Assembly: GCF_000376385.1 (NCBI RefSeq)
Contig: NZ_AQWN01000001.1
Span: 104,762 to 168,761, forward strand
Source of the DNA: Desulfurispora thermophila DSM 16022
Lineage (GTDB): Bacteria; Bacillota; Desulfotomaculia; Desulfotomaculales; Desulfurisporaceae
Direction: 5' to 3'
Length of the DNA stretch: 64,000 nt
The position numbers and the translations under genes were made by a program. Each line of letters opens with the position of its first letter. Position 1 is the stretch's first letter. Positions 1 through 64,000 of the stretch are shown here, in pieces. The notes beneath the pieces are model-generated. The model ran no database searches. It worked only from the letters and a program-made list of their open reading frames with translations, and had not been told where the DNA came from.

Positions 1-821
1 AACTTGTCCACAATAAACTGGGTCTTGTTAATCTCGCCGGCAGACTTGATGTCGTTGCGCAGAACCAGCATAACTACATACAGTACGACGAAGGGCAGCA
101 GAACCACGCGGCCCATGTTGTAAATACCGGCCATCAAGCCGGCATCCTGGCCATAAGCCATACCGGCAGCCAGCACTTGGGCGGAGTTAACAATACCAAC
201 ACCCACCCAGGCGCCAAACTGGTTCTCATTCAGACCGAATAAATGTCCCAGAGCGGGGAAGGTGAACAGGGCTAAAAGACCAAAGATTAAAATAGTAGCG
301 ATGGTGTAGGCCATTTCCTGGCCTTTTGCTTTTACCGCAGGTCCGGTAGCTACAGTGGCGGATACACCGCAGATGGAAAACCCGGAAGCCAGGCACCCGG
401 CCAGCGAGTCGGTCATTTTGAAATATTTGCGCAGCCAGAACATCAGGGCCACGGTGCCAAACAGAGTGACAGCGATAAAAATCATGCTGGTGGTACCTAC
501 TTTTAACAGAGAGGTCAGGGTGTATTTAGTACCCATAACCACGATCCCTGTCTTGGTTAAAATGGTGGAATATTGCAGACCGGGCTCAAGCTGGGCGGGA
601 ACACCCACAGTGTTGCGAATTAGCATACCAAAAATGATGGCCAGCAAAACGTAATTTAAGTGGGCAATTTCGTAAACCTTTTTGAAGTTTTCTTTTACGT
701 AACCCTCTGCCCACATGGCGGCGATGGCTACCAGCAAGACCAGCACCAGGCCGGGAATGGCTTTGGTGATTTGTGTGCTCAAACTTTGACTTTGCACCCG
801 CTCGGTTTGAGTCTGGGCCAA
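1..821 (-). CDS. YeiH-family putative sulfate exporter (C-terminus cut by window edge)
   Basis: Multi-spanning inner-membrane protein of the UPF0324/YeiH family, which is annotated as a putative sulfate exporter although its substrate is poorly established. About 273 residues are visible and the C-terminus lies beyond base 1. The TTG start at 821 follows a GGGAGG ribosome binding site at 832-837. The family signature SGFSICGVSATVATGP is present, with repeated hydrophobic helices before and after it. It is a clear paralogue of the gene at 5662-6789, which carries AGTAVCGISAIIATAP at the equivalent place. The two transporters flank a two-component system, so that system probably responds to a related compound (inference). 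Confidence 0.85.
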   Translation of the reverse strand, partial: MAQTQTERVQSQSLSTQITKAIPGLVLVLLVAIAAMWAEGYVKENFKKVYEIAHLNYVLLAIIFGMLIRNTVGVPAQLEPGLQYSTILTKTGIVVMGTKYTLTSLLKVGTTSMIFIAVTLFGTVALMFWLRKYFKMTDSLAGCLASGFSICGVSATVATGPAVKAKGQEMAYTIATILIFGLLALFTFPALGHLFGLNENQFGAWVGVGIVNSAQVLAAGMAYGQDAGLMAGIYNMGRVVLLPFVVLYVVMLVLRNDIKSAGEINKTQFIVDK

Positions 822-929
822 GTTAATACACCTCCCTGAGATTTGCCTGAAGTGATTTTGAGCATTTAAAATGGGTGTGGTTTAAATGTTAGTTTTCTTT
901 CAAACCTCCTTTTCTTTAATGTGAAAATA

Positions 930-1397
930 TCAGTATACTGAAACCATAGGTTCCGTGGTATACACCTGGTTATTGGTGTTATTTTTGATATTTCTGATTA
1001 AGAACAACTGATCTTTAAATATTCCGGTTAAATATAAGTTATCGTTATAATTAATATTAATTAATTGATTGAAATTTGGTCCCACGTACTTTTTAAAGAG
1101 ACAGTGGATCACATTATTATGGGAGTCAATAATTTCAATATGCCCTTCTATGCAGCCAATGTCACCATCATATGTTTTGTGCCAGGAAACTCTGTTCACT
1201 ACCCCATTTATGCTTTGTTTTTCGGGAATGCAAGATTCCTTTAAGAGGGAATTTATTCTATTAACATTTAACATTAGTTTGGGTAGAATAATAATTACCA
1301 GAGGGGTCAGGCAGATAACTAATACAAAAATCCAGCCATACCATTTGATTAGTTTTTCTTTTTCTTTACGGGAGACATGAATGTGAATTTTGTCCAC
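930..1397 (-). CDS. Hypothetical single-pass membrane protein
   Basis: I do not recognise this protein. From a GTG at 1397, preceded by GAGGG, it gives 155 residues: a short charged N-terminus, one strongly hydrophobic helix (about residues 16-40), then a beta-rich tail with the pattern of a small soluble domain of unknown fold. The frame also stays open to an ATG at 1520, but that codon lies inside a perfect palindrome and has no ribosome binding site, so the shorter form is preferred. Codon use is AT-richer than the housekeeping genes. It lies between the first transporter and the divergently transcribed sensor kinase. Confidence 0.55.
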   Translation of the reverse strand: MDKIHIHVSRKEKEKLIKWYGWIFVLVICLTPLVIIILPKLMLNVNRINSLLKESCIPEKQSINGVVNRVSWHKTYDGDIGCIEGHIEIIDSHNNVIHCLFKKYVGPNFNQLININYNDNLYLTGIFKDQLFLIRNIKNNTNNQVYTTEPMVSVY

Positions 1398-1446
1398 AAC
1401 ATAACATCCCTCAGAGTTATATATAAATTTTACTAGTTGATTTACT

Positions 1447-1467
1447 AATCTTAATGAAATCTTAATG
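1447..1467. repeat. Tandem AATCTTAATG direct repeat, 11-bp period
   Basis: AATCTTAATG occurs at 1447-1456 and again at 1458-1467, separated by one A. Two identical decamers one helical turn apart are the usual layout of sites for winged-helix (OmpR/PhoB-type) response regulators. The adjacent response regulator is of NarL type, so the binding factor is unknown. Confidence 0.5.
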
Positions 1468-1515
1468 TTTTTATCTGTTGTGGTCAATAAAACAGATATT
1501 GATTGAAATCTACTG

Positions 1516-1551
1516 GTCATGCAAATGACACTTTTGTGTCATTTGCATGAC
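1516..1551. repeat. Perfect 16-bp-arm palindrome with TTTT loop
   Basis: Bases 1516-1531 are the exact reverse complement of 1536-1551, with TTTT between them. It could be a dimeric operator or, if transcribed, a very stable hairpin. No U-rich tract follows on either strand, so it is not a standard terminator. It lies between divergent genes and precedes the sensor kinase. Confidence 0.75.
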
Positions 1552-1588
1552 TACTTTAGTGTCATTGGCATTACAATTTAAGCGTCAT
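1537..1588. repeat. Three phased GTCAT half-sites, 23-bp period
   Basis: TGTCATTTGCAT begins at 1537, TGTCATTGGCAT at 1560 and CGTCAT at 1583, so starts are exactly 23 bp apart (about two helical turns). The first copy is the right arm of the palindrome at 1516-1551. This looks like a multi-site operator on one DNA face. Confidence 0.5.
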
Positions 1589-1751
1589 CTGTCTGACCTG
1601 AGGGTGACGGCCTGAGCAAAAAATACATCTGTCGAGAGAAATTTACTATAAATGGGGAAAATATTGTAATTTATTCGCTGTATAATAACCTGTATAATAT
1701 TGTTGTAGCTCTGGATATTGCTCGATAAATCTTTTGTTAAATGGTGAAGAT

Positions 1752-3395
1752 ATGGTGCTGAGTAAAAAACTTACAAAATTTTTATTCGTATTGTTTTTTA
1801 TTATCTGCATTTGTTTGGTTTTTCTATGGAAAAGTCTACAAGATGTGTATTATCAGATTGATAGAATGAAGAATTATCATGATCATCTTCTACAATTTAC
1901 AGAATTGTCTGTTTATGTTGTGCGCATGTGTGATAGTTTACAGGACTATATTTTGCTGGCAGAGCCCGGGGCTTTGGATAATTTCCGCCTGTACAGCAAT
2001 TTAATTATGAAAAAGCAACAGGAGTTTTTTTACTCTGGTAGCAAAACTGCCGAACCGGATATTCATGATATTATGCAATTATACAAGGATTATCAGAATT
2101 TTGCCTCTTACCAGGTTATCCCTGTTATACAAGCCAGGAATCTTTCTAAAGAAGAAGCTTTGGACTTGTACTTAAAAAACCGGGAGCTTTCGCGGCAGTT
2201 GCAAACTAAAATGGAAAAAATAAGTAAATTGTATAGCAAAGAAATAGATTCACATAGTGCTCATTTCGCCAAAACAAAAAAAAATATAATCTTCCTGTCA
2301 GTTGCTTTATTTATTTCACTTCTGCTTTTGCCATACGTCTTGTACCTCTTATTGAGGTCATTCCTGGCCAGATGCATCTATACCAGTCAATTGGCCCAAT
2401 ACACAGACCATGCTATTATGTTTGTGGAAACGGGTGGTAACATAAAATACATTAACAAATCCGCCCAGGAGTTGTTTGGCTTGTTTCCCGAGATGGTGCT
2501 GGAAAAAAATATTGAGGATATTCCCAAACTCTTTCCCTGTTTGCACAATATCACCCAGCCTTTATGGCATGTTTTATTAAACCAGAAAGAACTGTTGCGG
2601 AACAAAGCTGCGTACACCAATAACGACGGTCGTACCGTAGATTTAACCGTGGATTATGTGCCTGTTTTTTTATTAAATAGATTGTTGGGTGTTGTGCTTA
2701 TTGCCAGGTTAGCCGGTGAACAGAAGGACAAGCATCTCTTGCTGGATACTCTGGAGAGAGAAAGAAAAAGAATCTCTATCGAGATCCATGACTGGATTGC
2801 CAGGTATATGTCCACCATTATTCATGCGCTGGACTACAATCTGCAATTGCATAAAAACGGCCGGTTGCAGAGTGAGGAACTGGTAAGAAATTTAAGCGAG
2901 TTACGCAGCCATTGCCAAAATGCTGCTATTGAGATGCGGGGCATTATGAATGATATTCACCCCTACCTGATAGATAAAGTAGGTCTTGTATCCGCTTTGG
3001 AATCGTATATTAACACTTTTGAAAAATTGAATAAAATCAAAGTTTATATCTTTTACCAGGATAGGGCTCTGCGTGTCAAGAAGAAGGATGAGATCATTAT
3101 TTACCGAATCATTCAGGAGGCTCTGAGCAATATTGTCAAGCACGCCAAAGCTACCGAAGTGGACATTAACTTTACCAGGCAACAGGACACCCTGCGAATT
3201 GAGATAATGGACAATGGCGGATTTGAGGGAGAGTTTCTGGCCGGTCAGGGGCTGTGGGGTATGAGAGAAAGGGCAAACCTGATGGGCGGAGATGTGGTGT
3301 TTGGTTATGGAGAAACGGGTTTTTGCGTGACCTTGACGGTTCCGTTATTACCGGGAGGCCAAACAGATGAGCAAGATCAAGATCATGCTGATTGA
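1752..3395 (+). CDS. Membrane-bound NarL-type (HisKA_3) sensor histidine kinase
   Basis: Sensor kinase that would autophosphorylate on histidine and pass phosphate to the regulator encoded next. It has an N-terminal membrane helix (about residues 8-28), an extracytoplasmic helical domain, a second helix (about 180-203), a PAS-like domain (about 215-320), then the HisKA_3 dimerisation motif RISIEIHDW with the phospho-accepting His near residue 348, an N box (EALSNIVKHAKAT) and a G box (GQGLWGMRERANLMGG). The ATG at 1752 follows GGTGA; an in-frame TTG at 1734 lacks a ribosome binding site. The gene overlaps the regulator by 29 nt, implying coupled translation. The signal is unknown, but flanking transporters suggest a sulfur oxyanion or exported anion (inference). 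Confidence 0.85.
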   Translation: MVLSKKLTKFLFVLFFIICICLVFLWKSLQDVYYQIDRMKNYHDHLLQFTELSVYVVRMCDSLQDYILLAEPGALDNFRLYSNLIMKKQQEFFYSGSKTAEPDIHDIMQLYKDYQNFASYQVIPVIQARNLSKEEALDLYLKNRELSRQLQTKMEKISKLYSKEIDSHSAHFAKTKKNIIFLSVALFISLLLLPYVLYLLLRSFLARCIYTSQLAQYTDHAIMFVETGGNIKYINKSAQELFGLFPEMVLEKNIEDIPKLFPCLHNITQPLWHVLLNQKELLRNKAAYTNNDGRTVDLTVDYVPVFLLNRLLGVVLIARLAGEQKDKHLLLDTLERERKRISIEIHDWIARYMSTIIHALDYNLQLHKNGRLQSEELVRNLSELRSHCQNAAIEMRGIMNDIHPYLIDKVGLVSALESYINTFEKLNKIKVYIFYQDRALRVKKKDEIIIYRIIQEALSNIVKHAKATEVDINFTRQQDTLRIEIMDNGGFEGEFLAGQGLWGMRERANLMGGDVVFGYGETGFCVTLTVPLLPGGQTDEQDQDHAD

Positions 3396-3981
3396 GGACC
3401 ATAACGTTTTTCGGGAGGGCTTGAAAAAGCTCCTGGAACTGGAAGACAATATGCAGGTGGTAGCGGAGGCTGGATCATGTGCGGAGGCCTTGGCCGGGCT
3501 GTCGGCCGATATTGATATCATTCTGCTGGATATTGGTCTTCCCGACGGAGATGGTTTGGAGTTGGTTGGCAAGATAAAGCAGAGTCATCCCCACATCAAG
3601 CACGTGGTATTGACCACCTACGATGATCCCGTTTTTATAAAAAAGGCCATAGAGTGCGGTGTAAAAGGGTTTGTTCCCAAGTATGCATTTTTTGAGGAAA
3701 TCAAAGCGGCTGTGTTGATGACTCATAAAGGGGGTTCCTATCTTTATCCCGGACTCAGCGCCGATTTTCTATTACATTATTCCGATACTGGACTGACGGA
3801 TAAAGAGATTCAACTGTTGCAACTACTGGCCAGGGGAAAAAATCAAAGGGAAATCGCGGCCGAGCTATATATAAGTTTATCCACCTTCAGGCGAAGGCTA
3901 AGGGGTATTTTGGTCAAACTGAATGTGCAATCGGTGGAAGAAGCTCTTACCGTAGCAGTTAAGAAGGGCATTATCAAATAG
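3367..3981 (+). CDS. NarL/FixJ-family response regulator
   Basis: Two-domain DNA-binding response regulator. The receiver domain (residues 1-120) has the acidic pair E10/D11, the phospho-acceptor D55 in ILLDIGLPDG, and the switch lysine in GFVPKYA. The C-terminal LuxR-type helix-turn-helix (about 138-200) reads LTDKEIQLLQLLARGKNQRE. Its length of 204 aa is typical. It is the cognate partner of the overlapping kinase, and the phased half-sites and palindrome upstream of that kinase are candidate autoregulatory targets (inference). Its genes of action are probably the two flanking transporters. Confidence 0.9.
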   Translation: MSKIKIMLIEDHNVFREGLKKLLELEDNMQVVAEAGSCAEALAGLSADIDIILLDIGLPDGDGLELVGKIKQSHPHIKHVVLTTYDDPVFIKKAIECGVKGFVPKYAFFEEIKAAVLMTHKGGSYLYPGLSADFLLHYSDTGLTDKEIQLLQLLARGKNQREIAAELYISLSTFRRRLRGILVKLNVQSVEEALTVAVKKGIIK

Positions 3982-4003
3982 TACTTGTACACCGGAGGGT
4001 GAA

Positions 4004-5479
4004 ATGGTAACATCCCCCCAAAACAAAACAATCTTTCCTACCTTTGTTATGGCGGTTTTTATTAGCGTGTTTATTTTGTTTGGCATAATGGAATTTCGCC
4101 ACACCAAGGCTGTCATCAACCGGTATGAGGCCGGTATTATGCAATTGGCCGTCAACAGAACCGAGGACTTTCAAGAAAACCTGAAGACAGTGGCCATCAG
4201 TATAGCAAAAAAAGTGGAAAAGCAGCAGGATATCAAGGAATTAAAAAGCCAGGTCGGTTTTGTCGATTCGCGCTTGACCGATCTGTATATTGTTAAGGCG
4301 GACGGAACCATCCTGGATACCACCTCTGCCAGCAAGCAGGACCAGTTTATCAGCAGGCTGGCAAAACAAGCCGCCCGGCTGGAGAACAACCAGGTCATGT
4401 TTTCCGGCGTGCACCTGGATGATGCAGCCAGGCTGGAAGTGATTACGCTGTTGGTTCCTCTGTCAGGGCAGGATGCTTTTTTAGCGGCAAACTTCCGTCT
4501 CGATCAGTATAAAAACGAAATTAATCAACTGTTTGCAAGTAAAAACTATCGCATTGCTGTTTTTGATTCCGCCGGCAACCCTTTGGTCTGGCCTTTTGAA
4601 GGGAGCGGAGCGGAGGCCTGGGATGCCGGGCAAGATATTTTTTATTACGACAAAGTAAAATATAATGTTGTGACCGCGGAGCAAAGGGACAACTCCTGGA
4701 AGGTGTATTTTTTCTTCGAGCCCAATAACTTTGAGTTGTACCGGGCCATAACAGTTATGTTACTGGTATTCGCCCTTTATATCTGTCTTTATGAGTTGCT
4801 GGTAGAATTCTGGGGGGTCAATGAGGCAAAAACGTACTTTGAAAATATTGACTTTGCTATTTTTAACCAGATTCATGAAGGGGTAATCATAGCAAATAAT
4901 TCCGGGCGGATTATTTTTGCCAATGAAGCGGCCCATCAAATTTTTGCCGACCGAAAAAGCACGTTAAGAAACATCAGATTAAAAGAAGTTTTGGGAAACA
5001 ACTATGATCTGCCGGGGGATATGGAAGGAACTACAACAATAACAATTAACTCCAGGAATAAGTTGTTTAAAGCCATCCACTCCCCCATCATTAAAAACAA
5101 TAAGATACTGGGTTCGCTTACGGTGTTGAGAAGCGATAGCAAGGAGGCCGACATTTTCCGTCAAGTTCTGGATAAGTTAATGGATGTTTTGCCGCAAGGG
5201 ATTATTTTTGTAAACCGGGATCATGAAGTGGCGCTGGCCAATTTAATGGCCAGGTGTTACCTGAGCAATGTTTCTCCCGGTAGCAGCATAGAAGTTGTGG
5301 ATCGCGAACTGGCGGACTTCATTTATAAGGAGATAGATGCCAGGACCACGAAAAGGGTGGAACTGGTTACCGGTCTGGTCTGTGAGGTTACCCCGGTCTA
5401 TGATGATGACGGAATCTATGCCGGCACCCTGGTTGTGATACCCGGTGAAATCACGGCGCCCTTACCGAAGAATATCTGA
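4004..5479 (+). CDS. Membrane sensor with Cache-like and two PAS domains, no output domain
   Basis: 491-aa membrane protein starting at an ATG behind GGAGGGTG. A first membrane helix (about 10-28) is followed by an extracytoplasmic region of about 215 residues with the look of a dCache ligand-binding domain, a second helix (about 248-268), and two cytoplasmic PAS-like domains (about 280-380 and 385-480). No kinase, GGDEF, methyl-accepting or DNA-binding domain follows. The stop codon lies inside a good intrinsic terminator, so the absence of an output module does not look like truncation. It is 22 nt downstream of the response regulator and is probably an accessory sensor for the adjacent kinase (inference). 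Confidence 0.75.
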   Translation: MVTSPQNKTIFPTFVMAVFISVFILFGIMEFRHTKAVINRYEAGIMQLAVNRTEDFQENLKTVAISIAKKVEKQQDIKELKSQVGFVDSRLTDLYIVKADGTILDTTSASKQDQFISRLAKQAARLENNQVMFSGVHLDDAARLEVITLLVPLSGQDAFLAANFRLDQYKNEINQLFASKNYRIAVFDSAGNPLVWPFEGSGAEAWDAGQDIFYYDKVKYNVVTAEQRDNSWKVYFFFEPNNFELYRAITVMLLVFALYICLYELLVEFWGVNEAKTYFENIDFAIFNQIHEGVIIANNSGRIIFANEAAHQIFADRKSTLRNIRLKEVLGNNYDLPGDMEGTTTITINSRNKLFKAIHSPIIKNNKILGSLTVLRSDSKEADIFRQVLDKLMDVLPQGIIFVNRDHEVALANLMARCYLSNVSPGSSIEVVDRELADFIYKEIDARTTKRVELVTGLVCEVTPVYDDDGIYAGTLVVIPGEITAPLPKNI

Positions 5480-5495
5480 ATGGTAAGGGCTTTTT
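5458..5495 (+). terminator. Intrinsic terminator of the two-component operon
   Basis: GCCCTTACC (5458-5466) pairs with GGTAAGGGC (5482-5490) and is followed by TTTTT. The stop codon of the PAS protein lies in the loop. It closes the kinase, regulator and sensor operon. Confidence 0.85.
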
Positions 5496-5643
5496 ATTGG
5501 TGAATCATTAAAACAATAATCACTATTAATAGAGACAAGGAAAGGGCAGCGTAGTCTTCCATTCTTTCGGTAGCAAAGGGGGTAAATATCTGGGGTTCGC
5601 TATTGTTTTCTGCTGGCAAAGATTGTCTTTCTAACCTATTCAT
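5494..5643 (-). CDS. 49-aa single-pass membrane miniprotein downstream of the YeiH-type transporter
   Basis: Small gene with ATG at 5643, a GGGGTGA ribosome binding site directly upstream, and TAA at 5494-5496. It encodes 49 residues: a polar, glutamate-rich N-terminal half and a C-terminal hydrophobic helix (SLSLLIVIIVLMIHQ). It begins 18 nt after the transporter gene on the same strand, so the two are probably cotranscribed. Small single-helix proteins often act as accessory subunits of secondary transporters, and that role is inferred here; I know no named family for it. Confidence 0.6.
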   Translation of the reverse strand: MNRLERQSLPAENNSEPQIFTPFATERMEDYAALSLSLLIVIIVLMIHQ

Positions 5644-5661
5644 AGTATCACCCCGGAATGT

Positions 5662-6789
5662 TTATGGCTTTTCCGGAACAAAAAGCAGCACGACAATAAG
5701 TGCCAGCACTGCTTTAAACAGCGCAGCTGCCGATCCTACCAGCAAAGGTTTGCCTCCCGCTCTGCGCAACTCGGAGAAAGAGATCTGCATACCCAGCCCG
5801 GTGAGGCCGATGGCAAAAAACCAGTTGTACAATTTGCGTATGGTGATCAACTCGGGCGAGGGCGGTGAGGTTGGGCCCAGCAGGCCCAGGGAGGTAAGAA
5901 AAACCATTATTAGAAAGCCCAGCACAAAGACGGGGAACTTGCTCCACAAACTGGCGTGTACGGTTATGTGCTCGTCCGGCAGCCGGGCAGAACGACTATT
6001 GAGGACCGCCAGGGCCAACACCACAAAAGGCAAAAATAAAACCCTGGTCAAATTATAGATTTCGCCGGTTTTTAAACTAACCGAGGCATGGTTGGCTGTT
6101 CCGGGGTCATAGATGAGGCAGGCGGCCAGGACTTGTCCCGAGCTTAGGATCCCGGTTCCGGACCAGACGCCAAATTGATGTGCGCTCAGGTTTAACAGGT
6201 TGCCCACTACTGGGAATAGAAATATAGAAGCCACACCAAAGGATAGAATGGTGGCAATGGAGAAAACCACATCGGTGGTCCTGGCTCTGACGGCCGGAGC
6301 CGTGGCGATAATGGCCGAAATGCCGCACACTGCTGTACCCGCTGCCAGCACGGCGGCGGATGCCGGATCCATGCCGGTCTTTTTACCCAGCCACAGAGTA
6401 AAAACCAGTGTCAAAACAATAAATGTCAGCACCAGGAGAATTGCCGTGACACCTAACTGGGCTACATCGGTAAAACTGTACAGTGATCCCAACAGGATCA
6501 CTCCCAGCTTGATGAACAGCCGGGAAGTGGAAACTCCTGCCAAAATCCAGTCGGGCAACGTAAACAGGTTGCCAATCAGCATACCAATAATTATGGACAG
6601 GAGTATGTAATTGAGGCGCAGGATGTCTACCAGTATTTTTTGGGTGAGTGGGTTGGAGCGTAGATAGGCTTCTATACCGGGCCAGGGGATGCCTATGTCC
6701 TGTCCCCCCATGGTGAAAAGGGCTATAGCAAACATCAACAGGATGCCGGGGATGGTCTTAAAAATAAAAGAGGCTCTGGTATGTTGCAT
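5662..6789 (-). CDS. YeiH-family putative sulfate exporter
   Basis: Complete 375-aa integral membrane protein of the YeiH/UPF0324 family, full length for the family, with about ten hydrophobic segments. The conserved AGTAVCGISAIIATAP motif sits near residues 148-163. The start ATG at 6789 follows GGGAGAGG at good spacing. It is paralogous to the truncated gene at the left edge and is transcribed with the miniprotein at 5494-5643. The family name 'putative sulfate exporter' comes from genetic context in sulfonate degraders; transport of sulfate or sulfite here is unproven. Confidence 0.88.
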   Translation of the reverse strand: MQHTRASFIFKTIPGILLMFAIALFTMGGQDIGIPWPGIEAYLRSNPLTQKILVDILRLNYILLSIIIGMLIGNLFTLPDWILAGVSTSRLFIKLGVILLGSLYSFTDVAQLGVTAILLVLTFIVLTLVFTLWLGKKTGMDPASAAVLAAGTAVCGISAIIATAPAVRARTTDVVFSIATILSFGVASIFLFPVVGNLLNLSAHQFGVWSGTGILSSGQVLAACLIYDPGTANHASVSLKTGEIYNLTRVLFLPFVVLALAVLNSRSARLPDEHITVHASLWSKFPVFVLGFLIMVFLTSLGLLGPTSPPSPELITIRKLYNWFFAIGLTGLGMQISFSELRRAGGKPLLVGSAAALFKAVLALIVVLLFVPEKP

Positions 6790-6967
6790 AAGTACCTCTC
6801 CCAGGTTGGTAACTTATTCGATCTTTCTCATGATATTATAACAGTAAATTAAGATTTATCGACATATTTTACACCTATATTTCTTGGGCCTGCATACAAC
6901 ATACTTGGTGGATATGCTACAATTGTACGATAATATATGTTAACATACTGGGCAGGGGGGGATTGTG

Positions 6968-8266
6968 ATGAGCATGCAAGAGCTGGTCGAAAGGGTGAAA
7001 AAGGCCTCCATTCAGCTGGCCACAGTGGGGACCGACCTGAAGAACCGGGCGCTGACCCGGATTGCTGAATCATTGGAACAAAACAAGCCCCGTATCGTGG
7101 CCGCCAACCGGGAGGACCTGGAGCGGAGCGAGCGGGAGGGGCTGGCGGCGCCTCTTTTGAAAAGGCTCAAATTCGACGAGGCCAAAATAGATGACGTTAT
7201 TGCCGGAATTCATAGCCTGATTAAACTGGATGATCCAGTGGGCAAGACGCTGTTGGCTACTGAGTTGGACGATGGTCTGGAACTGTACAAGGTCACCTGT
7301 CCCATCGGCGTGATTGGGGTGATATTCGAGTCGCGTCCCGATGCCCTGGTGCAGATTTCCACGCTCTGTCTGAAAAGCGGCAACGGGGTGCTCTTGAAGG
7401 GTGGCTCGGAAGCCCGGGAGACCAACCGCGTTTTGGCCGAAGTGATCATCCGGGCGGCCGAGGAGGCCGGTATCCCCGCGGGTTGGGCGGCCCTGCTGGA
7501 AACCCGTGCCGCTGTGACCGAGATGCTGAGAATGGATCGCTATATAGACCTGGTTATACCACGGGGTTCCAATGAATTCGTCCGTTACATAATGGACAAC
7601 TCCCGCATTCCCGTTATGGGGCACGCCGACGGTATCTGCCACTGCTATGTGGATGAGGACGCCGACCTGGACATGGCGGTGAAAGTGGTGGTGGACTCCA
7701 AAACCCAGTACGTCGCGGTCTGCAATGCCACCGAGACGCTGCTGGTGCATGAAAAGATAGCGCAGGCTTTTCTGCCCTTGTTGCAAGCTGCCTTACAAAG
7801 CAAAAATGTGGAACTGAGGGGTTGTTCAAAAACCAGACAGTATATTGCCGGGGTGGTACCCGCCACGGAAGAAGACTGGAAAACCGAGTACCTGGATTAC
7901 ACGCTTTCCATTAAAGTGGTTTCCAGTTTGGGCGAGGCCATCGAGCATATCAATACATACGGCTCGGGCCATACCGACAGCATTATAACCAATGACAGGG
8001 AAAAAGCCGCCCGTTTCATGGACGGCGTGGATTCGGGCAATGTTTTCTGGAACTGTTCCACCCGCTTTAGCGACGGCTTCCGTTACGGGTTCGGGGCCGA
8101 GGTGGGCATTAGCACCAGCAAAATTCACGCCCGGGGTCCCGTAGGGTTGGACGGGCTGGTGATCTACAAGTACAAACTGGTCGGCCACGGCCATGTGGTG
8201 GAGGATTACGCCAGGCGGGTGCGCACTTTTAAGCACCGGAAGCTGGATAAGGAATTTAGCCTGTAG
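6968..8266 (+). CDS. proA: Glutamate-5-semialdehyde dehydrogenase (gamma-glutamyl phosphate reductase)
   Basis: Catalyses NADPH-dependent reduction of gamma-glutamyl phosphate to glutamate-5-semialdehyde, the second step of proline synthesis. The whole aldehyde-dehydrogenase-fold protein (about 432 aa) is present with the family motif FESRPDALVQI and the catalytic cysteine in YVAVCNATETLLVH. The start ATG at 6968 follows a GGGGGG tract. A weak promoter (TTGGTG, 18-bp spacer, GATAAT at 6905-6934) lies upstream. proB and proC are not next to it. Its 3' end overlaps the convergent gene by 11 nt. Confidence 0.97.
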   Translation: MSMQELVERVKKASIQLATVGTDLKNRALTRIAESLEQNKPRIVAANREDLERSEREGLAAPLLKRLKFDEAKIDDVIAGIHSLIKLDDPVGKTLLATELDDGLELYKVTCPIGVIGVIFESRPDALVQISTLCLKSGNGVLLKGGSEARETNRVLAEVIIRAAEEAGIPAGWAALLETRAAVTEMLRMDRYIDLVIPRGSNEFVRYIMDNSRIPVMGHADGICHCYVDEDADLDMAVKVVVDSKTQYVAVCNATETLLVHEKIAQAFLPLLQAALQSKNVELRGCSKTRQYIAGVVPATEEDWKTEYLDYTLSIKVVSSLGEAIEHINTYGSGHTDSIITNDREKAARFMDGVDSGNVFWNCSTRFSDGFRYGFGAEVGISTSKIHARGPVGLDGLVIYKYKLVGHGHVVEDYARRVRTFKHRKLDKEFSL

Positions 8267-9314
8267 AATGAGGACGGATGGCCGGTGTGTGCTTTTCTTG
8301 TTGCGCCTTTTGCATGGCCAGTCGGGCAATTCCATAGGAAATGATGCTTTCCGCTCCCTGGTTCAGGTTGAGGCCGCTTTCGGTTATGCCGTCGTAACAG
8401 CCGGCGGTTTCCCGGTCAATAAGCGATAGCCCGCTGGAATTCTCCCCGTGGTACCAGGCCAGGCAGCGGCAAGCTTTGACCAGGAAGTCCTGCCGGCCGG
8501 TTGCCCTGTATGCTGCCAGGTAGGCCAGTGTCATTTCTCCGGCTTCCAGCGGCTGTTCGTCAAAGGGCGCCGGGCGACCGCCTCTGGAAAACCAGCCTTT
8601 ACAGCCAACGGGTTTGAAATAGCCGGGCTGGAAACAAATATTTTCCAAAAATGCCAGACTTTCCAGAGCTACTGTTAGTATTTCCGCCTCCTGCAGCGAT
8701 TGGTAAGCTGTGAATAGAGCCCAGGGTAAAATGGCGTTACTGTAGGTCAGCGTATCTTCAAACCAGTGCCAGTCCGGGCTGTTGTGTTTTCTGTATTGAG
8801 AGAGCAGAGAGCGGGTCAGCCTGTTTGTTAGTTCCTTCGCCCCGGCGCTTTCCAGATAACCGAGGCCGATAAGGGAATAAGCCTTGCCTCTGGCGAACTG
8901 CAATTCTTGCACCGCCGGCAGGGCTTTTTTGATTATCTCCCGGCAGACGTGTTTCATGTTTGCCGGTGTGTGGGGGCTGGCCAGGGTGTAGCCCAGAGCC
9001 CACAGGCAACGTCCGAAACAGTCTTCGGAGCCCTCTTGCTCCAAGAACTCCCTGTTGTATGCCATGAAGTTCCTGAACTTACCCCGGATGTTTTGAGCGT
9101 TGAGCACAAAAGAAAGATAGCGGTAGGCCAGGTTCAGGTATTTACGCCGGCCGGTTTGCTCATAAAGCGACACAGCCAGAATTAACGCTCTGGCATTATC
9201 GTCGGTGGTATACCCGCTGGCCGGGTCGGGCACTCCATATTTAGCGTGCTGGATCATACCGGTATCGTCTGTGAGGCGCCAGATATGGTCGTCACGCCAA
9301 TTGGGGTAGATCAC
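8256..9314 (-). CDS. (Alpha/alpha)6-barrel-like carbohydrate-active protein
   Basis: 352-aa protein with repeated helical segments, conserved Trp/His/Asp-rich motifs (RLTDDTGMIQHA, GYTTDDNARALI, SPDWHWFEDTLTYSNA) and an overall pattern like the (alpha/alpha)6 toroid of glycosidases and epimerases. As I recall, a similar domain is found fused to the C-terminus of GT4 glycosyltransferases in other bacteria; here it is separate. The GTG start at 9314 lies 2 nt after the stop of the GT4 gene, indicating translational coupling. It is the last gene of the CIRCE-controlled operon. Catalytic function is unknown; glycan hydrolysis, lysis or an accessory role are all possible. Confidence 0.7.
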   Translation of the reverse strand: MIYPNWRDDHIWRLTDDTGMIQHAKYGVPDPASGYTTDDNARALILAVSLYEQTGRRKYLNLAYRYLSFVLNAQNIRGKFRNFMAYNREFLEQEGSEDCFGRCLWALGYTLASPHTPANMKHVCREIIKKALPAVQELQFARGKAYSLIGLGYLESAGAKELTNRLTRSLLSQYRKHNSPDWHWFEDTLTYSNAILPWALFTAYQSLQEAEILTVALESLAFLENICFQPGYFKPVGCKGWFSRGGRPAPFDEQPLEAGEMTLAYLAAYRATGRQDFLVKACRCLAWYHGENSSGLSLIDRETAGCYDGITESGLNLNQGAESIISYGIARLAMQKAQQEKHTPAIRPHSTG

Positions 9315-9316
9315 CG

Positions 9317-10477
9317 CTATACCACCATGGCCTCTCTGTTGTAGCGATGGTTCAGGATATCCCGGAACAACCGGGCATATTGCCCGGCCACACTGGGCCA
9401 GGTCATTGTTTTCCCCAACTGGCTGGTTTTTTGCTCCATTTCCGCTTTTTTATCCGGGTGCTCCAGCACGAAATTGATCCGGTCGGCCAGGGAGGAGGGG
9501 TTGTTGAATTCCGCCAGCAGGCCACGACCGCCGGCCAGCATTTCCCGGGCGTAGCTGAATGGAGTGGAGATCACAACCCTACCATAGCCAACAGCATAGG
9601 CCAGCGTACCGCTGACGGCCTGGTTGGGCCCTGTGTAAGGCGTCAGATAGATGTCCGACATTTGCAAGTAGTTGATTATTTCTTCTTCTGTTAAATATTT
9701 GTCGACAAACCTGACATGTTCGGCAATGCCCAGTTCTGCTACAAGGCCGAGCAGCTTTTCCCGGTAGGTTTCACCCTCCCGGCGTTTGACACAGGGGTGC
9801 GTTTGCCCCAGGATCAGGTAAATAACATCTGAGTGCTTCTTAACCACCCGGGCAATGGCTGAAATGGCATGTTCAATTCCCTTGCCGGGGCTGAGCAGGC
9901 CAAAGGTGGTAACCACCTGCCGGTCTTTCAAACCATGCTTTTCTTTTAACACTTCTCGCGCCTCGACAGCCATGACCGGTACTCCGTGGTGAATAACGGC
10001 AATTTTATCGGCCGGTATTTCATAAACCTCTGTCAATAGAGGAATGGTGTTGGCGGCCATGGTGATAACTTTGCTGCTTTTTTCTCCCAGCTGTTTCAGT
10101 ATGAAGCGCTGCTTGTCCGATGGGTTCGGCAGCACTGTGTGTACGGTGGTAACCAGGGGAATCTGCAGATTCTCCAGCAAAGAAAGTAAATATTCGCCGC
10201 TTTCGCCACCAAATATACCGTACTCGTGTTGGATTACCAGCAGTTCAGGTTTCAGAGCATTGATGCGGGCGGCTGTTTGGGGGTAACCGGCGGGGTTATG
10301 CTGTTCCAGCTCCAGGCACACTTCCGTACCGTACTGGTAGCTTGAGTCGCTTACTGCGATCACGCGAGCGCGTTGCTGAATGTTCAGCCGGTTAAATGAT
10401 TTTACCAGGTTACAGGTGAACGTAGCCAGGCCACATTCCCGGGGGGGATATGTGCTTAAAAATGCTACAGTGCCCAT
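9317..10477 (-). CDS. GT4-family glycosyltransferase
   Basis: 386-aa GT-B-fold glycosyltransferase. The N-terminal domain begins MGTVAFLSTYPPRECGLATF, and the C-terminal donor-binding domain carries TFGLLSPGKG and the acidic motif region ending in YAREMLAGGRGLL. GT4 enzymes usually use GDP-mannose or another NDP-sugar with retention of configuration. The ATG at 10477 follows AGGAGTGAT; an open extension upstream has no such site. It sits 31 nt after a sugar-nucleotide pyrophosphorylase, suggesting use of the nucleotide sugar made by that enzyme (inference). Confidence 0.88.
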   Translation of the reverse strand: MGTVAFLSTYPPRECGLATFTCNLVKSFNRLNIQQRARVIAVSDSSYQYGTEVCLELEQHNPAGYPQTAARINALKPELLVIQHEYGIFGGESGEYLLSLLENLQIPLVTTVHTVLPNPSDKQRFILKQLGEKSSKVITMAANTIPLLTEVYEIPADKIAVIHHGVPVMAVEAREVLKEKHGLKDRQVVTTFGLLSPGKGIEHAISAIARVVKKHSDVIYLILGQTHPCVKRREGETYREKLLGLVAELGIAEHVRFVDKYLTEEEIINYLQMSDIYLTPYTGPNQAVSGTLAYAVGYGRVVISTPFSYAREMLAGGRGLLAEFNNPSSLADRINFVLEHPDKKAEMEQKTSQLGKTMTWPSVAGQYARLFRDILNHRYNREAMVV

Positions 10478-10508
10478 GCATATCACTCCTGTTGCCCTGA
10501 TTATTGAA

Positions 10509-11552
10509 CTATATGGCAATGGGGCGGTGGGACTCTTGGTTGAACGCAGTGTTGCTGTAATCCCGGTAGCAGCTGATTCTATTGTGGCCTGCGACTATGG
10601 TGTCGGCCAGGCGGGTACCGCTCTCAATAGAGGCCTTGTCCCAGATAATGCTGCCTGTAATGGTGCATCCTGCGCCAATAAAGGCCTGCTTACCAATAAC
10701 TACTTCCGGTCCGATGGTGCTGAAGGCGCCTATCTCGGCGTTTTCCCCTATGTAAACGGGTGGGATGATGCGGGCTGCAGGGTGAATCCTGGCACCCCGG
10801 CCGGTAAAAATATGCTCGCTGGTGAAATCGCATTCGCTGATGTTGTACCGTCCCCGCAGGATATCTTTGTGTGCCTGCAGGTATTTTTCCGGTGTACCAA
10901 TATCCAGCCAGTAAGAGCTTGATTTGAAAATGGCGATTTTATAACCCTTTTGCAGCAAATCGGGATATGTTTCCCTTTCCACCGATACCGCCCGCCCGGA
11001 AGGAATTTCTGCCAGCATTTCCGGTTCAACAATGTACACGCCGGCGTTGATGTAGTGCGAAGTAATTTCGTGCGGGGCGGGCTTTTCTTTAAACGACCTT
11101 ACATAGCCGTTGCTATCATATTCAAGCACGCCATACAGGGTCGGATTGTCGACCCGGGTTGCGGCAATGGTGGCCACAGCATGCTTCTGCCGGTGCCAGG
11201 CCAGCATCGCCGCAAAATCTATTTCGCAGAGGATGTCGGAGTTGAATATGATAGTTGTTGCGGTGATGTATGGTGCGGCATTCTTTATGGCTCCGCCGGT
11301 GCCCAGGGGGATTTCTTCCCGCAGGTAATGGATTTTCAATCCCAGCCGGCTGCCGTCTCCGAAATGGTTTTCGATGTGATGGGACTTGTAACAGGTGCTG
11401 AGGATTACTTCATCAATACCGTATTTTTTCAGCTTGAGTATGTTCCTTTCCAGGAGAGGCAGTGACATGACGGGGACCATTGGTTTGGGCAGGTGGTCGG
11501 TGAGGGGTCTGAGCCTAGTTCCCATGCCTCCAGCCAGAAAAAGCGCTTTCAT
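10509..11552 (-). CDS. Sugar-1-phosphate nucleotidyltransferase (mannose-1-phosphate guanylyltransferase-like)
   Basis: 347-aa nucleotidyltransferase that should activate a hexose-1-phosphate with NTP. The N-terminal catalytic domain has the signature GGMGTRLRPLT followed by PKPMVPV, with the GTGGA motif near residue 88. The C-terminal part holds hexapeptide-repeat segments of a left-handed beta-helix. This arrangement is typical of GDP-mannose or glucose-1-phosphate pyrophosphorylases; the GH130 neighbour favours mannose (inference). The ATG at 11552 is preceded by AAGGAGGA, so the longer open frame upstream is not used. Confidence 0.85.
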   Translation of the reverse strand: MKALFLAGGMGTRLRPLTDHLPKPMVPVMSLPLLERNILKLKKYGIDEVILSTCYKSHHIENHFGDGSRLGLKIHYLREEIPLGTGGAIKNAAPYITATTIIFNSDILCEIDFAAMLAWHRQKHAVATIAATRVDNPTLYGVLEYDSNGYVRSFKEKPAPHEITSHYINAGVYIVEPEMLAEIPSGRAVSVERETYPDLLQKGYKIAIFKSSSYWLDIGTPEKYLQAHKDILRGRYNISECDFTSEHIFTGRGARIHPAARIIPPVYIGENAEIGAFSTIGPEVVIGKQAFIGAGCTITGSIIWDKASIESGTRLADTIVAGHNRISCYRDYSNTAFNQESHRPIAI

Positions 11553-11683
11553 TATGCATTCCTCCTTAACAATGTTATTGCTATCATGCTCGGGGAGATA
11601 AGGCACAATAAACAAGACATTATTAATTTGGATGCATATGAGATAGCTTTTATGGACTGTCGAGACAGAGAAGCCGGGGTTTG

Positions 11684-12703
11684 TTACATCAGATAGTCTT
11701 CCGCTTTGGGTTCGGGACATCTTTTGATGTACTCCAGCAGGTCGCTCAGCGTGGCTGTGGCCAATGCAATGCAGGTGTCGGCGGCACCGTAATACATTTT
11801 TACTTGCCCGCTGGTTTTATCCAGGAGCCAGCCGCAGGGAAAGACGACATCGTCCACGTCCCCTTCCCTTTCATAAGGTGCGGTGGGGCCGAAAACCCAC
11901 TCGTCGCTCCTCCTCAGAACCCGAAACGGATTTTCCAGGTCCAGGAGGGCCATGCCCAGCCTGTAAATAGCACCGGACGCCGTTTGGCGGACGCCGTGGT
12001 ACAAAATCAGCCATCCGGCCGGTGTTTCCAGTGGTGGTGGCGAAAGCCCCACCTTGTTGGCATCCCACCAGCCTCCTTTGCGAGCGTTGATCAGGATCTG
12101 GTGGTCTCCCCAGTATTTTAAATCGGTGGATTGAGAGATCCAGATATGGGCCCCGGTGTGAGCTGCAGCCCCATAGCTGGCCGGGATGGGGCGGTGAATC
12201 AGCACCCATTTGTCGCCGAAGCGGCGTGGGAACAGGGCGGCGTCTTTGTCTTCCGGGGGCATGATCGGGCCCAGCTTTTCAAAAGTGGAAAAGTCTTTGG
12301 TCAAGGCCAGAGAAACCAGTGGACCACCGTGGGAGTAGGCCGTATATGTCACGGCATATTGCTCCAGCTCCTCAATATAAGTTATTCTGGGATCTTCAAT
12401 GCCCCAGGCTTCTTCAGGATAGATTTCGGGCTCGGGTGCCAGGGTGGGCTGAGCATCTATCTGCCAGCCGGTGATGCCGTCCTGGCTGATGGCTTTGGTC
12501 AGATGGGAAAAACCCCGCCTGTCTTCCACCCGGGCCAGTAGCAACACTTTGTCTTCGTACATGGTGACTGCCGGGTTGAAGACCGAGTTGGCCGGATAAG
12601 GCCAATCCCGGGCGGTAAGTATGGGGTTGGAGGGATGTCTTTTGAAGAGTTCCCGGTAGGAGTTGTTGCCGCTCTGCAGTCTGGTGTGAAAAATCTCCGA
12701 CAT
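11684..12703 (-). CDS. GH130-family beta-mannoside phosphorylase
   Basis: 339-aa five-bladed beta-propeller enzyme of glycoside hydrolase family 130, whose characterised members mostly phosphorolyse beta-mannosides to mannose-1-phosphate. Family motifs seen are NSVFNPAV near residue 39, and GIEDPRI holding the likely catalytic D104. The protein is intracellular (no signal peptide). It is the first gene of the CIRCE-controlled operon, and its product mannose-1-phosphate would be the substrate of the nucleotidyltransferase encoded next. Whether it makes or degrades the glycan cannot be told from sequence. The ATG at 12703 lies behind GAGGGGG. Confidence 0.87.
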   Translation of the reverse strand: MSEIFHTRLQSGNNSYRELFKRHPSNPILTARDWPYPANSVFNPAVTMYEDKVLLLARVEDRRGFSHLTKAISQDGITGWQIDAQPTLAPEPEIYPEEAWGIEDPRITYIEELEQYAVTYTAYSHGGPLVSLALTKDFSTFEKLGPIMPPEDKDAALFPRRFGDKWVLIHRPIPASYGAAAHTGAHIWISQSTDLKYWGDHQILINARKGGWWDANKVGLSPPPLETPAGWLILYHGVRQTASGAIYRLGMALLDLENPFRVLRRSDEWVFGPTAPYEREGDVDDVVFPCGWLLDKTSGQVKMYYGAADTCIALATATLSDLLEYIKRCPEPKAEDYLM

Positions 12704-12788
12704 AGCAAAAAAGCCCCCTCAACTAATTAATAATGCTGCCGCTAGCTGCTGCATTAAAAATTAGTCAGCTGGCTTTTACCATCGGTTG

Positions 12789-12815
12789 TTAGCACTTTGT
12801 ATTAATGAGTGCTAA
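12789..12815. promoter_or_regulatory. CIRCE element (HrcA operator)
   Basis: TTAGCACTT-N9-GAGTGCTAA matches the CIRCE consensus TTAGCACTC-N9-GAGTGCTAA with a single mismatch. It begins eight bases downstream of the -10 box of the minus-strand promoter, the classical position for HrcA repression of heat-shock operons. The only downstream operon on that strand is the GH130/nucleotidyltransferase/GT4 cluster; no chaperone gene is nearby. Confidence 0.92.
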
Positions 12816-12823
12816 CAATTTTT

Positions 12824-12852
12824 ATGTTAATCCGGATAATTTATCCTGTCAA
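12824..12852 (-). promoter_or_regulatory. Sigma-A promoter of the GH130 operon
   Basis: On the minus strand, TTGACA (12847-12852) is separated by 17 bp from TAACAT (12824-12829). The spacer holds a small palindrome, GGATAAATTATCC. Transcription should start in or just before the CIRCE element and read into the GH130 gene. Confidence 0.88.
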
Positions 12853-12896
12853 GAGAAAATTTGTTGGTAATTGCAGTGGGCTCTTAAGATATGTGG

Positions 12897-13586
12897 TCAT
12901 TCCAGGATTTTTTGCAGTGCCTGCACATCCAGGATACGGATGCTGGAGCGGTGAAAATCTATAATCCCCTCATCGCGCAAGCGGCCCATTTCCCGCGAGA
13001 GAGAAGGGCGGGCCACATTTAAGAAGTCGGCCATTTCGTGGCGGCTGAAGGGTAACATGAAGGTTGTCCGCCCCGCTTTTTGCGATTGTTCCAGTAAAAA
13101 GGCGGCGATCCGGCCGCGGATGCTTCTCAGGCTCAGATATTCCACCTTGCGGCTGAGCATCAGGGCGCGGCTGGAAACAATACTGAGCATGTTCTTGATC
13201 AGCAGACGATGGAATGTACACTGTTTTTCGCAATTGCCAACAATTTTGTCGGGGGGCAGGAAGAGTACCCGGCAGCTTTCCTGGGCAATCACCGTGGCCG
13301 GCCAGGTCTGCTCCCCGGCAAAGGCGATGATCTCGCCGAACAGGTCACCCGCTTCCAGAGCGGTGATAATTATCCGCTGGCCGCCCATGCTTTCCCGGGT
13401 TACTGTTAAATGGCCGGACAGCACTACGCCAATGCCGGTGAACTTCTCCCCGGCCCGCGTGACCAGCTGGTTTTTCTGGTATGTGCGCTGCACCGGTTGC
13501 AGGCAGGCCAGCATGGCCTGCAGTTCGCCGGGCTGGATGCCGCGAAAAAGTGGACAGTTGGCAAGAGGAGGTATGGGGGGCAACAC
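12897..13586 (-). CDS. Crp/Fnr-family transcriptional regulator
   Basis: 229-aa regulator with an N-terminal cyclic-nucleotide-binding-type beta-roll (about residues 10-125, with the motif SGHLTVTRES and GDLFGEIIAF) and a C-terminal winged helix-turn-helix (about 150-225; FSRHEMADFLNVARPSLSRE). The N-terminal part has cysteines at about 11, 106 and 119-123 but no clear FNR four-cysteine pattern, so the ligand is unclear. It is transcribed divergently from a ferredoxin gene; regulators of this type linked to Fe-S genes often respond to redox, NO or CO (family knowledge, not shown here). Confidence 0.88.
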   Translation of the reverse strand: MLPPIPPLANCPLFRGIQPGELQAMLACLQPVQRTYQKNQLVTRAGEKFTGIGVVLSGHLTVTRESMGGQRIIITALEAGDLFGEIIAFAGEQTWPATVIAQESCRVLFLPPDKIVGNCEKQCTFHRLLIKNMLSIVSSRALMLSRKVEYLSLRSIRGRIAAFLLEQSQKAGRTTFMLPFSRHEMADFLNVARPSLSREMGRLRDEGIIDFHRSSIRILDVQALQKILE

Positions 13587-13641
13587 TTTTTATCACCGCA
13601 TCTTTCGGGCAGTTCTTTTTTACCTGTTCGGGATTGCTTTT

Positions 13642-13657
13642 GGTAACACAGGTTACC
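13642..13657. promoter_or_regulatory. Palindromic operator, candidate Crp/Fnr site
   Basis: GGTAAC-ACAG-GTTACC is a perfect 16-bp inverted repeat with a 4-bp spacer, the symmetry used by FNR and NtcA proteins (GTA-N8-TAC). It lies between the divergent Crp/Fnr gene and the ferredoxin gene, about 105 bp before the ferredoxin start. A second short palindrome, TTGTATTACAA, follows near 13673-13683. Confidence 0.6.
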
Positions 13658-13761
13658 GAATTGTGCTTCTGATTGTATTACAATAAGCTTGCCGGCACAA
13701 GGAAGTCCGGCCAATAGGCAAATCACTGAAGACTAATAATTCTCAAGGAGGTTTGAGCAAT

Positions 13762-14499
13762 ATGCTGCGCAAAATTATCCGCATTGATGAGGAAAAGTGC
13801 AACGGCTGCGGTCTTTGTGTAAATGCCTGTCACGAAGGTGCGCTGCAACTGGTGGACGGCAAAGCCAGGCTGGTGGCCGAGTCATACTGCGATGGTCTGG
13901 GAGCCTGCCTGCCCGAGTGCCCGACGGGCGCTCTGGTGCTGGAAGAGAGGGAAGCGGAGCCCTTTGATGAAGAGGCCGTGCAAAAGCACATGCAGTCCAA
14001 GGCTGCACCTGCTCCCGCGCCGGTGCCGGAAAAACTGGCCTGTGGCTGCCCGGGAACGCACGCCCGGGTCATTGAAAGAAAAACCACTGCCAGCCGTCCG
14101 GCTGTTGGGCAAACCAGCCCGGCGGCAGCCGAGTCGCAGCTGCGGCAGTGGCCCTGCCAGATCAAGCTGGTGCCGGTAAATGCGCCCTACTTCCACAATG
14201 CCCACCTGCTGGTGGCCGCTGATTGCACTGCCTATGCCTACGCAGGTATACACAACGATTTCATGCGCAACAAGGTAACCATCATTGGTTGTCCCAAACT
14301 GGACAATGTTGATTACACGGAAAAATTGACGGAAATTATCAAGCTGAATGAAATCAAGAGTGTGACCGTGCTGCGCATGGAAGTGCCCTGCTGCGGCGGG
14401 ATGGTCAATGCCGTTAAGCAGGCCTTGCAAAGGAGCGGCAAAATGATCCCCTGGCGGGTGGTGACCATCAGCACGTCCGGTGAAATTCTGGAAGAATAG
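13762..14499 (+). CDS. Two-cluster [4Fe-4S] ferredoxin-domain protein
   Basis: 245-aa electron carrier or Fe-S enzyme subunit. The N-terminal ferredoxin domain has two cysteine clusters, CNGCGLCVNAC and CDGLGACLPEC, the second with a longer first gap than usual. A proline/alanine-rich linker (about 75-125) leads to a C-terminal region containing CGCPG, CTAYAYAG, GCPKLD and CCGGM, suggesting further metal binding. The ATG at 13762 lies 10 nt after AAGGAGG; an upstream TTG is too close to that site. It diverges from the Crp/Fnr gene. Similar proteins occur beside hybrid-cluster or hydrogenase genes in anaerobes (recalled context). Its 3' end overlaps the convergent c-di-GMP gene by 32 nt. Confidence 0.8.
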   Translation: MLRKIIRIDEEKCNGCGLCVNACHEGALQLVDGKARLVAESYCDGLGACLPECPTGALVLEEREAEPFDEEAVQKHMQSKAAPAPAPVPEKLACGCPGTHARVIERKTTASRPAVGQTSPAAAESQLRQWPCQIKLVPVNAPYFHNAHLLVAADCTAYAYAGIHNDFMRNKVTIIGCPKLDNVDYTEKLTEIIKLNEIKSVTVLRMEVPCCGGMVNAVKQALQRSGKMIPWRVVTISTSGEILEE

Positions 14500-16591
14500 T
14501 ATTGATAAAAACCCGTACCAGCTCGGGGTCGAACTGTGTCCCGGCGCAGCGCTGCAACTCGGCCGCTGCGCGTTGGGGTGGCATAGCCGGGCGGTAGGGG
14601 CGGGGGTTGGTCATGGCGTCATAGGCGTCGGCAATGGCCAGCATGCGGCAGGGCAGGGGAATTTCCTCTTCCTTTAACCCCAGGGGATAGCCCTGCCCGT
14701 TCCACCATTCGTGGTGTTTTAAAATCCAATCGGCTATTGGTGTCAGTTCGGGTATGGCCTGGGCGATGCGGTAGCCGATTTCGCAATGCCGCTGCATTTC
14801 GGCCAGTTCCGAGCCCACCAGCGGTCCCGGCTTAAAGAGGATGCTGTCCGGCACCCCCACCTTGCCAATATCGTGGTAGCGGGCCAGCAGCCGCAGGTTG
14901 TCAAATATGTGGTTGGGCAAACCTATTGCTGCAGCCATTTTAATCAGCATCTCCTGCAGGCGCTCGGCGTGCCCGTGTCTGAGAAAGTCTTTTTCTTCCA
15001 ATGCCCGGTTGACGGCCTGGAAAATTGCACAGGTGGCATTTTGCTTCTGGCGCAGTTTTTGCCGGTACATCATATCGTCGGCTTCTTTGTAAATGTCGGT
15101 CAGCCGCCTGGTCGAGTCGTGGCGTACGGCAAAGCCGCACGAGATGCTCAGGGGCAACTCGCTGCTGGTGTTGTTATGTGTGGCCACATTTTCTTCCAGC
15201 TGACGTATTGCAGCCTGTACTGCCACCCGATCCGCCCCCGGCAGGAGAACAGCAAACTCATCGCCGCCCAAACGGGAGATGATACAGCCGGGCCAGGAGG
15301 AAAAAGTGTTGCTGATAATGCCGGCAATGGTTTGGAGAAGTTTATCGCCGGCATCGTGACCCAAACTGTCGTTGACTGTTTTTAAATTGTTAACATCACA
15401 CACTATCAGGCCCAGCGGAATGCACTGTTCTTTTTCCAGTCGCTGCATTTCCTGGTTGAAACAGGCGCGATTGCAAAGCCCGGTAAGAGTGTCGTACATG
15501 CTCAGGTAGCGATATTGTTCGTTGCTGGCGCGCAGCTTGTTGCGGGAAAGCTCCAGTGCCGCCAGCATTTCGTTGATCTTGTCGGCCAGATCGCTGATTT
15601 CATCTTTACCCGGTGCTTTGACGCGGGTGGTGAGATCGCCGGTCAGGCCGATGCTGTTTACTGCCGTGCTCAAACCGGTCAGACGGGAGAGGATGATTTT
15701 TTCCAGAAAGAGCATTGCCAGCAGGTAAAATGCCAGGCCCAGGGCCAGCAAACCCAGCAGAAAATAGGCCAGCGTTTGTTTGCCCTGCTGGTAAATCCCC
15801 CGGGGCATTAGCACCTGTAGCAGGAGAACCGGGTGGTTGTAAATGTCTTTAAGCACAGCATAGCCGGCCAGTTCATGCTCGCTTAACGGTTGGCTGAATA
15901 AAGACTGTCCGGCGGCCAGGTGTTCTTGTACGGCTGGTTCTTGGGGGGAGCGGCTGAAATCTGCCAGTGTGTTTATGTTAAGCGAGAGGCGGGTTTTTTC
16001 CGCCAGTTCATTTACCTTGGGGGCGTCCAGCCAGCGGGCCATCAGCAGAGTGCCGCGTACGGGTCCCTTAAATTCACTGGTGACAATGGGGCGGGAAGCC
16101 AGCAGCAAGGGCCCCTCCGGCAGTAGTAGCAAAGCTTTTTTGCTGCTCCGGGGCGAATCGTGCTGGAGCAAAAACGGGTTTTGTGCCAGGTGGTTGATCA
16201 GGCTGGCCGGTGGGGGAATCTCCCGGCCGCTTTTGATATCCACCCCGCGGGCAAAGACCAGCCTGCCCGTGCTATTGTAAAACAGCATATAATTTATCCG
16301 CAACTGTACAAACGCACTGGCAGCAATATCGGTCTTGATATATTGAGGGTTGGGGTTTTGAATAAATTCGTATGTTTTATCCCAGCCTGCATAGTCGCCG
16401 GCTGTGCTATTAATGAAAGATATCTCGTTATCCAGAGCGTTTACCGCCCGCAGCAGGTTCTGTTGCACATAAGTTTCTTCCAGCTTGGCAAAGCTGGTCA
16501 GCAGGATTAGATGGGAAAATAGGTAAAATGTAGAAATGACACAAAAAATAACCAGCCCTATCAAGAGGGCGGTCTTCAGCCTTAATTTCAT
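14468..16591 (-). CDS. CHASE4-HAMP-GGDEF-HD-GYP cyclic-di-GMP signalling protein
   Basis: 707-aa membrane sensor. A first membrane helix (about 7-30) is followed by a CHASE4-type extracytoplasmic domain (motif DYAGWDKTYEFI), a second helix (about 275-298), a HAMP linker, a GGDEF domain with intact RLGGDEFAVLLPG (diguanylate cyclase), and an HD-GYP-like domain with HDIGKVGVPD and HHEWWNGQGYP (c-di-GMP phosphodiesterase). Both catalytic signatures look intact, so the protein could be bifunctional. It stands alone, with a convergent ferredoxin gene at its 3' end. Confidence 0.9.
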   Translation of the reverse strand: MKLRLKTALLIGLVIFCVISTFYLFSHLILLTSFAKLEETYVQQNLLRAVNALDNEISFINSTAGDYAGWDKTYEFIQNPNPQYIKTDIAASAFVQLRINYMLFYNSTGRLVFARGVDIKSGREIPPPASLINHLAQNPFLLQHDSPRSSKKALLLLPEGPLLLASRPIVTSEFKGPVRGTLLMARWLDAPKVNELAEKTRLSLNINTLADFSRSPQEPAVQEHLAAGQSLFSQPLSEHELAGYAVLKDIYNHPVLLLQVLMPRGIYQQGKQTLAYFLLGLLALGLAFYLLAMLFLEKIILSRLTGLSTAVNSIGLTGDLTTRVKAPGKDEISDLADKINEMLAALELSRNKLRASNEQYRYLSMYDTLTGLCNRACFNQEMQRLEKEQCIPLGLIVCDVNNLKTVNDSLGHDAGDKLLQTIAGIISNTFSSWPGCIISRLGGDEFAVLLPGADRVAVQAAIRQLEENVATHNNTSSELPLSISCGFAVRHDSTRRLTDIYKEADDMMYRQKLRQKQNATCAIFQAVNRALEEKDFLRHGHAERLQEMLIKMAAAIGLPNHIFDNLRLLARYHDIGKVGVPDSILFKPGPLVGSELAEMQRHCEIGYRIAQAIPELTPIADWILKHHEWWNGQGYPLGLKEEEIPLPCRMLAIADAYDAMTNPRPYRPAMPPQRAAAELQRCAGTQFDPELVRVFINTILPEFHRTC

Positions 16592-16699
16592 GATATTCCT
16601 CCGGACGGGATATCTCAGGGCGCTTAGGTGTGCATTCTACAATTTGTGCTTTTTTCCTGCTGGACTGGAGAATAAAGTTTATCCGCAAAAAATGATACA

Positions 16700-16738
16700 A
16701 AAATAATAAGGAGGCTGAGCATTAAGACTGTCAGCCTC
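16700..16738 (-). terminator. Intrinsic terminator of the flavodoxin-like gene
   Basis: On the minus strand GAGGCTGA pairs with TCAGCCTC (16731-16738 with 16711-16718), followed by TTATTATTTTT (to 16700). It lies 35 nt after the stop of the gene at 16773-17333. Confidence 0.75.
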
Positions 16739-16772
16739 GCCGGATTTTAAACCAAGCTATATTGTATTAATG

Positions 16773-17333
16773 TTACTGTGCTCCAGCCAGTTTTTTGCCC
16801 AGCTCCAGAGCGGTTTGCATAACAGTGGTGTTTTCTTTTATCGAGCCGGCTGTAGTGGTGCCGGGGGCAATCAATGGTTCGGCTACGTTAAATTGCATAA
16901 AGCGTAGCAAAGAAGCGATTTGCTGAATATACGGGGCGAACATATCCGGGTTGGGCTGTCCCTGGGCAAAAACCAGGGCGGCCTTTTTCCCTTTCAGGCC
17001 GGGAAAAGTGTAATCGGGTTGCATATAGGCAAAGAGCCGGTCGATGACGGTTTTCAGTTGAGCGGTCATTTGCCACATGTATACCGGTGAGCCGAAAACC
17101 ACGGCGTCGGCGGAATCAATCTGCTCATACAGGACCGCCATATCATCCTGTACTGCGCAGGAGCCTTGTTTTTTGCATTTGTAGCAACCCTGACAGCCCC
17201 GGATGTTCATTTTATTAACGTGGAAAACTGCCGTTTGTGCCCCGGCCTGCTCTGCTCCTTTAAGTACCTGCTCCACCAGTGTGGCCGTGTTGCCTTCCGG
17301 GCGAGGGCTGCCCACAATGCCAATCACTTTCAT
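16773..17333 (-). CDS. Flavodoxin-fold NAD(P)H-dependent FMN reductase / Fe-S flavoprotein-like
   Basis: 186-aa protein of the NADPH-dependent FMN reductase superfamily. The FMN-phosphate loop is GSPRPEGNT (residues 8-16), and FGSPVYMWQMTAQLK marks the flavin-ring region. A cysteine-rich stretch GCQGCYKCKKQGSC (about 46-59) matches the compact motif of archaeal-type iron-sulfur flavoproteins, which may hold a [4Fe-4S] cluster. It is monocistronic, with its own terminator. Physiological electron acceptor unknown. Confidence 0.85.
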   Translation of the reverse strand: MKVIGIVGSPRPEGNTATLVEQVLKGAEQAGAQTAVFHVNKMNIRGCQGCYKCKKQGSCAVQDDMAVLYEQIDSADAVVFGSPVYMWQMTAQLKTVIDRLFAYMQPDYTFPGLKGKKAALVFAQGQPNPDMFAPYIQQIASLLRFMQFNVAEPLIAPGTTTAGSIKENTTVMQTALELGKKLAGAQ

Positions 17334-17464
17334 TTAAAATTGACCTCCCTTTGATTATAGTTTCCTGGTGCCTAGATTATCTTATTTGGACTCTATTCTC
17401 AAGATGTGTATGCAAGGGATGAGCTTGTTTTTGCGAAGATGAAGATAATATGGGCAAATTATAA

Positions 17465-17490
17465 GCCGGGAGGCTTTCCTTTCTCCCGGC
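17465..17490 (-). terminator. Probable terminator of the ECF transporter operon
   Basis: GCCGGGAG (17465-17472) pairs with CTCCCGGC (17483-17490). Read on the minus strand the hairpin is followed by TTATAATTT, a weak U-rich tail. It lies about 30 nt beyond the last gene of the ECF operon. Confidence 0.5.
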
Positions 17491-17519
17491 GGCTCCGTTC
17501 TGTGATTAACAGTTTTTGT

Positions 17520-18302
17520 TTAATGTACAATGATGCGCCACAGAATACATCCGGCCAAAACCACTGCCAGCAGCCCTATCGATAAATAATCGGCAGGCTG
17601 CATTTTTATTGTCCGGTAGCTGCTGCGCGGGCCGCTGGCGAAGCCGCGCATTTCCATGGAAATGGCCGTCTGTTCTATTTTTTGCACCGTGGTTACCAGC
17701 AACGGGATGGCCAGGGGCAGGATGATGCGCATTTTGCGCATTGGATGGCGCGTATCGGTCTGGTAGCCGCGGGCGGCCTGGGCCTGCAGCACCTGTTCCA
17801 TTTCGCCCATCAGGGTGGGAATCAGGCGCAGGGCGGTAAGAAACATAAAGGCGTAGGTGTATGGGATGCGGCACTTTTCCACCAGCACGGTTGCCAGGTC
17901 GGTCATCCGGGTGGTCAAAAGCAAAATGGGAATGGTGGAAACCGTGGCCAGCATGCGCAGGGCGGCTACCGCGCTCATTTGCAGCCCGGTGTCGGTTACC
18001 CGGCCAATGCTGTGGGTGGGGATGAGATAGAAAAGGGTTTTTCCCTCCTCGACCAGAAATATCTGCAGCAGGACCAGGATGGCGGCAAATATTGTCAGGC
18101 CGCGCAGGGTGGGTAGCATTTCTTTGAGTACGCCGCCGGCAGCGGCCAGCAGCAAGTTGCTCAGCAAGAGAGCCAGAATGAAAAGGGGGCTATCGGTTAA
18201 GAAGCTCAGAATGAGCACGGTTATACTCCACAGCAGCTTGGTGGCCGGGTGCAGGCGGTGTAAGAAAAAATCCCGGTGAGTGTACTCAAGCAGGGCAGCC
18301 AT
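17520..18302 (-). CDS. ecfT: ECF transporter transmembrane (T) component, CbiQ/EcfT family
   Basis: 260-aa polytopic membrane protein that couples the ATPases to the substrate-binding S component. Hydrophobic helices occur at about 20-60, 65-85 and 105-130, with a C-terminal helix. The coupling-helix signatures are seen as AQAARGYQT and MEMRGFASGPRS, the two Ala-Arg-Gly-type motifs of the family. The ATG at 18302 follows GGGGAGGAG and overlaps the upstream ATPase gene by 17 nt. It is the fourth gene of a self-contained ECF operon. Confidence 0.9.
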   Translation of the reverse strand: MAALLEYTHRDFFLHRLHPATKLLWSITVLILSFLTDSPLFILALLLSNLLLAAAGGVLKEMLPTLRGLTIFAAILVLLQIFLVEEGKTLFYLIPTHSIGRVTDTGLQMSAVAALRMLATVSTIPILLLTTRMTDLATVLVEKCRIPYTYAFMFLTALRLIPTLMGEMEQVLQAQAARGYQTDTRHPMRKMRIILPLAIPLLVTTVQKIEQTAISMEMRGFASGPRSSYRTIKMQPADYLSIGLLAVVLAGCILWRIIVH

Positions 18303-19134
18303 CGGTTTCTCCTCCCCGGCAGTGCAGTATGGCGCTGAGCATTTCCGGCGCCGTGCCGGCCCGGTGCAGTGAGCTCCAGGCGGGAAAACGTTTTTGCAAC
18401 ATGCTGGCCAGACGGCAGATCTGGGGCTGTTCCAGACCGGCGGCGTGCAGGGTTTCACTGCGGGCCAGGATAGAGCGGGTCGGCCCGTCGACCACTATCC
18501 GGCCGTCCTGTAATACTATGGCTCGCCTTGTGTAGCTCAGGGCCAGTTCCAGGTCGTGGGTGACCATAATTATGGTCTGGCCCTCCCGGTTCAACTGCTT
18601 TACCAGTTCCATAACGGCCAGACCGGCGCTGTGGGCTTGCCCCGTGGTGGGCTCATCCAGCACCAATACCGGGGTGTGCAGGGCCAGCACACTGGCCAGG
18701 GCTACCAACTGGCGTTGCCCTTTGCTCAGGGCGTAAGGCGGGGCGGACAGCAGGTGGACCAATCCAACCCTTTGGGCCGCTTCCGTAACCAGCTGGGGGA
18801 TTGCCGGGGCAGGATGACCGGTGTTTTTCAGTCCAAAAGCGATTTCTTCGTACACGGTGCGGCAGAAAATTTGATGGTCCGGGTTTTGAAAAAGAAAACC
18901 CACCCGCCGGGCCAACTGGCTGGTGCGGATTTGGCTGATATCCTGGCCGTCAATAACAACTCTTCCCGTGCACGGCCGGAGCAGGCCGTTGAGCAGTTTG
19001 AGCAGCGTCGTTTTACCGCTGCCGTTGGCACCCAGCAGGGCGACAAAGTCTCCCCGGTCAATGTGTAGTGTAATGTCCTGCAGCACTGTGGGGCCCCCCG
19101 GGTATTTATAAGTTACGTTTTCCAGCCGGATCAA
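18286..19134 (-). CDS. ecfA: ECF transporter ATP-binding protein (CbiO/EcfA type)
   Basis: 282-aa ABC ATPase on the cytoplasmic face of an ECF transporter. Walker A is GANGSGKTT (about 35-43), the Q loop FLFQNPDHQI, the signature ALSKGQRQ (SKGQ rather than the usual SGGQ), Walker B VLVLDEPTTG and the switch histidine in MVTHD. It overlaps the other ATPase gene by 4 nt. It would pair with that protein as the A/A' heterodimer. Confidence 0.92.
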   Translation of the reverse strand: MIRLENVTYKYPGGPTVLQDITLHIDRGDFVALLGANGSGKTTLLKLLNGLLRPCTGRVVIDGQDISQIRTSQLARRVGFLFQNPDHQIFCRTVYEEIAFGLKNTGHPAPAIPQLVTEAAQRVGLVHLLSAPPYALSKGQRQLVALASVLALHTPVLVLDEPTTGQAHSAGLAVMELVKQLNREGQTIIMVTHDLELALSYTRRAIVLQDGRIVVDGPTRSILARSETLHAAGLEQPQICRLASMLQKRFPAWSSLHRAGTAPEMLSAILHCRGGETDGCPA

Positions 19135-20033
19135 TTCCCGCCACCTCCCACGGCTGCGCGAGTTGGATTGTGCGACCGGACACTTTGCGCCAGCACCTGG
19201 CTGACCATCAGATACGCTTCTTCAACCGTAACAGGCAACTCACCCTGGTACAGGCCGTGTTCTTTCAGCAACAAGGCCAGTTCGCTCACCGGCGGGTAGC
19301 CACAGCCGGTGCGTTGAATTGCTTCCTTTTGGATAAGAACTTGGCGTACCGGACCGTCCAGGATTATTTTCCCCTGTTCCATGACCACCAACCGGGAGCA
19401 GTACTCGGCCAGCAGATTGATTTTTTGTTCCACCACCAGAATGGCCATCTTGTGCTCGGTGGCCAGACAGCGCAAGGTTTGGAAAACCTGCCGGCTGCCC
19501 CGGGGATCCAGTTCGGCCGTGGGTTCATCCAGCAACAGCACGCGGGGGCGCATGGCCAGCACTGCGGCAATGGCCACCCGCTGTTTTTGCCCGCCGGACA
19601 GGCGGGAGCAGGCGGACTGGCGCAGGTGGAAAATACCGGTAGAGTGCAATGCATCATCAATCCGCTGTGCTATTTCCGCGGGGGGTAACCCCAGGTTTTC
19701 CAGGCCAAAGGCAATTTCTTCCTCTACCACCGGGGCCACCAGCTGGGCTTCGGGATCCTGCAGGACGATGCCCACTGTGCGGGCCGCTGCCGCTCTGCTC
19801 AGGCGGGCTATTTCATGCCCTTCCACCTGCACCCCGCCGGAATAAGCGCCGGAGCGGTGTTTGGGAATGATGCCGGCCAGACAGTGCAGCAGGGTGGTTT
19901 TGCCCGCACCTCCGGGGCCGGTGATGCCCACCAGTTCGCCACTGGCGACTTGCAGGTTAATATTGTGCAGGGCGGGGACAGTGGTTCCCGGGTAGGTAAA
20001 GGAAAGGCTTTGCACTTCCAGTAAAGGCTTCAC
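19131..20033 (-). CDS. ecfA: ECF transporter ATP-binding protein (CbiO/EcfA' type)
   Basis: 300-aa ABC ATPase, second subunit of the ECF energising module. Walker A is GPGGAGKTT, the Q loop VLQDPEAQL, the signature RLSGGQKQR, and Walker B VLLLDEPTAELD; the switch region reads VVEQK rather than a histidine motif, a substitution seen in some asymmetric EcfA pairs. The C-terminal extension (about 230-300) is typical of EcfA proteins. It lies 50 nt after the S-component gene. Confidence 0.92.
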   Translation of the reverse strand: MKPLLEVQSLSFTYPGTTVPALHNINLQVASGELVGITGPGGAGKTTLLHCLAGIIPKHRSGAYSGGVQVEGHEIARLSRAAAARTVGIVLQDPEAQLVAPVVEEEIAFGLENLGLPPAEIAQRIDDALHSTGIFHLRQSACSRLSGGQKQRVAIAAVLAMRPRVLLLDEPTAELDPRGSRQVFQTLRCLATEHKMAILVVEQKINLLAEYCSRLVVMEQGKIILDGPVRQVLIQKEAIQRTGCGYPPVSELALLLKEHGLYQGELPVTVEEAYLMVSQVLAQSVRSHNPTRAAVGGGGN

Positions 20034-20083
20034 GCCGGGTTCTCCTTCCGTGCGGCCAGTATAGCCGTCTCATTGAAATACTT

Positions 20084-20659
20084 TTATGCTGCCGGATGTT
20101 CCAGCCGGTCCTTTTTACCCAGGGCAACCAGTATTGGCTGATATAGGGCCTGGGCCAGCACTGTATTGACGGCGGCGGTTACCAGCACCACCAGCAGCAA
20201 ATAGGAGAAAGTGGGGTTCTTCTTGACTTCCACAAAAAGAATGGCCATCTTGAAAATGCTGATATAGGTCAACCCGCTGGCCAGGGTCCCCAGCAAGGTA
20301 ACCAGAGCCGGCTTGAAGGTGTAGCCTTTCAGGCCAAGATCAAAAGGTGCCCGCATCACAGCATAGGCCACCAGTATACCCACCGGTTCGCTGATAAAAT
20401 TGAGGTAAGGTATGAGAGATTTAGTAGTGACCTGGCAGACAGCAGCGGCCACCAGGCCGATGCCCAGCGTTTCTTTCAGGCCGGGGCGCAAAAGACAGAC
20501 AGCCAGACAGTACATGCCGATGACAAAGTTGGGTGTGATGCCCAAAATTTGCGGCGCAAACAGCCGCAGCACCGCGCCGGCGGCCAGCAGAGCCGCTACC
20601 AGTACCACATCGCCCGCTTTCAGACTGCCTTGGGATTGGACCATATCACGTTGAGACAT
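20084..20659 (-). CDS. trpP: Tryptophan-type ECF S component (TrpP-like)
   Basis: 191-aa membrane protein resembling TrpP, the predicted tryptophan transporter of Firmicutes. It has about five to six hydrophobic helices and the pattern ITPNFVIGMYCLAVCLLRPG followed by CQVTTKSLIPYLNFISEPVG, close to what I recall of TrpP. It would bind the substrate within the membrane and use the ATPases and T component encoded after it. Assignment to tryptophan is supported independently by the TRAP-type leader upstream. The ATG at 20659 follows AAAGGAGG. A downstream shared terminator and 50-nt spacings indicate a four-gene operon. Confidence 0.8.
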   Translation of the reverse strand: MSQRDMVQSQGSLKAGDVVLVAALLAAGAVLRLFAPQILGITPNFVIGMYCLAVCLLRPGLKETLGIGLVAAAVCQVTTKSLIPYLNFISEPVGILVAYAVMRAPFDLGLKGYTFKPALVTLLGTLASGLTYISIFKMAILFVEVKKNPTFSYLLLVVLVTAAVNTVLAQALYQPILVALGKKDRLEHPAA

Positions 20660-20699
20660 GGGAAAACCTCCTTTGGGGAATATGTATTTGGTTCGAGGA

Positions 20700-20734
20700 A
20701 AAATAAAAACAGCCAGGATGAACCTGGCTGTTTG
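20700..20734 (-). terminator. Leader terminator (attenuator) before trpP
   Basis: On the minus strand AACAGCCAGG pairs with CCTGGCTGTT around a TTCAT loop, followed by a TTTTTATTTTT run. It lies between the operon promoter and the trpP start, so it must be an attenuator: full transcription requires read-through. Confidence 0.9.
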
Positions 20735-20752
20735 ACGCCTAAATACAACCCG

Positions 20753-20803
20753 CTCGCCTCAGGCTCATCTCGTCTCTACTTGTTCTATAACTCTGCTCAT
20801 CTC
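20753..20803 (-). promoter_or_regulatory. Putative TRAP binding site: ten NAG triplets in the trpP leader RNA
   Basis: In the minus-strand transcript, triplets GAG, GAG, GAG, UAG, AAG, GAG, GAG, GAG, GAG, GAG occur with starts 5, 5, 6, 6, 5, 5, 5, 6 and 5 nt apart, i.e. separated by 2 or 3 nt. Known TRAP sites are 9-11 (G/U)AG triplets with this spacing. They lie 18 nt upstream of the attenuator hairpin. A perfect palindrome at 20807-20822 (GTCGGAGCGCTCCGAC) directly precedes them and may be the 5' stem-loop that assists TRAP in trp leaders. Confidence 0.8.
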
Positions 20804-20837
20804 CGGGTCGGAGCGCTCCGACTGTTTGCTAGCTAAA

Positions 20838-20866
20838 ACTATAATATGCCGGTCGGGGGATGTCAA
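20838..20866 (-). promoter_or_regulatory. Sigma-A promoter of the trpP-ECF operon
   Basis: On the minus strand, TTGACA (20861-20866), a 17-bp spacer and TATAGT (20838-20843). Transcription should begin near 20831, giving a leader of roughly 170 nt that contains the palindrome, the NAG triplets and the attenuator. Confidence 0.85.
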
Positions 20867-20958
20867 TGTTTTTTTATGCTTCAGTATAACTGACCGGATC
20901 AGATTGGGACAGTATGGTAATTCCTTTATCCTGGACGAAAAAGGAGTGACCATTGCCC

Positions 20959-21102
20959 ATGAACAGGGGGATCTGGTGTATCGCTTTGACAGTTTCCATT
21001 GGGCTTGCCCGTGGTGGCCGAGGGGGGTGGAAGAGTCCTTCCAGCTGGATTGTTTACGCTATTGCGGGTGTAATTATGTGCAGGGGTAGGGGTATTTATT
21101 GA
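20959..21102 (+). CDS. Possible small membrane protein (47 codons)
   Basis: Open frame from ATG 20959 to TGA 21100-21102, 47 aa, with AAGGAG 12 nt upstream. It encodes two hydrophobic segments (IWCIALTVSIGLA and WIVYAIAGVIM) separated by a basic glycine-rich stretch. AGG and GGG codons are overused and no homologue comes to mind, so it may be chance. Apart from this and the trpP leader, 20660-21131 holds nothing else I can identify. Confidence 0.25.
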   Translation: MNRGIWCIALTVSIGLARGGRGGWKSPSSWIVYAIAGVIMCRGRGIY

Positions 21103-21131
21103 ACCGGCCCCTGCCGGAAGAAGATTCCTTT

Positions 21132-21587
21132 TTATATCAAGGTACCCATTTGCAGCAAGATGGCGGTGATAGCGGCGGCCATTACCGGACCGCAGGGGGC
21201 GCCGCGAAAAAATAAGGTGCCCACAACCGTGCCCACGGTCAGGCTGAAGACCATTTCGGGGTGGCATTGCAATAGCTGCAGGCCCTGGGCATTGAAATGG
21301 GTGGCCATGGCACCGCCGGCCAGAGCCAGCCAGCCGCCCAGGGTGGTTACGGTGCGGCGGATTTCGGTTCCGTCTATGGTGCCTTTGGCTACCGGTAGCA
21401 AAATGTAAATCATGAGCAGGGTGAGACCGGTCTTTAAAGCGCTGCCTTCCAGCCACTGCAGCAGGATTGCTTGCCGGTCAAAGATTGGTAAAACAATCAA
21501 AATGGTACAGCTGATGGCCACCAGGTGGGAGCGGCTGAACAACGCAACCAGCAAGAGCAGAATGATACCGGCCTGGTGAATATGCAT
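21132..21587 (-). CDS. DUF441/UPF0756 (YeaL-like) membrane protein
   Basis: 151-aa protein with four or five hydrophobic helices, matching the DUF441 family in length and in the glycine-rich segment GTVVGTLFFRGAPCGPVMAA near the C-terminus. Function is unknown in all organisms I know of. The ATG at 21587 follows AGGAGG; a longer frame upstream is unlikely. It is a single gene. Confidence 0.8.
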   Translation of the reverse strand: MHIHQAGIILLLLVALFSRSHLVAISCTILIVLPIFDRQAILLQWLEGSALKTGLTLLMIYILLPVAKGTIDGTEIRRTVTTLGGWLALAGGAMATHFNAQGLQLLQCHPEMVFSLTVGTVVGTLFFRGAPCGPVMAAAITAILLQMGTLI

Positions 21588-21833
21588 AATTCCTCCTGTT
21601 ATAAACAATCAAGGCTACCTGTCGTCTTTTCAACTTTGCTACTGGTACACTGTTGCCTGTAATTGAGCTATTACTGTGCGATAAAGTGTCCGGGAGACGT
21701 CTGGTGCTGGTAAAGGATATGCAAAGACTGATATTTTATGCCCTGAGTCTGGCACACCCGCCTCTGGCCGGACATATGATGTTGTAAAAAGATGGTGGCG
21801 AAAAGTTTGCGGCACAGGACTGGAGGGGTGATT

Positions 21834-22049
21834 GTGCAGGAGAACAGCCCGTACGCTCTTTTTTTGATTCTGATTTTACTGCTTTTGGCCAGTGACCCGC
21901 AGATAGAGCAGAAGTTTAAACTGCTGATGGGTGTGCTGGAAAAAACCTCCGTATCACTGAACAATTTTCAGGCAGGAATGCGGGCATTGGATGTAAGCTT
22001 GAAGGAGATTTATACTTTACAACAGCAAATGCAAACCAGTGGAAATTAA
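21834..22049 (+). CDS. Small hypothetical membrane-anchored protein
   Basis: 71-aa protein from a GTG preceded by GGAGGGGTG. It has a hydrophobic N-terminal helix (YALFLILILLLLAS) and an amphipathic, coiled-coil-like remainder. It is monocistronic, ending 18 nt before a strong terminator. The 246 bases upstream (21588-21833) contain no other gene or clear site. Function unknown; small proteins of this form occur in spore-formers. Confidence 0.6.
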   Translation: MQENSPYALFLILILLLLASDPQIEQKFKLLMGVLEKTSVSLNNFQAGMRALDVSLKEIYTLQQQMQTSGN

Positions 22050-22067
22050 TATTGTAAATTTACCAAC

Positions 22068-22093
22068 CGCCGGTGCAAACTGGCGTTTTTTTT
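22068..22093 (+). terminator. Intrinsic terminator upstream of dprA
   Basis: CGCCGGT (22068-22074) pairs with ACTGGCG (22079-22085), with one G-T pair and a GCAA loop, followed by eight T. It separates the small gene from dprA. Confidence 0.88.
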
Positions 22094-22161
22094 GTCTTTT
22101 CAGGAGGCCGCTAGACGGGTATATGGTATTTTTTTCTGGCGTCAGGGAGGAAATAATATTT

Positions 22162-23322
22162 TTGCCCCGAATGAGCAATGGAGAACTACAAACCGGGCAA
22201 CATGAACAAAGCCCGGAGAGGTGGCGGGGTCCTTTGGAATTGTCCAGACTATGTCTGGCCTGGCAGGTTCTCATGCCGGGACAGGCGCGGCGCTTTTGGG
22301 ACTGCGTACCGCTGGCCGGTGACTGGCAAGAGTTGCTCCAGGCGGGGGAAGAAAGGCTGATGGCCTTAAAGCTCTTTTCTGCCCGGCAGGCCAGGGATTG
22401 GTCCAGTTTATTGAGTGGTGAGCTGCTGGAAGAGAAAGTACGGCAGTGGCAGCGGCAGAAGATATTTTTTATTGACTTTAATCACCCGCTATTTCCCGAT
22501 CTTTTGCGCAATATTTCCGACCCGCCACTGGGCCTGTTTTTTTCTGGTGATGCATCTCTGCTCGGGCAACCGGCTGTGGCCGTGGTGGGGTCGCGCCGGG
22601 CTACCGCTTACGGACTGTACATGGCGGAAAAACTGGGCCGGGAACTGGCCAGGGTCGGGATCACAGTGGTCAGCGGCCTGGCCCGGGGAATTGATACAGC
22701 AGCCCACCAGGGGGCGCTGGCCGGTGGGGGTAAGACCATTGCCGTGCTGGGCTGCGGTCTGGATGTGGTTTACCCGCGGGAAAATCAAAAACTGTATGCC
22801 GCTATAGCTGAGCGCGGGGTCCTGGTCAGCGAGTTTCCTCCCGGCACTCCACCCCAGCCCTGGCACTTTCCGGTGCGTAACCGGGTCATCAGCGGGCTGT
22901 GCCGGGCAGTCGTGGTGGTGGAAGCCGGAGAGAAGAGCGGGGCCATGATCACGGCCTATCTGGCTCTGGAGCAGGGGCGGGAAGTGATGGCCGTACCCGG
23001 ACAGGCTACCAGCAAAATGAGCCGGGGCCCGCACCGGCTTTTGCGCCAGGGGGCCCGGTTGGTGGAGGATGCCGGAGATATCCTGGAAGAATTGGGCCTC
23101 ACCAGGCTTTTTGCCGGTGGGGAAGATGGTCATGGTGTTACCCTGGAGCCCGCAGAAGAAGCCTTGCTGGCGCTGATTTCCTGGGAGCCGGTGCCTTTGG
23201 ATATTTTGGCCATCAAGAGCGGGTTGCCCGTTAGCCGGGTGCTGACCATACTTTCTTTTCTGGAGCTGAAAGGACTGGTGCGCCAGTTGCCCGGTCAGCG
23301 CTTTTGCTTGCGTCAAATATGA
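22162..23322 (+). CDS. dprA: DNA-processing protein DprA
   Basis: Rossmann-fold protein that binds single-stranded DNA and loads RecA during natural transformation. The central DprA/Smf domain has VVGSRRATAYG, SGLARGIDTAAH and the C-terminal part VVVVEAGEKSGAMITA. A short C-terminal winged-helix-like domain follows residue 320. The TTG at 22162 lies 11 nt after GGGAGG; an ATG at 22171 is an alternative. It starts the dprA-topA-trmFO-xerC block common in Firmicutes. Whether this organism is competent cannot be judged here. Confidence 0.93.
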   Translation: MPRMSNGELQTGQHEQSPERWRGPLELSRLCLAWQVLMPGQARRFWDCVPLAGDWQELLQAGEERLMALKLFSARQARDWSSLLSGELLEEKVRQWQRQKIFFIDFNHPLFPDLLRNISDPPLGLFFSGDASLLGQPAVAVVGSRRATAYGLYMAEKLGRELARVGITVVSGLARGIDTAAHQGALAGGGKTIAVLGCGLDVVYPRENQKLYAAIAERGVLVSEFPPGTPPQPWHFPVRNRVISGLCRAVVVVEAGEKSGAMITAYLALEQGREVMAVPGQATSKMSRGPHRLLRQGARLVEDAGDILEELGLTRLFAGGEDGHGVTLEPAEEALLALISWEPVPLDILAIKSGLPVSRVLTILSFLELKGLVRQLPGQRFCLRQI

Positions 23323-23364
23323 GGACCGGGTGGTTAAAAAACAATTTTTGCCCGCGGAAGGCCT

Positions 23365-23395
23365 TTGACAGGCATAAAGCTTTTTTGGTTAATAT
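23365..23395 (+). promoter_or_regulatory. Possible topA promoter
   Basis: TTGACA (23365-23370) and TAATAT (23390-23395) with a long 19-bp spacer, in an AT-rich gap between dprA and topA. The -35 box is perfect but the spacing is poor. Confidence 0.35.
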
Positions 23396-23480
23396 AAACT
23401 TAAAAACTAAATAAAGAAACGTGCAACTGCCGGCCAAAAAAACTCTGATCCGCCGGTGGAAAGAATAGAGGTGTGTTGTT

Positions 23481-25652
23481 TTGGAAAAGACCCTGGTTAT
23501 TGTGGAGTCGCCCGCCAAGGCCAAAAGCATCAGCAAGTTTTTGGGCCGCAAGTATTTTGTGCGCGCCTCCATGGGCCATGTGCGGGACTTGCCCAAGAGC
23601 CAGTTCGGGGTGGATATAGAAAATGGCTTTGCTCCCAAGTATATTACCATCCGGGGCAAGGGGGAAATTATCAAGGAATTGCGCAACGCCGTGAAAAAAG
23701 CCGACCAGGTGCTGCTGGCTTCCGACCCGGACCGGGAGGGTGAGGCCATTGCCTGGCACCTCTTGAACTTGCTGGATATGGACGCTACCCAGCCCTGCCG
23801 TATTGAGTTCAACGAGATCACCAAACAGGCTGTGCAACAGGCGGTGAAGAATCCCCGCCCCATTGATATGAACCGGGTCAACGCCCAGCAGGCCCGGCGG
23901 ATTTTGGATCGCCTGGTGGGCTATAATTTAAGTCCCCTGCTCTGGCGCAAGGTAAAAAAAGGTCTCAGCGCCGGGCGGGTGCAATCAGTGGCGGTCAGGC
24001 TGATTGTGGACCGGGAAGAGGAGATCGGGGCCTTTGTGCCCGAGGAGTACTGGACACTGACAGCCAGGCTGCAAAAAGAAAACGGCCAGGCTTTTACGGC
24101 CAAATTGCACAAGATCGGCAATGACAAAGCGCAGATTTCCGACGCTGCTACCATGCAGAAAATTATCCAGGAATTGGGCGGGGTATCTTACCGGGTGGTC
24201 AGTGTGCAGCGCAAAGAAAAGCTGCGCCATGCCCCCCTGCCCTTTATCACCAGCACGCTGCAGCAGGAGGCTTCCCGCAAGCTCAACTTTACCGCCCGCA
24301 AGACCATGTTACTGGCCCAACAGCTTTACGAAGGGATCGAACTGGGCAATGAGGGCCCGGTGGGCCTGGTGACTTATATCCGCACCGACTCCAGCCGGGT
24401 ATCCGAGACCGCCCGGCAGGAGGCGGCCCAGTATATCAGTGAGCGCTACGGCAGTAGCTTTGTGCCGGAAAAAGTGCGCAAAGCGCCGGTCAAGGGGCGA
24501 ATTCAGGATGCGCACGAAGCCATCCGCCCCACAGCGGTTTACCGGGAGCCCGATGCCATCAAGCAGTACCTCACGCCGGATCAGTACAAACTGTACCGTT
24601 TGATTTGGTCCCGTTTTGTGGCCAGTCAAATGAGTCCCGCTGTATACGATACCACTACCGTGGACGTGGCGGCGGGGAAATACCTGTTTCGGGCCAGCGG
24701 TGCGGTCATTCGTTTCAGTGGTTTTATGCAGGTCTATATAGAGGGGACCGATGAGGAGGAAAAAGAGACTCTGGCCGAATTGCCCGAGTTGGTGGAAAAC
24801 GAAGTCCTGAAGCAGGTGGGACTGGAACCCAAACAGCACTTTACCCAGCCCCCGCCCCGCTATACCGATGCCACTCTGATTAAAGCTCTGGAAGAAAAGG
24901 GTATTGGGAGGCCCAGCACATACGCGCCCATCGTGGAGACCATCTTGAAGCGCGGCTATGTGGTGCGGGAGAAAAAACTGTTTTATCCCACCGAACTGGG
25001 CATACTGGTGGTGCACTTGCTCAAGGATTATTTTCCCAGCATTATTGATGTGGAATTTACGGCCAGTGTGGAAGAGAAGCTGGACGAGGTTGAGGAAGGC
25101 GAACAGGACTGGGTAAAATTGTTGGAAGAATTTTACGGGCCGTTCAAAGAGACACTGGCCCGGGCGGAGGAAGAGATCGGACGCCTGGAAGTGGCCGAGG
25201 AAGTGAGTGAAGAAACCTGTCCGCAGTGTGGTCGCCATCTGGTATTTAAAATGGGGCGCTTTGGTAAATTTTTGGCCTGTCCGGGTTTTCCGGATTGCCG
25301 TTTCACCAAACCGCTCCTGGAGGCCACCGGAGTGCCCTGCCCGCAGTGCGCCGGAGAGATGGTGCAGCGGCGCAGTAAAAAGGGTCGCGTATTTTATGGC
25401 TGCAGCAATTATCCCCAGTGCGATTTTGTGGTTTGGGACCGTCCGACCAATGAAAAGTGCCCGGTTTGCGGCAGCATGATGGTGTTGAGAAGTGTCCGCG
25501 GTCAGGAACAGCTCCGGTGTGTTAATGAAACGGCCCATGGTCAGGAAATAACTGTTCGTAACGCTTTGCCGGATGGGCCACCTGTAGCCGAAGCGGCTGC
25601 GGCCGGGGGGAAGTCTGCCAGCGGCCGGAAAAAGGCTAAAACAGCACTGTGA
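23481..25652 (+). CDS. topA: DNA topoisomerase I
   Basis: Type IA topoisomerase that relaxes negative supercoils. The 723-aa protein has the N-terminal Toprim domain with ASDPDREGEAIAWH, the catalytic tyrosine Y299 in VTYIRTDSSR, and C-terminal zinc ribbons: CPQCGRHLVFKMGRFGKF with paired cysteines, CPQCAGEM with CSNYPQC, and a third CPVCG module whose last pair is reduced to a single cysteine. The TTG at 23481 is preceded by GAGGTG at 7-nt spacing. trmFO follows 39 nt downstream. Confidence 0.97.
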   Translation: MEKTLVIVESPAKAKSISKFLGRKYFVRASMGHVRDLPKSQFGVDIENGFAPKYITIRGKGEIIKELRNAVKKADQVLLASDPDREGEAIAWHLLNLLDMDATQPCRIEFNEITKQAVQQAVKNPRPIDMNRVNAQQARRILDRLVGYNLSPLLWRKVKKGLSAGRVQSVAVRLIVDREEEIGAFVPEEYWTLTARLQKENGQAFTAKLHKIGNDKAQISDAATMQKIIQELGGVSYRVVSVQRKEKLRHAPLPFITSTLQQEASRKLNFTARKTMLLAQQLYEGIELGNEGPVGLVTYIRTDSSRVSETARQEAAQYISERYGSSFVPEKVRKAPVKGRIQDAHEAIRPTAVYREPDAIKQYLTPDQYKLYRLIWSRFVASQMSPAVYDTTTVDVAAGKYLFRASGAVIRFSGFMQVYIEGTDEEEKETLAELPELVENEVLKQVGLEPKQHFTQPPPRYTDATLIKALEEKGIGRPSTYAPIVETILKRGYVVREKKLFYPTELGILVVHLLKDYFPSIIDVEFTASVEEKLDEVEEGEQDWVKLLEEFYGPFKETLARAEEEIGRLEVAEEVSEETCPQCGRHLVFKMGRFGKFLACPGFPDCRFTKPLLEATGVPCPQCAGEMVQRRSKKGRVFYGCSNYPQCDFVVWDRPTNEKCPVCGSMMVLRSVRGQEQLRCVNETAHGQEITVRNALPDGPPVAEAAAAGGKSASGRKKAKTAL

Positions 25653-25691
25653 GAAAAGGAGGGAAAAGGCCTGTTGCCGCACTGACGGGCA

Positions 25692-27014
25692 ATGGGCCGC
25701 TTGATTTTGACAGCAATTACGGTTGTGGGGGCAGGCCTGGCGGGAGCGGAAGCGGCCTGGCAAATTGCCCGGCGGGGTATAAAGGTGCAGCTCTATGAAA
25801 TGCGGCCGCATAAAAACACACCGGCCCATCACACGGGCTGGTTTGCCGAGCTGGTCTGCAGCAATTCGCTGCGGGCGGCCGCGCTGGAAAACGCTGTAGG
25901 TTTACTCAAGGAAGAAATGCGCCGCTTGGGTTCCCTGATCATGCAGGCCGCCGACTTGCACGCCGTGCCGGCCGGTGGGGCACTGGCCGTGGACCGGGAG
26001 GGTTTTGCCCGCTATGTGACCGAACAATTGGAGGGACATCCCCTGGTGACGGTGCGGCGGGAGGAGGTGACCGGTATTCCGGCCCGGGGCATTGTCGTCC
26101 TGGCGCCCGGGCCACTGGCTTCTCCCTCGCTGTCTTTGGCGCTGCAGAGGCTGTGCGGGCAGGAATACCTTTATTTTTACGATGCCGTGGCCCCTATTGT
26201 AACAGCGGAGTCCATCAATATGGAGCGCGTTTTTGTGGCTTCGCGCTATGACAAGGGAGAAGGGGAGTATATCAACTGCCCCATGACACGGGAGGAATAT
26301 CTGCGCTTTTGGCAGGAACTGGTGCGGGCAGAGCGGGCGCCGCGCAAAGAGCTGGAGAAAGAAGTGAACTTTGAAGGTTGTTTGCCTATTGAGGTGCTGG
26401 CCGCCCGGGGAGAAGACACCATGCGCTACGGACCGCTCAAACCGGTGGGACTTATCGATCCCCGTACCGGCAAAAGACCCTACGCGGTAGTGCAACTGAG
26501 GCGGGACAATGCGGCCGGAACGCTGTACAATATGGTGGGCTTTCAAACCCACCTGAAGTGGGGGGAGCAGGAGCGGGTTTTCCGCCTTATTCCCGGTCTG
26601 GAAAAGGCCGAGTTTGTACGCTTTGGCGTGATGCACCGCAACACATATATCAATTCGCCCGTGTTACTGCAGCCCACTTACCAGCTCAAAGAACATCCCC
26701 GCCTGTTTCTGGCCGGCCAGATCACGGGGGTGGAGGGCTATGTGGAGTCGGCCAGCTCGGGTCTGGTGGCCGGCATCAATGCGGCGCGCTTGTATCGCGG
26801 GCAGATGCCTCTGGTTTTCCCTCCAGCTACCGCCCACGGTGCGCTGGCTCACTATATCACCACAGCCGACCCGCGCTATTTCCAGCCCATGAATGTGACC
26901 TTCGGGCTTTTCCCGCCGCTGGCAGAAACCACAAAAGACAAAAAACGGCGGCACAGGTTAATGGCCGAGCGGGCGCTGCAGCTTTTGGCCGGGTTGTCCA
27001 CTGCTGCGTTGTGA
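25692..27014 (+). CDS. trmFO: Methylenetetrahydrofolate-tRNA-(uracil-5-)-methyltransferase TrmFO
   Basis: FAD- and folate-dependent enzyme that makes 5-methyluridine at position 54 of tRNA. The 440-aa protein has the dinucleotide-binding motif [13 protein letters not shown], the family motifs YEMRP and [10 protein letters not shown] (catalytic cysteine region), and the C-terminal [16 protein letters not shown]. The ATG at 25692 has a weak ribosome binding site; an in-frame TTG at 25701 or 25707 is possible. Typical neighbour of topA and xerC in Firmicutes. Confidence 0.95.
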
Positions 27015-27048
27015 TGTTTTTATGCCCGGCATTCGGGGGTGAAACCTG

Positions 27049-27948
27049 ATGTATCATTACATTGACAGCTTTCTTCTGTACCTGCAGGTGGAAAAAAACG
27101 CTGCGGAAAACACCCTGGCCGGATACCGCCAGGACCTGTTCGCCGGGCTGGACTTTTTTGCTGCTGCCCTGGGCAAGGCGGACTACGCGGTGCAGCCGGC
27201 CGATATCGATCCCAAACTGTTTCGGGCCTATTTGGCCCGGCTGGCCCTGGAAGGATGGCAAAAAAACACCCTGGCTCGCAAGACCACAGCCTGGCGGTCT
27301 TTTTTCCGTTATCTGGCCCGGGAAGGGGTGCTGGAGGATAACGCTCTGGCTACCGTAAAACCTCCCCGGGGTGAAAAAAAACTGCCGGACTTTTTGCATC
27401 CCGAACAGTGTGCCCAATTGGTGGAGAGCCCCGCCGACAGCCTGCTCGGTCTGCGCGACCGGGCCATGCTGGAAGTGCTTTACGGCTGCGGTTTGCGGGT
27501 GAGTGAGCTGGTTGGACTGGATGTGGGCGACCTGGACCTGGCCGCGGGGCGGTTGCGGGTGCTGGGCAAAGGAGGCAGGGAAAGGCTCATGCCTCTGGGG
27601 GAAATGGCGGCGGATGCCCTGCAGGCTTATCTGCGCCTGGCCCGTCCGGCGTTGTGCCGCGGTGTCGATCAGACGGCGCTTTTTTTGAATGCCCGCGGGG
27701 GGAGGATTACCCGGCGGGGAGTGCACAAAGTAATTGGTCGTTATCTGTCCCAGTTGGAGCTGGTCGGCAAGGTCAGCCCGCATACGTTGCGCCATTCCTT
27801 CGCCACACACCTGCTGGACAATGGAGCCGACTTGCGGGTGGTGCAGGAACTGTTGGGGCATGTCCGCCTTTCCACTACGCAGATTTACACCCACCTTTCG
27901 ACAGAAAAATTAAAAGAAATTTATTCACGCACCCATCCCAGGGCATAA
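27049..27948 (+). CDS. xerC: Tyrosine recombinase XerC
   Basis: Site-specific recombinase that resolves chromosome dimers at dif. The 299-aa protein has the N-terminal core-binding SAM-like domain (1-100) and the catalytic domain with the full set: Arg in YGCGLRVSEL, Lys in LGKGGRERL, HTLRHSFATH, the second His in LLGHVRLS and the Tyr nucleophile in TTQIYTHLS. The trmFO-xerC-hslV order identifies it as the CodV/XerC position rather than XerD. Confidence 0.94.
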   Translation: MYHYIDSFLLYLQVEKNAAENTLAGYRQDLFAGLDFFAAALGKADYAVQPADIDPKLFRAYLARLALEGWQKNTLARKTTAWRSFFRYLAREGVLEDNALATVKPPRGEKKLPDFLHPEQCAQLVESPADSLLGLRDRAMLEVLYGCGLRVSELVGLDVGDLDLAAGRLRVLGKGGRERLMPLGEMAADALQAYLRLARPALCRGVDQTALFLNARGGRITRRGVHKVIGRYLSQLELVGKVSPHTLRHSFATHLLDNGADLRVVQELLGHVRLSTTQIYTHLSTEKLKEIYSRTHPRA

Positions 27949-27980
27949 TGTTTATTGATATAATATTTTTGTTTTACAGG

Positions 27981-28003
27981 CTCCCAAAATAAAACTTTGG
28001 GAG
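27981..28003 (+). other. Hairpin in the xerC-hslV gap
   Basis: CTCCCAAA (27981-27988) pairs with TTTGGGAG (27996-28003), with a 7-nt loop. No U-run follows, so termination is doubtful. A TATAAT at 28014-28019 lacks a good -35. It may be an mRNA processing or stabilising structure. Confidence 0.4.
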
Positions 28004-28101
28004 TGAAGACCTAATATAATAGATGTAAAGTTACCTCCTCAAATGAGTTTTAGTTAATGATTATGATTAAGTATTATTAAGTCAGGATGAGGAAGTGTGC
28101 C

Positions 28102-28632
28102 ATGCTGCACGGTACCACGATTGTGGCGGTAAAAAAAGGTGACAAGGTGGCCCTGGCCGGAGACGGACAGGTGACATTGGGGCAAAATACTATATTAAAG
28201 CACCGGGCCAACAAATTGCGCTTGTTATATAACCAGCAGGTGCTGGCGGGGTTTGCCGGTGCGGTGGCCGATGCTTTTACCCTGTTTGAAAAGTTCGAGG
28301 GCAAGCTGGAGTCCTACCGTGGCAATCTGCAGCGGGCGGCCGTGGAACTGGCCAAGGACTGGCGTACCGACCGCATCTTACGCCGCCTGGAGGCCCTGTT
28401 GGTGGTGGCCAACCGGCAGCACATGCTGGTCATCTCGGGCAGTGGCGAGGTCATAGAGCCTGATGACGGGGTGGTGGCGGTGGGGTCGGGGGGGCCATAC
28501 GCTCTGGCGGCGGCCCGGGCTCTGGTCAGGCACACTGGAATGACGCCCGCGGAGGTGGCCCGGGCGGCGCTGCTTTTAGCGGCGGAGATTTGCGTATACA
28601 CGAATGAGCACATTACCGTGTTGGAGCTTTAG
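28102..28632 (+). CDS. hslV: ATP-dependent protease proteolytic subunit HslV
   Basis: Threonine protease that forms the barrel of the HslUV complex. From ATG 28102 (after GAGGAAG) the 176-aa protein begins [10 protein letters not shown]; the nucleophile is the first Thr after Gly4, exposed by cleavage of a four-residue propeptide. Conserved segments [23 protein letters not shown] and [12 protein letters not shown] match HslV closely. An ATG 15 nt upstream is in frame but less well placed. It lies 3 nt before hslU. Confidence 0.96.
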
Positions 28633-28635
28633 GCC

Positions 28636-30066
28636 GTGCCCAAACCGGAAAGGGTGATACCGGTGGAAAATCTAACACCACAACAAATTGTGGCTGAACT
28701 GGATAAATATATAGTAGGACAGCAAAAAGCCAAGCGGGCGGTGGCCATTGCGCTGCGCAACCGTTATCGCCGCTCACTGTTGCCACCCGAATTGCGCGAT
28801 GAAGTCATGCCCAAAAATATCCTTATGATTGGCCCGACCGGTGTGGGCAAAACCGAAATCGCCCGCCGGCTGGCCCGCCTGGTCAAAGCGCCCTTCGTCA
28901 AGGTGGAGGCCACCAAGTTTACCGAGATTGGCTATGTGGGTCGCGATGTGGAATCTATGGTGCGCGACCTGGTGGAAACCGCCATCAGAATGGTTAAGGC
29001 GGAACAAATGGCCGGGGTAGAAGAAAAAGCCCGCCAGCTGGCCGAGGAAAGAATAGTGGAAATTATGGCGCCTCTGCCCTCCCGGCAGACCGCGCCGCGC
29101 AATCCGCTGGAATTGTTTTTTGCCGCGGCGGGCGGCAGAGGGGAGCAGTCCGGCGACCGGGAGCAGGAGCAACTGGCCCGGCGGGTGGAGTTTGAGCGCG
29201 AGACACTGCGTTACAAGCTAAAGCGAGGTGAGCTGGAAAACGAGTACATTGAGATAGAGGTGGAGGAGCAATCGCCCCCCATGCTGGAGGTCTTTACCGG
29301 CCAGGGTGTGGAAGAAATGGGAATTAACCTGCAGGATGTCCTGGGCAACATCTTTCCCCGCAAAAAAAAGCGGCGTAAAGTTACGGTGGCCGAGGCCAGA
29401 AAAATCCTCACCCAGCAGGAAGCGCAAAAGCTGATTGATATGGATGAGGTTACTGCCCAGGCGGTGCGCCGGGCCGAGGAGCACGGCATCATTTTCCTGG
29501 ATGAGATTGACAAGATTGCCGTGCGCGACGGAGGGGCGGGCCCCGATGTTTCCCGGGGCGGAGTGCAGCGGGACATTTTGCCCATTGTGGAAGGTTCGAC
29601 AGTAATCACCAAATACGGACCGGTGAAAACTGACCATATTCTGTTTATTGCCGCCGGGGCCTTTCACATGTCCAAGCCTTCCGACCTGGTACCCGAGCTG
29701 CAGGGACGGTTCCCCATCCGGGTGGAACTGGACAGTCTCACTGAAGCAGATTTTCTACAAATTTTGACAGAGCCGCAAAACTCGTTAATCAAGCAGTATA
29801 CCGAGCTTTTGCGCACAGAAGGGTTGACCGTAAAATTTTCACAAAATTCTCTTGTCGAAATCGCCAGAATCGCTTATACTGTTAATGAACAAACGGAGAA
29901 CATTGGTGCCAGACGGCTGCACACTATTATGGAAAGGCTGTTAGAGGACCTTTCTTTCAACGCGCCGGAAATGCAGGGGCAGACAGTGGTCATTGACCGG
30001 GAGTACGTGGCCAGCAAGCTGAGCGATGTAGCAAGAGATGAGGACTTGAGTCGTTATATACTATAG
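28636..30066 (+). CDS. hslU: ATP-dependent protease ATPase subunit HslU
   Basis: AAA+ unfoldase that feeds substrates to HslV. The 476-aa protein starts at a GTG behind GGAG. It has Walker [10 protein letters not shown], the pore motif [10 protein letters not shown], an intermediate domain of about 110-240, Walker [13 protein letters not shown] and a C-terminal domain ending in the expected hydrophobic DLSRYIL tail that docks into HslV. It is cotranscribed with hslV and followed 19 nt later by codY. Confidence 0.97.
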
Positions 30067-30085
30067 GAAAGGAGATGGAGCCAAG

Positions 30086-30871
30086 TTGCGTAGTTTACTG
30101 GAAAAAACCAGGGCTATCAATAAGCTTTTGCAGAAGTCGGCCGGTTATCCGGTGGATTACAAAGAAATTGCGGCCATTTTGAGCGAAAACATCAACTGCA
30201 GTGTGTATATTATCGACCGGCGGGGTAAAACGCTGGGCCACCAGTATTTAAAGGGTTTTACGTGTGAAATCATGCGCGATATTGTGGAGTCGCCGGAAGG
30301 TTTTCCCGAGGAATACAATGAAAACCTTTTGAAGATCACCGAGACCCACGCCAACATCTGCCAGACGGTTAACATTTGCGTTTTTGCTCATGACAAACGC
30401 TGCAAATTCAACAACAAAGTGACCACGGTGGTGCCCATTGTGGGGGCCGGTTCCCGCCTGGGGACGCTGGTGCTGGCCAAGTTTGACGAACATTTCACCG
30501 ATGAGGATTTGATCCTGGCCGAGTACGGTGCTACGGTGGTGGGTATGGAGATACTGCGCGCCCGGGCTGGCCGCATGGAAGAGGAAGCCAGAAAGCGAGC
30601 AGCCGTGCAGGTGGCGCTGGGTACCCTCTCCTACTCCGAGCTGGACGCCGTACAGCACATTTTCCGCCAGTTGGACGGCGACGAAGGCCTGCTGGTGGCC
30701 AGTAAAATCGCCGACCGGGTGGGGATCACCCGCTCTGTGATAGTGAACGCCCTGCGCAAGTTTGAGAGCGCCGGCGTAATCGAGTCCAAGTCGCTGGGTA
30801 TGAAGGGCACCTACATCCGGGTCTTGAACGACCGCTTGCTGGAAGAACTGGAACGCATGAAGCAACACTGA
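30086..30871 (+). CDS. codY: GTP- and branched-chain-amino-acid-sensing repressor CodY
   Basis: Global regulator that senses GTP and isoleucine/leucine/valine and represses stationary-phase and nutrient-uptake genes. The 261-aa protein has the N-terminal GAF ligand domain (1-155, with [17 protein letters not shown] region) and a C-terminal winged helix-turn-helix ([19 protein letters not shown], about 205-223). The TTG start at 30086 follows AAAGGAG. It closes the topA-codY block and has a strong terminator behind it. The regulator is diagnostic for Firmicutes. Confidence 0.97.
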
Positions 30872-30877
30872 CACAAA

Positions 30878-30907
30878 ACCACAGTCCAACCCGACTGTGG
30901 TTTTTTT
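30878..30907 (+). terminator. Intrinsic terminator after codY
   Basis: ACCACAGTC (30878-30886) pairs with GACTGTGGT (30893-30901), followed by seven T. Confidence 0.95.
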
Positions 30908-30921
30908 ATCGCTTAAGTGGC

Positions 30922-30950
30922 TTGCACGGGCTGGGTGTTTATGCTAAAAT
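30922..30950 (+). promoter_or_regulatory. Sigma-A promoter of the rpsB-tsf operon
   Basis: TTGCAC (30922-30927), a 17-bp spacer and TAAAAT (30945-30950), about 120 nt before rpsB. Confidence 0.8.
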
Positions 30951-30975
30951 ACATCCTGGTGCTTTTACTACACAC

Positions 30976-31040
30976 GCCGGCGGATAACGACAAATGGTGC
31001 CGCTGAAAGCGAGCGGTGTTTGTTTTCAGATGATGCCGGC
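30976..31040 (+). promoter_or_regulatory. Structured rpsB leader RNA
   Basis: An inner hairpin pairs ACAAA and CCGCT (30990-31004) with AGCGG and TTTGT (31012-31023) around an internal loop, and GCCGGC at 30976-30981 can pair with GCCGGC at 31035-31040 to enclose it. Ribosomal protein leaders often bind their own product; binding of S2 here is only inferred. Confidence 0.45.
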
Positions 31041-31076
31041 GGCGGAAAAACCAGGCCGGGGAAGGAGGTGTAATGC

Positions 31077-31835
31077 ATGGCGGTTATTTCCATGAAACAG
31101 CTTCTGGAGGCCGGGGTGCACTTCGGTCACCAAACCAGACGCTGGAATCCCAAAATGGCCCCCTACATCTTTACCGATCGCAACGGCATTTACATCATTG
31201 ACTTGCAGAAGACCGTGCGCAAGGTGGAGGAGGCCTATAATTTTGTCCGCAATCTGGCGGCGGAGGGCGGTACGGTTCTGTTTGTGGGTACCAAAAAGCA
31301 GGCCCAGGATGCCGTGAAGGAAGAAGCCGAGCGCTGTGGCATGTTTTATGTCAACCAGCGCTGGCTGGGGGGTATGCTGACCAACTTCCAGACCATTCGG
31401 CGGCGTATTGAGCGCCTGCACGAGCTGGAGCGCATGGAAGCGGACGGCAGCATGGCTCTTTTGCCCAAGAAGGAAGTGGCGCGGCTTTTGCACGAAAAGG
31501 AACGACTGCAAAAGTTCCTGGGCGGTATTAAAGAAATGCGTCGTTTACCCGATGCGCTGTTTGTTATCGACCCGCGCAAAGAAAAAATTGCCGTGGCGGA
31601 AGCCCGCAAGCTGGGTATTCCCATTGTGGCCATCGTGGATACCAACTGCGACCCGGACGAAATTGATTATGTCATTCCGGGCAACGACGATGCCATCCGG
31701 GCGGTGCGCCTTTTGACCTCCAAAATGGCCGATGCCGTTTTGGAAGGCAAACAGGGCGAGCAACTCAGCGATGCAAAGCCCGCTCAGCCGGCCGGTGAGG
31801 TTGCACCGGAAGACAGTCCGGTGGAAGCAGAATAA
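31077..31835 (+). CDS. rpsB: 30S ribosomal protein S2
   Basis: Component of the small ribosomal subunit that links the head and body near S1. The 252-aa protein begins [20 protein letters not shown] and contains the S2 signatures [12 protein letters not shown] and [12 protein letters not shown]. The C-terminal 25 residues are an acidic, proline-rich tail. The ATG at 31077 lies behind AAGGAGG. The rpsB-tsf order is universal in bacteria. Confidence 0.98.
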
Positions 31836-31958
31836 TAAATATGCTGTCAAGGTGGGGGCCTGTGCAGAGCAGATCCCTGCCTTTTTAATATGTGCTGGTT
31901 TGTAAAAACAGTGTTATGGAAATAATAACTAAAGATATGTTTTGAAGGAGGATGCCAA

Positions 31959-32612
31959 ATGGCGGAAGTTACAGCGGCAATGGTGAAGGAATTGCGGGAA
32001 AAAACCGGTGCGGGCATGATGGACTGCAAAAAGGCGCTGGCCGAGACCGGCGGGGATATGGAAAAGGCTATCGATTACCTGCGGGAAAAGGGTCTGGCGG
32101 CGGCGGCCAAAAAAGCAGGCCGGGTTACGGCCGAGGGGCTGGTGGAGTCCTACATTCACGGTGCCGGCAAGATCGGTGTGCTGGTGGAAGTGAACTGCGA
32201 GACCGACTTTGTGGCCAAAACCGATGAATTCAAGACACTGGCCCGTGACATTGCCATGCAGATCGCGGCTGCCCGGCCGGAGTATGTGCGCCGGGAAGAA
32301 GTGCCGGAAGAAGTGGTGGCCAAGGAGAAGGAAATACTGGCTGCCCAGGCGGCCAACGAGGGCAAGCCGGCCAATATTATCGCCCGCATGGTGGAAGGGC
32401 GCCTGGAGAAGTTTTACAAGGAAGTATGTTTGCTGGAGCAACCGTTTATTAAAAACCCCGACATTACTGTGCAGCAGCTGATCACAGAGAAAATTGCCAA
32501 GATCGGCGAGAATATCTCCGTGCGCCGCTTTGTGCGCTATGAACTGGGCGAAGGTATTGAGAAAAAGCAGTGCAACCTGGCGGAAGAAGTGGCCGCGGCG
32601 GTGAAAAAATAA
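31959..32612 (+). CDS. tsf: Elongation factor Ts
   Basis: Nucleotide exchange factor for EF-Tu. The 217-aa protein is of the short type common in Clostridia. It has the N-terminal UBA-like domain ([18 protein letters not shown]), the [10 protein letters not shown] contact motif and a core domain with only one complete subdomain set. The ATG follows AAGGAGG. A 123-nt gap separates it from rpsB and contains no clear promoter. Confidence 0.98.
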
Positions 32613-33948
<1,336 letters not shown>

Positions 33949-33952
33949 CCCT

Positions 33953-34159
33953 ATGGACCGGGAAAAATGTTTGCTGGCCCTTGAATTGGCGGTAGCTATG
34001 GAAAAGTGCCGGCAAAACGGCTGGGATGCGGAAGTTATCTATACAGCACCACCCCGCCATGTGCCGGAAGGTGAGGCGCGAGTGGTAGCTGTGCGTTTGC
34101 TGAATAACGGCCGGGTGGCCCTGGTGGTAGCCCCGGCGGTTCCGGGAAAGGAGGTGTAG
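33953..34159 (+). CDS. Small hypothetical protein between frr and a ferredoxin
   Basis: 68-aa protein starting 4 nt after frr. It is hydrophilic at the N-terminus (MDREKCLLALELAVAMEKCR) with a predicted helix and then beta-strands (EARVVAVRLLNNGRVALVV). No known family is recognised. It ends 2 nt before the ferredoxin gene and is presumably cotranscribed with both neighbours. It might partner the ferredoxin, but nothing in the sequence shows this. Confidence 0.65.
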   Translation: MDREKCLLALELAVAMEKCRQNGWDAEVIYTAPPRHVPEGEARVVAVRLLNNGRVALVVAPAVPGKEV

Positions 34160-34161
34160 TA

Positions 34162-34329
34162 ATGGCTTACCGGATTACCGATGAATGTCTGGCCTGTGGT
34201 ACCTGCATGGAATCCTGCCCCAACGAGGCGATTATCGAAGGTGACATTTACAAAATTGACCCGGATAAATGTGAAAATTGCGGTACCTGCATGGATGCCT
34301 GTCCCACCGGCGCCATCATTGAAGAGTAG
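34162..34329 (+). CDS. 2[4Fe-4S] clostridial-type ferredoxin
   Basis: 55-aa low-potential electron carrier with two classic cluster motifs, CLACGTCMESCP and CENCGTCMDACP. The ATG at 34162 lies 6 nt after AAAGGAGG. It lies between frr and uppS, within a segment that also holds dxr and ispG. IspG needs electrons for its [4Fe-4S]-dependent reductive step, so this ferredoxin is a plausible donor (inference). A terminator follows directly, so it ends the rpsB-frr transcription unit. Confidence 0.95.
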   Translation: MAYRITDECLACGTCMESCPNEAIIEGDIYKIDPDKCENCGTCMDACPTGAIIEE

Positions 34330-34337
34330 ATGCACAA

Positions 34338-34371
34338 AACCCCCTCGGTCTTTGAGTAGAGGGGGTTGTTT
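34338..34371 (+). terminator. Intrinsic terminator after the ferredoxin gene
   Basis: AACCCCCTC (34338-34346) pairs with GAGGGGGTT (34359-34367), followed by GTTT. The U-tract is short. Confidence 0.75.
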
Positions 34372-34418
34372 AATAGTGCTATAATTAAATTATTATTAGT
34401 TTTTTTGAGGTGAACGGG

Positions 34419-35219
34419 GTGCTGAGAATCCGGGGAAAAAACAAACAGGGTAAAGACGGCAGCGGGGAGCTTTCCGAGAGCGAGCTGATGGCCCGTATTG
34501 ACATGACCGGTCTGCCCCGTCATATTGCTATTATTATGGATGGTAACGGCCGGTGGGCCAGGGCGCGCGGCATGCCCCGCACATTCGGGCACCGGTATGG
34601 CATGGACTCGTTGCGGGAGGCCGTGCGCACCAGTGCGGAGCTGGGCATTAAAGTGCTCACGGTATACGCCTTTTCTACGGAAAACTGGAAGAGGCCACCG
34701 GAAGAAGTGAACGTGCTCATGGGCCTGCTGGTGGAATACGTGCATAAGGAAATAGATGAACTGTGTGCCAACAATGTGGTTGTGCGGGCCATTGGTGACA
34801 TTTCCCGCCTGCCGGATTCCGCCCGGGAGGCGCTGCGCTATGCTTTTGAGCGCAGCCGCAACAATACGGGGATGGTATTAAACATTGCTTTGAATTACGG
34901 CGGACGCAGCGAGTTGGTGCGGGCCGCCCGGCAAATAGCCGAAAAAGTACGGGATGGTCGGGTGCAGTTGGAGGGAATTGACGAACGCCTGGTGGGTGAC
35001 CACCTGTATACTGCCGGTCAACCCGACCCCGATTTGTTGATTCGCCCGGCGGGAGACTACCGGGTGAGCAATTTTTTGCTCTGGCAAATGGCCTACGCCG
35101 AATTCTGGTTTTGCCCCACTTACTGGCCGGATTTCCGGCGCCGCCACCTCTTGCAGGCCATCTATGACTTTCAGCAGCGCGACCGGCGCTTTGGTGGCAT
35201 CAAAGAAGGGGGTAAATAG
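34419..35219 (+). CDS. uppS: Isoprenyl transferase (undecaprenyl diphosphate synthase)
   Basis: cis-prenyltransferase that makes the undecaprenyl carrier for cell-wall synthesis. The 266-aa protein has the signature IAIIMDGNGRWA with the catalytic aspartate, GHRYGMDSLREAVR, YAFSTENWKRP and the C-terminal LLIRPAGDYRVSNFLLWQ. The GTG at 34419 is 7 nt after GAGGTG; a GTG at 34410 overlaps that site. It is directly abutted by cdsA. Confidence 0.96.
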   Translation: MLRIRGKNKQGKDGSGELSESELMARIDMTGLPRHIAIIMDGNGRWARARGMPRTFGHRYGMDSLREAVRTSAELGIKVLTVYAFSTENWKRPPEEVNVLMGLLVEYVHKEIDELCANNVVVRAIGDISRLPDSAREALRYAFERSRNNTGMVLNIALNYGGRSELVRAARQIAEKVRDGRVQLEGIDERLVGDHLYTAGQPDPDLLIRPAGDYRVSNFLLWQMAYAEFWFCPTYWPDFRRRHLLQAIYDFQQRDRRFGGIKEGGK

Positions 35220-36008
35220 TTGCTGGCACACCGTGTCTTAAGTGCTCTGGTTGGCATACCGCTCGTGCTGTGGGCTGTTTGGCAGGGAGGTCTCTTCTTG
35301 CTGCTCCTTTTGGGGCTATTGATGCTGTTGGCGGCCGGGGAATTTGTTGCCTTAAGCCGCGGCTGGGGTGCTACCTTAAGCCTTTTCCTGATTTGGCCCG
35401 CACTGGTAGTCTTGTTGTTGGCGGTTTATTACGGGGGTAAACAGCTTTTGCTGCTGGTGTACATACTGCTTCCTTTATTTCTGCTGGCGGTATTTGTCTT
35501 TGTCTATCCGCGCTTTCAGCCGGCAGACATTGCCCTGCACCTGCTGGCGGTATACTATTGCGGCCTGCCTGTGTTTGCCTGGCTGATTCGCCAGTTGCCC
35601 GGCGGCTTGTACTGGCTGCTGCTGCTCTTTCTGGCCGTTTGGGTGGTGGATACGGCGGCTTATTTTGCCGGCCGCAGCCTGGGGCGCCGCAAAATGGCAC
35701 CCAATTTGAGCCCCGGTAAAACCTGGACCGGTTTTATCGGCGGGCTGGCCGGTAGTGCTGCGCTGGCCATGGTTTTCGGACATTATGTTAACAGCCTGCC
35801 GGCAGTTGGCGTGTGGAGCGTGGCGCTGCTCACAGGCTTGTTGGCACCCCTGGGTGACCTGGTGGAGTCCGGTTTGAAAAGAACGGCCGGGCAAAAGGAT
35901 GCCGGCGGCTTGATCCCCGGCCATGGCGGTGTGCTGGACCGCTTTGACAGCTTGCTCTATACGGCACCATTGGTATACCTGCTGGTGGCCCATAGTATAA
36001 TAACCTGA
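35220..36008 (+). CDS. cdsA: Phosphatidate cytidylyltransferase
   Basis: Integral membrane enzyme that makes CDP-diacylglycerol from phosphatidic acid and CTP. The 262-aa protein has about eight hydrophobic helices and the CdsA signature near the C-terminus (SGLKRTAGQKDAGGLIPGHG, then GVLDRFDS). The TTG start directly follows the uppS stop, with GGGGGT inside the uppS end as ribosome binding site. Its product feeds PgsA, encoded at 59.5 kb. Confidence 0.95.
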   Translation: MLAHRVLSALVGIPLVLWAVWQGGLFLLLLLGLLMLLAAGEFVALSRGWGATLSLFLIWPALVVLLLAVYYGGKQLLLLVYILLPLFLLAVFVFVYPRFQPADIALHLLAVYYCGLPVFAWLIRQLPGGLYWLLLLFLAVWVVDTAAYFAGRSLGRRKMAPNLSPGKTWTGFIGGLAGSAALAMVFGHYVNSLPAVGVWSVALLTGLLAPLGDLVESGLKRTAGQKDAGGLIPGHGGVLDRFDSLLYTAPLVYLLVAHSIIT

Positions 36009-36018
36009 GGTGAAGTTT

Positions 36019-37095
36019 TTGCGTTCCCTGGTTAAGTTTGTCCTGGCAGTTGTAACTGCCCTGGCCCTGTTTTATGTCAGCAGCAAATATTTTTTGCCCG
36101 AACTGCTACGGGTGCTGCACATTATCACCGGTTTGCTGCTGCCCTTTATTGCCGCTCTGGTTCTGGCCGTCTTTATGGAACCGCTGGTGAAAATATTTGT
36201 GGAGCGTTTGCGATTTAAGCGGGCCTGGGCGTCCATATTGACCATGCTCCTGGTGCTGGGCATTATGCTGTTTTTGCTGGCCCTGCTGGTGACCAGACTG
36301 GTGGTGGAGTTGATTGACCTTTCTGTCACTCTGCCCCGCTATGTGGATCCGGCGCAGCGCTTTTTGCAGCAGACGCTGGAACAGGGACGCTTTTACTATT
36401 TTAAGCTGCCGGCTGCGGTTACTGATACGCTGCAGAGCAGCATGCAGTTTGTTACCGCCAAGGTGGCAGCGTTGGCCGCCGGGGCGGCCAACGGGCTGCT
36501 GTCTGCAGTTTCGGCTCTTCCTTCCCTGATCCTGGGTATAATTGTGACTTTGATTGCTACATACTTCTTGCTGCGTGACCGGCACGCCATTGTCTTGTTC
36601 TGGCTTAGCACCGTGCCGGCCCCCTGGGGCAAGCGGGTGCTGGAAGTGGTGCAGGATGTGAGCAGCGCTTTTCTGGCCTATGTGCGGGCCCAGCTGATGC
36701 TGATCTCTTTCACCACCCTGCAGGCCATTGTGGGGCTCTATATCATCGGGGCCAAGTATGCCCTGACCATCGGGCTCGTGCTGGGTTTTCTGGACTTGAT
36801 TCCGGTATTGGGTCCGGCCACCTTGCTCATTCCCTGGGGAATCTGGTCCATTATTTCCGGTCAGATTGCCTTCGGCATCAAACTGATCGTGCTGTACCTG
36901 CTGCTGTGGCTGGTACGCCAGCTGCTGGAGGCCCGCGTGGTGGCCGGCAATATGGGCCTGCACCCCCTGGCCGTCCTGCTGGCCATGTATGCGGGTTTGC
37001 GCCTGTTGGGCGTGGCCGGGCTGGTCCTGGGGCCCATCAGCATTATCGCTCTGCAGGCGGTTTACAGGTCCTGGGTCAAGCACCGCCAGATATAG
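36019..37095 (+). CDS. AI-2E/YtvI-family sporulation integral membrane protein
   Basis: 358-aa polytopic membrane protein of the AI-2E transporter superfamily, closest in form to YtvI, which is associated with sporulation in Bacillus. Hydrophobic helices occur in the family's arrangement, including the conserved PVLGPATLLIPWGIWS segment (about 255-270). The TTG at 36019 lies 8 nt after GAGG; a GTG at 36010 overlaps that site. It sits between cdsA and dxr and is likely cotranscribed. Transport substrate unknown. Confidence 0.85.
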   Translation: MRSLVKFVLAVVTALALFYVSSKYFLPELLRVLHIITGLLLPFIAALVLAVFMEPLVKIFVERLRFKRAWASILTMLLVLGIMLFLLALLVTRLVVELIDLSVTLPRYVDPAQRFLQQTLEQGRFYYFKLPAAVTDTLQSSMQFVTAKVAALAAGAANGLLSAVSALPSLILGIIVTLIATYFLLRDRHAIVLFWLSTVPAPWGKRVLEVVQDVSSAFLAYVRAQLMLISFTTLQAIVGLYIIGAKYALTIGLVLGFLDLIPVLGPATLLIPWGIWSIISGQIAFGIKLIVLYLLLWLVRQLLEARVVAGNMGLHPLAVLLAMYAGLRLLGVAGLVLGPISIIALQAVYRSWVKHRQI

Positions 37096-37121
37096 AATTC
37101 TTCACAAAGGAGTGGCTGGAA

Positions 37122-38282
37122 ATTAAACGGCTGGCAATTATAGGTAGTACGGGATCCATTGGCCGGCAGGCTCTGGAAGTCGTGGCCGGGCACCGGGACA
37201 AGTATCAGGTGGTGGCTCTGGCGGCCGGGCAAAACTGGACCTTGCTGTTGGAACAAATAGTGGCCCATCGCCCGCAGTTGGTGTCAGTTGCTACAGAACA
37301 GGCGGCCAGACGGCTGGGCGAGAGCCTGCCGCCTGGAATAAAAACCGAAATATACTGGGGTGAGGAGGGCTTGCTGGCTGTAGCCACCTGTCCGGAGGCC
37401 CAGGTCGTCCTGACCGCAGTGCCGGGCATTCTGGGGCTTTCCCCCACGCTGGCCGCCATCAACCGGGGAAAGGATATTGCGCTGGCCAACAAGGAGACTC
37501 TGGTGGCTGCCGGTTCACTGGTCATGGAATGGGCCCGGCGACAGGGGGTGGCCATTTTGCCTGTCGACAGTGAGCATTCGGCGATCTGGCAATGTCTGGA
37601 TCAAAAGCCCGCCGGATCGGTAGCCGGAATCATCTTAACCGCTTCGGGAGGTCCTTTCCGGCGTTCGAATATAGACTTAAATCTGGTGACGCCGGAAATG
37701 GCTTTAAACCATCCCAACTGGCGCATGGGCAAAAAAGTGACGGTGGATTCGGCCACTCTTTTCAACAAGGGCCTGGAGGTCATTGAGGCCCACTGGCTTT
37801 TTGGTTTGGACTATCAACAGATCGAGGTTGTCATTCATCCCCAGAGCATTATTCACTCGCTGGTGAAGTTCATAGATGGCAGTGTGTTAGCCCAGCTCGG
37901 CCTGCCCGATATGCGGGTGCCCATTGCCTATGCTCTGAGCTACCCCGAGCGTTTGCCCGGAGTAAGTCCACCGCCTGATTTTTACCACCTGGGCAACTTG
38001 ACTTTTGAAGCGCCGGACCGGGTTCGTTTCCCCATGCTGGATCTGGCTTACCGGGCCGGGCGGGAGGGGGGAAGTTGTCCCACCCTGCTCAATGCCGCCA
38101 ATGAAGTCGCCGTAGAGCAATTTCTAGCCGGACGGATCCGGTTTACCGATATTTTCCGGGTAGCCAGCCAGGTGCTGGAAAGGATTCCGTCCCAGCCGGT
38201 TTCTTCCCTGGAAGACGTTTTGCTGGCCGACGACCAGGCCAGAAAAAAAGCGGGAGAATTGATCAGCTCAATTAAGCATTGA
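37122..38282 (+). CDS. dxr: 1-deoxy-D-xylulose 5-phosphate reductoisomerase (apparent ATT start)
   Basis: NADPH-dependent enzyme that makes 2-C-methylerythritol 4-phosphate, committing carbon to the non-mevalonate isoprenoid route. The 386-aa protein from 37122 starts KRLAIIGSTGSIG, has DSEHSAIWQ and the EGG-type loop region, and the NKKG-type motif FNKGLEVIEAHWLF. Its N-terminus aligns with the usual MKRLAILGSTGSIG, but the codon in the Met position is ATT, 9 nt after AAAGGAG. No in-frame ATG, GTG or TTG is found near it. CTG at 37116 is a less well spaced alternative. rseP follows in the same operon. Confidence 0.93.
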   Translation: MKRLAIIGSTGSIGRQALEVVAGHRDKYQVVALAAGQNWTLLLEQIVAHRPQLVSVATEQAARRLGESLPPGIKTEIYWGEEGLLAVATCPEAQVVLTAVPGILGLSPTLAAINRGKDIALANKETLVAAGSLVMEWARRQGVAILPVDSEHSAIWQCLDQKPAGSVAGIILTASGGPFRRSNIDLNLVTPEMALNHPNWRMGKKVTVDSATLFNKGLEVIEAHWLFGLDYQQIEVVIHPQSIIHSLVKFIDGSVLAQLGLPDMRVPIAYALSYPERLPGVSPPPDFYHLGNLTFEAPDRVRFPMLDLAYRAGREGGSCPTLLNAANEVAVEQFLAGRIRFTDIFRVASQVLERIPSQPVSSLEDVLLADDQARKKAGELISSIKH

Positions 38283-38295
38283 GAGGAGTTATTCT

Positions 38296-39309
38296 ATGCA
38301 AACCTTCTGGGCCTCGGTAATTGTTTTTGGTCTGCTGATTTTCTTCCACGAACTGGGCCACTTTGCCATTGCCAAGCTGGTGGGCATCAAGGTGCAGGAG
38401 TTCAGCCTGGGGTTCGGGCCCCGCCTGCTGGGGTTAAAATGGGGAGAAACGGCTTACAATCTGCGTTTGCTGCCACTGGGCGGTTTTGTGCGCATGGCCG
38501 GCATGGACCCGGAAGAGGACGAGGATGAGCGGGGCTTTAACAAAAAGACCGTTGGACAGCGCGTTGGGGTTATTTTTGCCGGTCCCCTGATGAACTTTTT
38601 GCTGGCTGTGGGGCTTCTGGCCGTGCTGTTTATGGTTCAGGGCGTGCCTGTGCCTACCACGCAGGTGGAGACTGTGTGGCCCGGGCGACCGGCGGAAAAA
38701 GCCGGCTTTGTGACCGGGGACAGGATAGTGGCGGTGGACGGTCGTATCGTACAGGAATGGCAGGATGTTTCCGAACTGATCAGCCGGCGGCCCGGTGAGC
38801 AGCTGGCCGTGCGGGTGGAAAGGCAGGGCCGGGAGATCACCCTGCTGGTTACGCCCGAGGCCGATGAGCGCGGGCGGGGGAAAATTGGCATTTCGCCCCG
38901 CCAGGTGCAAAAGAGCCTGTCTCTCCCGGCCGCCTGCTGGATGGGCGTGAAATACACATTGCAGGTTACCGGGCTGATCATTATATTTATCGGCCACATG
39001 ATTACGGGTCAGGCGCCCCCCGACCTGGGTGGTCCGGTGCGCGTGGTGGCCGAAATTGGCAAAGCGGCCAGGATGGGTGTGAGCCACCTTGTGCAGTTGG
39101 CTGCCTTCTTGTCCATCAACCTGGGCCTTTTCAACCTTTTCCCCATTCCGGCCCTGGACGGCAGCCGGATTATGTTCCTGCTGTTGGAGAAACTGCGGGG
39201 TCGTCCGGTGGACCCGCGCAAAGAGAATTTCATTCATCTGGTGGGGTTCGGTTTATTATTGCTCCTGATTGTGGTTATAACTTATAACGATATTCTGCAG
39301 CTGATGTAG
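38296..39309 (+). CDS. rseP: RseP/RasP-family site-2 zinc metalloprotease
   Basis: Intramembrane protease that cleaves anti-sigma factors and signal-peptide remnants. The 337-aa protein has the HELGH zinc motif in the first helix (FFHELGHF, about 17-24), a PDZ domain (about 115-190) and the second catalytic motif NLFPIPALDGSR near residue 280, plus four membrane helices. It starts 13 nt after dxr, the standard position in Gram-positive and many other bacteria. Confidence 0.96.
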   Translation: MQTFWASVIVFGLLIFFHELGHFAIAKLVGIKVQEFSLGFGPRLLGLKWGETAYNLRLLPLGGFVRMAGMDPEEDEDERGFNKKTVGQRVGVIFAGPLMNFLLAVGLLAVLFMVQGVPVPTTQVETVWPGRPAEKAGFVTGDRIVAVDGRIVQEWQDVSELISRRPGEQLAVRVERQGREITLLVTPEADERGRGKIGISPRQVQKSLSLPAACWMGVKYTLQVTGLIIIFIGHMITGQAPPDLGGPVRVVAEIGKAARMGVSHLVQLAAFLSINLGLFNLFPIPALDGSRIMFLLLEKLRGRPVDPRKENFIHLVGFGLLLLLIVVITYNDILQLM

Positions 39310-39347
39310 GGCCGGGGTTGCCCTGCCGGCGGGGAGTAGATGCTTAA

Positions 39348-40412
39348 GTGATTGTTCGTAAAAAGACGCGGCGCATTTATGTGGGTAACGTGCCCATCGG
39401 GGATGGTGCTCCCATTGCCGTGCAGTCCATGACCAATACCGATACGCGCAATGTGCCGGCTACTCTGGCCCAGATAGCCGAACTGGCCGGTGCGGGGTGC
39501 GAGATCATTCGGGTGGCGGTGCCCGATCGCGAGGCGGCTTTGGCTCTGAGGGAAATAAAAAAGGCCAGCCCGCTACCCATAATCGCCGATATTCACTTTG
39601 ATTACCGGTTGGCTCTGGCTGCGCTGGAGGCCGGGGTGGACGGTCTGCGGATCAACCCGGGCAATATCGGTGGCCGCTCCAAGGTGCGGGAAGTGGTGGT
39701 GGCGGCCCGGGAGAGGCGGGTGCCCGTCCGCATCGGGGTTAACGCCGGCTCTCTGGAGAAAGAGCTTCTGGAACGCTACGGGGGACCGGCGCCGCAGGCC
39801 ATGTTGGAGAGCGCTTTGCGCCATGTAGCCATGCTGGAAGAGCACGGTTACGACCAGATTAAGATATCCCTCAAAGCTTCCGACGTGCCGCTGATGCTGG
39901 AAGCCTATCGCCTGCTGGCGGAAAAGGTGGATTACCCGCTGCACATTGGTGTGACCGAGGCCGGGACCGTGAGGTCAGGTCTGGTCAAGTCGGCGGTGGG
40001 CATCGGCGCGTTGCTGGCCCAGGGCATAGGTGACACTGTGCGCGTGTCGCTCACCGGCCACCCGGTGCACGAAGTGAAAGCAGCCTATGATATTCTGGGA
40101 GCGCTGGGCTTGCGCCGGCGGGGTGTGGAATTAATCAGTTGCCCAACCTGTGGTCGTACTCAAGTAGACATCATTTCTCTGGCCGAGCAGGTGGAGGAAA
40201 GGCTAAAGCACATCACCCGGCCGTTGAAAGTGGCCGTGATGGGTTGTGTGGTTAACGGGCCGGGTGAGGCCAGGCAGGCCGATGTGGGCATTGCCGGGGG
40301 CAAAGGCCAGGGGCTGATTTTCCGGCAGGGTCGTATCCTGCGCAAAGTGCCGGAGGAGCGATTGTTGGACGAACTGTTGCGCGAAGTGGAAGCAATTTTA
40401 CATGAAGAGTGA
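39348..40412 (+). CDS. ispG: 4-hydroxy-3-methylbut-2-en-1-yl diphosphate synthase IspG
   Basis: [4Fe-4S] enzyme of the non-mevalonate pathway that reductively opens the cyclic diphosphate to HMBPP. The 354-aa protein has the TIM-barrel segment ([13 protein letters not shown] at the N-terminus) and the cluster ligands in SCPTCGRTQ and GCVVNGPGE. Its electrons usually come from ferredoxin or flavodoxin; a ferredoxin gene lies 5 kb upstream in the same gene block. The start GTG at 39348 follows GGGGAG at 11 nt. Confidence 0.97.
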
Positions 40413-40431
40413 TGACGGGGGGTTTGGAACA

Positions 40432-42141
40432 TTGCGCGTATCCCAGATGCTTGTGCCAACTTTACGTGAAGTACCGGCCGAGGCCGAAGTAGTCAGCCAC
40501 AAACTGATGTTGCGGGCCGGATTTATCCGCAAATCGGCTTCCGGCGTTTATACCCTTTTGCCCCTGGCCTGGCGGGTAGTGAAGAAAATTGAGCAAATTA
40601 TCCGGGAAGAGATGGACCGGCAGGGAGGGCAGGAAATTATGCTGCCCATTATTCAACCGGCCGAGCTCTGGCTGGAGTCGGGGCGCTGGCATGTATACGG
40701 TCCTGAACTTTTCCGGTTGAAGGACAGGCACGGGCGGGATTTCTGCCTGGGGCCCACACACGAAGAGATCATTACCGATTTGGTGCGGGGTGAAGTGCGC
40801 TCCTACAAGCAGTTGCCCCTTTTGCTCTACCAGATCCAGAACAAGTACCGGGATGAGCGGCGGCCTCGCTTTGGTTTGCTGCGCGGCCGGGAATTTATCA
40901 TGAAAGACCTGTACTCCTTCGACCGGGACGAAGCCGGGTTGGACACCAGTTATCAAAAGATGTACGAGGCTTACACCAACACCTTTACCCGCTGTGGCCT
41001 CAAATTCCGGCCGGTGGAGGCCGATTCCGGGGCCATAGGCGGCAACAACACCCACGAGTTCATGGTGCTGGCCGAGGCCGGAGAGGCCACCATTGTTTTC
41101 TGCCCGGAGGATAGCTGTGGTTATGCGGCCAACGTGGAACGGGCCGCGAGCCCGGCCCGGCAGCTGGCGGCAGGACAACCCCGAGAACTTGAGCTGGTGG
41201 ACACGCCCGGGCAGAAGAGTGCGGCCGATGTGGCTGCTTTTCTGGGTGTCGAGTCCTGGCGGGTGATCAAAACGCTGCTCTACCGCACGGAGCGCGGGCT
41301 GGTGGCCGCCCTGGTCTGCGGCGACCGCGATGTTAATGAAGTTAAGCTGCAAAAGGCTCTGGATGTGCTCAATCTGGAACTGGCCGGGGCGGAAGAAGTG
41401 CAGGCCGCCTGCGGGGTGTTGCCGGGTTTTGTGGGTCCACTGGGGCTTTCCAATATGGTGCTGGTGGCCGATGAAGAGGTAATGCAGCTGCAGGATGCCG
41501 TGTCCGGTGCCAACCAGGTGGATAGGCACTACCGGCATGTCTGTCCCGGGCGGGATTTCATACCTCAACTGGTCACCGATTTGCGCCTGGTGCAGGCTGC
41601 CGACCCCTGCCCGCGCTGTGGCCGTCCGCTGGAAGAGGCCAGGGGTATTGAAGTGGGACAGATCTTTAAACTGGGCACCAAGTACAGCAAAGCTCTGGGT
41701 GCTACCTACCTGGATGAAAACGGTCAGACCAGGGAAATTGTGATGGGCTGTTACGGCATAGGGGTTACCCGCACCATGGCTGCGGCTATCGAGCAAAACC
41801 ACGATGCCGACGGGATCATCTGGCCGGCAGCCATTGCCCCTTACCATGTGATTGTGGTACCGGTGAACAGCAAGGACACCGCCCAGATGTCCCTGGCGGA
41901 AGATATCTACCGGCAATTGGCGCAGGCCGGGGTGGAAGTGGTGCTGGACGACCGTCCTGAACGGCCTGGCGTGAAATTTAAAGATGCCGACCTGGTGGGT
42001 TACCCACTGCGCATTACCGTTGGAGCCAAAGCGGTGGAAAGCGGGCAGGTTGAGCTGAAAGTGCGGCGCAGCGGCGAAAGTGAGCTGGTTCCTGTGGCCG
42101 GCCTGACGGAGCGGGTCAAAGAGTGGCTTATGCAGCTATAA
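40432..42141 (+). CDS. proS: Prolyl-tRNA synthetase (bacterial type with editing insertion)
   Basis: Class II aminoacyl-tRNA synthetase. From the TTG at 40432, 9 nt after GGGGGG, the 569-aa protein begins [20 protein letters not shown], like most bacterial ProS. Class II motifs are seen as [15 protein letters not shown] and [16 protein letters not shown], and the central INS editing domain (about 225-400) is present. The anticodon-binding domain lies at the C-terminus ([20 protein letters not shown]). polC, often next in Firmicutes, is absent here. Confidence 0.96.
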
Positions 42142-43307
42142 CAAATATGGCGCCGGACACAATAGTCATCCTTTCGGTGAGCGCCGGTACCGGCCACATG
42201 CAGGCGGCGCGGGCGGTAGAACTGGCCGTGCGGGAGAAGTTGCCCGCCACCCGGGTGGTGACCCTGGACACATTCAAGTACACCACCCCCCTGCTGGAGA
42301 AGTTGATCCTGGGCACCTACATGGAAATGCTCAAGGTGACACCGCAGCTATACGGTTATCTCTACCAGCAAGCAGAGCGGGGTCGGTTGCTGGCCGGAGC
42401 GGCCAAGCAGGAATTCAACCGTTTGTTAAACAGGTTTACGGCCGGCAAGCTGATCAGTTTGATTGAGAGTTTAAAGCCCGGCATCATCCTGTGCACACAT
42501 CCGTTTCCCCTGGGTGTTATGGATTCTTTGCGGGCGGCCGGTAAGCTCTCTGATTGTTTGCTGGCCGGGGTCATTACTGACTATACGGTACACGCTTACT
42601 GGGTTTTTGAGCACGTGGACATGTACATTGTGGGGGCGCCCGAGTTGGTGGAGGAGTTCGCCGCTTTCGGTATTGACAGCCGGGTGGTACAACCGGTAGG
42701 CATTCCTGTACTGCCGGCATTTGCCCATTTGCCGGACAAATTGGCAGCCAGGGCGGCACTGGGGTTAAGTACCGGGTTGCCGGTTATGCTGCTCATGGGT
42801 GGTGGCCTGGGTATGGGTGCTTTGAGCGAAGTGGCCACCTTGCTGGGCAACGCAGATTTACCCTGCCAGATAGTTTGTATCGCGGGCCGTAATGTGGCGC
42901 TGGAGGAAAAAATCTCCCATCTGGCGGCCGGCTTTCGCCAGCCGACGCGCGTGGTCGGTTATACCGACCAGGTGCCACTTTTCATGGCGGCCAGCGATAT
43001 ATTAATCAGCAAAGCGGGTGGGCTCACCTGTGCCGAGGCGCTGGCCAGCGGTTTGCCCATGGTTGTGGTCAGCCCTCTGCCGGGACAGGAAGAGCGCAAT
43101 GTGCAGTTTTTGGCTACTGTTGGTGCGGCCGTGCATATCAAAAAATTAAGCCACCTCCTGCCCGTGCTGCAGGATATCTTCCGGGTGCCCGATCGTCTGG
43201 CGCGTATGGCGGATGTAGCCAGGCGATACGGCCGTCCCCGGGCGGCTTATGATGGCGTGGAGTGCTTGCTGAAAGGTTATGCCGCCAGGAAGAGTATTGT
43301 CCGGTAA
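42123..43307 (+). CDS. MGDG synthase/UgtP-like glycosyltransferase
   Basis: 394-aa GT-B glycosyltransferase of family GT28. The N-terminal MGDG-synthase-like domain starts [20 protein letters not shown], and the C-terminal domain has [16 protein letters not shown] and [18 protein letters not shown]. Such enzymes transfer glucose or galactose to diacylglycerol to make membrane glycolipids. The start GTG overlaps proS by 19 nt with GGAGC upstream; an ATG at 42147 is also possible. Acceptor and donor are not determined by the sequence. Confidence 0.83.
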
Positions 43308-43354
43308 AGAGCAGGCGCGGGGTCAGGTTGCCGGTTGGTCGGGAGGGAAGGCGG

Positions 43355-44026
43355 TTGCTCAGTCAGTGGGATATTATCATCCGTCTGGTGCTGGCGGTTG
43401 TCCTGGGCGGGATGATCGGTCTGGAACGGGAACGCCTGCATGTGGGTTTCCGCACCTATTCGGCGGGCTTTCGCACCCATATTCTGGTTTGCCTGGGGGC
43501 GGCTCTGGCCATGGTGGTCTCGGTACAAATCCATTATGAGTTCCGCGGCGACGCGGCGCGCATTGCCGCCCAGGTAGTGAGCGGTATCGGTTTTCTGGGG
43601 GCGGGGGCCATCCTGCGGGAAGGCTTTGTGGTGCGCGGTTTGACTACTGCGGCCAGCCTCTGGGTGGCGGCCAGTATCGGCCTGGCGGTAGGTGGCGGCT
43701 ATTACCTGGCTGCCACTTTGGGTACGCTTTTGGTGTTGTTTGCTCTGGTCATTCTGGGTACTATTGAGGACTATGTGCGCGGCAAGCGCCACCAGGGCAG
43801 ATTGCGGGTGATGCTGGAAAACGATCCGGCTGCCGTGCAGAGGGTGGGTGAGTTGTTGGAGGCAATGGGTGCAACAGTCCGCCATCTGGAAATTCAGCGC
43901 GTCAGCGCGGATTATCAGATGCTGGTACTGGCCCTGCGCCTGCCCGCCGGTATAAATAGAATCGAATTGCTTAACCGCCTGGCCGGTCTGGAGGGCGTTT
44001 GTCGGGTGGAGCACCTCAATGATTAG
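43355..44026 (+). CDS. MgtC/SapB-family membrane protein
   Basis: 223-aa protein with four or five N-terminal helices carrying the MgtC family motif VVLGGMIGLERE and the segment FRTHILVCLGAALAM, followed by a cytoplasmic ACT-like C-terminal domain (about 145-223). MgtC proteins modulate F1Fo ATPase and survival at low Mg2+ in pathogens; in free-living bacteria the function is unclear. The TTG at 43355 lies 7 nt after GGGAGGG; the longer open frame overlaps the previous gene. Confidence 0.85.
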   Translation: MLSQWDIIIRLVLAVVLGGMIGLERERLHVGFRTYSAGFRTHILVCLGAALAMVVSVQIHYEFRGDAARIAAQVVSGIGFLGAGAILREGFVVRGLTTAASLWVAASIGLAVGGGYYLAATLGTLLVLFALVILGTIEDYVRGKRHQGRLRVMLENDPAAVQRVGELLEAMGATVRHLEIQRVSADYQMLVLALRLPAGINRIELLNRLAGLEGVCRVEHLND

Positions 44027-44047
44027 GCTGCACTTGCCAACGCCGGC

Positions 44048-44076
44048 TTGCTATTTGGGTTCTGGTATGTTATACT
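44048..44076 (+). promoter_or_regulatory. Sigma-A promoter of the rimP-nusA-infB operon
   Basis: TTGCTA (44048-44053), a 17-bp spacer and TATACT (44071-44076), about 115 nt before rimP. Confidence 0.75.
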
Positions 44077-44118
44077 ACTCATGGTTTGTGCAAACTGGCG
44101 GAAGTTTGGTCTTACGGC

Positions 44119-44144
44119 AAAGGAGTGGGTAATCCCCACTCTTT
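44119..44144 (+). promoter_or_regulatory. Hairpin in the rimP-nusA leader
   Basis: AAAGGAGTGGG (44119-44129) pairs with CCCACTCTTT (44135-44144) with one bulged G and a TAATC loop. It would be in the 5' untranslated RNA. No adequate U-run follows, so a role in mRNA stability or feedback control by NusA is a guess. Confidence 0.5.
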
Positions 44145-44189
44145 CGTCTTATACTAAATAAAAATTTCAGCCAGTCAGGAGGAAGTTAA

Positions 44190-44651
44190 ATGTCGAAAAA
44201 CAGGGTCGCCGATCTGGTCGGGGAACTGGCCGCGGGGCCGGCAGCACAACTGGGGTTGGAGGTGGTGGATGTCGAGTTTGTAAAGGAAGGGGCGCACTGG
44301 TTTTTGCGCATCTTTATTGATAAGCCCGGGGGGGTAACCCTGGACGATTGTCAGGCGTTTTCCCGTTTAATAGACCCCATGCTGGATGAGGCCGATCCGG
44401 TGCCCCACGCTTACCACCTGCAGGTTTCTTCGCCCGGATTGGACCGGCCCTTGAAGAAAGAAGCCGATTTTCACCGTTTTGCCGGGCGAATGGTGAAAAT
44501 TAGCACCTTTGGGCAACTGGCGGGTAGCAAAAAATTCACCGGTCGTCTATTGGGGATGGATGGGCAGGATGTGTTGCTGGAAACCGAGGGCGGGGTAGTA
44601 AGGCTACCCTGGCAGCAGATTGCCTCCACCCGGCTGGTACCAGAATTCTAA
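44190..44651 (+). CDS. rimP: Ribosome maturation factor RimP
   Basis: Assembly factor for the 30S subunit. The 153-aa two-domain protein has an N-terminal alpha/beta domain (LGLEVVDVEFVKEGAHWFLR) with the conserved QVSSPGLDRPLKK and a C-terminal Sm-like beta-barrel. The ATG follows AGGAGG. It is the first gene of the rimP-nusA-infB operon found in nearly all bacteria. Confidence 0.96.
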   Translation: MSKNRVADLVGELAAGPAAQLGLEVVDVEFVKEGAHWFLRIFIDKPGGVTLDDCQAFSRLIDPMLDEADPVPHAYHLQVSSPGLDRPLKKEADFHRFAGRMVKISTFGQLAGSKKFTGRLLGMDGQDVLLETEGGVVRLPWQQIASTRLVPEF

Positions 44652-44677
44652 CCCGACAGGGGAGGATACAGTTACAA

Positions 44678-45763
44678 ATGAATAGTGAGTTTTTGGAAGC
44701 GCTGAGTGATCTGGAAAAGGAAAAAGGTATCTCCAAGGATATTTTGCTGGAGGCCATTGAACAGGCCCTGCTTTCAGCTTACAAACGCAACTACGGCACT
44801 GCGCAGGCCCGGGTGCATATTGATCGCCTGACGGGTGTATTTAAAGTATATGCTGTGCGCAATGTGGTGGAAGAGGTTACCGACCCCCGGCAGGAGATCT
44901 CCCTGGCGGAGGCCCGGGCCATTGACCCGCGTTATGATATTGGCGATATGGTGGAGTTTGAGGTTACACCGCGGGATTTTGGCCGCATCGCCGCTCAGAC
45001 GGCCAAACAGGTGGTGGTGCAGCGCATTCGGGAAGCCGAACGCAACATTATTTACGAGGAATATGCCAGCCGGGAAGGCGACATCATTTACGGCATGATC
45101 CAGCGGGTGGAGCAAAAGAACGTTTATATCGAGCTGGGTAAGACCGAGGCCATTTTATCCCAGAACGAACAGATGCCCGGCGAGGTTTACAAACCGGGCC
45201 AGAAGATCCGGGCATATATAGTGGAGGTAAGAAAAACCACCAAGGGGCCGCAAATCCTGGTGTCGCGCACCCATCCCGGTTTGCTCAAGCGCCTTCTGGA
45301 GATGGAAGTGCCGGAACTGCAGAGCGGAGAAGTGGAACTGGTGTCCATTGCCCGGGAGGCCGGGTATCGCTCCAAGATTGCCGTTTATTCCCGCGATCCC
45401 AATATAGACCCGGTGGGGGCGTGTGTGGGGCCCCGGGGGGTGCGGGTGCAAAACATTGTGCAGGAACTGAACGGGGAAAAGATTGATATCATCAAGTGGG
45501 ACCCCGACTCCTCCAAGTTCATTGCCGCCGCATTGAGTCCGGCCAAGGTGGTGGCGGTGGAGGTCTGGGAGGAAGAAAAAATCGCCCGGGTAATTGTGCC
45601 CGATTATCAGCTCTCCCTGGCCATTGGTAAGGAAGGGCAAAATGCCCGGCTGGCAGCTAAACTGACTGGCTGGAAAATTGATATCAAGAGCGAGTCGCAA
45701 ATGGAGCAAATCTACAAAGAAGAGGGATACGGAGACTATTACGAGCAGGACTATGCCGAATAG
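44678..45763 (+). CDS. nusA: Transcription termination/antitermination protein NusA
   Basis: RNA polymerase-binding factor for pausing, termination and antitermination. The 361-aa protein has the N-terminal domain (1-130), an S1 domain (about 130-200, [20 protein letters not shown]) and two KH domains (about 205-345, with [14 protein letters not shown] and [20 protein letters not shown]). No C-terminal acidic repeats are present, as usual in Firmicutes. Confidence 0.97.
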
Positions 45764-45777
45764 GAGGCTGGGAGCAG

Positions 45778-46050
45778 ATGCCCCGGGTGAAGAAGATTCC
45801 CCAGCGGATGTGTGTGGGCTGTCAGGAAATGAAAAATAAAAAAGAGCTCATCCGGGTTGTCCGCACGCCGGAAGGCCGGGTGGAGATAGACCCGACCGGT
45901 AAGCGCTCCGGCAGGGGGGCATATGTTTGTCCCAACAGGGAATGCCTGCAAAAAGCAATTAAAGCCCGCCGCCTGGAAAAATCGCTCCGGCACAGCATTG
46001 ATCCCGAGCTAACAGCCAGGCTGATGCAGGAGATAGGAACAAATGAATAA
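45778..46050 (+). CDS. rnpM: YlxR-family RNA-binding protein RnpM
   Basis: 90-aa protein of the YlxR family, which includes the RNase P modulator described in Bacillus. It begins with the zinc-finger-like RMCVGCQEMKNKKELIRVVR and has GRGAYVCPNRECLQKAIK, giving two cysteine pairs. It begins 14 nt after nusA and its last 8 nt overlap the L7Ae-type gene. Confidence 0.93.
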   Translation: MPRVKKIPQRMCVGCQEMKNKKELIRVVRTPEGRVEIDPTGKRSGRGAYVCPNRECLQKAIKARRLEKSLRHSIDPELTARLMQEIGTNE

Positions 46051-46369
46051 GAATATGCTGGGTTTGCTGGGGCTGGCCCGGCGAGCGGGCCATCTGGTGA
46101 GCGGCGATTCCTGTGTCCGGCAGGCGCTCGGGAAAAAGCAGGTTCGTTTGCTGGTGGTAGCGGCCGATGCGGCACCGCGGACCAAGAAAATATACCGGCA
46201 GCTGGCGCAGCAGATGCAGATTCCCCTGCTGGAATTAGCGGCGCGGGAGGAACTGGGCGCGTTGCTGGGTATGACGCCACGGGCGGTAATTGCTGTTAAA
46301 TGTGAAAAACTGGCCGGCAGGCTGCTGGAGTACTACCAGGCAGAAAGAAGCGACCAGCCGGAGGATTGA
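46043..46369 (+). CDS. ylxQ: L7Ae-family RNA-binding protein (YlxQ-type)
   Basis: 108-aa protein of the L7Ae/L30e/Gadd45 family, which binds kink-turn RNA. It has the family pattern LGLARRAGHLVSGDSCVRQAL and LLVVAADAAPRTKKI. It lies in the standard place between ylxR and infB. The physiological RNA target in bacteria is not clear. Confidence 0.92.
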   Translation: MNKNMLGLLGLARRAGHLVSGDSCVRQALGKKQVRLLVVAADAAPRTKKIYRQLAQQMQIPLLELAAREELGALLGMTPRAVIAVKCEKLAGRLLEYYQAERSDQPED

Positions 46370-46385
46370 TTTCGGAGGTGATTGA

Positions 46386-49160
46386 ATGGTCAAAAAGAGG
46401 GTTTTTGAACTGGCCAGGGAGTTGAATGTGGAAAATAAAGCGATTATGAATAAACTCAAGCAGCTGGGCCGGGAAGTGAAATCACACATGAGCACTCTGG
46501 AAGACAACGAGGTCGAACTGTTGATGAAGGAATTCAGTATGCGCCCGGCTGATGCCGGGCAGAAAAATGTGGTAGAAAAAAGCGGGCCGGCTGCAGCGGA
46601 AAAAGAAGCATCCGGCCCGGTGGAAAGACCCGAGCCGGCTAAAAAAACATCTGCCGCTGTTGCACCGCCAGCCAGGCCACCGGCAACCGGCGGAGGAGGC
46701 GGCCGGCGTCACGACCGCGGCCCGGGACTGGTGGACAGGGTTCCTGCCCGGCCCCCCGACCGGCGTTTTGACGAGCGGGAAAAGAATAAAAAGCCGCCCC
46801 AACCTGTGGATAGACAGGTGGCGGGGCAGAGAAAAGAACAAACCGGCCAGCCGGGTCAGGCGGCCCAGAACAGGCAGCAGGCTCAGCCCGGTCAGACCGG
46901 GCAGGGTCAGCCGGTCCGGCAGGGGCAGGGCCAACCGGGTCGTCAGGGGCAGGTTCAGGTAAGCGGCCAGGGCCAACCGGCCGGGCAGGGACAGCGGCGT
47001 GACCGTGGTCCTGGCGGCAAGCCCAGAAGACCGGAAGGGCAGCGTCCGGCCCAGGGAGATAAACCCAATCGCCCGCCCCAGCAACAGCAGCGGGACAGGG
47101 GGCCCAGGCCGGCAGAGAAGACGGCCGGAGATGGTACGGCGGTATCTGCAGCTGCCCGGGCTGCCCGTAATGAGCTTAAAGTGCCCAAAGTGCCGGAGCA
47201 GGTGAAGGCCCTGGATAAAGCTAAAGCGGCGGAGAAAAGCCGGGGCAGGGCCCAGCAGAACCAGCCCAAGGCTCAGCCGGCCAAGGGGCGGGATCGCCTG
47301 CTGGACGCAGAAGAAAACGAACTGGAAAAGAAACTGCGGGCCAGACAGGCGGGCCGGAAAAAACAGCAAAAACAGGAAGAAACAAAACCTGCTGTTGTGG
47401 AGAAAAAGCCGCTGGTGATTGGTGAAACGGTTACAGTGCAGGAACTGGCGGAAAAAATGAAGAAAAGCGCTGCCGAATTGATCAAGCGCCTGATGATGCT
47501 GGGCGTGCTGGCCACCATCAACCAGGAGATTGATGCGGATACCGCCACCATTTTGGCCAATGAGATGGGCTATGAAGTGGAAGTAAAGGTGCAGCTGGAT
47601 GCGGAAGCCCTGCTGGAGCAGGAAGTGGTTGACGACCCTGCCTCTTTGAAACCGCGCCCCTGTGTGGTGACCGTGATGGGCCATGTGGACCACGGCAAAA
47701 CCTCGCTTCTGGATGCCATCCGCCAGACCAATGTGATCGCCACCGAGGCCGGGGGTATCACCCAGCACATCGGGGCTTACCAGGTGGAGCACAACGGGAA
47801 AAAGATCACCTTTTTGGACACACCGGGCCATGAAGCCTTTACGGCCATGCGGGCGCGGGGGGCCAAAGTTACCGACATCGCTATTCTGGTTGTGGCAGCG
47901 GACGACGGCGTGATGCCCCAGACCGTGGAGGCCATCAACCACGCCAAGGCGGCCGAAGTACCTATCATAGTGGCTATTAACAAGATGGATAAGCCCGACG
48001 CCCAGCCCGACCGGGTGAAACAACAGCTTACCGAGCATGGTCTGGTCAGTGAAGAGTGGGGTGGCGACACCATTTGTGTGCCGGTGAGCGCCAAATCCAA
48101 ACAGGGAATTGATGAATTGCTGGAGATGATCCTGCTGGTGGCCGAAATGGGCGAACTGAAGGCCAACCCCGACCGGCCGGCCCGCGGTACGGTGATTGAA
48201 GCCAAGCTGGATAAAGGGCGCGGTCCGGTAGCTACCGTGCTGGTGCAGAATGGAACCTTGCAGGTGGGGGATAATATTGTCGCCGGTTCGGCTTACGGTA
48301 AGGTGCGGGCCATGCTGGACGACAAAGGCCGCCGGGTGAAAAAGGCACCACCTTCCATGCCGGTGGAAGTGCTGGGCTTTCATGAGGTGCCCCAGGCTGG
48401 CGATGCTTTTTACGTCACCCCGGACGAAAAGACGGCCCGCCAGGTGGCCGAGAAACGTCAGCTGCGCAAGCGCCAGGAAGAACTTAAGCAGACCTCCCGC
48501 GTTTCGCTGGATGACTTGTTCAAGCACATCAAGGAAGGCCAGGTTAAAGAGCTCAACTTGATTGTCAAGGCCGACGTGCAGGGTTCGGTAGAGGCGCTGC
48601 GCCAGGCGCTGGAGCGCTTGTCCAATGAAGAAGTCAAGGTTAAGATTATCCATGGCGGGGTAGGAGCCATCAACGAGAGCGATATCATGCTGGCCTCGGC
48701 GTCCAACGCCATTATCATTGGCTTTAACGTGCGTCCCGATGTCAATGCCCGCCGGGCGGCCGAGACCGAAAAAATTGATATCCGCCTCTATCGCGTTATC
48801 TACGATGCCATTGAAGATGTCAAAGCGGCCATGAGCGGCCTCCTGGAGCCCGAATATCGCGAAGTGGCGTTGGGACGCGTAGAAGTGCGCAAGGTCTACA
48901 AGGTTTCCAAAGTCGGCACCATTGCCGGTTGCTATGTGCTGGAGGGCAAAGTGGTGCGGGATGCCAGCGTGCGCCTGGTGCGGGACGGTGTGGTCATCTA
49001 TGAGGGGCAGCTGGCCTCGCTTAAACGCTTTAAAGACGATGTGCGCGAAGTGGTGCAGGGTTATGAATGCGGCATCATGCTGGATAACTGGAACGACATT
49101 CAGGAGAACGACATTATAGAAGCTTACACTATGGAAGCGGTGAAACGCGAGCTGGCATAG
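46386..49160 (+). CDS. infB: Translation initiation factor IF-2
   Basis: GTPase that places fMet-tRNA on the 30S subunit. The 924-aa protein has an N-terminal IF2-N helix (1-55), a long linker (about 60-330), a second IF2-N motif (about 345-395), then the G domain with [17 protein letters not shown] and SAKSK, and C-terminal beta-barrels and fMet-tRNA-binding domains. The linker is rich in Gln, Gly, Pro and Arg with repeated GQ and GRQGQ units (DNA near 46850-47100). It is long but of ordinary type for IF-2. Confidence 0.97.
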
Positions 49161-49172
49161 GAGGTGGATTTT

Positions 49173-49535
49173 ATGTCCCACCGGCCGGGCAGGTTGGCTG
49201 AAGCAATCAAGCAAGAAGTAGCACAGATGATCCGGGAAGAATTGAAAGATCCGCGCCTGGGTTTTGCTACCGTCACCCGGGTGGAGGTGAGCCAGGATCT
49301 GCGGTACGCCAAAATATTTATCAGCGTGCTGGGTGATGAAGAACAGCAGTCGTCCTCCATCAAAGCCCTGGAGCGGGCGGCCGGCTTTGTCAGAAGTGAG
49401 CTGGGCCGGCGGATCAGGCTGCGCTACACACCGGAGATTGTCTTCAAGTTGGACCAGTCCATTGCGCAGGGCAGCCGGGTACTGCAACTGCTGAACAAGG
49501 TGATGGATGGGAGCGAAAGCGATGACCAGTCTTGA
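49173..49535 (+). CDS. rbfA: Ribosome-binding factor A
   Basis: Cold-shock 30S maturation factor. From the ATG at 49173, behind GGAGGTGG, the 120-aa KH-fold protein has [21 protein letters not shown] and [16 protein letters not shown]. An in-frame GTG at 49164 overlaps the ribosome binding site. Its end overlaps the next gene by 14 nt. Confidence 0.96.
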
Positions 49536-50499
49536 AGCAGTGGCTGCCAGTTTGCAAAATGCGCAAAAAATCTTTTTGAGCGGTCACATTATGCCCGATG
49601 GAGATAGCCTGGGCAGTGTGCTGGCCCTGGGCCTGGCTCTGCAGCAAATGGGAAAAAAGGTGATTATGGCCAGCCCCGACCCTGTACCCGAGCTTTATCG
49701 TTTTTTGCCGGAGATAGAGCAGATGGTGAGCGGGGAGCGGGGGCTGGGCCAGTCCTTTGATACTTTTGTCGCGCTGGATTGCTCGGTACCCGAGCGCCTG
49801 GGCATTTACCGGCAATATCTGGAACAGCCCGCTACCCAGGTGCTGGTGCTGGACCACCATGTGGGCCGGAACGACTTTGCCCACCAGGCCTACTGTGACT
49901 CCCGGGCGGCGGCCACCGGCGAGATTGTGCTGGATTTGCTGGACCTTTTGCCGGTGCAGTTGACACCGGCCATGGCCACCTGCTTGTATGTAGCTATTGT
50001 TACCGACACAGGCTCTTTTCAGTACGACAACACCTCGCCGGGCACGTTGCGCCGGGCGGCTCGACTCCTGGAGTGCGGAGTGCAGGCGGCGGCGGTCAGC
50101 AACCAGTTATATGCTGAATTACCGCTGGGGCGTTTAAAAGCGCTGCAGGCCGCTCTGAGCACACTGCAGATCACTGCCGGCGGCCGGGTGGCCTGGGCCT
50201 TCTTAACCAGGGAGACCATGGAGCATATGGGTATTGCCGAGGAAAACACGGAAGGTTTGATTAATCACTTGCGTTCAATTAAAGGGGTGGAAGTGGCGGT
50301 TTTTTTCTACCAGCTGGCTACCGGCCATACCAAGGTGGGCCTGCGTTCCAAAAACCGGGTGGATGTCAACCAGCTGGCCGGCAGGTTCGGGGGCGGGGGG
50401 CATGTACGGGCAGCCGGATGCACTCTGCCGGGCGACATGCAACAGATAATGGAGAAAGTGGTGGCAGCAGCGGTAGAAGCTGTGGGGGCGGGTGACTAA
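49522..50499 (+). CDS. nrnA: DHH-family bifunctional oligoribonuclease/PAP phosphatase NrnA
   Basis: DHH/DHHA1 phosphoesterase that degrades nanoRNA and hydrolyses 3'-phosphoadenosine 5'-phosphate. The 325-aa protein has the motifs [33 protein letters not shown], and the C-terminal DHHA1 motif [14 protein letters not shown]. The ATG at 49522 is 8 nt after GGGAG. It lies between rbfA and truB, as in Bacillus and Clostridia. Confidence 0.95.
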
Positions 50500-51421
50500 C
50501 GCTGTGCACGGTTTGATCAATGTGCTCAAACCGCCGGGCATGACTTCCCATGATGTTGTTGCTCATGTGCGACGGCTAACCCGGGCGAAAGCCGGTCATA
50601 CCGGTACTTTGGATCCTGCTGCCGCCGGCGTTTTGCCTGTTTGTCTGGGACAAGCCACCCGGATTATTGAGTATCTGCCCGGGGATAAAAAATACCGGGC
50701 GGAAGTGGTTTTCGGTGTAGCCACCGACAGCGGCGATATGCTGGGCCGGGTGGTGCGCAAAGCTCCGGATTGCCGGGTCACCCGCCAGCAGGTGGAAAAA
50801 GCGCTGCACAGGTTTTGTGGCCCTGTTGAGCAGGTGCCGCCCATGACTTCGGCGGTGCACTATCAGGGACGGCGGCTTTACGAACTGGCCAGACAGGGGC
50901 TGGAAGTGGAGCGGCCGGTGCGGCTGGTGCACATATACAGCATTGAATTGGCCGACTGGTACAGTGTATCCCATCGTCCGGCGGCGCTGCTGGATGTACA
51001 TTGTTCGGCCGGTACATATATCAGAACGCTGTGTCAGGATCTGGGGGAGTACCTGGGTTGTGGGGCCACTCTCAACTTTTTGTTGCGTACGGCGGCCGGT
51101 CCCTGTTGCCTGGTTGATGCACTCACCCTGGAAGAAGTAGCACAATTGGCCGGGGCGGGGCAGTTGTCCCGGGTGCTGGTGGGCCTGGGGGAGGCCCTGG
51201 CTCATTTGCCCCCGGTGGAAATAAAGACAGCCGCCAAAAGCAGCGTACTGTCCGGCGCACCGCTTTACCCGGCCGGTGTAAGAAATTTGCCCGCGGGCCT
51301 TAAGGCCGGTGATCTGGTCAGGCTGGTCGAGCGGGGGCAAGTGCTGGCCGTGGCCCGGGCCGGTGAGCATGAGCGGGGTCTGAAGTTTGTGGTGCAGAAA
51401 GTTTTCGCGCCGGTGGAATAA
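50492..51421 (+). CDS. truB: tRNA pseudouridine(55) synthase
   Basis: Makes pseudouridine in the T-loop of tRNA. The 309-aa protein starts at a GTG overlapping nrnA, has HTGTLDPAAAGVLPVCLG with the catalytic aspartate D41, and a C-terminal PUA-like domain (about 235-305). Neighbour ribF follows after 103 nt, a gap holding a TATAAT (51429-51434) and a perfect GTAATAATTATTAC palindrome (51491-51504) but no clear promoter. Confidence 0.96.
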   Translation: MTNAVHGLINVLKPPGMTSHDVVAHVRRLTRAKAGHTGTLDPAAAGVLPVCLGQATRIIEYLPGDKKYRAEVVFGVATDSGDMLGRVVRKAPDCRVTRQQVEKALHRFCGPVEQVPPMTSAVHYQGRRLYELARQGLEVERPVRLVHIYSIELADWYSVSHRPAALLDVHCSAGTYIRTLCQDLGEYLGCGATLNFLLRTAAGPCCLVDALTLEEVAQLAGAGQLSRVLVGLGEALAHLPPVEIKTAAKSSVLSGAPLYPAGVRNLPAGLKAGDLVRLVERGQVLAVARAGEHERGLKFVVQKVFAPVE

Positions 51422-51524
51422 AATATGCTATAATACATTTTGTGCGTATTATTCTTTGGGTATTATTCATAAAGAAGTACGGAATGCCAGTAATAATTAT
51501 TACTACCGGCGGGTGGTGACGCAG

Positions 51525-52478
51525 GTGAAGATTTATCAGGACTGGCATGGTCTGGGGCAATTTCATCAAAATCTGGTGTTGGGCCTGGGCAATTTCGACG
51601 GGTTGCACCTGGGGCACCGGCGGCTGATTGCCAGCCTGGTAAACAAGGCGGAGGAAACAGGTGGCACGGCGGCGGTATTTACTTTTTATCCCCATCCCCT
51701 GGCGGTATTGAGGCCCGGTCAGGCCCCCCCCCTGCTGATGACCAGGGAGATCAAGCAGGAAATGCTGGCCGTCCTGGGCGTAAAGGTTTTGCTGGAAGTG
51801 CCTTTTACCAGTCAGTTTGCCGCTATTGAGCCGCAGGAATTCGTAACCGGCGTGCTGGTACGCGAGCTGGCCGTACAGCACGTTTTTGCCGGTTACAATT
51901 ACACCTTCGGTCAGGGAGGGCGGGGCGATGCGCAGCTTCTGCAGGCGGCCGGCCGGCAACATGGTTTTGGTGTGCACATTGTTCCACCGGTGATGGTGGA
52001 TGATGTGCCCGTAAGCAGTACACTGGTTCGCCAGCTCTTGACCGACGGCGAGGTGGAGGCCGCCGCCAGATACCTGGGATACAGCCCGTTCCTGGAAGGA
52101 CGGGTGGTGGCCGGGGAGCAGCGCGGGCGTCTGCTGGGTTTCCCCACGGCCAACATTGAGTTGCCCGCCGGTTTGCTGGTTCCGGCCAACGGCGTATATG
52201 CGGTAAAGATTCGTTTGGGAAAAGAAATTTATCCGGGTGTGGCCAATATCGGTACCAAGCCCACTTTCCATGCTGCCGGCTCTGAACGGACTTTTGAAGT
52301 TCATATTCTGGACTTTGCCGGTGATATATACGGGGAGCGGGTGCGAGTGTTTTTCCGCCGCCGCCTGCGCGGCGAACAGCGCTTTGCTTCGGTGGACCAG
52401 CTGGTGGAGCAGATTCACCGGGACATTGCTCTGACCAGGGAGCTTTCCGGGCATAATTTTCAGAGAGAGGTAATATAA
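51525..52478 (+). CDS. ribF: Bifunctional riboflavin kinase/FAD synthetase
   Basis: Converts riboflavin to FMN and then FAD. The 317-aa protein has an N-terminal adenylyltransferase domain (LGLGNFDGLHLGHRRL, ISSTLVRQLL-like SSTLVRQLL) and a C-terminal flavokinase domain (GRLLGFPTANIELP, NGVYAVKI). The start GTG at 51525 follows GGGTGGTG. It is the last recognisable gene of the nusA-infB operon before rpsO. Confidence 0.95.
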   Translation: MKIYQDWHGLGQFHQNLVLGLGNFDGLHLGHRRLIASLVNKAEETGGTAAVFTFYPHPLAVLRPGQAPPLLMTREIKQEMLAVLGVKVLLEVPFTSQFAAIEPQEFVTGVLVRELAVQHVFAGYNYTFGQGGRGDAQLLQAAGRQHGFGVHIVPPVMVDDVPVSSTLVRQLLTDGEVEAAARYLGYSPFLEGRVVAGEQRGRLLGFPTANIELPAGLLVPANGVYAVKIRLGKEIYPGVANIGTKPTFHAAGSERTFEVHILDFAGDIYGERVRVFFRRRLRGEQRFASVDQLVEQIHRDIALTRELSGHNFQREVI

Positions 52479-52490
52479 AGAATATAAAAG

Positions 52491-52519
52491 TTTACTTGCT
52501 GGCCGGCCTGTGTTAAAAT
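52491..52519 (+). promoter_or_regulatory. Possible promoter before two small genes
   Basis: TTTACT (52491-52496), 17-bp spacer, TAAAAT (52514-52519), 39 nt before the start at 52558. The -10 is good and the -35 is weak. Confidence 0.4.
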
Positions 52520-52557
52520 ACTGCATGGCGGGCACCGGGCGAGAGGGGGAGCCGGGG

Positions 52558-52782
52558 ATGGCTTTACCGCGTCTTGCTTCTTCGGAAGAGGAAATCAAAG
52601 AGTGGCTGGGGCAGATTGCCGTTATTTGCCTGAGTGAGGATTTCCAGAGCCTGCGCTGGGAACTGGAGGCAATTTACCAGAAGGCCAATGTGGCCGATGC
52701 CGGAGTGGCTGCCTTTCAGGATGCCCTGTACGCATTTTTGGCCCAGGCCGAGGAAGGCAGGCGGCAGTCGGGCACCGGCTGA
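52558..52782 (+). CDS. Small hypothetical protein
   Basis: 74-aa acidic, mainly helical protein from an ATG at 52558, 6 nt after AGGGGGAG. It begins MALPRLASSEEEIKEWLGQI and has no membrane segment or recognised motif. It lies 15 nt before another small gene with which it appears cotranscribed, between ribF and rpsO, where Firmicutes normally have nothing. Confidence 0.6.
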   Translation: MALPRLASSEEEIKEWLGQIAVICLSEDFQSLRWELEAIYQKANVADAGVAAFQDALYAFLAQAEEGRRQSGTG

Positions 52783-52796
52783 TAACGGGTGCGTGT

Positions 52797-53018
52797 ATGC
52801 GTGTGATTATTACCGAGCATGCGCGTAAGCGGCTGAAGGACCTGCGGCAGGAGAAAATCACCGTGCAGGACATCATCACTGCCGCCAGCGGTATTCCCGG
52901 CAAAATACCCACTGCCACCAGGTTCCGGGGTTTTTTTGCCCGTTCAGGCAGAATGTTTGATCTGGTAGCCAAGGACATACCGGGCGGTCGCTTGGTAATT
53001 ACCATAATTGGTAAATAG
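52797..53018 (+). CDS. Small DUF4258/RelE-like protein
   Basis: 73-aa basic protein. The form MRVIITEHARKRLKDLRQEK, then a strand-rich part ending GGRLVITIIGK, resembles DUF4258 or RelE-fold small proteins, some of which are toxins or phage proteins. The similarity is by eye only. It follows the 74-aa gene at 15 nt, which could be an antitoxin, but that protein lacks a DNA-binding motif. The gene's DNA leads directly into the structured rpsO leader. Confidence 0.55.
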   Translation: MRVIITEHARKRLKDLRQEKITVQDIITAASGIPGKIPTATRFRGFFARSGRMFDLVAKDIPGGRLVITIIGK

Positions 53019-53026
53019 ATTTCCAA

Positions 53027-53073
53027 CTGCCGGCTAGGGGAGGCGCAAGCAGACGCTCTGGCTTGGCCGGCAG
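53027..53073 (+). promoter_or_regulatory. Structured rpsO leader RNA (candidate S15 autoregulatory element)
   Basis: CTGCCGGC (53027-53034) pairs perfectly with GCCGGCAG (53066-53073), enclosing a smaller stem formed by AAGC-AGA and TCT-GGCTT. The structure lies 30 nt before the S15 start. S15 controls its own synthesis in many bacteria through unrelated leader RNAs, so this is a good candidate (inference). Confidence 0.5.
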
Positions 53074-53103
53074 CGATTAACCCGGGGTGAGGAGGTGAGC
53101 GAG

Positions 53104-53373
53104 GTGGCACTGACTGGCGAAACAAAAAAGGTCATCATTGATGAATTCAAGCTGCATGAAAACGATACCGGCTCGCCCGAAGTACAAATTGCCATTTTGA
53201 CCAGCCGTATTAACAGCTTGAATGAACATCTGAAGATCCACAGAAAAGATCACCATTCGCGGCGTGGTCTTTTGAAGATGGTCGGCCAGCGCAGAGCGTT
53301 GCTCAATTATTTGCGGGACCGGGACTTCGAACGTTACCGCAACTTGCTCGAGCGTCTGGGGCTGCGTAAATAA
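53104..53373 (+). CDS. rpsO: 30S ribosomal protein S15
   Basis: Early-binding small-subunit protein. From the GTG at 53104, 8 nt after GGAGGTGA, it has 89 aa, the standard length, and the motifs [33 protein letters not shown]. An in-frame GTG at 53095 overlaps the ribosome binding site. A strong terminator follows. Confidence 0.98.
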
Positions 53374-53386
53374 CCAAGCGGCGGAA

Positions 53387-53425
53387 AAGAGAGGCGGCGA
53401 AGATAAAGGCCGTTTCTCTTTTTTT
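53387..53425 (+). terminator. Intrinsic terminator after rpsO
   Basis: AAGAGAGGCGGC (53387-53398) pairs with GCCGTTTCTCTT (53409-53420) with two G-T pairs, followed by a run of T to 53425. Partial read-through into pnp is possible. Confidence 0.88.
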
Positions 53426-53562
53426 GTCTGGGCGGGTATATTTTGCGTACGGCGGGTGCGCCAGCAGTATTTTTTGTCTACAAGGCAGGAAATACTCTTA
53501 AATATGTAGAAGAAAAAATGGTTGGAAAAAATGTGTAGTTGGCAGGAGGGATAGTCGGGCTG

Positions 53563-55797
53563 ATGACAGAAATGCGCGTAGTGCAAAAAGATATTGAGGT
53601 TGGTGGCCGGATCATGACCCTGGAAACCGGCCGCGTGGCCAGACAGGCCGGGGGCAGTGTACTGGTGCGCTACGGCGATACCGTGGTGCTGGTGACGGCC
53701 ACCATGAATCCCAAAATCCGTGAGGGGCTGGACTTTTTTCCGTTAACCGTGGATTATGAAGAAAGGCTCTATGCGGTGGGCAAGATACCCGGTGGTTTTA
53801 TCAAGCGAGAAGGCCGGCCCAGTGAAAAGGCCATATTATCCGGCCGGTTGATTGACCGCCCCATCCGGCCGCTTTTCCCCAAGGGGATGCGCAACGAGGT
53901 ACAGGTAATTGCCACGGTATTATCGGTGGACCAGGACAACGCTCCGGAAATCGCAGCCATGATCGGGGCGTCGGCCGCCCTGCATATCAGTGAAATTCCC
54001 TTCCAGGGCCCTATTGGCGGTGTGATTGTGGGCCGGGTGGACGGAGAACTGGTGTACAACCCGACTGTGGCCCAGGCCGAAAAAAGCGACCTGCACCTGG
54101 TGGTGGCGGGCACGGCCGACGCTGTCATGATGGTGGAGGCCGGGGCCAGGGAAGTGCCCGAGGAAGAAGTGTTGCGGGCCATCGCTTTTGGACACGCCAA
54201 GGCCAGGGAAATTGTGGAGGCTATTGAGCAGTTTCGCGCGGCAGCGCTGGAGCAGGGCCTGGCCAAGCCCAAAATTGAGCCGGTGCTTGTTCAGGCTTCG
54301 GCCGAGGTGGAAGAAGCAGTTCTGCCCGTAGCGCTGGAAAAAATGCGAGAGGCCGTGCAGCACTGCATTAACCAGCGGTTGGACAAAAAGAGCCGGGAAC
54401 TGTACCTGGAAAGCGCCAAAGAAGAAGTTGTGCAGCAGTTCCTGGAACAATTCCCCGAGCAGGAAAGCGATATCCGCAGTGCTGTGGATACGGCGGAGAA
54501 GAAAACCGTGCGGGAGTTTATCTTTAAACACGGTATCAGGATCGATGGTCGCAGCCTGACCGAGGTGCGCCCCATCAGCATTGAAGTGGGCTTTCTGCCC
54601 CGCACGCACGGCAGTGGCCTTTTTACCCGCGGTCAAACCCAGATCCTGTCCGTAGTGACGCTGGGTACCGTTTCCGAAGAACAGATCCTGGACGGGCTGG
54701 GCATTGAGGAATCCAAGCGTTTCATGCACCATTATAACTTTCCTCCCTACAGTACGGGCGAAACCCGTCCCATGCGTTCGCCGGGCCGGCGGGAAATCGG
54801 GCACGGTGCGCTGGCCGAAAGGGCGCTGGAGCCGGTAATTCCCCCGGAAGAAGTATTTCCCTACACCATCCGCATTGTCTCGGAAGCTCTGGAGTCCAAC
54901 GGTTCCACCTCCATGGGCAGTGTTTGCGGCAGCACACTGGCTCTGATGGATGCCGGGGTGCCCATCAAGGCGCCGGTGGCCGGTGCGGCCATGGGCTTGA
55001 TCAAGGAGGGGGACCAGTTCGCCATATTGACCGACATCCAGGGCATTGAGGACCACCTGGGTGACATGGACTTCAAGGTGGCGGGTACCAGGCAGGGGAT
55101 CACGGCGCTGCAAATGGACATCAAAGTGCCGGGCGTCACCCCGGCCATTCTGGAAAAAGCCCTGCAGCAGGCTCACGACGCCCGCATGTACATCATGGGC
55201 AAGATGCTGGAGGTCATTCCCGAGCCGCGCCAGGACCTGTCCAGGTACGCACCGCGCATGATCAATATGACCATTGATCCGGATAAAATCCGCGATGTGA
55301 TTGGACCGGGCGGCAAGACCATCAAGAAAATCATCGATGAGACCGGTGTGGAAATCGACATTGAAGATGATGGACGCATCTTTATCGCGGCCGTGGACCC
55401 CGAGGCCGGTCAAAAGGCCCGCCGGATCATTGAGGGCATCACCCGCGATGTGGTGACGGGCGAAATATACAACGGCAAGGTGACCCGGGTGACCGACTTC
55501 GGCTGCTTTGTGGAGATCATCCCCGGCGTGATGGGCCTGCCCGGCAAAGAGGGGCTGGTGCACATTTCCCAGCTGGCGCACCACCGCGTGGCCAAGGTGG
55601 AGGATGTGGTGAAAGAAGGGGACGAGATCCTGGTCAAGGCCATCGGCTACGACAACCAGGGCCGGCTCAAGCTTTCGCGCAAGGAGGCCGTGCCGCCCGA
55701 ACCGGGCGAGGAAGCGCCACGGAGCAAACCGGCCGAGGGGAAAGCAGCGGATGGCAGAAGACCCCGCGCGCCGCGTCCGGCCAGAAAAATGCAGTAA
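53563..55797 (+). CDS. pnp: Polyribonucleotide nucleotidyltransferase
   Basis: Phosphorolytic 3'-5' exoribonuclease. The 744-aa protein has two RNase PH domains (about 10-135 and 320-460), a linking helical domain, a KH domain ([16 protein letters not shown] near 575) and an S1 domain ([20 protein letters not shown], about 630-700), with a basic proline-rich tail. The ATG at 53563 lies 13 nt after GGAGGG; ATG 53572 is an alternative. The rpsO-pnp pair is conserved widely. Confidence 0.97.
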
Positions 55798-55808
55798 CTT
55801 ATCAGGAG

Positions 55809-55847
55809 CAGAGGAAGCACACGCTAAAACAGGTGCCCTCTGTTTTT
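55809..55847 (+). terminator. Intrinsic terminator after pnp
   Basis: CAGAGG-AA-GCAC pairs with GTGC-CCTCTG (55809-55842) with a small internal loop, followed by TTTTT. Confidence 0.75.
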
Positions 55848-55997
55848 ATATTTTGTAACAGAAAATTAATTTTGACAGGTTGGAGAGCTTAACCGCAGGT
55901 GTGATAAGATATATTTATACAATGACGATTTGTCCGGTTGGCGGCTGGTGCTGGTGCGGGCAAACGCGACGCTGTAAATTCAACCGGGGTGATGGTT

Positions 55998-57410
55998 ATG
56001 CGGGAGCTCTGGCGCAAGCTTGTGCGGCGGGTGAGCTGGCGGCCGGTGGCCAGCTATTTCTTTCTGGTGTTTATCTTTTTTATTGCGGCGCGGCTTTATG
56101 CGGTGTCGCCGGAAAACGTGCCCGGTGCCGTGCTTTTTTCGTTGCCCTTTGCTGTTGCGCTGGCCTGGGTCTATTACCGCAAGTTTCAACAGCCGCTGGA
56201 GCAAATCAATGCCATTACCCGGCAAATGGCCCAGGGCCAGCTGAATAAAGAGATCCGCATCCTGTCCAATGACGAGATTGCCGAACTGGCCCATAACATT
56301 AATGCACTGGCTGGCCGGCTCAGGGAAACCATTTCCGATATTACCGACGAGAAGAACCGCATGCAGGCCATCCTGAACAGTATGTCGGACGGGGTGATTG
56401 CCGTCTGCCGCGGGGGCCGGATTATCACGGTGAACCATGTGGTGGAGCAAATTTTGAATCAGCGCCAGGAGGATCTGGTGGGCAAAGACCTGGTGGGAGT
56501 TTTGCGCCACTATGATTTCGACCGGTTGTTGAAAATTGCTCTGCAGAGCCAGGAGGAAATCAGCGAAGAAATCCAGCTGCTGGTGCCCGAGGTGCGCATT
56601 TACCGGGTCACCTTCACTCCCTTGCTGGGCAGTGACCTGGGGGGCGACCGGGGCGGCGTGGTGGTGGTGCTGCGCGATGTCACCGAGCGGCGCCAGGTGG
56701 AGCAGATGCGCTCCGAATTTATTGCCAATGTATCCCATGAGCTGCGTACGCCGCTCACCTCCATCAGCGGTTTCCTGGAAACTCTATTGGATGGGGCGCT
56801 GGAAGACCGGGAACTGGCCCGGCATTTTCTGCAAATCATCAGTGATGAGACCAGGCGCATCACCCGCCTTTTGGACGATCTTTTCGCCCTTTCCAATATT
56901 GAGTACCGGCGGGTGACGCCGCGGCGGGATAATGTGCATCTGGATGATGTGGTGGAGCGGGTGCGGGAAATATTTTTGCCCCAAGCCCAGGAGAAAAATA
57001 TCCGCCTGGTGAATAATATGCAGCATGACCTGCCGCCGGTGGTAGGGGACAGCGACATGCTCACCCGGGTGTTGATTAACCTGGTGGACAATGCCATTAA
57101 ATATACCCCGGAGGGCGGTACTGTCAGTATCAAGGGGGGTCTGGCGGATGCCGGTGGTGTCTTTATCAGTGTCAGTGATACCGGCATTGGTATCCCTGCC
57201 GACAGCCTGCCGCGGGTCTTTGAGCGCCTGTACCGGGTGGACCGGGCCAGGGCACGGGGTAACGGATCGGGTTACGGTTTGGGACTGGCCATAGTCAAGC
57301 ATATTGTGGAACTCCACCGGGGCCGGATTGAAGTGCAGAGCACCCCGGGTGTGGGCAGTACGTTTACAGTATTTTTGCCTTTGCCGGAAGAGCAAAAACA
57401 ATTGCATTAG
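55998..57410 (+). CDS. PhoR/WalK-like sensor histidine kinase
   Basis: 470-aa membrane kinase. It has a short N-terminal cytoplasmic stretch, two helices (about 18-37 and 44-62) with almost no extracytoplasmic loop, a HAMP domain, a PAS domain (about 125-225), HisKA with FIANVSHELRTPLTSI, and HATPase_c with N box NLVDNAIKYTPEG, DTGIGIP and GYGLGLAIVKHIVELH. Closest in form to PhoR. phoU follows, as in phosphate-control systems, but no response regulator or Pst genes are in the window. The ATG at 55998 follows GGGGTGAT. A TTGACA at 55872 has no partner -10 at normal spacing. Confidence 0.88.
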   Translation: MRELWRKLVRRVSWRPVASYFFLVFIFFIAARLYAVSPENVPGAVLFSLPFAVALAWVYYRKFQQPLEQINAITRQMAQGQLNKEIRILSNDEIAELAHNINALAGRLRETISDITDEKNRMQAILNSMSDGVIAVCRGGRIITVNHVVEQILNQRQEDLVGKDLVGVLRHYDFDRLLKIALQSQEEISEEIQLLVPEVRIYRVTFTPLLGSDLGGDRGGVVVVLRDVTERRQVEQMRSEFIANVSHELRTPLTSISGFLETLLDGALEDRELARHFLQIISDETRRITRLLDDLFALSNIEYRRVTPRRDNVHLDDVVERVREIFLPQAQEKNIRLVNNMQHDLPPVVGDSDMLTRVLINLVDNAIKYTPEGGTVSIKGGLADAGGVFISVSDTGIGIPADSLPRVFERLYRVDRARARGNGSGYGLGLAIVKHIVELHRGRIEVQSTPGVGSTFTVFLPLPEEQKQLH

Positions 57411-57440
57411 ATCAAGCTATCGGGGAAGGTGGGCAGGGTC

Positions 57441-58097
57441 ATGGCCAGAAATGTGTTTGAGCAGTATTTGCGGGAACTGCGCAATGAGATTTTGCGCCTG
57501 GGCGGCCTGGTGGAGCAGGCCGTCTATCAGGCGGTGGAGGCTTTTCTCAAACAAGACGTTTCGCTGGCTGCCGATGTGATCATGGGGGACGAGCGAATTG
57601 ACCAGCTGTACCAGGAGATTGAGGACAGGTGTGTAAAATTAATTGCCACTCAGCAGCCCATCGCCCGGGACCTGCGAGTGGCCATCACGGGGATAAAAAT
57701 ATTGCTCAGCCTGGAAAGAATGGGGGATCACGCCGTGGACATCGCCCGGGCCACCATGTGCCTGTCCGGGCAACCTTTGAAACTATGTTCCATCCCTCGC
57801 ATACCCCGGATGGCAACCATTGTGCGCCATATGATTAAAGAAGGATTGGATGCCTATGTGCACCGCAGTGTGGATAAGGCCCGCGCCATGTGCGCGCTGG
57901 ATGATGATGTAGACTTTATCTTTTCCCATGTTTTCAAAGAGACCATGCAGTGTATGCAGGATGAGCCCGAACTGGTTATGCAGGGCAGTTATCTTTTGTA
58001 TGTGGTCAGGTATTTGGAGCGGATTGCCGACCATGCCACCAACATCGGGGAAGCGGTTATTTATCTGGAAACCGGTGAAAGAAGAGAACTCAATTAA
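57441..58097 (+). CDS. phoU: Phosphate-signalling protein PhoU
   Basis: 218-aa all-helical protein that couples the Pst transporter to PhoR. Two three-helix-bundle repeats are seen (residues 8-105 and 115-210) with the metal-binding patterns MGDERIDQLYQEIED and YLERIADHATNIGEAV. The ATG at 57441 follows GGAAGGTGGG. It is 30 nt after the PhoR-like kinase, supporting its role in phosphate sensing. Confidence 0.94.
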   Translation: MARNVFEQYLRELRNEILRLGGLVEQAVYQAVEAFLKQDVSLAADVIMGDERIDQLYQEIEDRCVKLIATQQPIARDLRVAITGIKILLSLERMGDHAVDIARATMCLSGQPLKLCSIPRIPRMATIVRHMIKEGLDAYVHRSVDKARAMCALDDDVDFIFSHVFKETMQCMQDEPELVMQGSYLLYVVRYLERIADHATNIGEAVIYLETGERRELN

Positions 58098-58105
58098 GCA
58101 AACAG

Positions 58106-58139
58106 AGCGCCCGCGCCCACCGGCCGGGCGGTTTAATTT
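58106..58139 (+). terminator. Intrinsic terminator after phoU
   Basis: CGCCCG (58106-58111) pairs with CGGGCG (58123-58128), followed by GTTTAATTTTT. Confidence 0.7.
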
Positions 58140-58214
58140 TTACCCCTTGCAATTGCCGCAATAAATAGTAAGATAATGTTTAACGCAGCTCTTGATCAAG
58201 AAAGGTGTCGGAAA

Positions 58215-59540
58215 TTGACAGCAGGGATTATCAGTCTGGGTTGTCCGAAAAATCAAGTGGATAGCGAAGTCATGCTGGGCCTGCTTAAAGCGGCCGGCTA
58301 TGATATTGTGCCGCCCGACCGGGCCAGAGTGCTGATTATCAACACCTGTGGATTTATCACACCGGCCAAGGAAGAGGCCATCGAGGTAATTATGGATGCG
58401 GTGCGGCGCAAGATGCAGGGGCAGATTGAACTGCTGGTGGTGGCCGGTTGTCTGGCACAGCGTTATCCGCAGCAGTTATATGATGAGATACCCGAGATTG
58501 ATTTGTTGTTGGGAACGGGGGAAATCCCCCGTCTGCCTCTCTGGCTGTCCCGCGTGCGCCAGGGGGAGAGAGTGCTGGCGGTCGGTTCGCCGCACTATGA
58601 TTATTCCCAGCAGTTGCCCCGGTTGCTGCCGGTGCCGGGCATCACTGCTTATTTGAAAATAGCCGAAGGCTGCAGCAATCGCTGTGCTTACTGTGCTATC
58701 CCGCTGATTCGGGGCCCGTTGCGCTCCCGCCCCCGGGATCTCCTGTTGCGGGAGGCGGAGCAATTGCTGGCCGGGGGAGTGAAAGAACTGGTTGTGGTGG
58801 CTCAGGATACCACGGCCTACGGCCGCGATTTGTACGGTCGGCCCATGCTGCCGCACCTTTTGGACCAGCTGGCCGGCCTGGGTTTTCCCTGGGTGCGCCT
58901 GATGTATTGTTATCCGGAAGGGATTACCCCGCAACTGGTCGAAGTACTGGCCAGACGTCCCAACATTTGCCGCTACCTGGATATTCCCCTGCAGCACGCT
59001 TCACCCGGATTGCTGCGGGCCATGCGCCGGCGGGGCGATATTGACGAGGTGCGGCAGCTGATTGCCGGGCTGCGCCGGGCCCTGCCCGGCCTGGTGCTGC
59101 GGACCACGTTCATGGTCGGCTTTCCAGGCGAGAGCGAGGCGGACTTTGAATGTCTGTTAGCATTCATGCAGGAAATAAAATTTGAACGGGCCGGTTTCTT
59201 CAAATATGTGGCCGAGGAAGGTACGGCCGCCGCTGTCCTGCCCGGGCAGGTGCCGGAGCAAGTCAAGGAGGAACGCTACCAGCAATGTATGACCCTGCAG
59301 CAGCAAATTTCCCACCAGTACAACCAGCAGCTGGTAGGGCGTGATCTGGAAGTACTGCTGGAGGAAAGGCTGGCCCGCCGGCGGGGCATCTACCGGGGGC
59401 GTACTCGCTCCGATGCGCCCGAGATAGACGGCCGGGTTTATGTGCGGGCGGCGGGGAAACCTTTGCGTGTGGGAGATCTGGTAACTGTGCGCATCAGGAG
59501 CACAACCGAGTATGATCTTAAGGGAGATTTGCTGTCATGA
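58215..59540 (+). CDS. rimO: Ribosomal protein S12 methylthiotransferase RimO
   Basis: Radical-SAM enzyme that adds a methylthio group to an aspartate of S12. The 441-aa protein has N-terminal UPF0004 cysteines in SLGCPKNQVDSE, INTCGFI and VAGCLAQRY, the radical-SAM motif CSNRCAYCAI, and a C-terminal TRAM domain (about 370-438). The TTG at 58215 follows AAAGGTG; an in-frame ATG at 58176 lacks a ribosome binding site. It overlaps pgsA by 4 nt. Confidence 0.95.
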   Translation: MTAGIISLGCPKNQVDSEVMLGLLKAAGYDIVPPDRARVLIINTCGFITPAKEEAIEVIMDAVRRKMQGQIELLVVAGCLAQRYPQQLYDEIPEIDLLLGTGEIPRLPLWLSRVRQGERVLAVGSPHYDYSQQLPRLLPVPGITAYLKIAEGCSNRCAYCAIPLIRGPLRSRPRDLLLREAEQLLAGGVKELVVVAQDTTAYGRDLYGRPMLPHLLDQLAGLGFPWVRLMYCYPEGITPQLVEVLARRPNICRYLDIPLQHASPGLLRAMRRRGDIDEVRQLIAGLRRALPGLVLRTTFMVGFPGESEADFECLLAFMQEIKFERAGFFKYVAEEGTAAAVLPGQVPEQVKEERYQQCMTLQQQISHQYNQQLVGRDLEVLLEERLARRRGIYRGRTRSDAPEIDGRVYVRAAGKPLRVGDLVTVRIRSTTEYDLKGDLLS

Positions 59541-60067
59541 ACTTGCCAAATCGCTTGACCATGTTGCGTATTATTCTGGTACCGGTATTTTTAGCGGTGG
59601 TTTCGTTAAAAATACCTTATGGCGACTATGTGGCTGCAGCCGTTTTCGTGCTGGCCGCCAGCACGGACGGACTGGACGGCTATATAGCGCGCAAATTCAA
59701 GCTCATTACCCGGCTGGGTAAGCTGATGGACCCGCTGGCGGACAAGTTGCTTGTTTCGGCAGCGCTGATCGCCCTGGTGGAATTGCACCGCCTGCCGGCC
59801 TGGGTGGCCGTGGTGATCATCGGCCGGGAGTTTGCCGTTACCGGGCTGCGGGCTCTGGCCGCGGCGGACGGTACGGTCATTGCCGCTGGCAAGCTGGGCA
59901 AGATCAAGACAGTTACCCAGATTGTGGCCATTGTCGCTTTGTTTATTAAAGATTTGCCGCTGTGGTTGGGTCAATTCTCCATTGGCCTGGCGGTGTTTTT
60001 TACTATCTGGTCGGGACTGGATTATTTCAGCCATGCCTGGCCGGCAATCAAGAAGGGTGGTTACTAG
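59537..60067 (+). CDS. pgsA: CDP-diacylglycerol-glycerol-3-phosphate 3-phosphatidyltransferase
   Basis: Membrane enzyme that makes phosphatidylglycerol phosphate. The 176-aa protein has about six helices and the CDP-alcohol phosphotransferase motif DGLDGYIARKF continuing TRLGKLMDPLADK. It uses the CDP-diacylglycerol made by CdsA. The rimO-pgsA order is common in Firmicutes. Confidence 0.96.
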   Translation: MNLPNRLTMLRIILVPVFLAVVSLKIPYGDYVAAAVFVLAASTDGLDGYIARKFKLITRLGKLMDPLADKLLVSAALIALVELHRLPAWVAVVIIGREFAVTGLRALAAADGTVIAAGKLGKIKTVTQIVAIVALFIKDLPLWLGQFSIGLAVFFTIWSGLDYFSHAWPAIKKGGY

Positions 60068-60073
60068 TCTAAA

Positions 60074-60628
60074 GTGCCCATGAACTGGCAATGGAAGGGC
60101 CTGCGCATGCACATAGTTTTGCTCAGCGCGGTGTTGGGGTTCCTTTTGCTCTGGGGTGGTAGACTTTCTTACTGGCGACTGGGCTATGAGAAGCCGCTCA
60201 CAAAGGTGCTGGAGCAGCGGCAGGATATTGTCCGTTATGCTTTGCAGCAGCAGCGCAACCAGCTGGTGGTGGAGGTCTTGCCCCGGCGGTTATATGACCT
60301 GCCGCGTTTTTACAACAGTCTCCAGCGGGACATTCAAAAGACGGTGGGAGAAAAACCTTTTCGTTTGATGTTGCAGGACAGGCGTGACGCTGTACTGCAG
60401 GAGCTCTGGCCGGCGGCCAGGTTGGCCATGGGGGAGGCCGTGCAGCGGGGCAATTATGTGGAAATGGCTGATTTGATTCAGCGGCAGGCCGCAGCCCGAG
60501 GTGCCAGGGCCGTATTGTTTATTGACGACCAGCGCCTGTATCTGCAGATGTACCATCAGGATGCATATCTGTATGATATAGTGCCTCGTTTAAATCAGGT
60601 AAAGCAGGGGGCCGCGCCGCCAGGGTAG
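60074..60628 (+). CDS. Hypothetical membrane-anchored protein
   Basis: 184-aa protein with an N-terminal hydrophobic helix (about 14-32, HIVLLSAVLGFLLLWGG) and an extracellular or periplasm-facing remainder rich in Arg, Gln and Leu (LQDRRDAVLQELWPAARLAM). I do not recognise the family. It begins 6 nt after pgsA, so it is probably cotranscribed. Neither the GTG at 60074 nor the ATG at 60080 has a good ribosome binding site, so it may rely on coupling. Confidence 0.65.
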   Translation: MPMNWQWKGLRMHIVLLSAVLGFLLLWGGRLSYWRLGYEKPLTKVLEQRQDIVRYALQQQRNQLVVEVLPRRLYDLPRFYNSLQRDIQKTVGEKPFRLMLQDRRDAVLQELWPAARLAMGEAVQRGNYVEMADLIQRQAAARGARAVLFIDDQRLYLQMYHQDAYLYDIVPRLNQVKQGAAPPG

Positions 60629-60660
60629 CAATAATTGTCACCCTGGCGACAATTATTTTG
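60620..60660 (+). terminator. Terminator with a mutually exclusive alternative hairpin
   Basis: AATAATTGTC (60630-60639) pairs with GACAATTATT (60648-60657), followed by TTG, giving a moderate terminator. CCAGGGT (60620-60626) can instead pair with ACCCTGG (60640-60646), which lies in the first hairpin's loop, so the two cannot form together. Confidence 0.55.
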
Positions 60661-60762
60661 TCGGGAATTTGCTAAGCACAACCCTTACCGCTGGTTTATT
60701 ATGGAGTTAAACATTTGACGGAATGTTTAAAATAGTTGAACCGGTGGAAAGGAGTTATGTAT

Positions 60763-62811
60763 ATGTTCAAATTGCTGGTGTTCACGCTCCTGCTGGCTGC
60801 CGCGCTGTTTTTTTTCGGCCGGGCTGTGCAGGAAAAGTTGCGGCTTTTGAGACTGGGGCGCCCCGTACAGTATAACCAGCACGGGCAGCGCTTGCGGGAT
60901 TTTCTTGTCTACGTGCTGGGGCAAAGAAAGCTTCTGCAAGAAAGGTTCGGTGTAGTGCATGTAGTTATTTTCTGGGGCTTTATCATTATTTCCCTGGGCA
61001 CGCTGCAGTTTGTGGGGGAGGGGCTTTATGCATACTGGCGCCTGCCGGGGCTGGGGCAATGGCCTTGGTTTTATTTTGCCCTCAACCTGGCCAGCCTGGC
61101 TGTGCTGGTGGCTCTGGCGGCTGCCGCCTGGCGGCGCTATGTGATCCGGCCGGCCCGTTTGACCCAGAATCGCGATGCGGCAATTATTTTGCTGTGCATT
61201 GCCGGACTGATTATCACCGAATTGCTGGCCAGCGGCAGCCGTCTTTTGTCAGAACCTGAACCGCGCTTTAGTAAGGCTTTTGTCTATCAGGCTGTAGCCG
61301 CCGTGCTTCAGGCAGGTGGGCTTAAGTCCTGGGCGGCTCAAATGGCGGAAATGTACTGGTGGTTGCATGTGCTCATCCTGCTCAGTTTTCTGGCCTATAT
61401 CCCCAGATCCAAACACCTGCACATGCTGGCTGCGCCGCTGAATGTGTATTTGCGCACTCCCGGCCCCCGGGGCGGGCAGTTGGCCTTGCTGAACCTGGAG
61501 GATGAGCAGATCGAGCGCTTTGGTGCAGGGCAGATTACCGATTACACCCGCAAACAGCTTCTGGATCTGTTTGCCTGTGCCGAATGCGGTCGCTGTCAGG
61601 ATAACTGTCCGGCCTATTTGAGTGGCAAACCTCTTTCGCCCAAACAGTTGATTAATAATCTCAAGCATCACCTGCTGGAACAGGGGCCCCGGCTGCTGGC
61701 TGCCCAAAACGGCTCCGGGCAGGGAGAGGTGGCCCGGGAACAGGACGAGGCGGCAGAGGTGGCGGAATTTTTACTGGAAAAAACAGTCACACCGGACGAG
61801 GTCTGGTCCTGTACCACCTGTTTTGCCTGTCAGCAGGCCTGTCCCGTGGGCAATGAGCACATACCCAAGATTATTGACCTGCGTCGTTACCTGGTGATGG
61901 ATGAAGGAACCATGCCCCAGGAAGCTGTGCTGGCCAGCCGCAATGTGGAAAAGAATGGCAATCCGTGGGGGGTGGGCTGGAACAAGCGGGCTGATTGGGC
62001 GACAGACCTCGACCTGCCTACGGTGGGTGAAGCGGAGCATGTGGACTGGCTTTACTGGGTGGGATGTGCCGGTGCCTTTGACCTGCGCAGCCAGAAAGTG
62101 GCGAGAGCAGTGGTGCAGGTGCTGCAGGCCGCGGGCCTGAAGGTGGCCATCCTGGGGGCCGAGGAAAAATGCTGTGGAGACAGCATCCGTCGCCTGGGCA
62201 ATGAGTACCTGTACCAGTCTCTGGCGCAGGAAAACATCGAAGTGCTGCAGGGGTACGGAGTGAAGAATATTGTTACCCATTGCCCGCATTGTTTAAACAC
62301 GTTGAAAAACGAATATCCGCAACTGGGCGGCGATTTTCATGTGCTGCACCATACCCAGCTTATCGCCGCGCTGATTGAGGAAGGAAGGCTCAGGTTCAGA
62401 CCTGAATCAACGCCGGTGCGGCTGGCTTATCATGATTCCTGCTACTTGGGCCGCTATAATGGGGAATTCGCCGCGCCCCGCCGGGTGCTGGAGCAGATTC
62501 CGGGCCTGGAGTTGTTGGAAGCCGGGCGTAATAAGGCGTTCAGCTTCTGCTGCGGTGCCGGGGGCGGGCGCATGTGGCTGGAGGAGCGGCAGGGAGAGCG
62601 GATTAATCAAATGCGTACCGGCCAGCTTCTGGAAACCAACCCGGATGTGCTGGGAGTGAACTGCCCGTTCTGTTTGACCATGCTGGAAGACGGTTTGAAG
62701 ATGCGCGAGATTGAACACATTGCAGTGCTGGATGTAGCCGAACTGGTGGCCAGGGCTATAGATATACCTGTCGCCCGGCCGGAGGAAGAGGATGAGGAGA
62801 TTGTGGCCTGA
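60763..62811 (+). CDS. Membrane Fe-S oxidoreductase of the ETF:menaquinone oxidoreductase/HdrD type
   Basis: 682-aa fusion: an N-terminal cytochrome-b-like membrane part (helices at about 3-22, 70-90, 105-125, 140-160, 195-215), a ferredoxin-like module (CAECGRCQDNCP and CTTCFACQQACP), and two CCG domains (EKCCGDSIRR, THCPHCLNTL, FSFCCGAGGGRMW and VNCPFCLTML). This is the architecture of the DUF224 proteins that pass electrons between EtfAB and menaquinone in syntrophic and sulfate-reducing Firmicutes. The ATG at 60763 is 8 nt after AAGGAG. No etfAB gene is in the window; the partner is therefore elsewhere. Confidence 0.85.
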   Translation: MFKLLVFTLLLAAALFFFGRAVQEKLRLLRLGRPVQYNQHGQRLRDFLVYVLGQRKLLQERFGVVHVVIFWGFIIISLGTLQFVGEGLYAYWRLPGLGQWPWFYFALNLASLAVLVALAAAAWRRYVIRPARLTQNRDAAIILLCIAGLIITELLASGSRLLSEPEPRFSKAFVYQAVAAVLQAGGLKSWAAQMAEMYWWLHVLILLSFLAYIPRSKHLHMLAAPLNVYLRTPGPRGGQLALLNLEDEQIERFGAGQITDYTRKQLLDLFACAECGRCQDNCPAYLSGKPLSPKQLINNLKHHLLEQGPRLLAAQNGSGQGEVAREQDEAAEVAEFLLEKTVTPDEVWSCTTCFACQQACPVGNEHIPKIIDLRRYLVMDEGTMPQEAVLASRNVEKNGNPWGVGWNKRADWATDLDLPTVGEAEHVDWLYWVGCAGAFDLRSQKVARAVVQVLQAAGLKVAILGAEEKCCGDSIRRLGNEYLYQSLAQENIEVLQGYGVKNIVTHCPHCLNTLKNEYPQLGGDFHVLHHTQLIAALIEEGRLRFRPESTPVRLAYHDSCYLGRYNGEFAAPRRVLEQIPGLELLEAGRNKAFSFCCGAGGGRMWLEERQGERINQMRTGQLLETNPDVLGVNCPFCLTMLEDGLKMREIEHIAVLDVAELVARAIDIPVARPEEEDEEIVA

Positions 62812-62831
62812 AAAATGTTGTGCAGGTGTTT

Positions 62832-62857
62832 GCCGGGAGGTTGTCCCGGCTTTTTTT
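62832..62857 (+). terminator. Intrinsic terminator after the membrane Fe-S gene
   Basis: GCCGGGA (62832-62838) pairs with TCCCGGC (62844-62850), followed by seven T. The last T residues overlap the stop codon of the convergent gene. Confidence 0.9.
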
Positions 62858-63887
62858 ATGATAGTTGTTGCTGGCAGGCCTGATAATATTTGCGCAGCAG
62901 TCCTTCCTGTACCACCTGCTTTAAACGCGCCGCTTGCTGGTCGTTGTGCGTCAAATTTTCCAGGGCCAGGAGAAGGCGGCGGTTGCGTTTTTCCAGCCGG
63001 GCGACCTCTATTTCTACAGGCATTTCACCGCGGGAAGAGTGGCAACCCTTGTGAGCCAGGACCATATTCCAGATTTCTTCCGTACAGAGGTACCTCCAGG
63101 GCAGGACGTGGGCCAGGCCGGGTTTTTCCTCAACTGTCTGGCCGCAGAAGAAACAACTGCGGGACGGGTTTTCCAGTTCCAGGTAGCGCAGCAGGTGTTT
63201 GCCGGCATTTTCCGGTTCAGCACCCTGGTAGCTCAGGACGGTTTTGCGCAGCAGACGGGGGGCCAGGTTGTACTTTTCCAGAATGGCCGCCCAGCGCCAG
63301 TGACAGGCGGCCAGACAGACATTCATATTTTCCTGCAGGGCCAGCAAATTGAGCAGGGGCATGTTGATCACTTCTTCCTGCTCGGGTAGGGTGTAAAAAA
63401 TTGGTGCCAGTTGTGGCGCGATGTGGTTTTGTAAAAAACGACACACTTCGTCCTGGCATTTCAGGTAAAGGGCCAGGAATTTTTCCTGCAGTCCGGCCTG
63501 GTGGTACATGGCTGGCGCGTGGCCGCTTTGCTGGTAGCGCTTGGCCAGTTGTTCGATGGTCTGGATGATGCTGCGCAGCGGGGCGGTGGGGCTGCCCTGC
63601 CGCAAATTGAAAAATACGGTTGAATTCCAATAATACTTGATCACATTTTGGGCCAGGGAGGTAATGGGGATTGCTATATCGCTGCGGCCGGGTATGCCGG
63701 CGGTACGTCCTGCCTGTTCCAGAATGGCCAGCATCCACACCGGCGTGATGGTGCTGTTGGCAGGGCAGCTGTTTAACTGGGCCAGCCACATGTCAATGAA
63801 TTCCCTTTTGTACTGTTGCTGGGAAGTGGACTTTTTGATTATTTCCAGCCACTTGCTGAAGAAATCCTGTTTGGCCACCATGGGCAT
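62856..63887 (-). CDS. HNH-endonuclease-like protein
   Basis: 343-aa protein with a long helical N-terminal region (about 1-235) and a C-terminal HNH-like nuclease core: CFFCGQ, LAHVLPWRYL and WNMVLAHKGCHSSRGEMP (about 245-295). The pattern matches the zinc and catalytic residues of HNH enzymes, but the usual final Asn is replaced (GCHSSRG instead of CNSSKG), so activity is uncertain. The ATG at 63887 follows GGGAGG. It is convergent with the Fe-S gene and has no obvious partner. A stand-alone defence or repair nuclease is possible but unproven. Confidence 0.7.
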   Translation of the reverse strand: MPMVAKQDFFSKWLEIIKKSTSQQQYKREFIDMWLAQLNSCPANSTITPVWMLAILEQAGRTAGIPGRSDIAIPITSLAQNVIKYYWNSTVFFNLRQGSPTAPLRSIIQTIEQLAKRYQQSGHAPAMYHQAGLQEKFLALYLKCQDEVCRFLQNHIAPQLAPIFYTLPEQEEVINMPLLNLLALQENMNVCLAACHWRWAAILEKYNLAPRLLRKTVLSYQGAEPENAGKHLLRYLELENPSRSCFFCGQTVEEKPGLAHVLPWRYLCTEEIWNMVLAHKGCHSSRGEMPVEIEVARLEKRNRRLLLALENLTHNDQQAARLKQVVQEGLLRKYYQACQQQLS

Positions 63888-64000
63888 GACTAACCTCCCG
63901 GCGCAAATTGTCTATTGGCGAAATATTCTTGCTTGTTAGTAACTAGTTCTTGCCCTGTAGCAATTTTCCTGCAGTAAACTGCCTGCCGGTGTGCTATAAT

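Follow-up and report, generated by a model that had tools for sequence, protein, structure and literature searches.

The window analysed here, a 64,000-nucleotide stretch of the Desulfurispora thermophila DSM 16022 genome, carries an ECF-type transporter operon on its minus strand. The leader of this operon contains, in order, a promoter, a palindrome, ten NAG triplets and an intrinsic terminator, followed by trpP. This arrangement had been described in a first-pass annotation made from the sequence, and all of its elements were located:

20838..20866, minus strand: promoter TTGACA-17-TATAGT, 11/12 matches
20807..20822, minus strand: 16-nt palindrome GTCGGAGCGCTCCGAC (GTCGGA-GCGC-TCCGAC), candidate 5' stem-loop
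20753..20803, minus strand: ten NAG triplets, putative TRAP-binding repeats, kept before trpP orthologues
20700..20733, minus strand: intrinsic terminator AAACAGCCAGG-TTCAT-CCTGGCTGTTT plus T-run, with a stem of 11 pairs (20733-20707)
20084..20659, minus strand: trpP, ECF S component of a divergent TrpP subfamily (PF17099, 34.4 bits, cut-off 27.2)
19131..20033, minus strand: ecfA, ECF ATPase (ABC_tran), the next gene in all orthologous loci
18286..19134, minus strand: ecfA', second ECF ATPase (ABC_tran), in conserved order
17520..18308, minus strand: ecfT, transmembrane T component (CbiQ; PF02361, 103 bits), conserved

The triplets comprise eight GAG, one TAG (UAG in RNA) and one AAG, as first described (nine GAG/UAG and one AAG), and they are separated by spacers of 2,2,3,3,2,2,2,3,2 nt, in this order. 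This agrees with the roughly 9-11 (G/U)AG repeats, 2-3 nt apart, that mark a TRAP-regulated leader. When TRAP-like sites were scored as chains of spaced NAG triplets, the leader reached 11.3; 40 dinucleotide-shuffled versions of the window peaked at 5.2, and no other site in the 64 kb, on whichever strand, scored 7 or more. No Rfam family matched the window at the gathering score, leaving the leader uncovered. The terminator hairpin has a dG of -17.8 kcal/mol, and trpP starts at the ATG at 20659, preceded by AAAGGAGG. The TrpP-family S component is thus accompanied in the window by dedicated A, A' and T genes. The neighbours of the operon, an FMN-reductase-like protein (16773-17333, minus strand) and a DUF441 membrane protein (21132-21587, minus strand), lie outside the conserved gene order.

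The leader was compared across the 24 genomes of this order (the Desulfotomaculum group) in which a trpP orthologue occurs, counting that of the window. A NAG chain scoring 7.0-14.2 precedes trpP in 22 of them, which bears out the conservation of the triplets expected of a TRAP target. The chain of G007 scores 5.4, and the only trpP genome devoid of any site, G014, is 57% complete and had no detectable mtrB. An intrinsic terminator lies 3' of the repeats in nearly all orthologous leaders, and a promoter of the GTGACA-17 type occupies the matching place in most of them. The trpP carriers named in a separate scan belong to Desulforamulus, Desulfofundulus and Pelotomaculum, and also to Heliobacteria, Pseudobacteroides and a Desulfosporosinus MAG.

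The 16-bp palindrome is perfect and lies just downstream of the -10 box, a typical operator position, so it might be the DNA operator of another repressor that exerts the main control, with the NAG run playing a secondary part. Its sequence is not conserved, and several Pelotomaculum leaders have a hairpin with another sequence in a similar position (GTGAAAGG..CCTTTCAC, GGAAGG..CCTTCC). Because a hairpin that changes its sequence but keeps a comparable place is what is expected of an RNA stem, we find an operator hardly credible. Most relatives share a conserved box, GACAATTTCATA, that separates an upstream NAG cluster from the main repeats and immediately precedes the latter (L099, L105, L106, L109, L110 and other trpP leaders); the window has no copy of it. 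In relatives the flanks of the repeats (GACA..TGTC) suggested a closing helix, which was rejected, as its energies were no better than those of shuffled linkers (2/30 trpP leaders at 5%, median 0.49).

The TRAP proposal predicted an mtrB gene elsewhere in the genome, and one was found (G000:C14:24048-24248, PF02081, 139.8 bits). The 66-residue core of its product aligns without gaps with the solved TRAP structures, and the motifs EKLD, IKxRG (IKIRG), GLTRG, DTRFHH and QFTEHTSA are all present; judging by B. subtilis TRAP, we take these motifs to carry the RNA- and tryptophan-binding residues. Among 120 related genomes, mtrB was found in 109. The search for rtpA (anti-TRAP), which the first-pass annotation had named together with mtrB, gave no match in the window genome that reached the cut-off of 32 bits. 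The sole weak match, at 22 bits, lies within a 379-codon open frame and was rejected.

An attenuation mechanism calls for an alternative structure linking the repeats to the terminator. The strands of the proposed antiterminator are as follows:

20756..20768, minus strand: 5' strand, AUGAGCCU plus GGC, overlapping the last repeats
20718..20728, minus strand: 3' strand, GCC/AGGUUCAU, within the terminator's 5' arm and loop

Eight pairs may form between AUGAGCCU (20768-20761) and AGGUUCAU (20725-20718), and three more between GGC (20758-20756) and GCC (20728-20726). This duplex has an energy of -14.7 kcal/mol; shuffling the 5' arm gave a mean of -10.0, and 3.5% of the shuffles did as well; in the iorA leader of the same genome the corresponding values are -16.0 kcal/mol, -10.6 and 2.5%. 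An antiterminator overlapping the repeats, as the first-pass annotation had envisaged, can therefore be drawn, but its mean pair probability in a transcript ending at the terminator loop is only 0.25, and the leader has a stronger fold, with an MFE of -24.7 as opposed to -22.8 when the antiterminator is forced. When repeat-terminator pairing was evaluated in 46 leaders, seven were at 5% or better (median 0.33), a modest gain over composition; the combined p of 0.001 is drawn from related sequences. With the repeats held unpaired in folding, the terminator is the only 3'-end structure formed. Pairing between the repeats and the 5' arm of the terminator is thus plausible as an antiterminator, with moderate thermodynamic support, and it is the weakest link of the attenuation model.

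Taken together, these data make it probable, at about 0.87, that the leader in the window is a TRAP (MtrB) attenuation leader which is off when tryptophan is plentiful. With ample tryptophan, Trp-loaded TRAP would wrap around the ten NAG repeats as the leader emerges and keep the last of them from pairing with the 5' arm of the terminator; without this antiterminator the terminator would fold and trpP-ecfA-ecfA'-ecfT would be left untranscribed. Under tryptophan scarcity TRAP would be empty, the antiterminator could form and the transporter would be made. TRAP binding and the direction of the switch are what we infer from this arrangement: since the repeats could pair with the 5' arm of the terminator, Trp-TRAP is expected to turn the operon off, and the same logic, switching off by Trp-TRAP, operates in the B. 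subtilis trp leader (PMC4347634, PMC13170310). B. subtilis TRAP is described as able to cause termination even without the attenuator (PMC3913778).

The leader resembles that of B. subtilis trpEDCFBA in that NAG repeats overlap a (proposed) antiterminator and lie 5' of an intrinsic terminator, in the presence of a 5' hairpin and in the (here predicted) involvement of Trp-activated MtrB. It differs in its target, an ECF transporter operon, in having 10 triplets, including an AAG, where B. subtilis has 11, in its sequence, in belonging to another bacterial order and in that rtpA was not detected. The relation to B. subtilis trpP (yhaG) is different. There, too, a TrpP-family gene is under TRAP control (predicted in our case), but TRAP is described as blocking ribosome binding (Yakhnin 2004, as cited in PMC4347634; PMC13170310), whereas the window has a terminator 3' of the repeats and dedicated A, A' and T genes for the S component.

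TRAP could also act here mainly by blocking translation of the trpP transcript, as in Bacillus subtilis, the terminator being incidental. Such a mode would fit the more distant G119, which encodes a Bacillus-like TrpP and has repeats overlapping the start codon, as well as the Desulforamulus-type leaders L007, L008, L011, L013, L014 and L016, in which a second NAG cluster covers the Shine-Dalgarno sequence and the trpP start. In these six leaders the second cluster suggests dual control, by termination and translation. In the window, by contrast, 93 nt separate the end of the repeats from the ATG, AAAGGAGG is free of any NAG cluster, and a strong terminator intervenes between repeats and ATG, as it does in nearly all orthologous leaders. 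Translational blocking as the main mode is therefore improbable for this operon, and the attenuation-type arrangement on an ECF operon with A, A' and T genes, recognised in the first-pass annotation, holds up across the relatives.

TRAP attenuation of the operon appears to be part of a wider regulon. Two more TRAP-type leaders with terminators were found in the window genome:

G000:C3:276058 onward (L088 10053-10290, plus strand): leader before trpE, repeats and terminator
G000:C12 (L192): leader before iorA-iorB-paaK, repeats and terminator

The trp operon leader consists of seven triplets, an interposed, possibly structured stretch, about three triplets and the terminator. The search of this genome used a pattern of five strict 2-nt-spaced KAG triplets; because such a pattern misses irregular sites, including that of the window itself, the regulon may be incomplete. 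One further TRAP-like site, G000:C9:103495, lies inside an open reading frame and was taken as a chance match.

In 19 of 23 relatives the operon has the order TRAP leader-trpP-ecfA-ecfA'-ecfT-iorA-iorB-paaK. It is split in two in the window genome, G018 and G104, and each half has its own TRAP leader. Genomes that lack trpP (G008, G022, G042, G043, G051, G077) have the repeats before iorA or before dctP-dctQ-dctM-iorA-iorB-paaK, and in five further genomes chains scoring 6.0-8.5 lie directly before the linked (group-1) iorA. As a control, 20 regions upstream of an unlinked second iorA paralogue were scored, and none reached even 5. In L194-L198 (G051, G022, G042, G077, G060) a TRAP leader with a terminator precedes a gene for a DctP-type solute-binding protein; in G051 the order after the leader is dctP-dctQ-dctM, then iorA-iorB-paaK.

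Other candidate sites lie before other types of transporter genes. In Desulforamulus putei, two NAG clusters accompanied by hairpins that resemble terminators were seen before an AA_permease gene (L210 3149-3299, plus strand). A NAG chain with a terminator occurs in G045 before a gene for a TrpX-like ABC binding protein (L140 1501-1528, plus strand), whose NF041285 match of 297 bits is below the cut-off of 390.

The regulon looks like a programme of tryptophan acquisition, comprising synthesis, uptake and, probably, rebuilding from indole-3-acetate, because TRAP is shared with the trp operon and iorA-iorB-paaK usually belongs to the trpP operon; this is the most economical reading. The iorA-iorB-paaK genes could alternatively serve the opposite end. 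In that case TRAP would favour read-through, and tryptophan would induce its own uptake and oxidative breakdown, with IorAB and PaaK acting catabolically; IOR enzymes indeed work oxidatively in amino-acid-fermenting anaerobes (PMC13285125). Against this, the order of the elements equals that of the trp biosynthetic leaders in the same genomes, the repeats can pair with the 5' arm of the terminator, a Trp T-box, which turns genes on in tryptophan starvation, serves one relative instead, and the system is kept in auxotrophs. We accordingly regard induction by tryptophan as very unlikely.

Three independent signs, namely auxotrophs, a Trp T-box and a DctP protein, point to acquisition of tryptophan rather than its breakdown. 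Firstly, trpE, trpC and trpA are undetectable in the Pelotomaculum-group genomes G050, G068, G106 and G110 (completeness 74-97%) and likewise in G105 and G119, while G002 lacks trpC and trpA and matches TIGR00564 only weakly, below the cut-off; all seven genomes have mtrB and TRAP leaders on trpP or iorA.

Secondly, in a Peptococcaceae MAG a T-box (RF00230, 94 bits; L213 5644-5922, plus strand) takes the place of the TRAP leader before trpP-ecfAA'T-iorAB-paaK, and in its specifier loop, read by eye, UGG (Trp) follows GAA. T-boxes turn on with uncharged tRNA, and this one gives the same logic as the TRAP leader, on when tryptophan is short.

Thirdly, the best PDB matches of the G051 DctP are 4n6d, 4pgn/4pgp and 4nap (284-298 bits, the next being 137), of which we take 4pgn/4pgp to be Dde_0634. 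The structure 4PGP is mentioned in PMC9973260, and Dde_0634 is an indole-3-acetate-binding solute-binding protein (PMC9973260, PMC9543091). By these best matches, Dde_0634 resembles the DctP of the TRAP-led dctPQM-iorAB-paaK operon; this similar DctP is found in trpP-less relatives and is absent from the window.

A precedent for the enzymatic steps is described, in a secondary account, for Methanococcus maripaludis, in which arylpyruvates are made from aryl acids via IorAB and an aryl-CoA ligase (Porat 2004, cited in PMC4162585). The likeness of DctP to Dde_0634, combined with this precedent, suggests that indole-3-acetate is rebuilt into tryptophan. PaaK would make indoleacetyl-CoA from indole-3-acetate, IorAB running reductively would make indolepyruvate, and transamination would then give tryptophan. 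The common points with the M. maripaludis route are indolepyruvate:ferredoxin oxidoreductase and the (here predicted) formation of aromatic amino acids from aryl acids; the Desulfotomaculum group differs in that the genes are linked to a transporter under a tryptophan-sensing RNA switch.

Both the direction of IorAB and the transported substrate are what we infer from this context. Tryptophan had been put forward as the substrate of the ECF transporter. The operon context allows it, but the assignment was too narrow, as indole-3-acetate is allowed equally well. The window TrpP scores only 34 bits against the TrpP family, compared with 141 for the Bacillus-like TrpP of G119. A more specific version can be formulated for the whole Desulfotomaculum group: TRAP would attenuate trpP-ecfAA'T-iorAB-paaK or dctPQM-iorAB-paaK as a tryptophan salvage regulon, in which indole-3-acetate enters through the transporter and is turned back into tryptophan by IorAB and PaaK through reductive carboxylation, and this would be the main reason why auxotrophs keep TRAP. 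We offer this version tentatively, with the odds somewhat against it.

Earlier comparative work on TRAP outside Bacillus was reportedly done by Gutierrez-Preciado in 2005. TRAP attenuation, in the B. subtilis trp operon, and translational TRAP control of trpP are already known; the B. subtilis targets given in a 2026 paper are the trp operon, trpG, trpP and ycbK, with trpP controlled at translation only (PMC13170310). In the literature searched, where coverage of subscription journals was incomplete, no paper was found on TRAP control of iorAB-paaK or on attenuation of trpP or a TrpP-ECF operon. Judged from sequence, TRAP attenuation would extend in these bacteria to several unrelated transporter families, not only TrpP-ECF and DctPQM, both with terminators, but also a TrpX-type ABC transporter and an amino-acid permease, and to the iorAB-paaK operon, and it would be kept in bacteria predicted to be unable to make tryptophan de novo. 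This provides a common gene cluster of anaerobes with a testable function and its IOR enzyme with a predicted anabolic direction, and it indicates a candidate route of indole-3-acetate salvage in syntrophic and sulfate-reducing bacteria.

TRAP-like sites were also seen in connection with trp genes. Within trp operons, NAG clusters (GAGaagGAGgaGAG) cover the trpD ribosome-binding site in L114, L116, L117, L118 and L119, an arrangement that, by analogy, resembles TRAP-controlled translation. NAG chains also occur upstream of trpB-like genes in L206, L207 and L208 (G082, G111 and G119).
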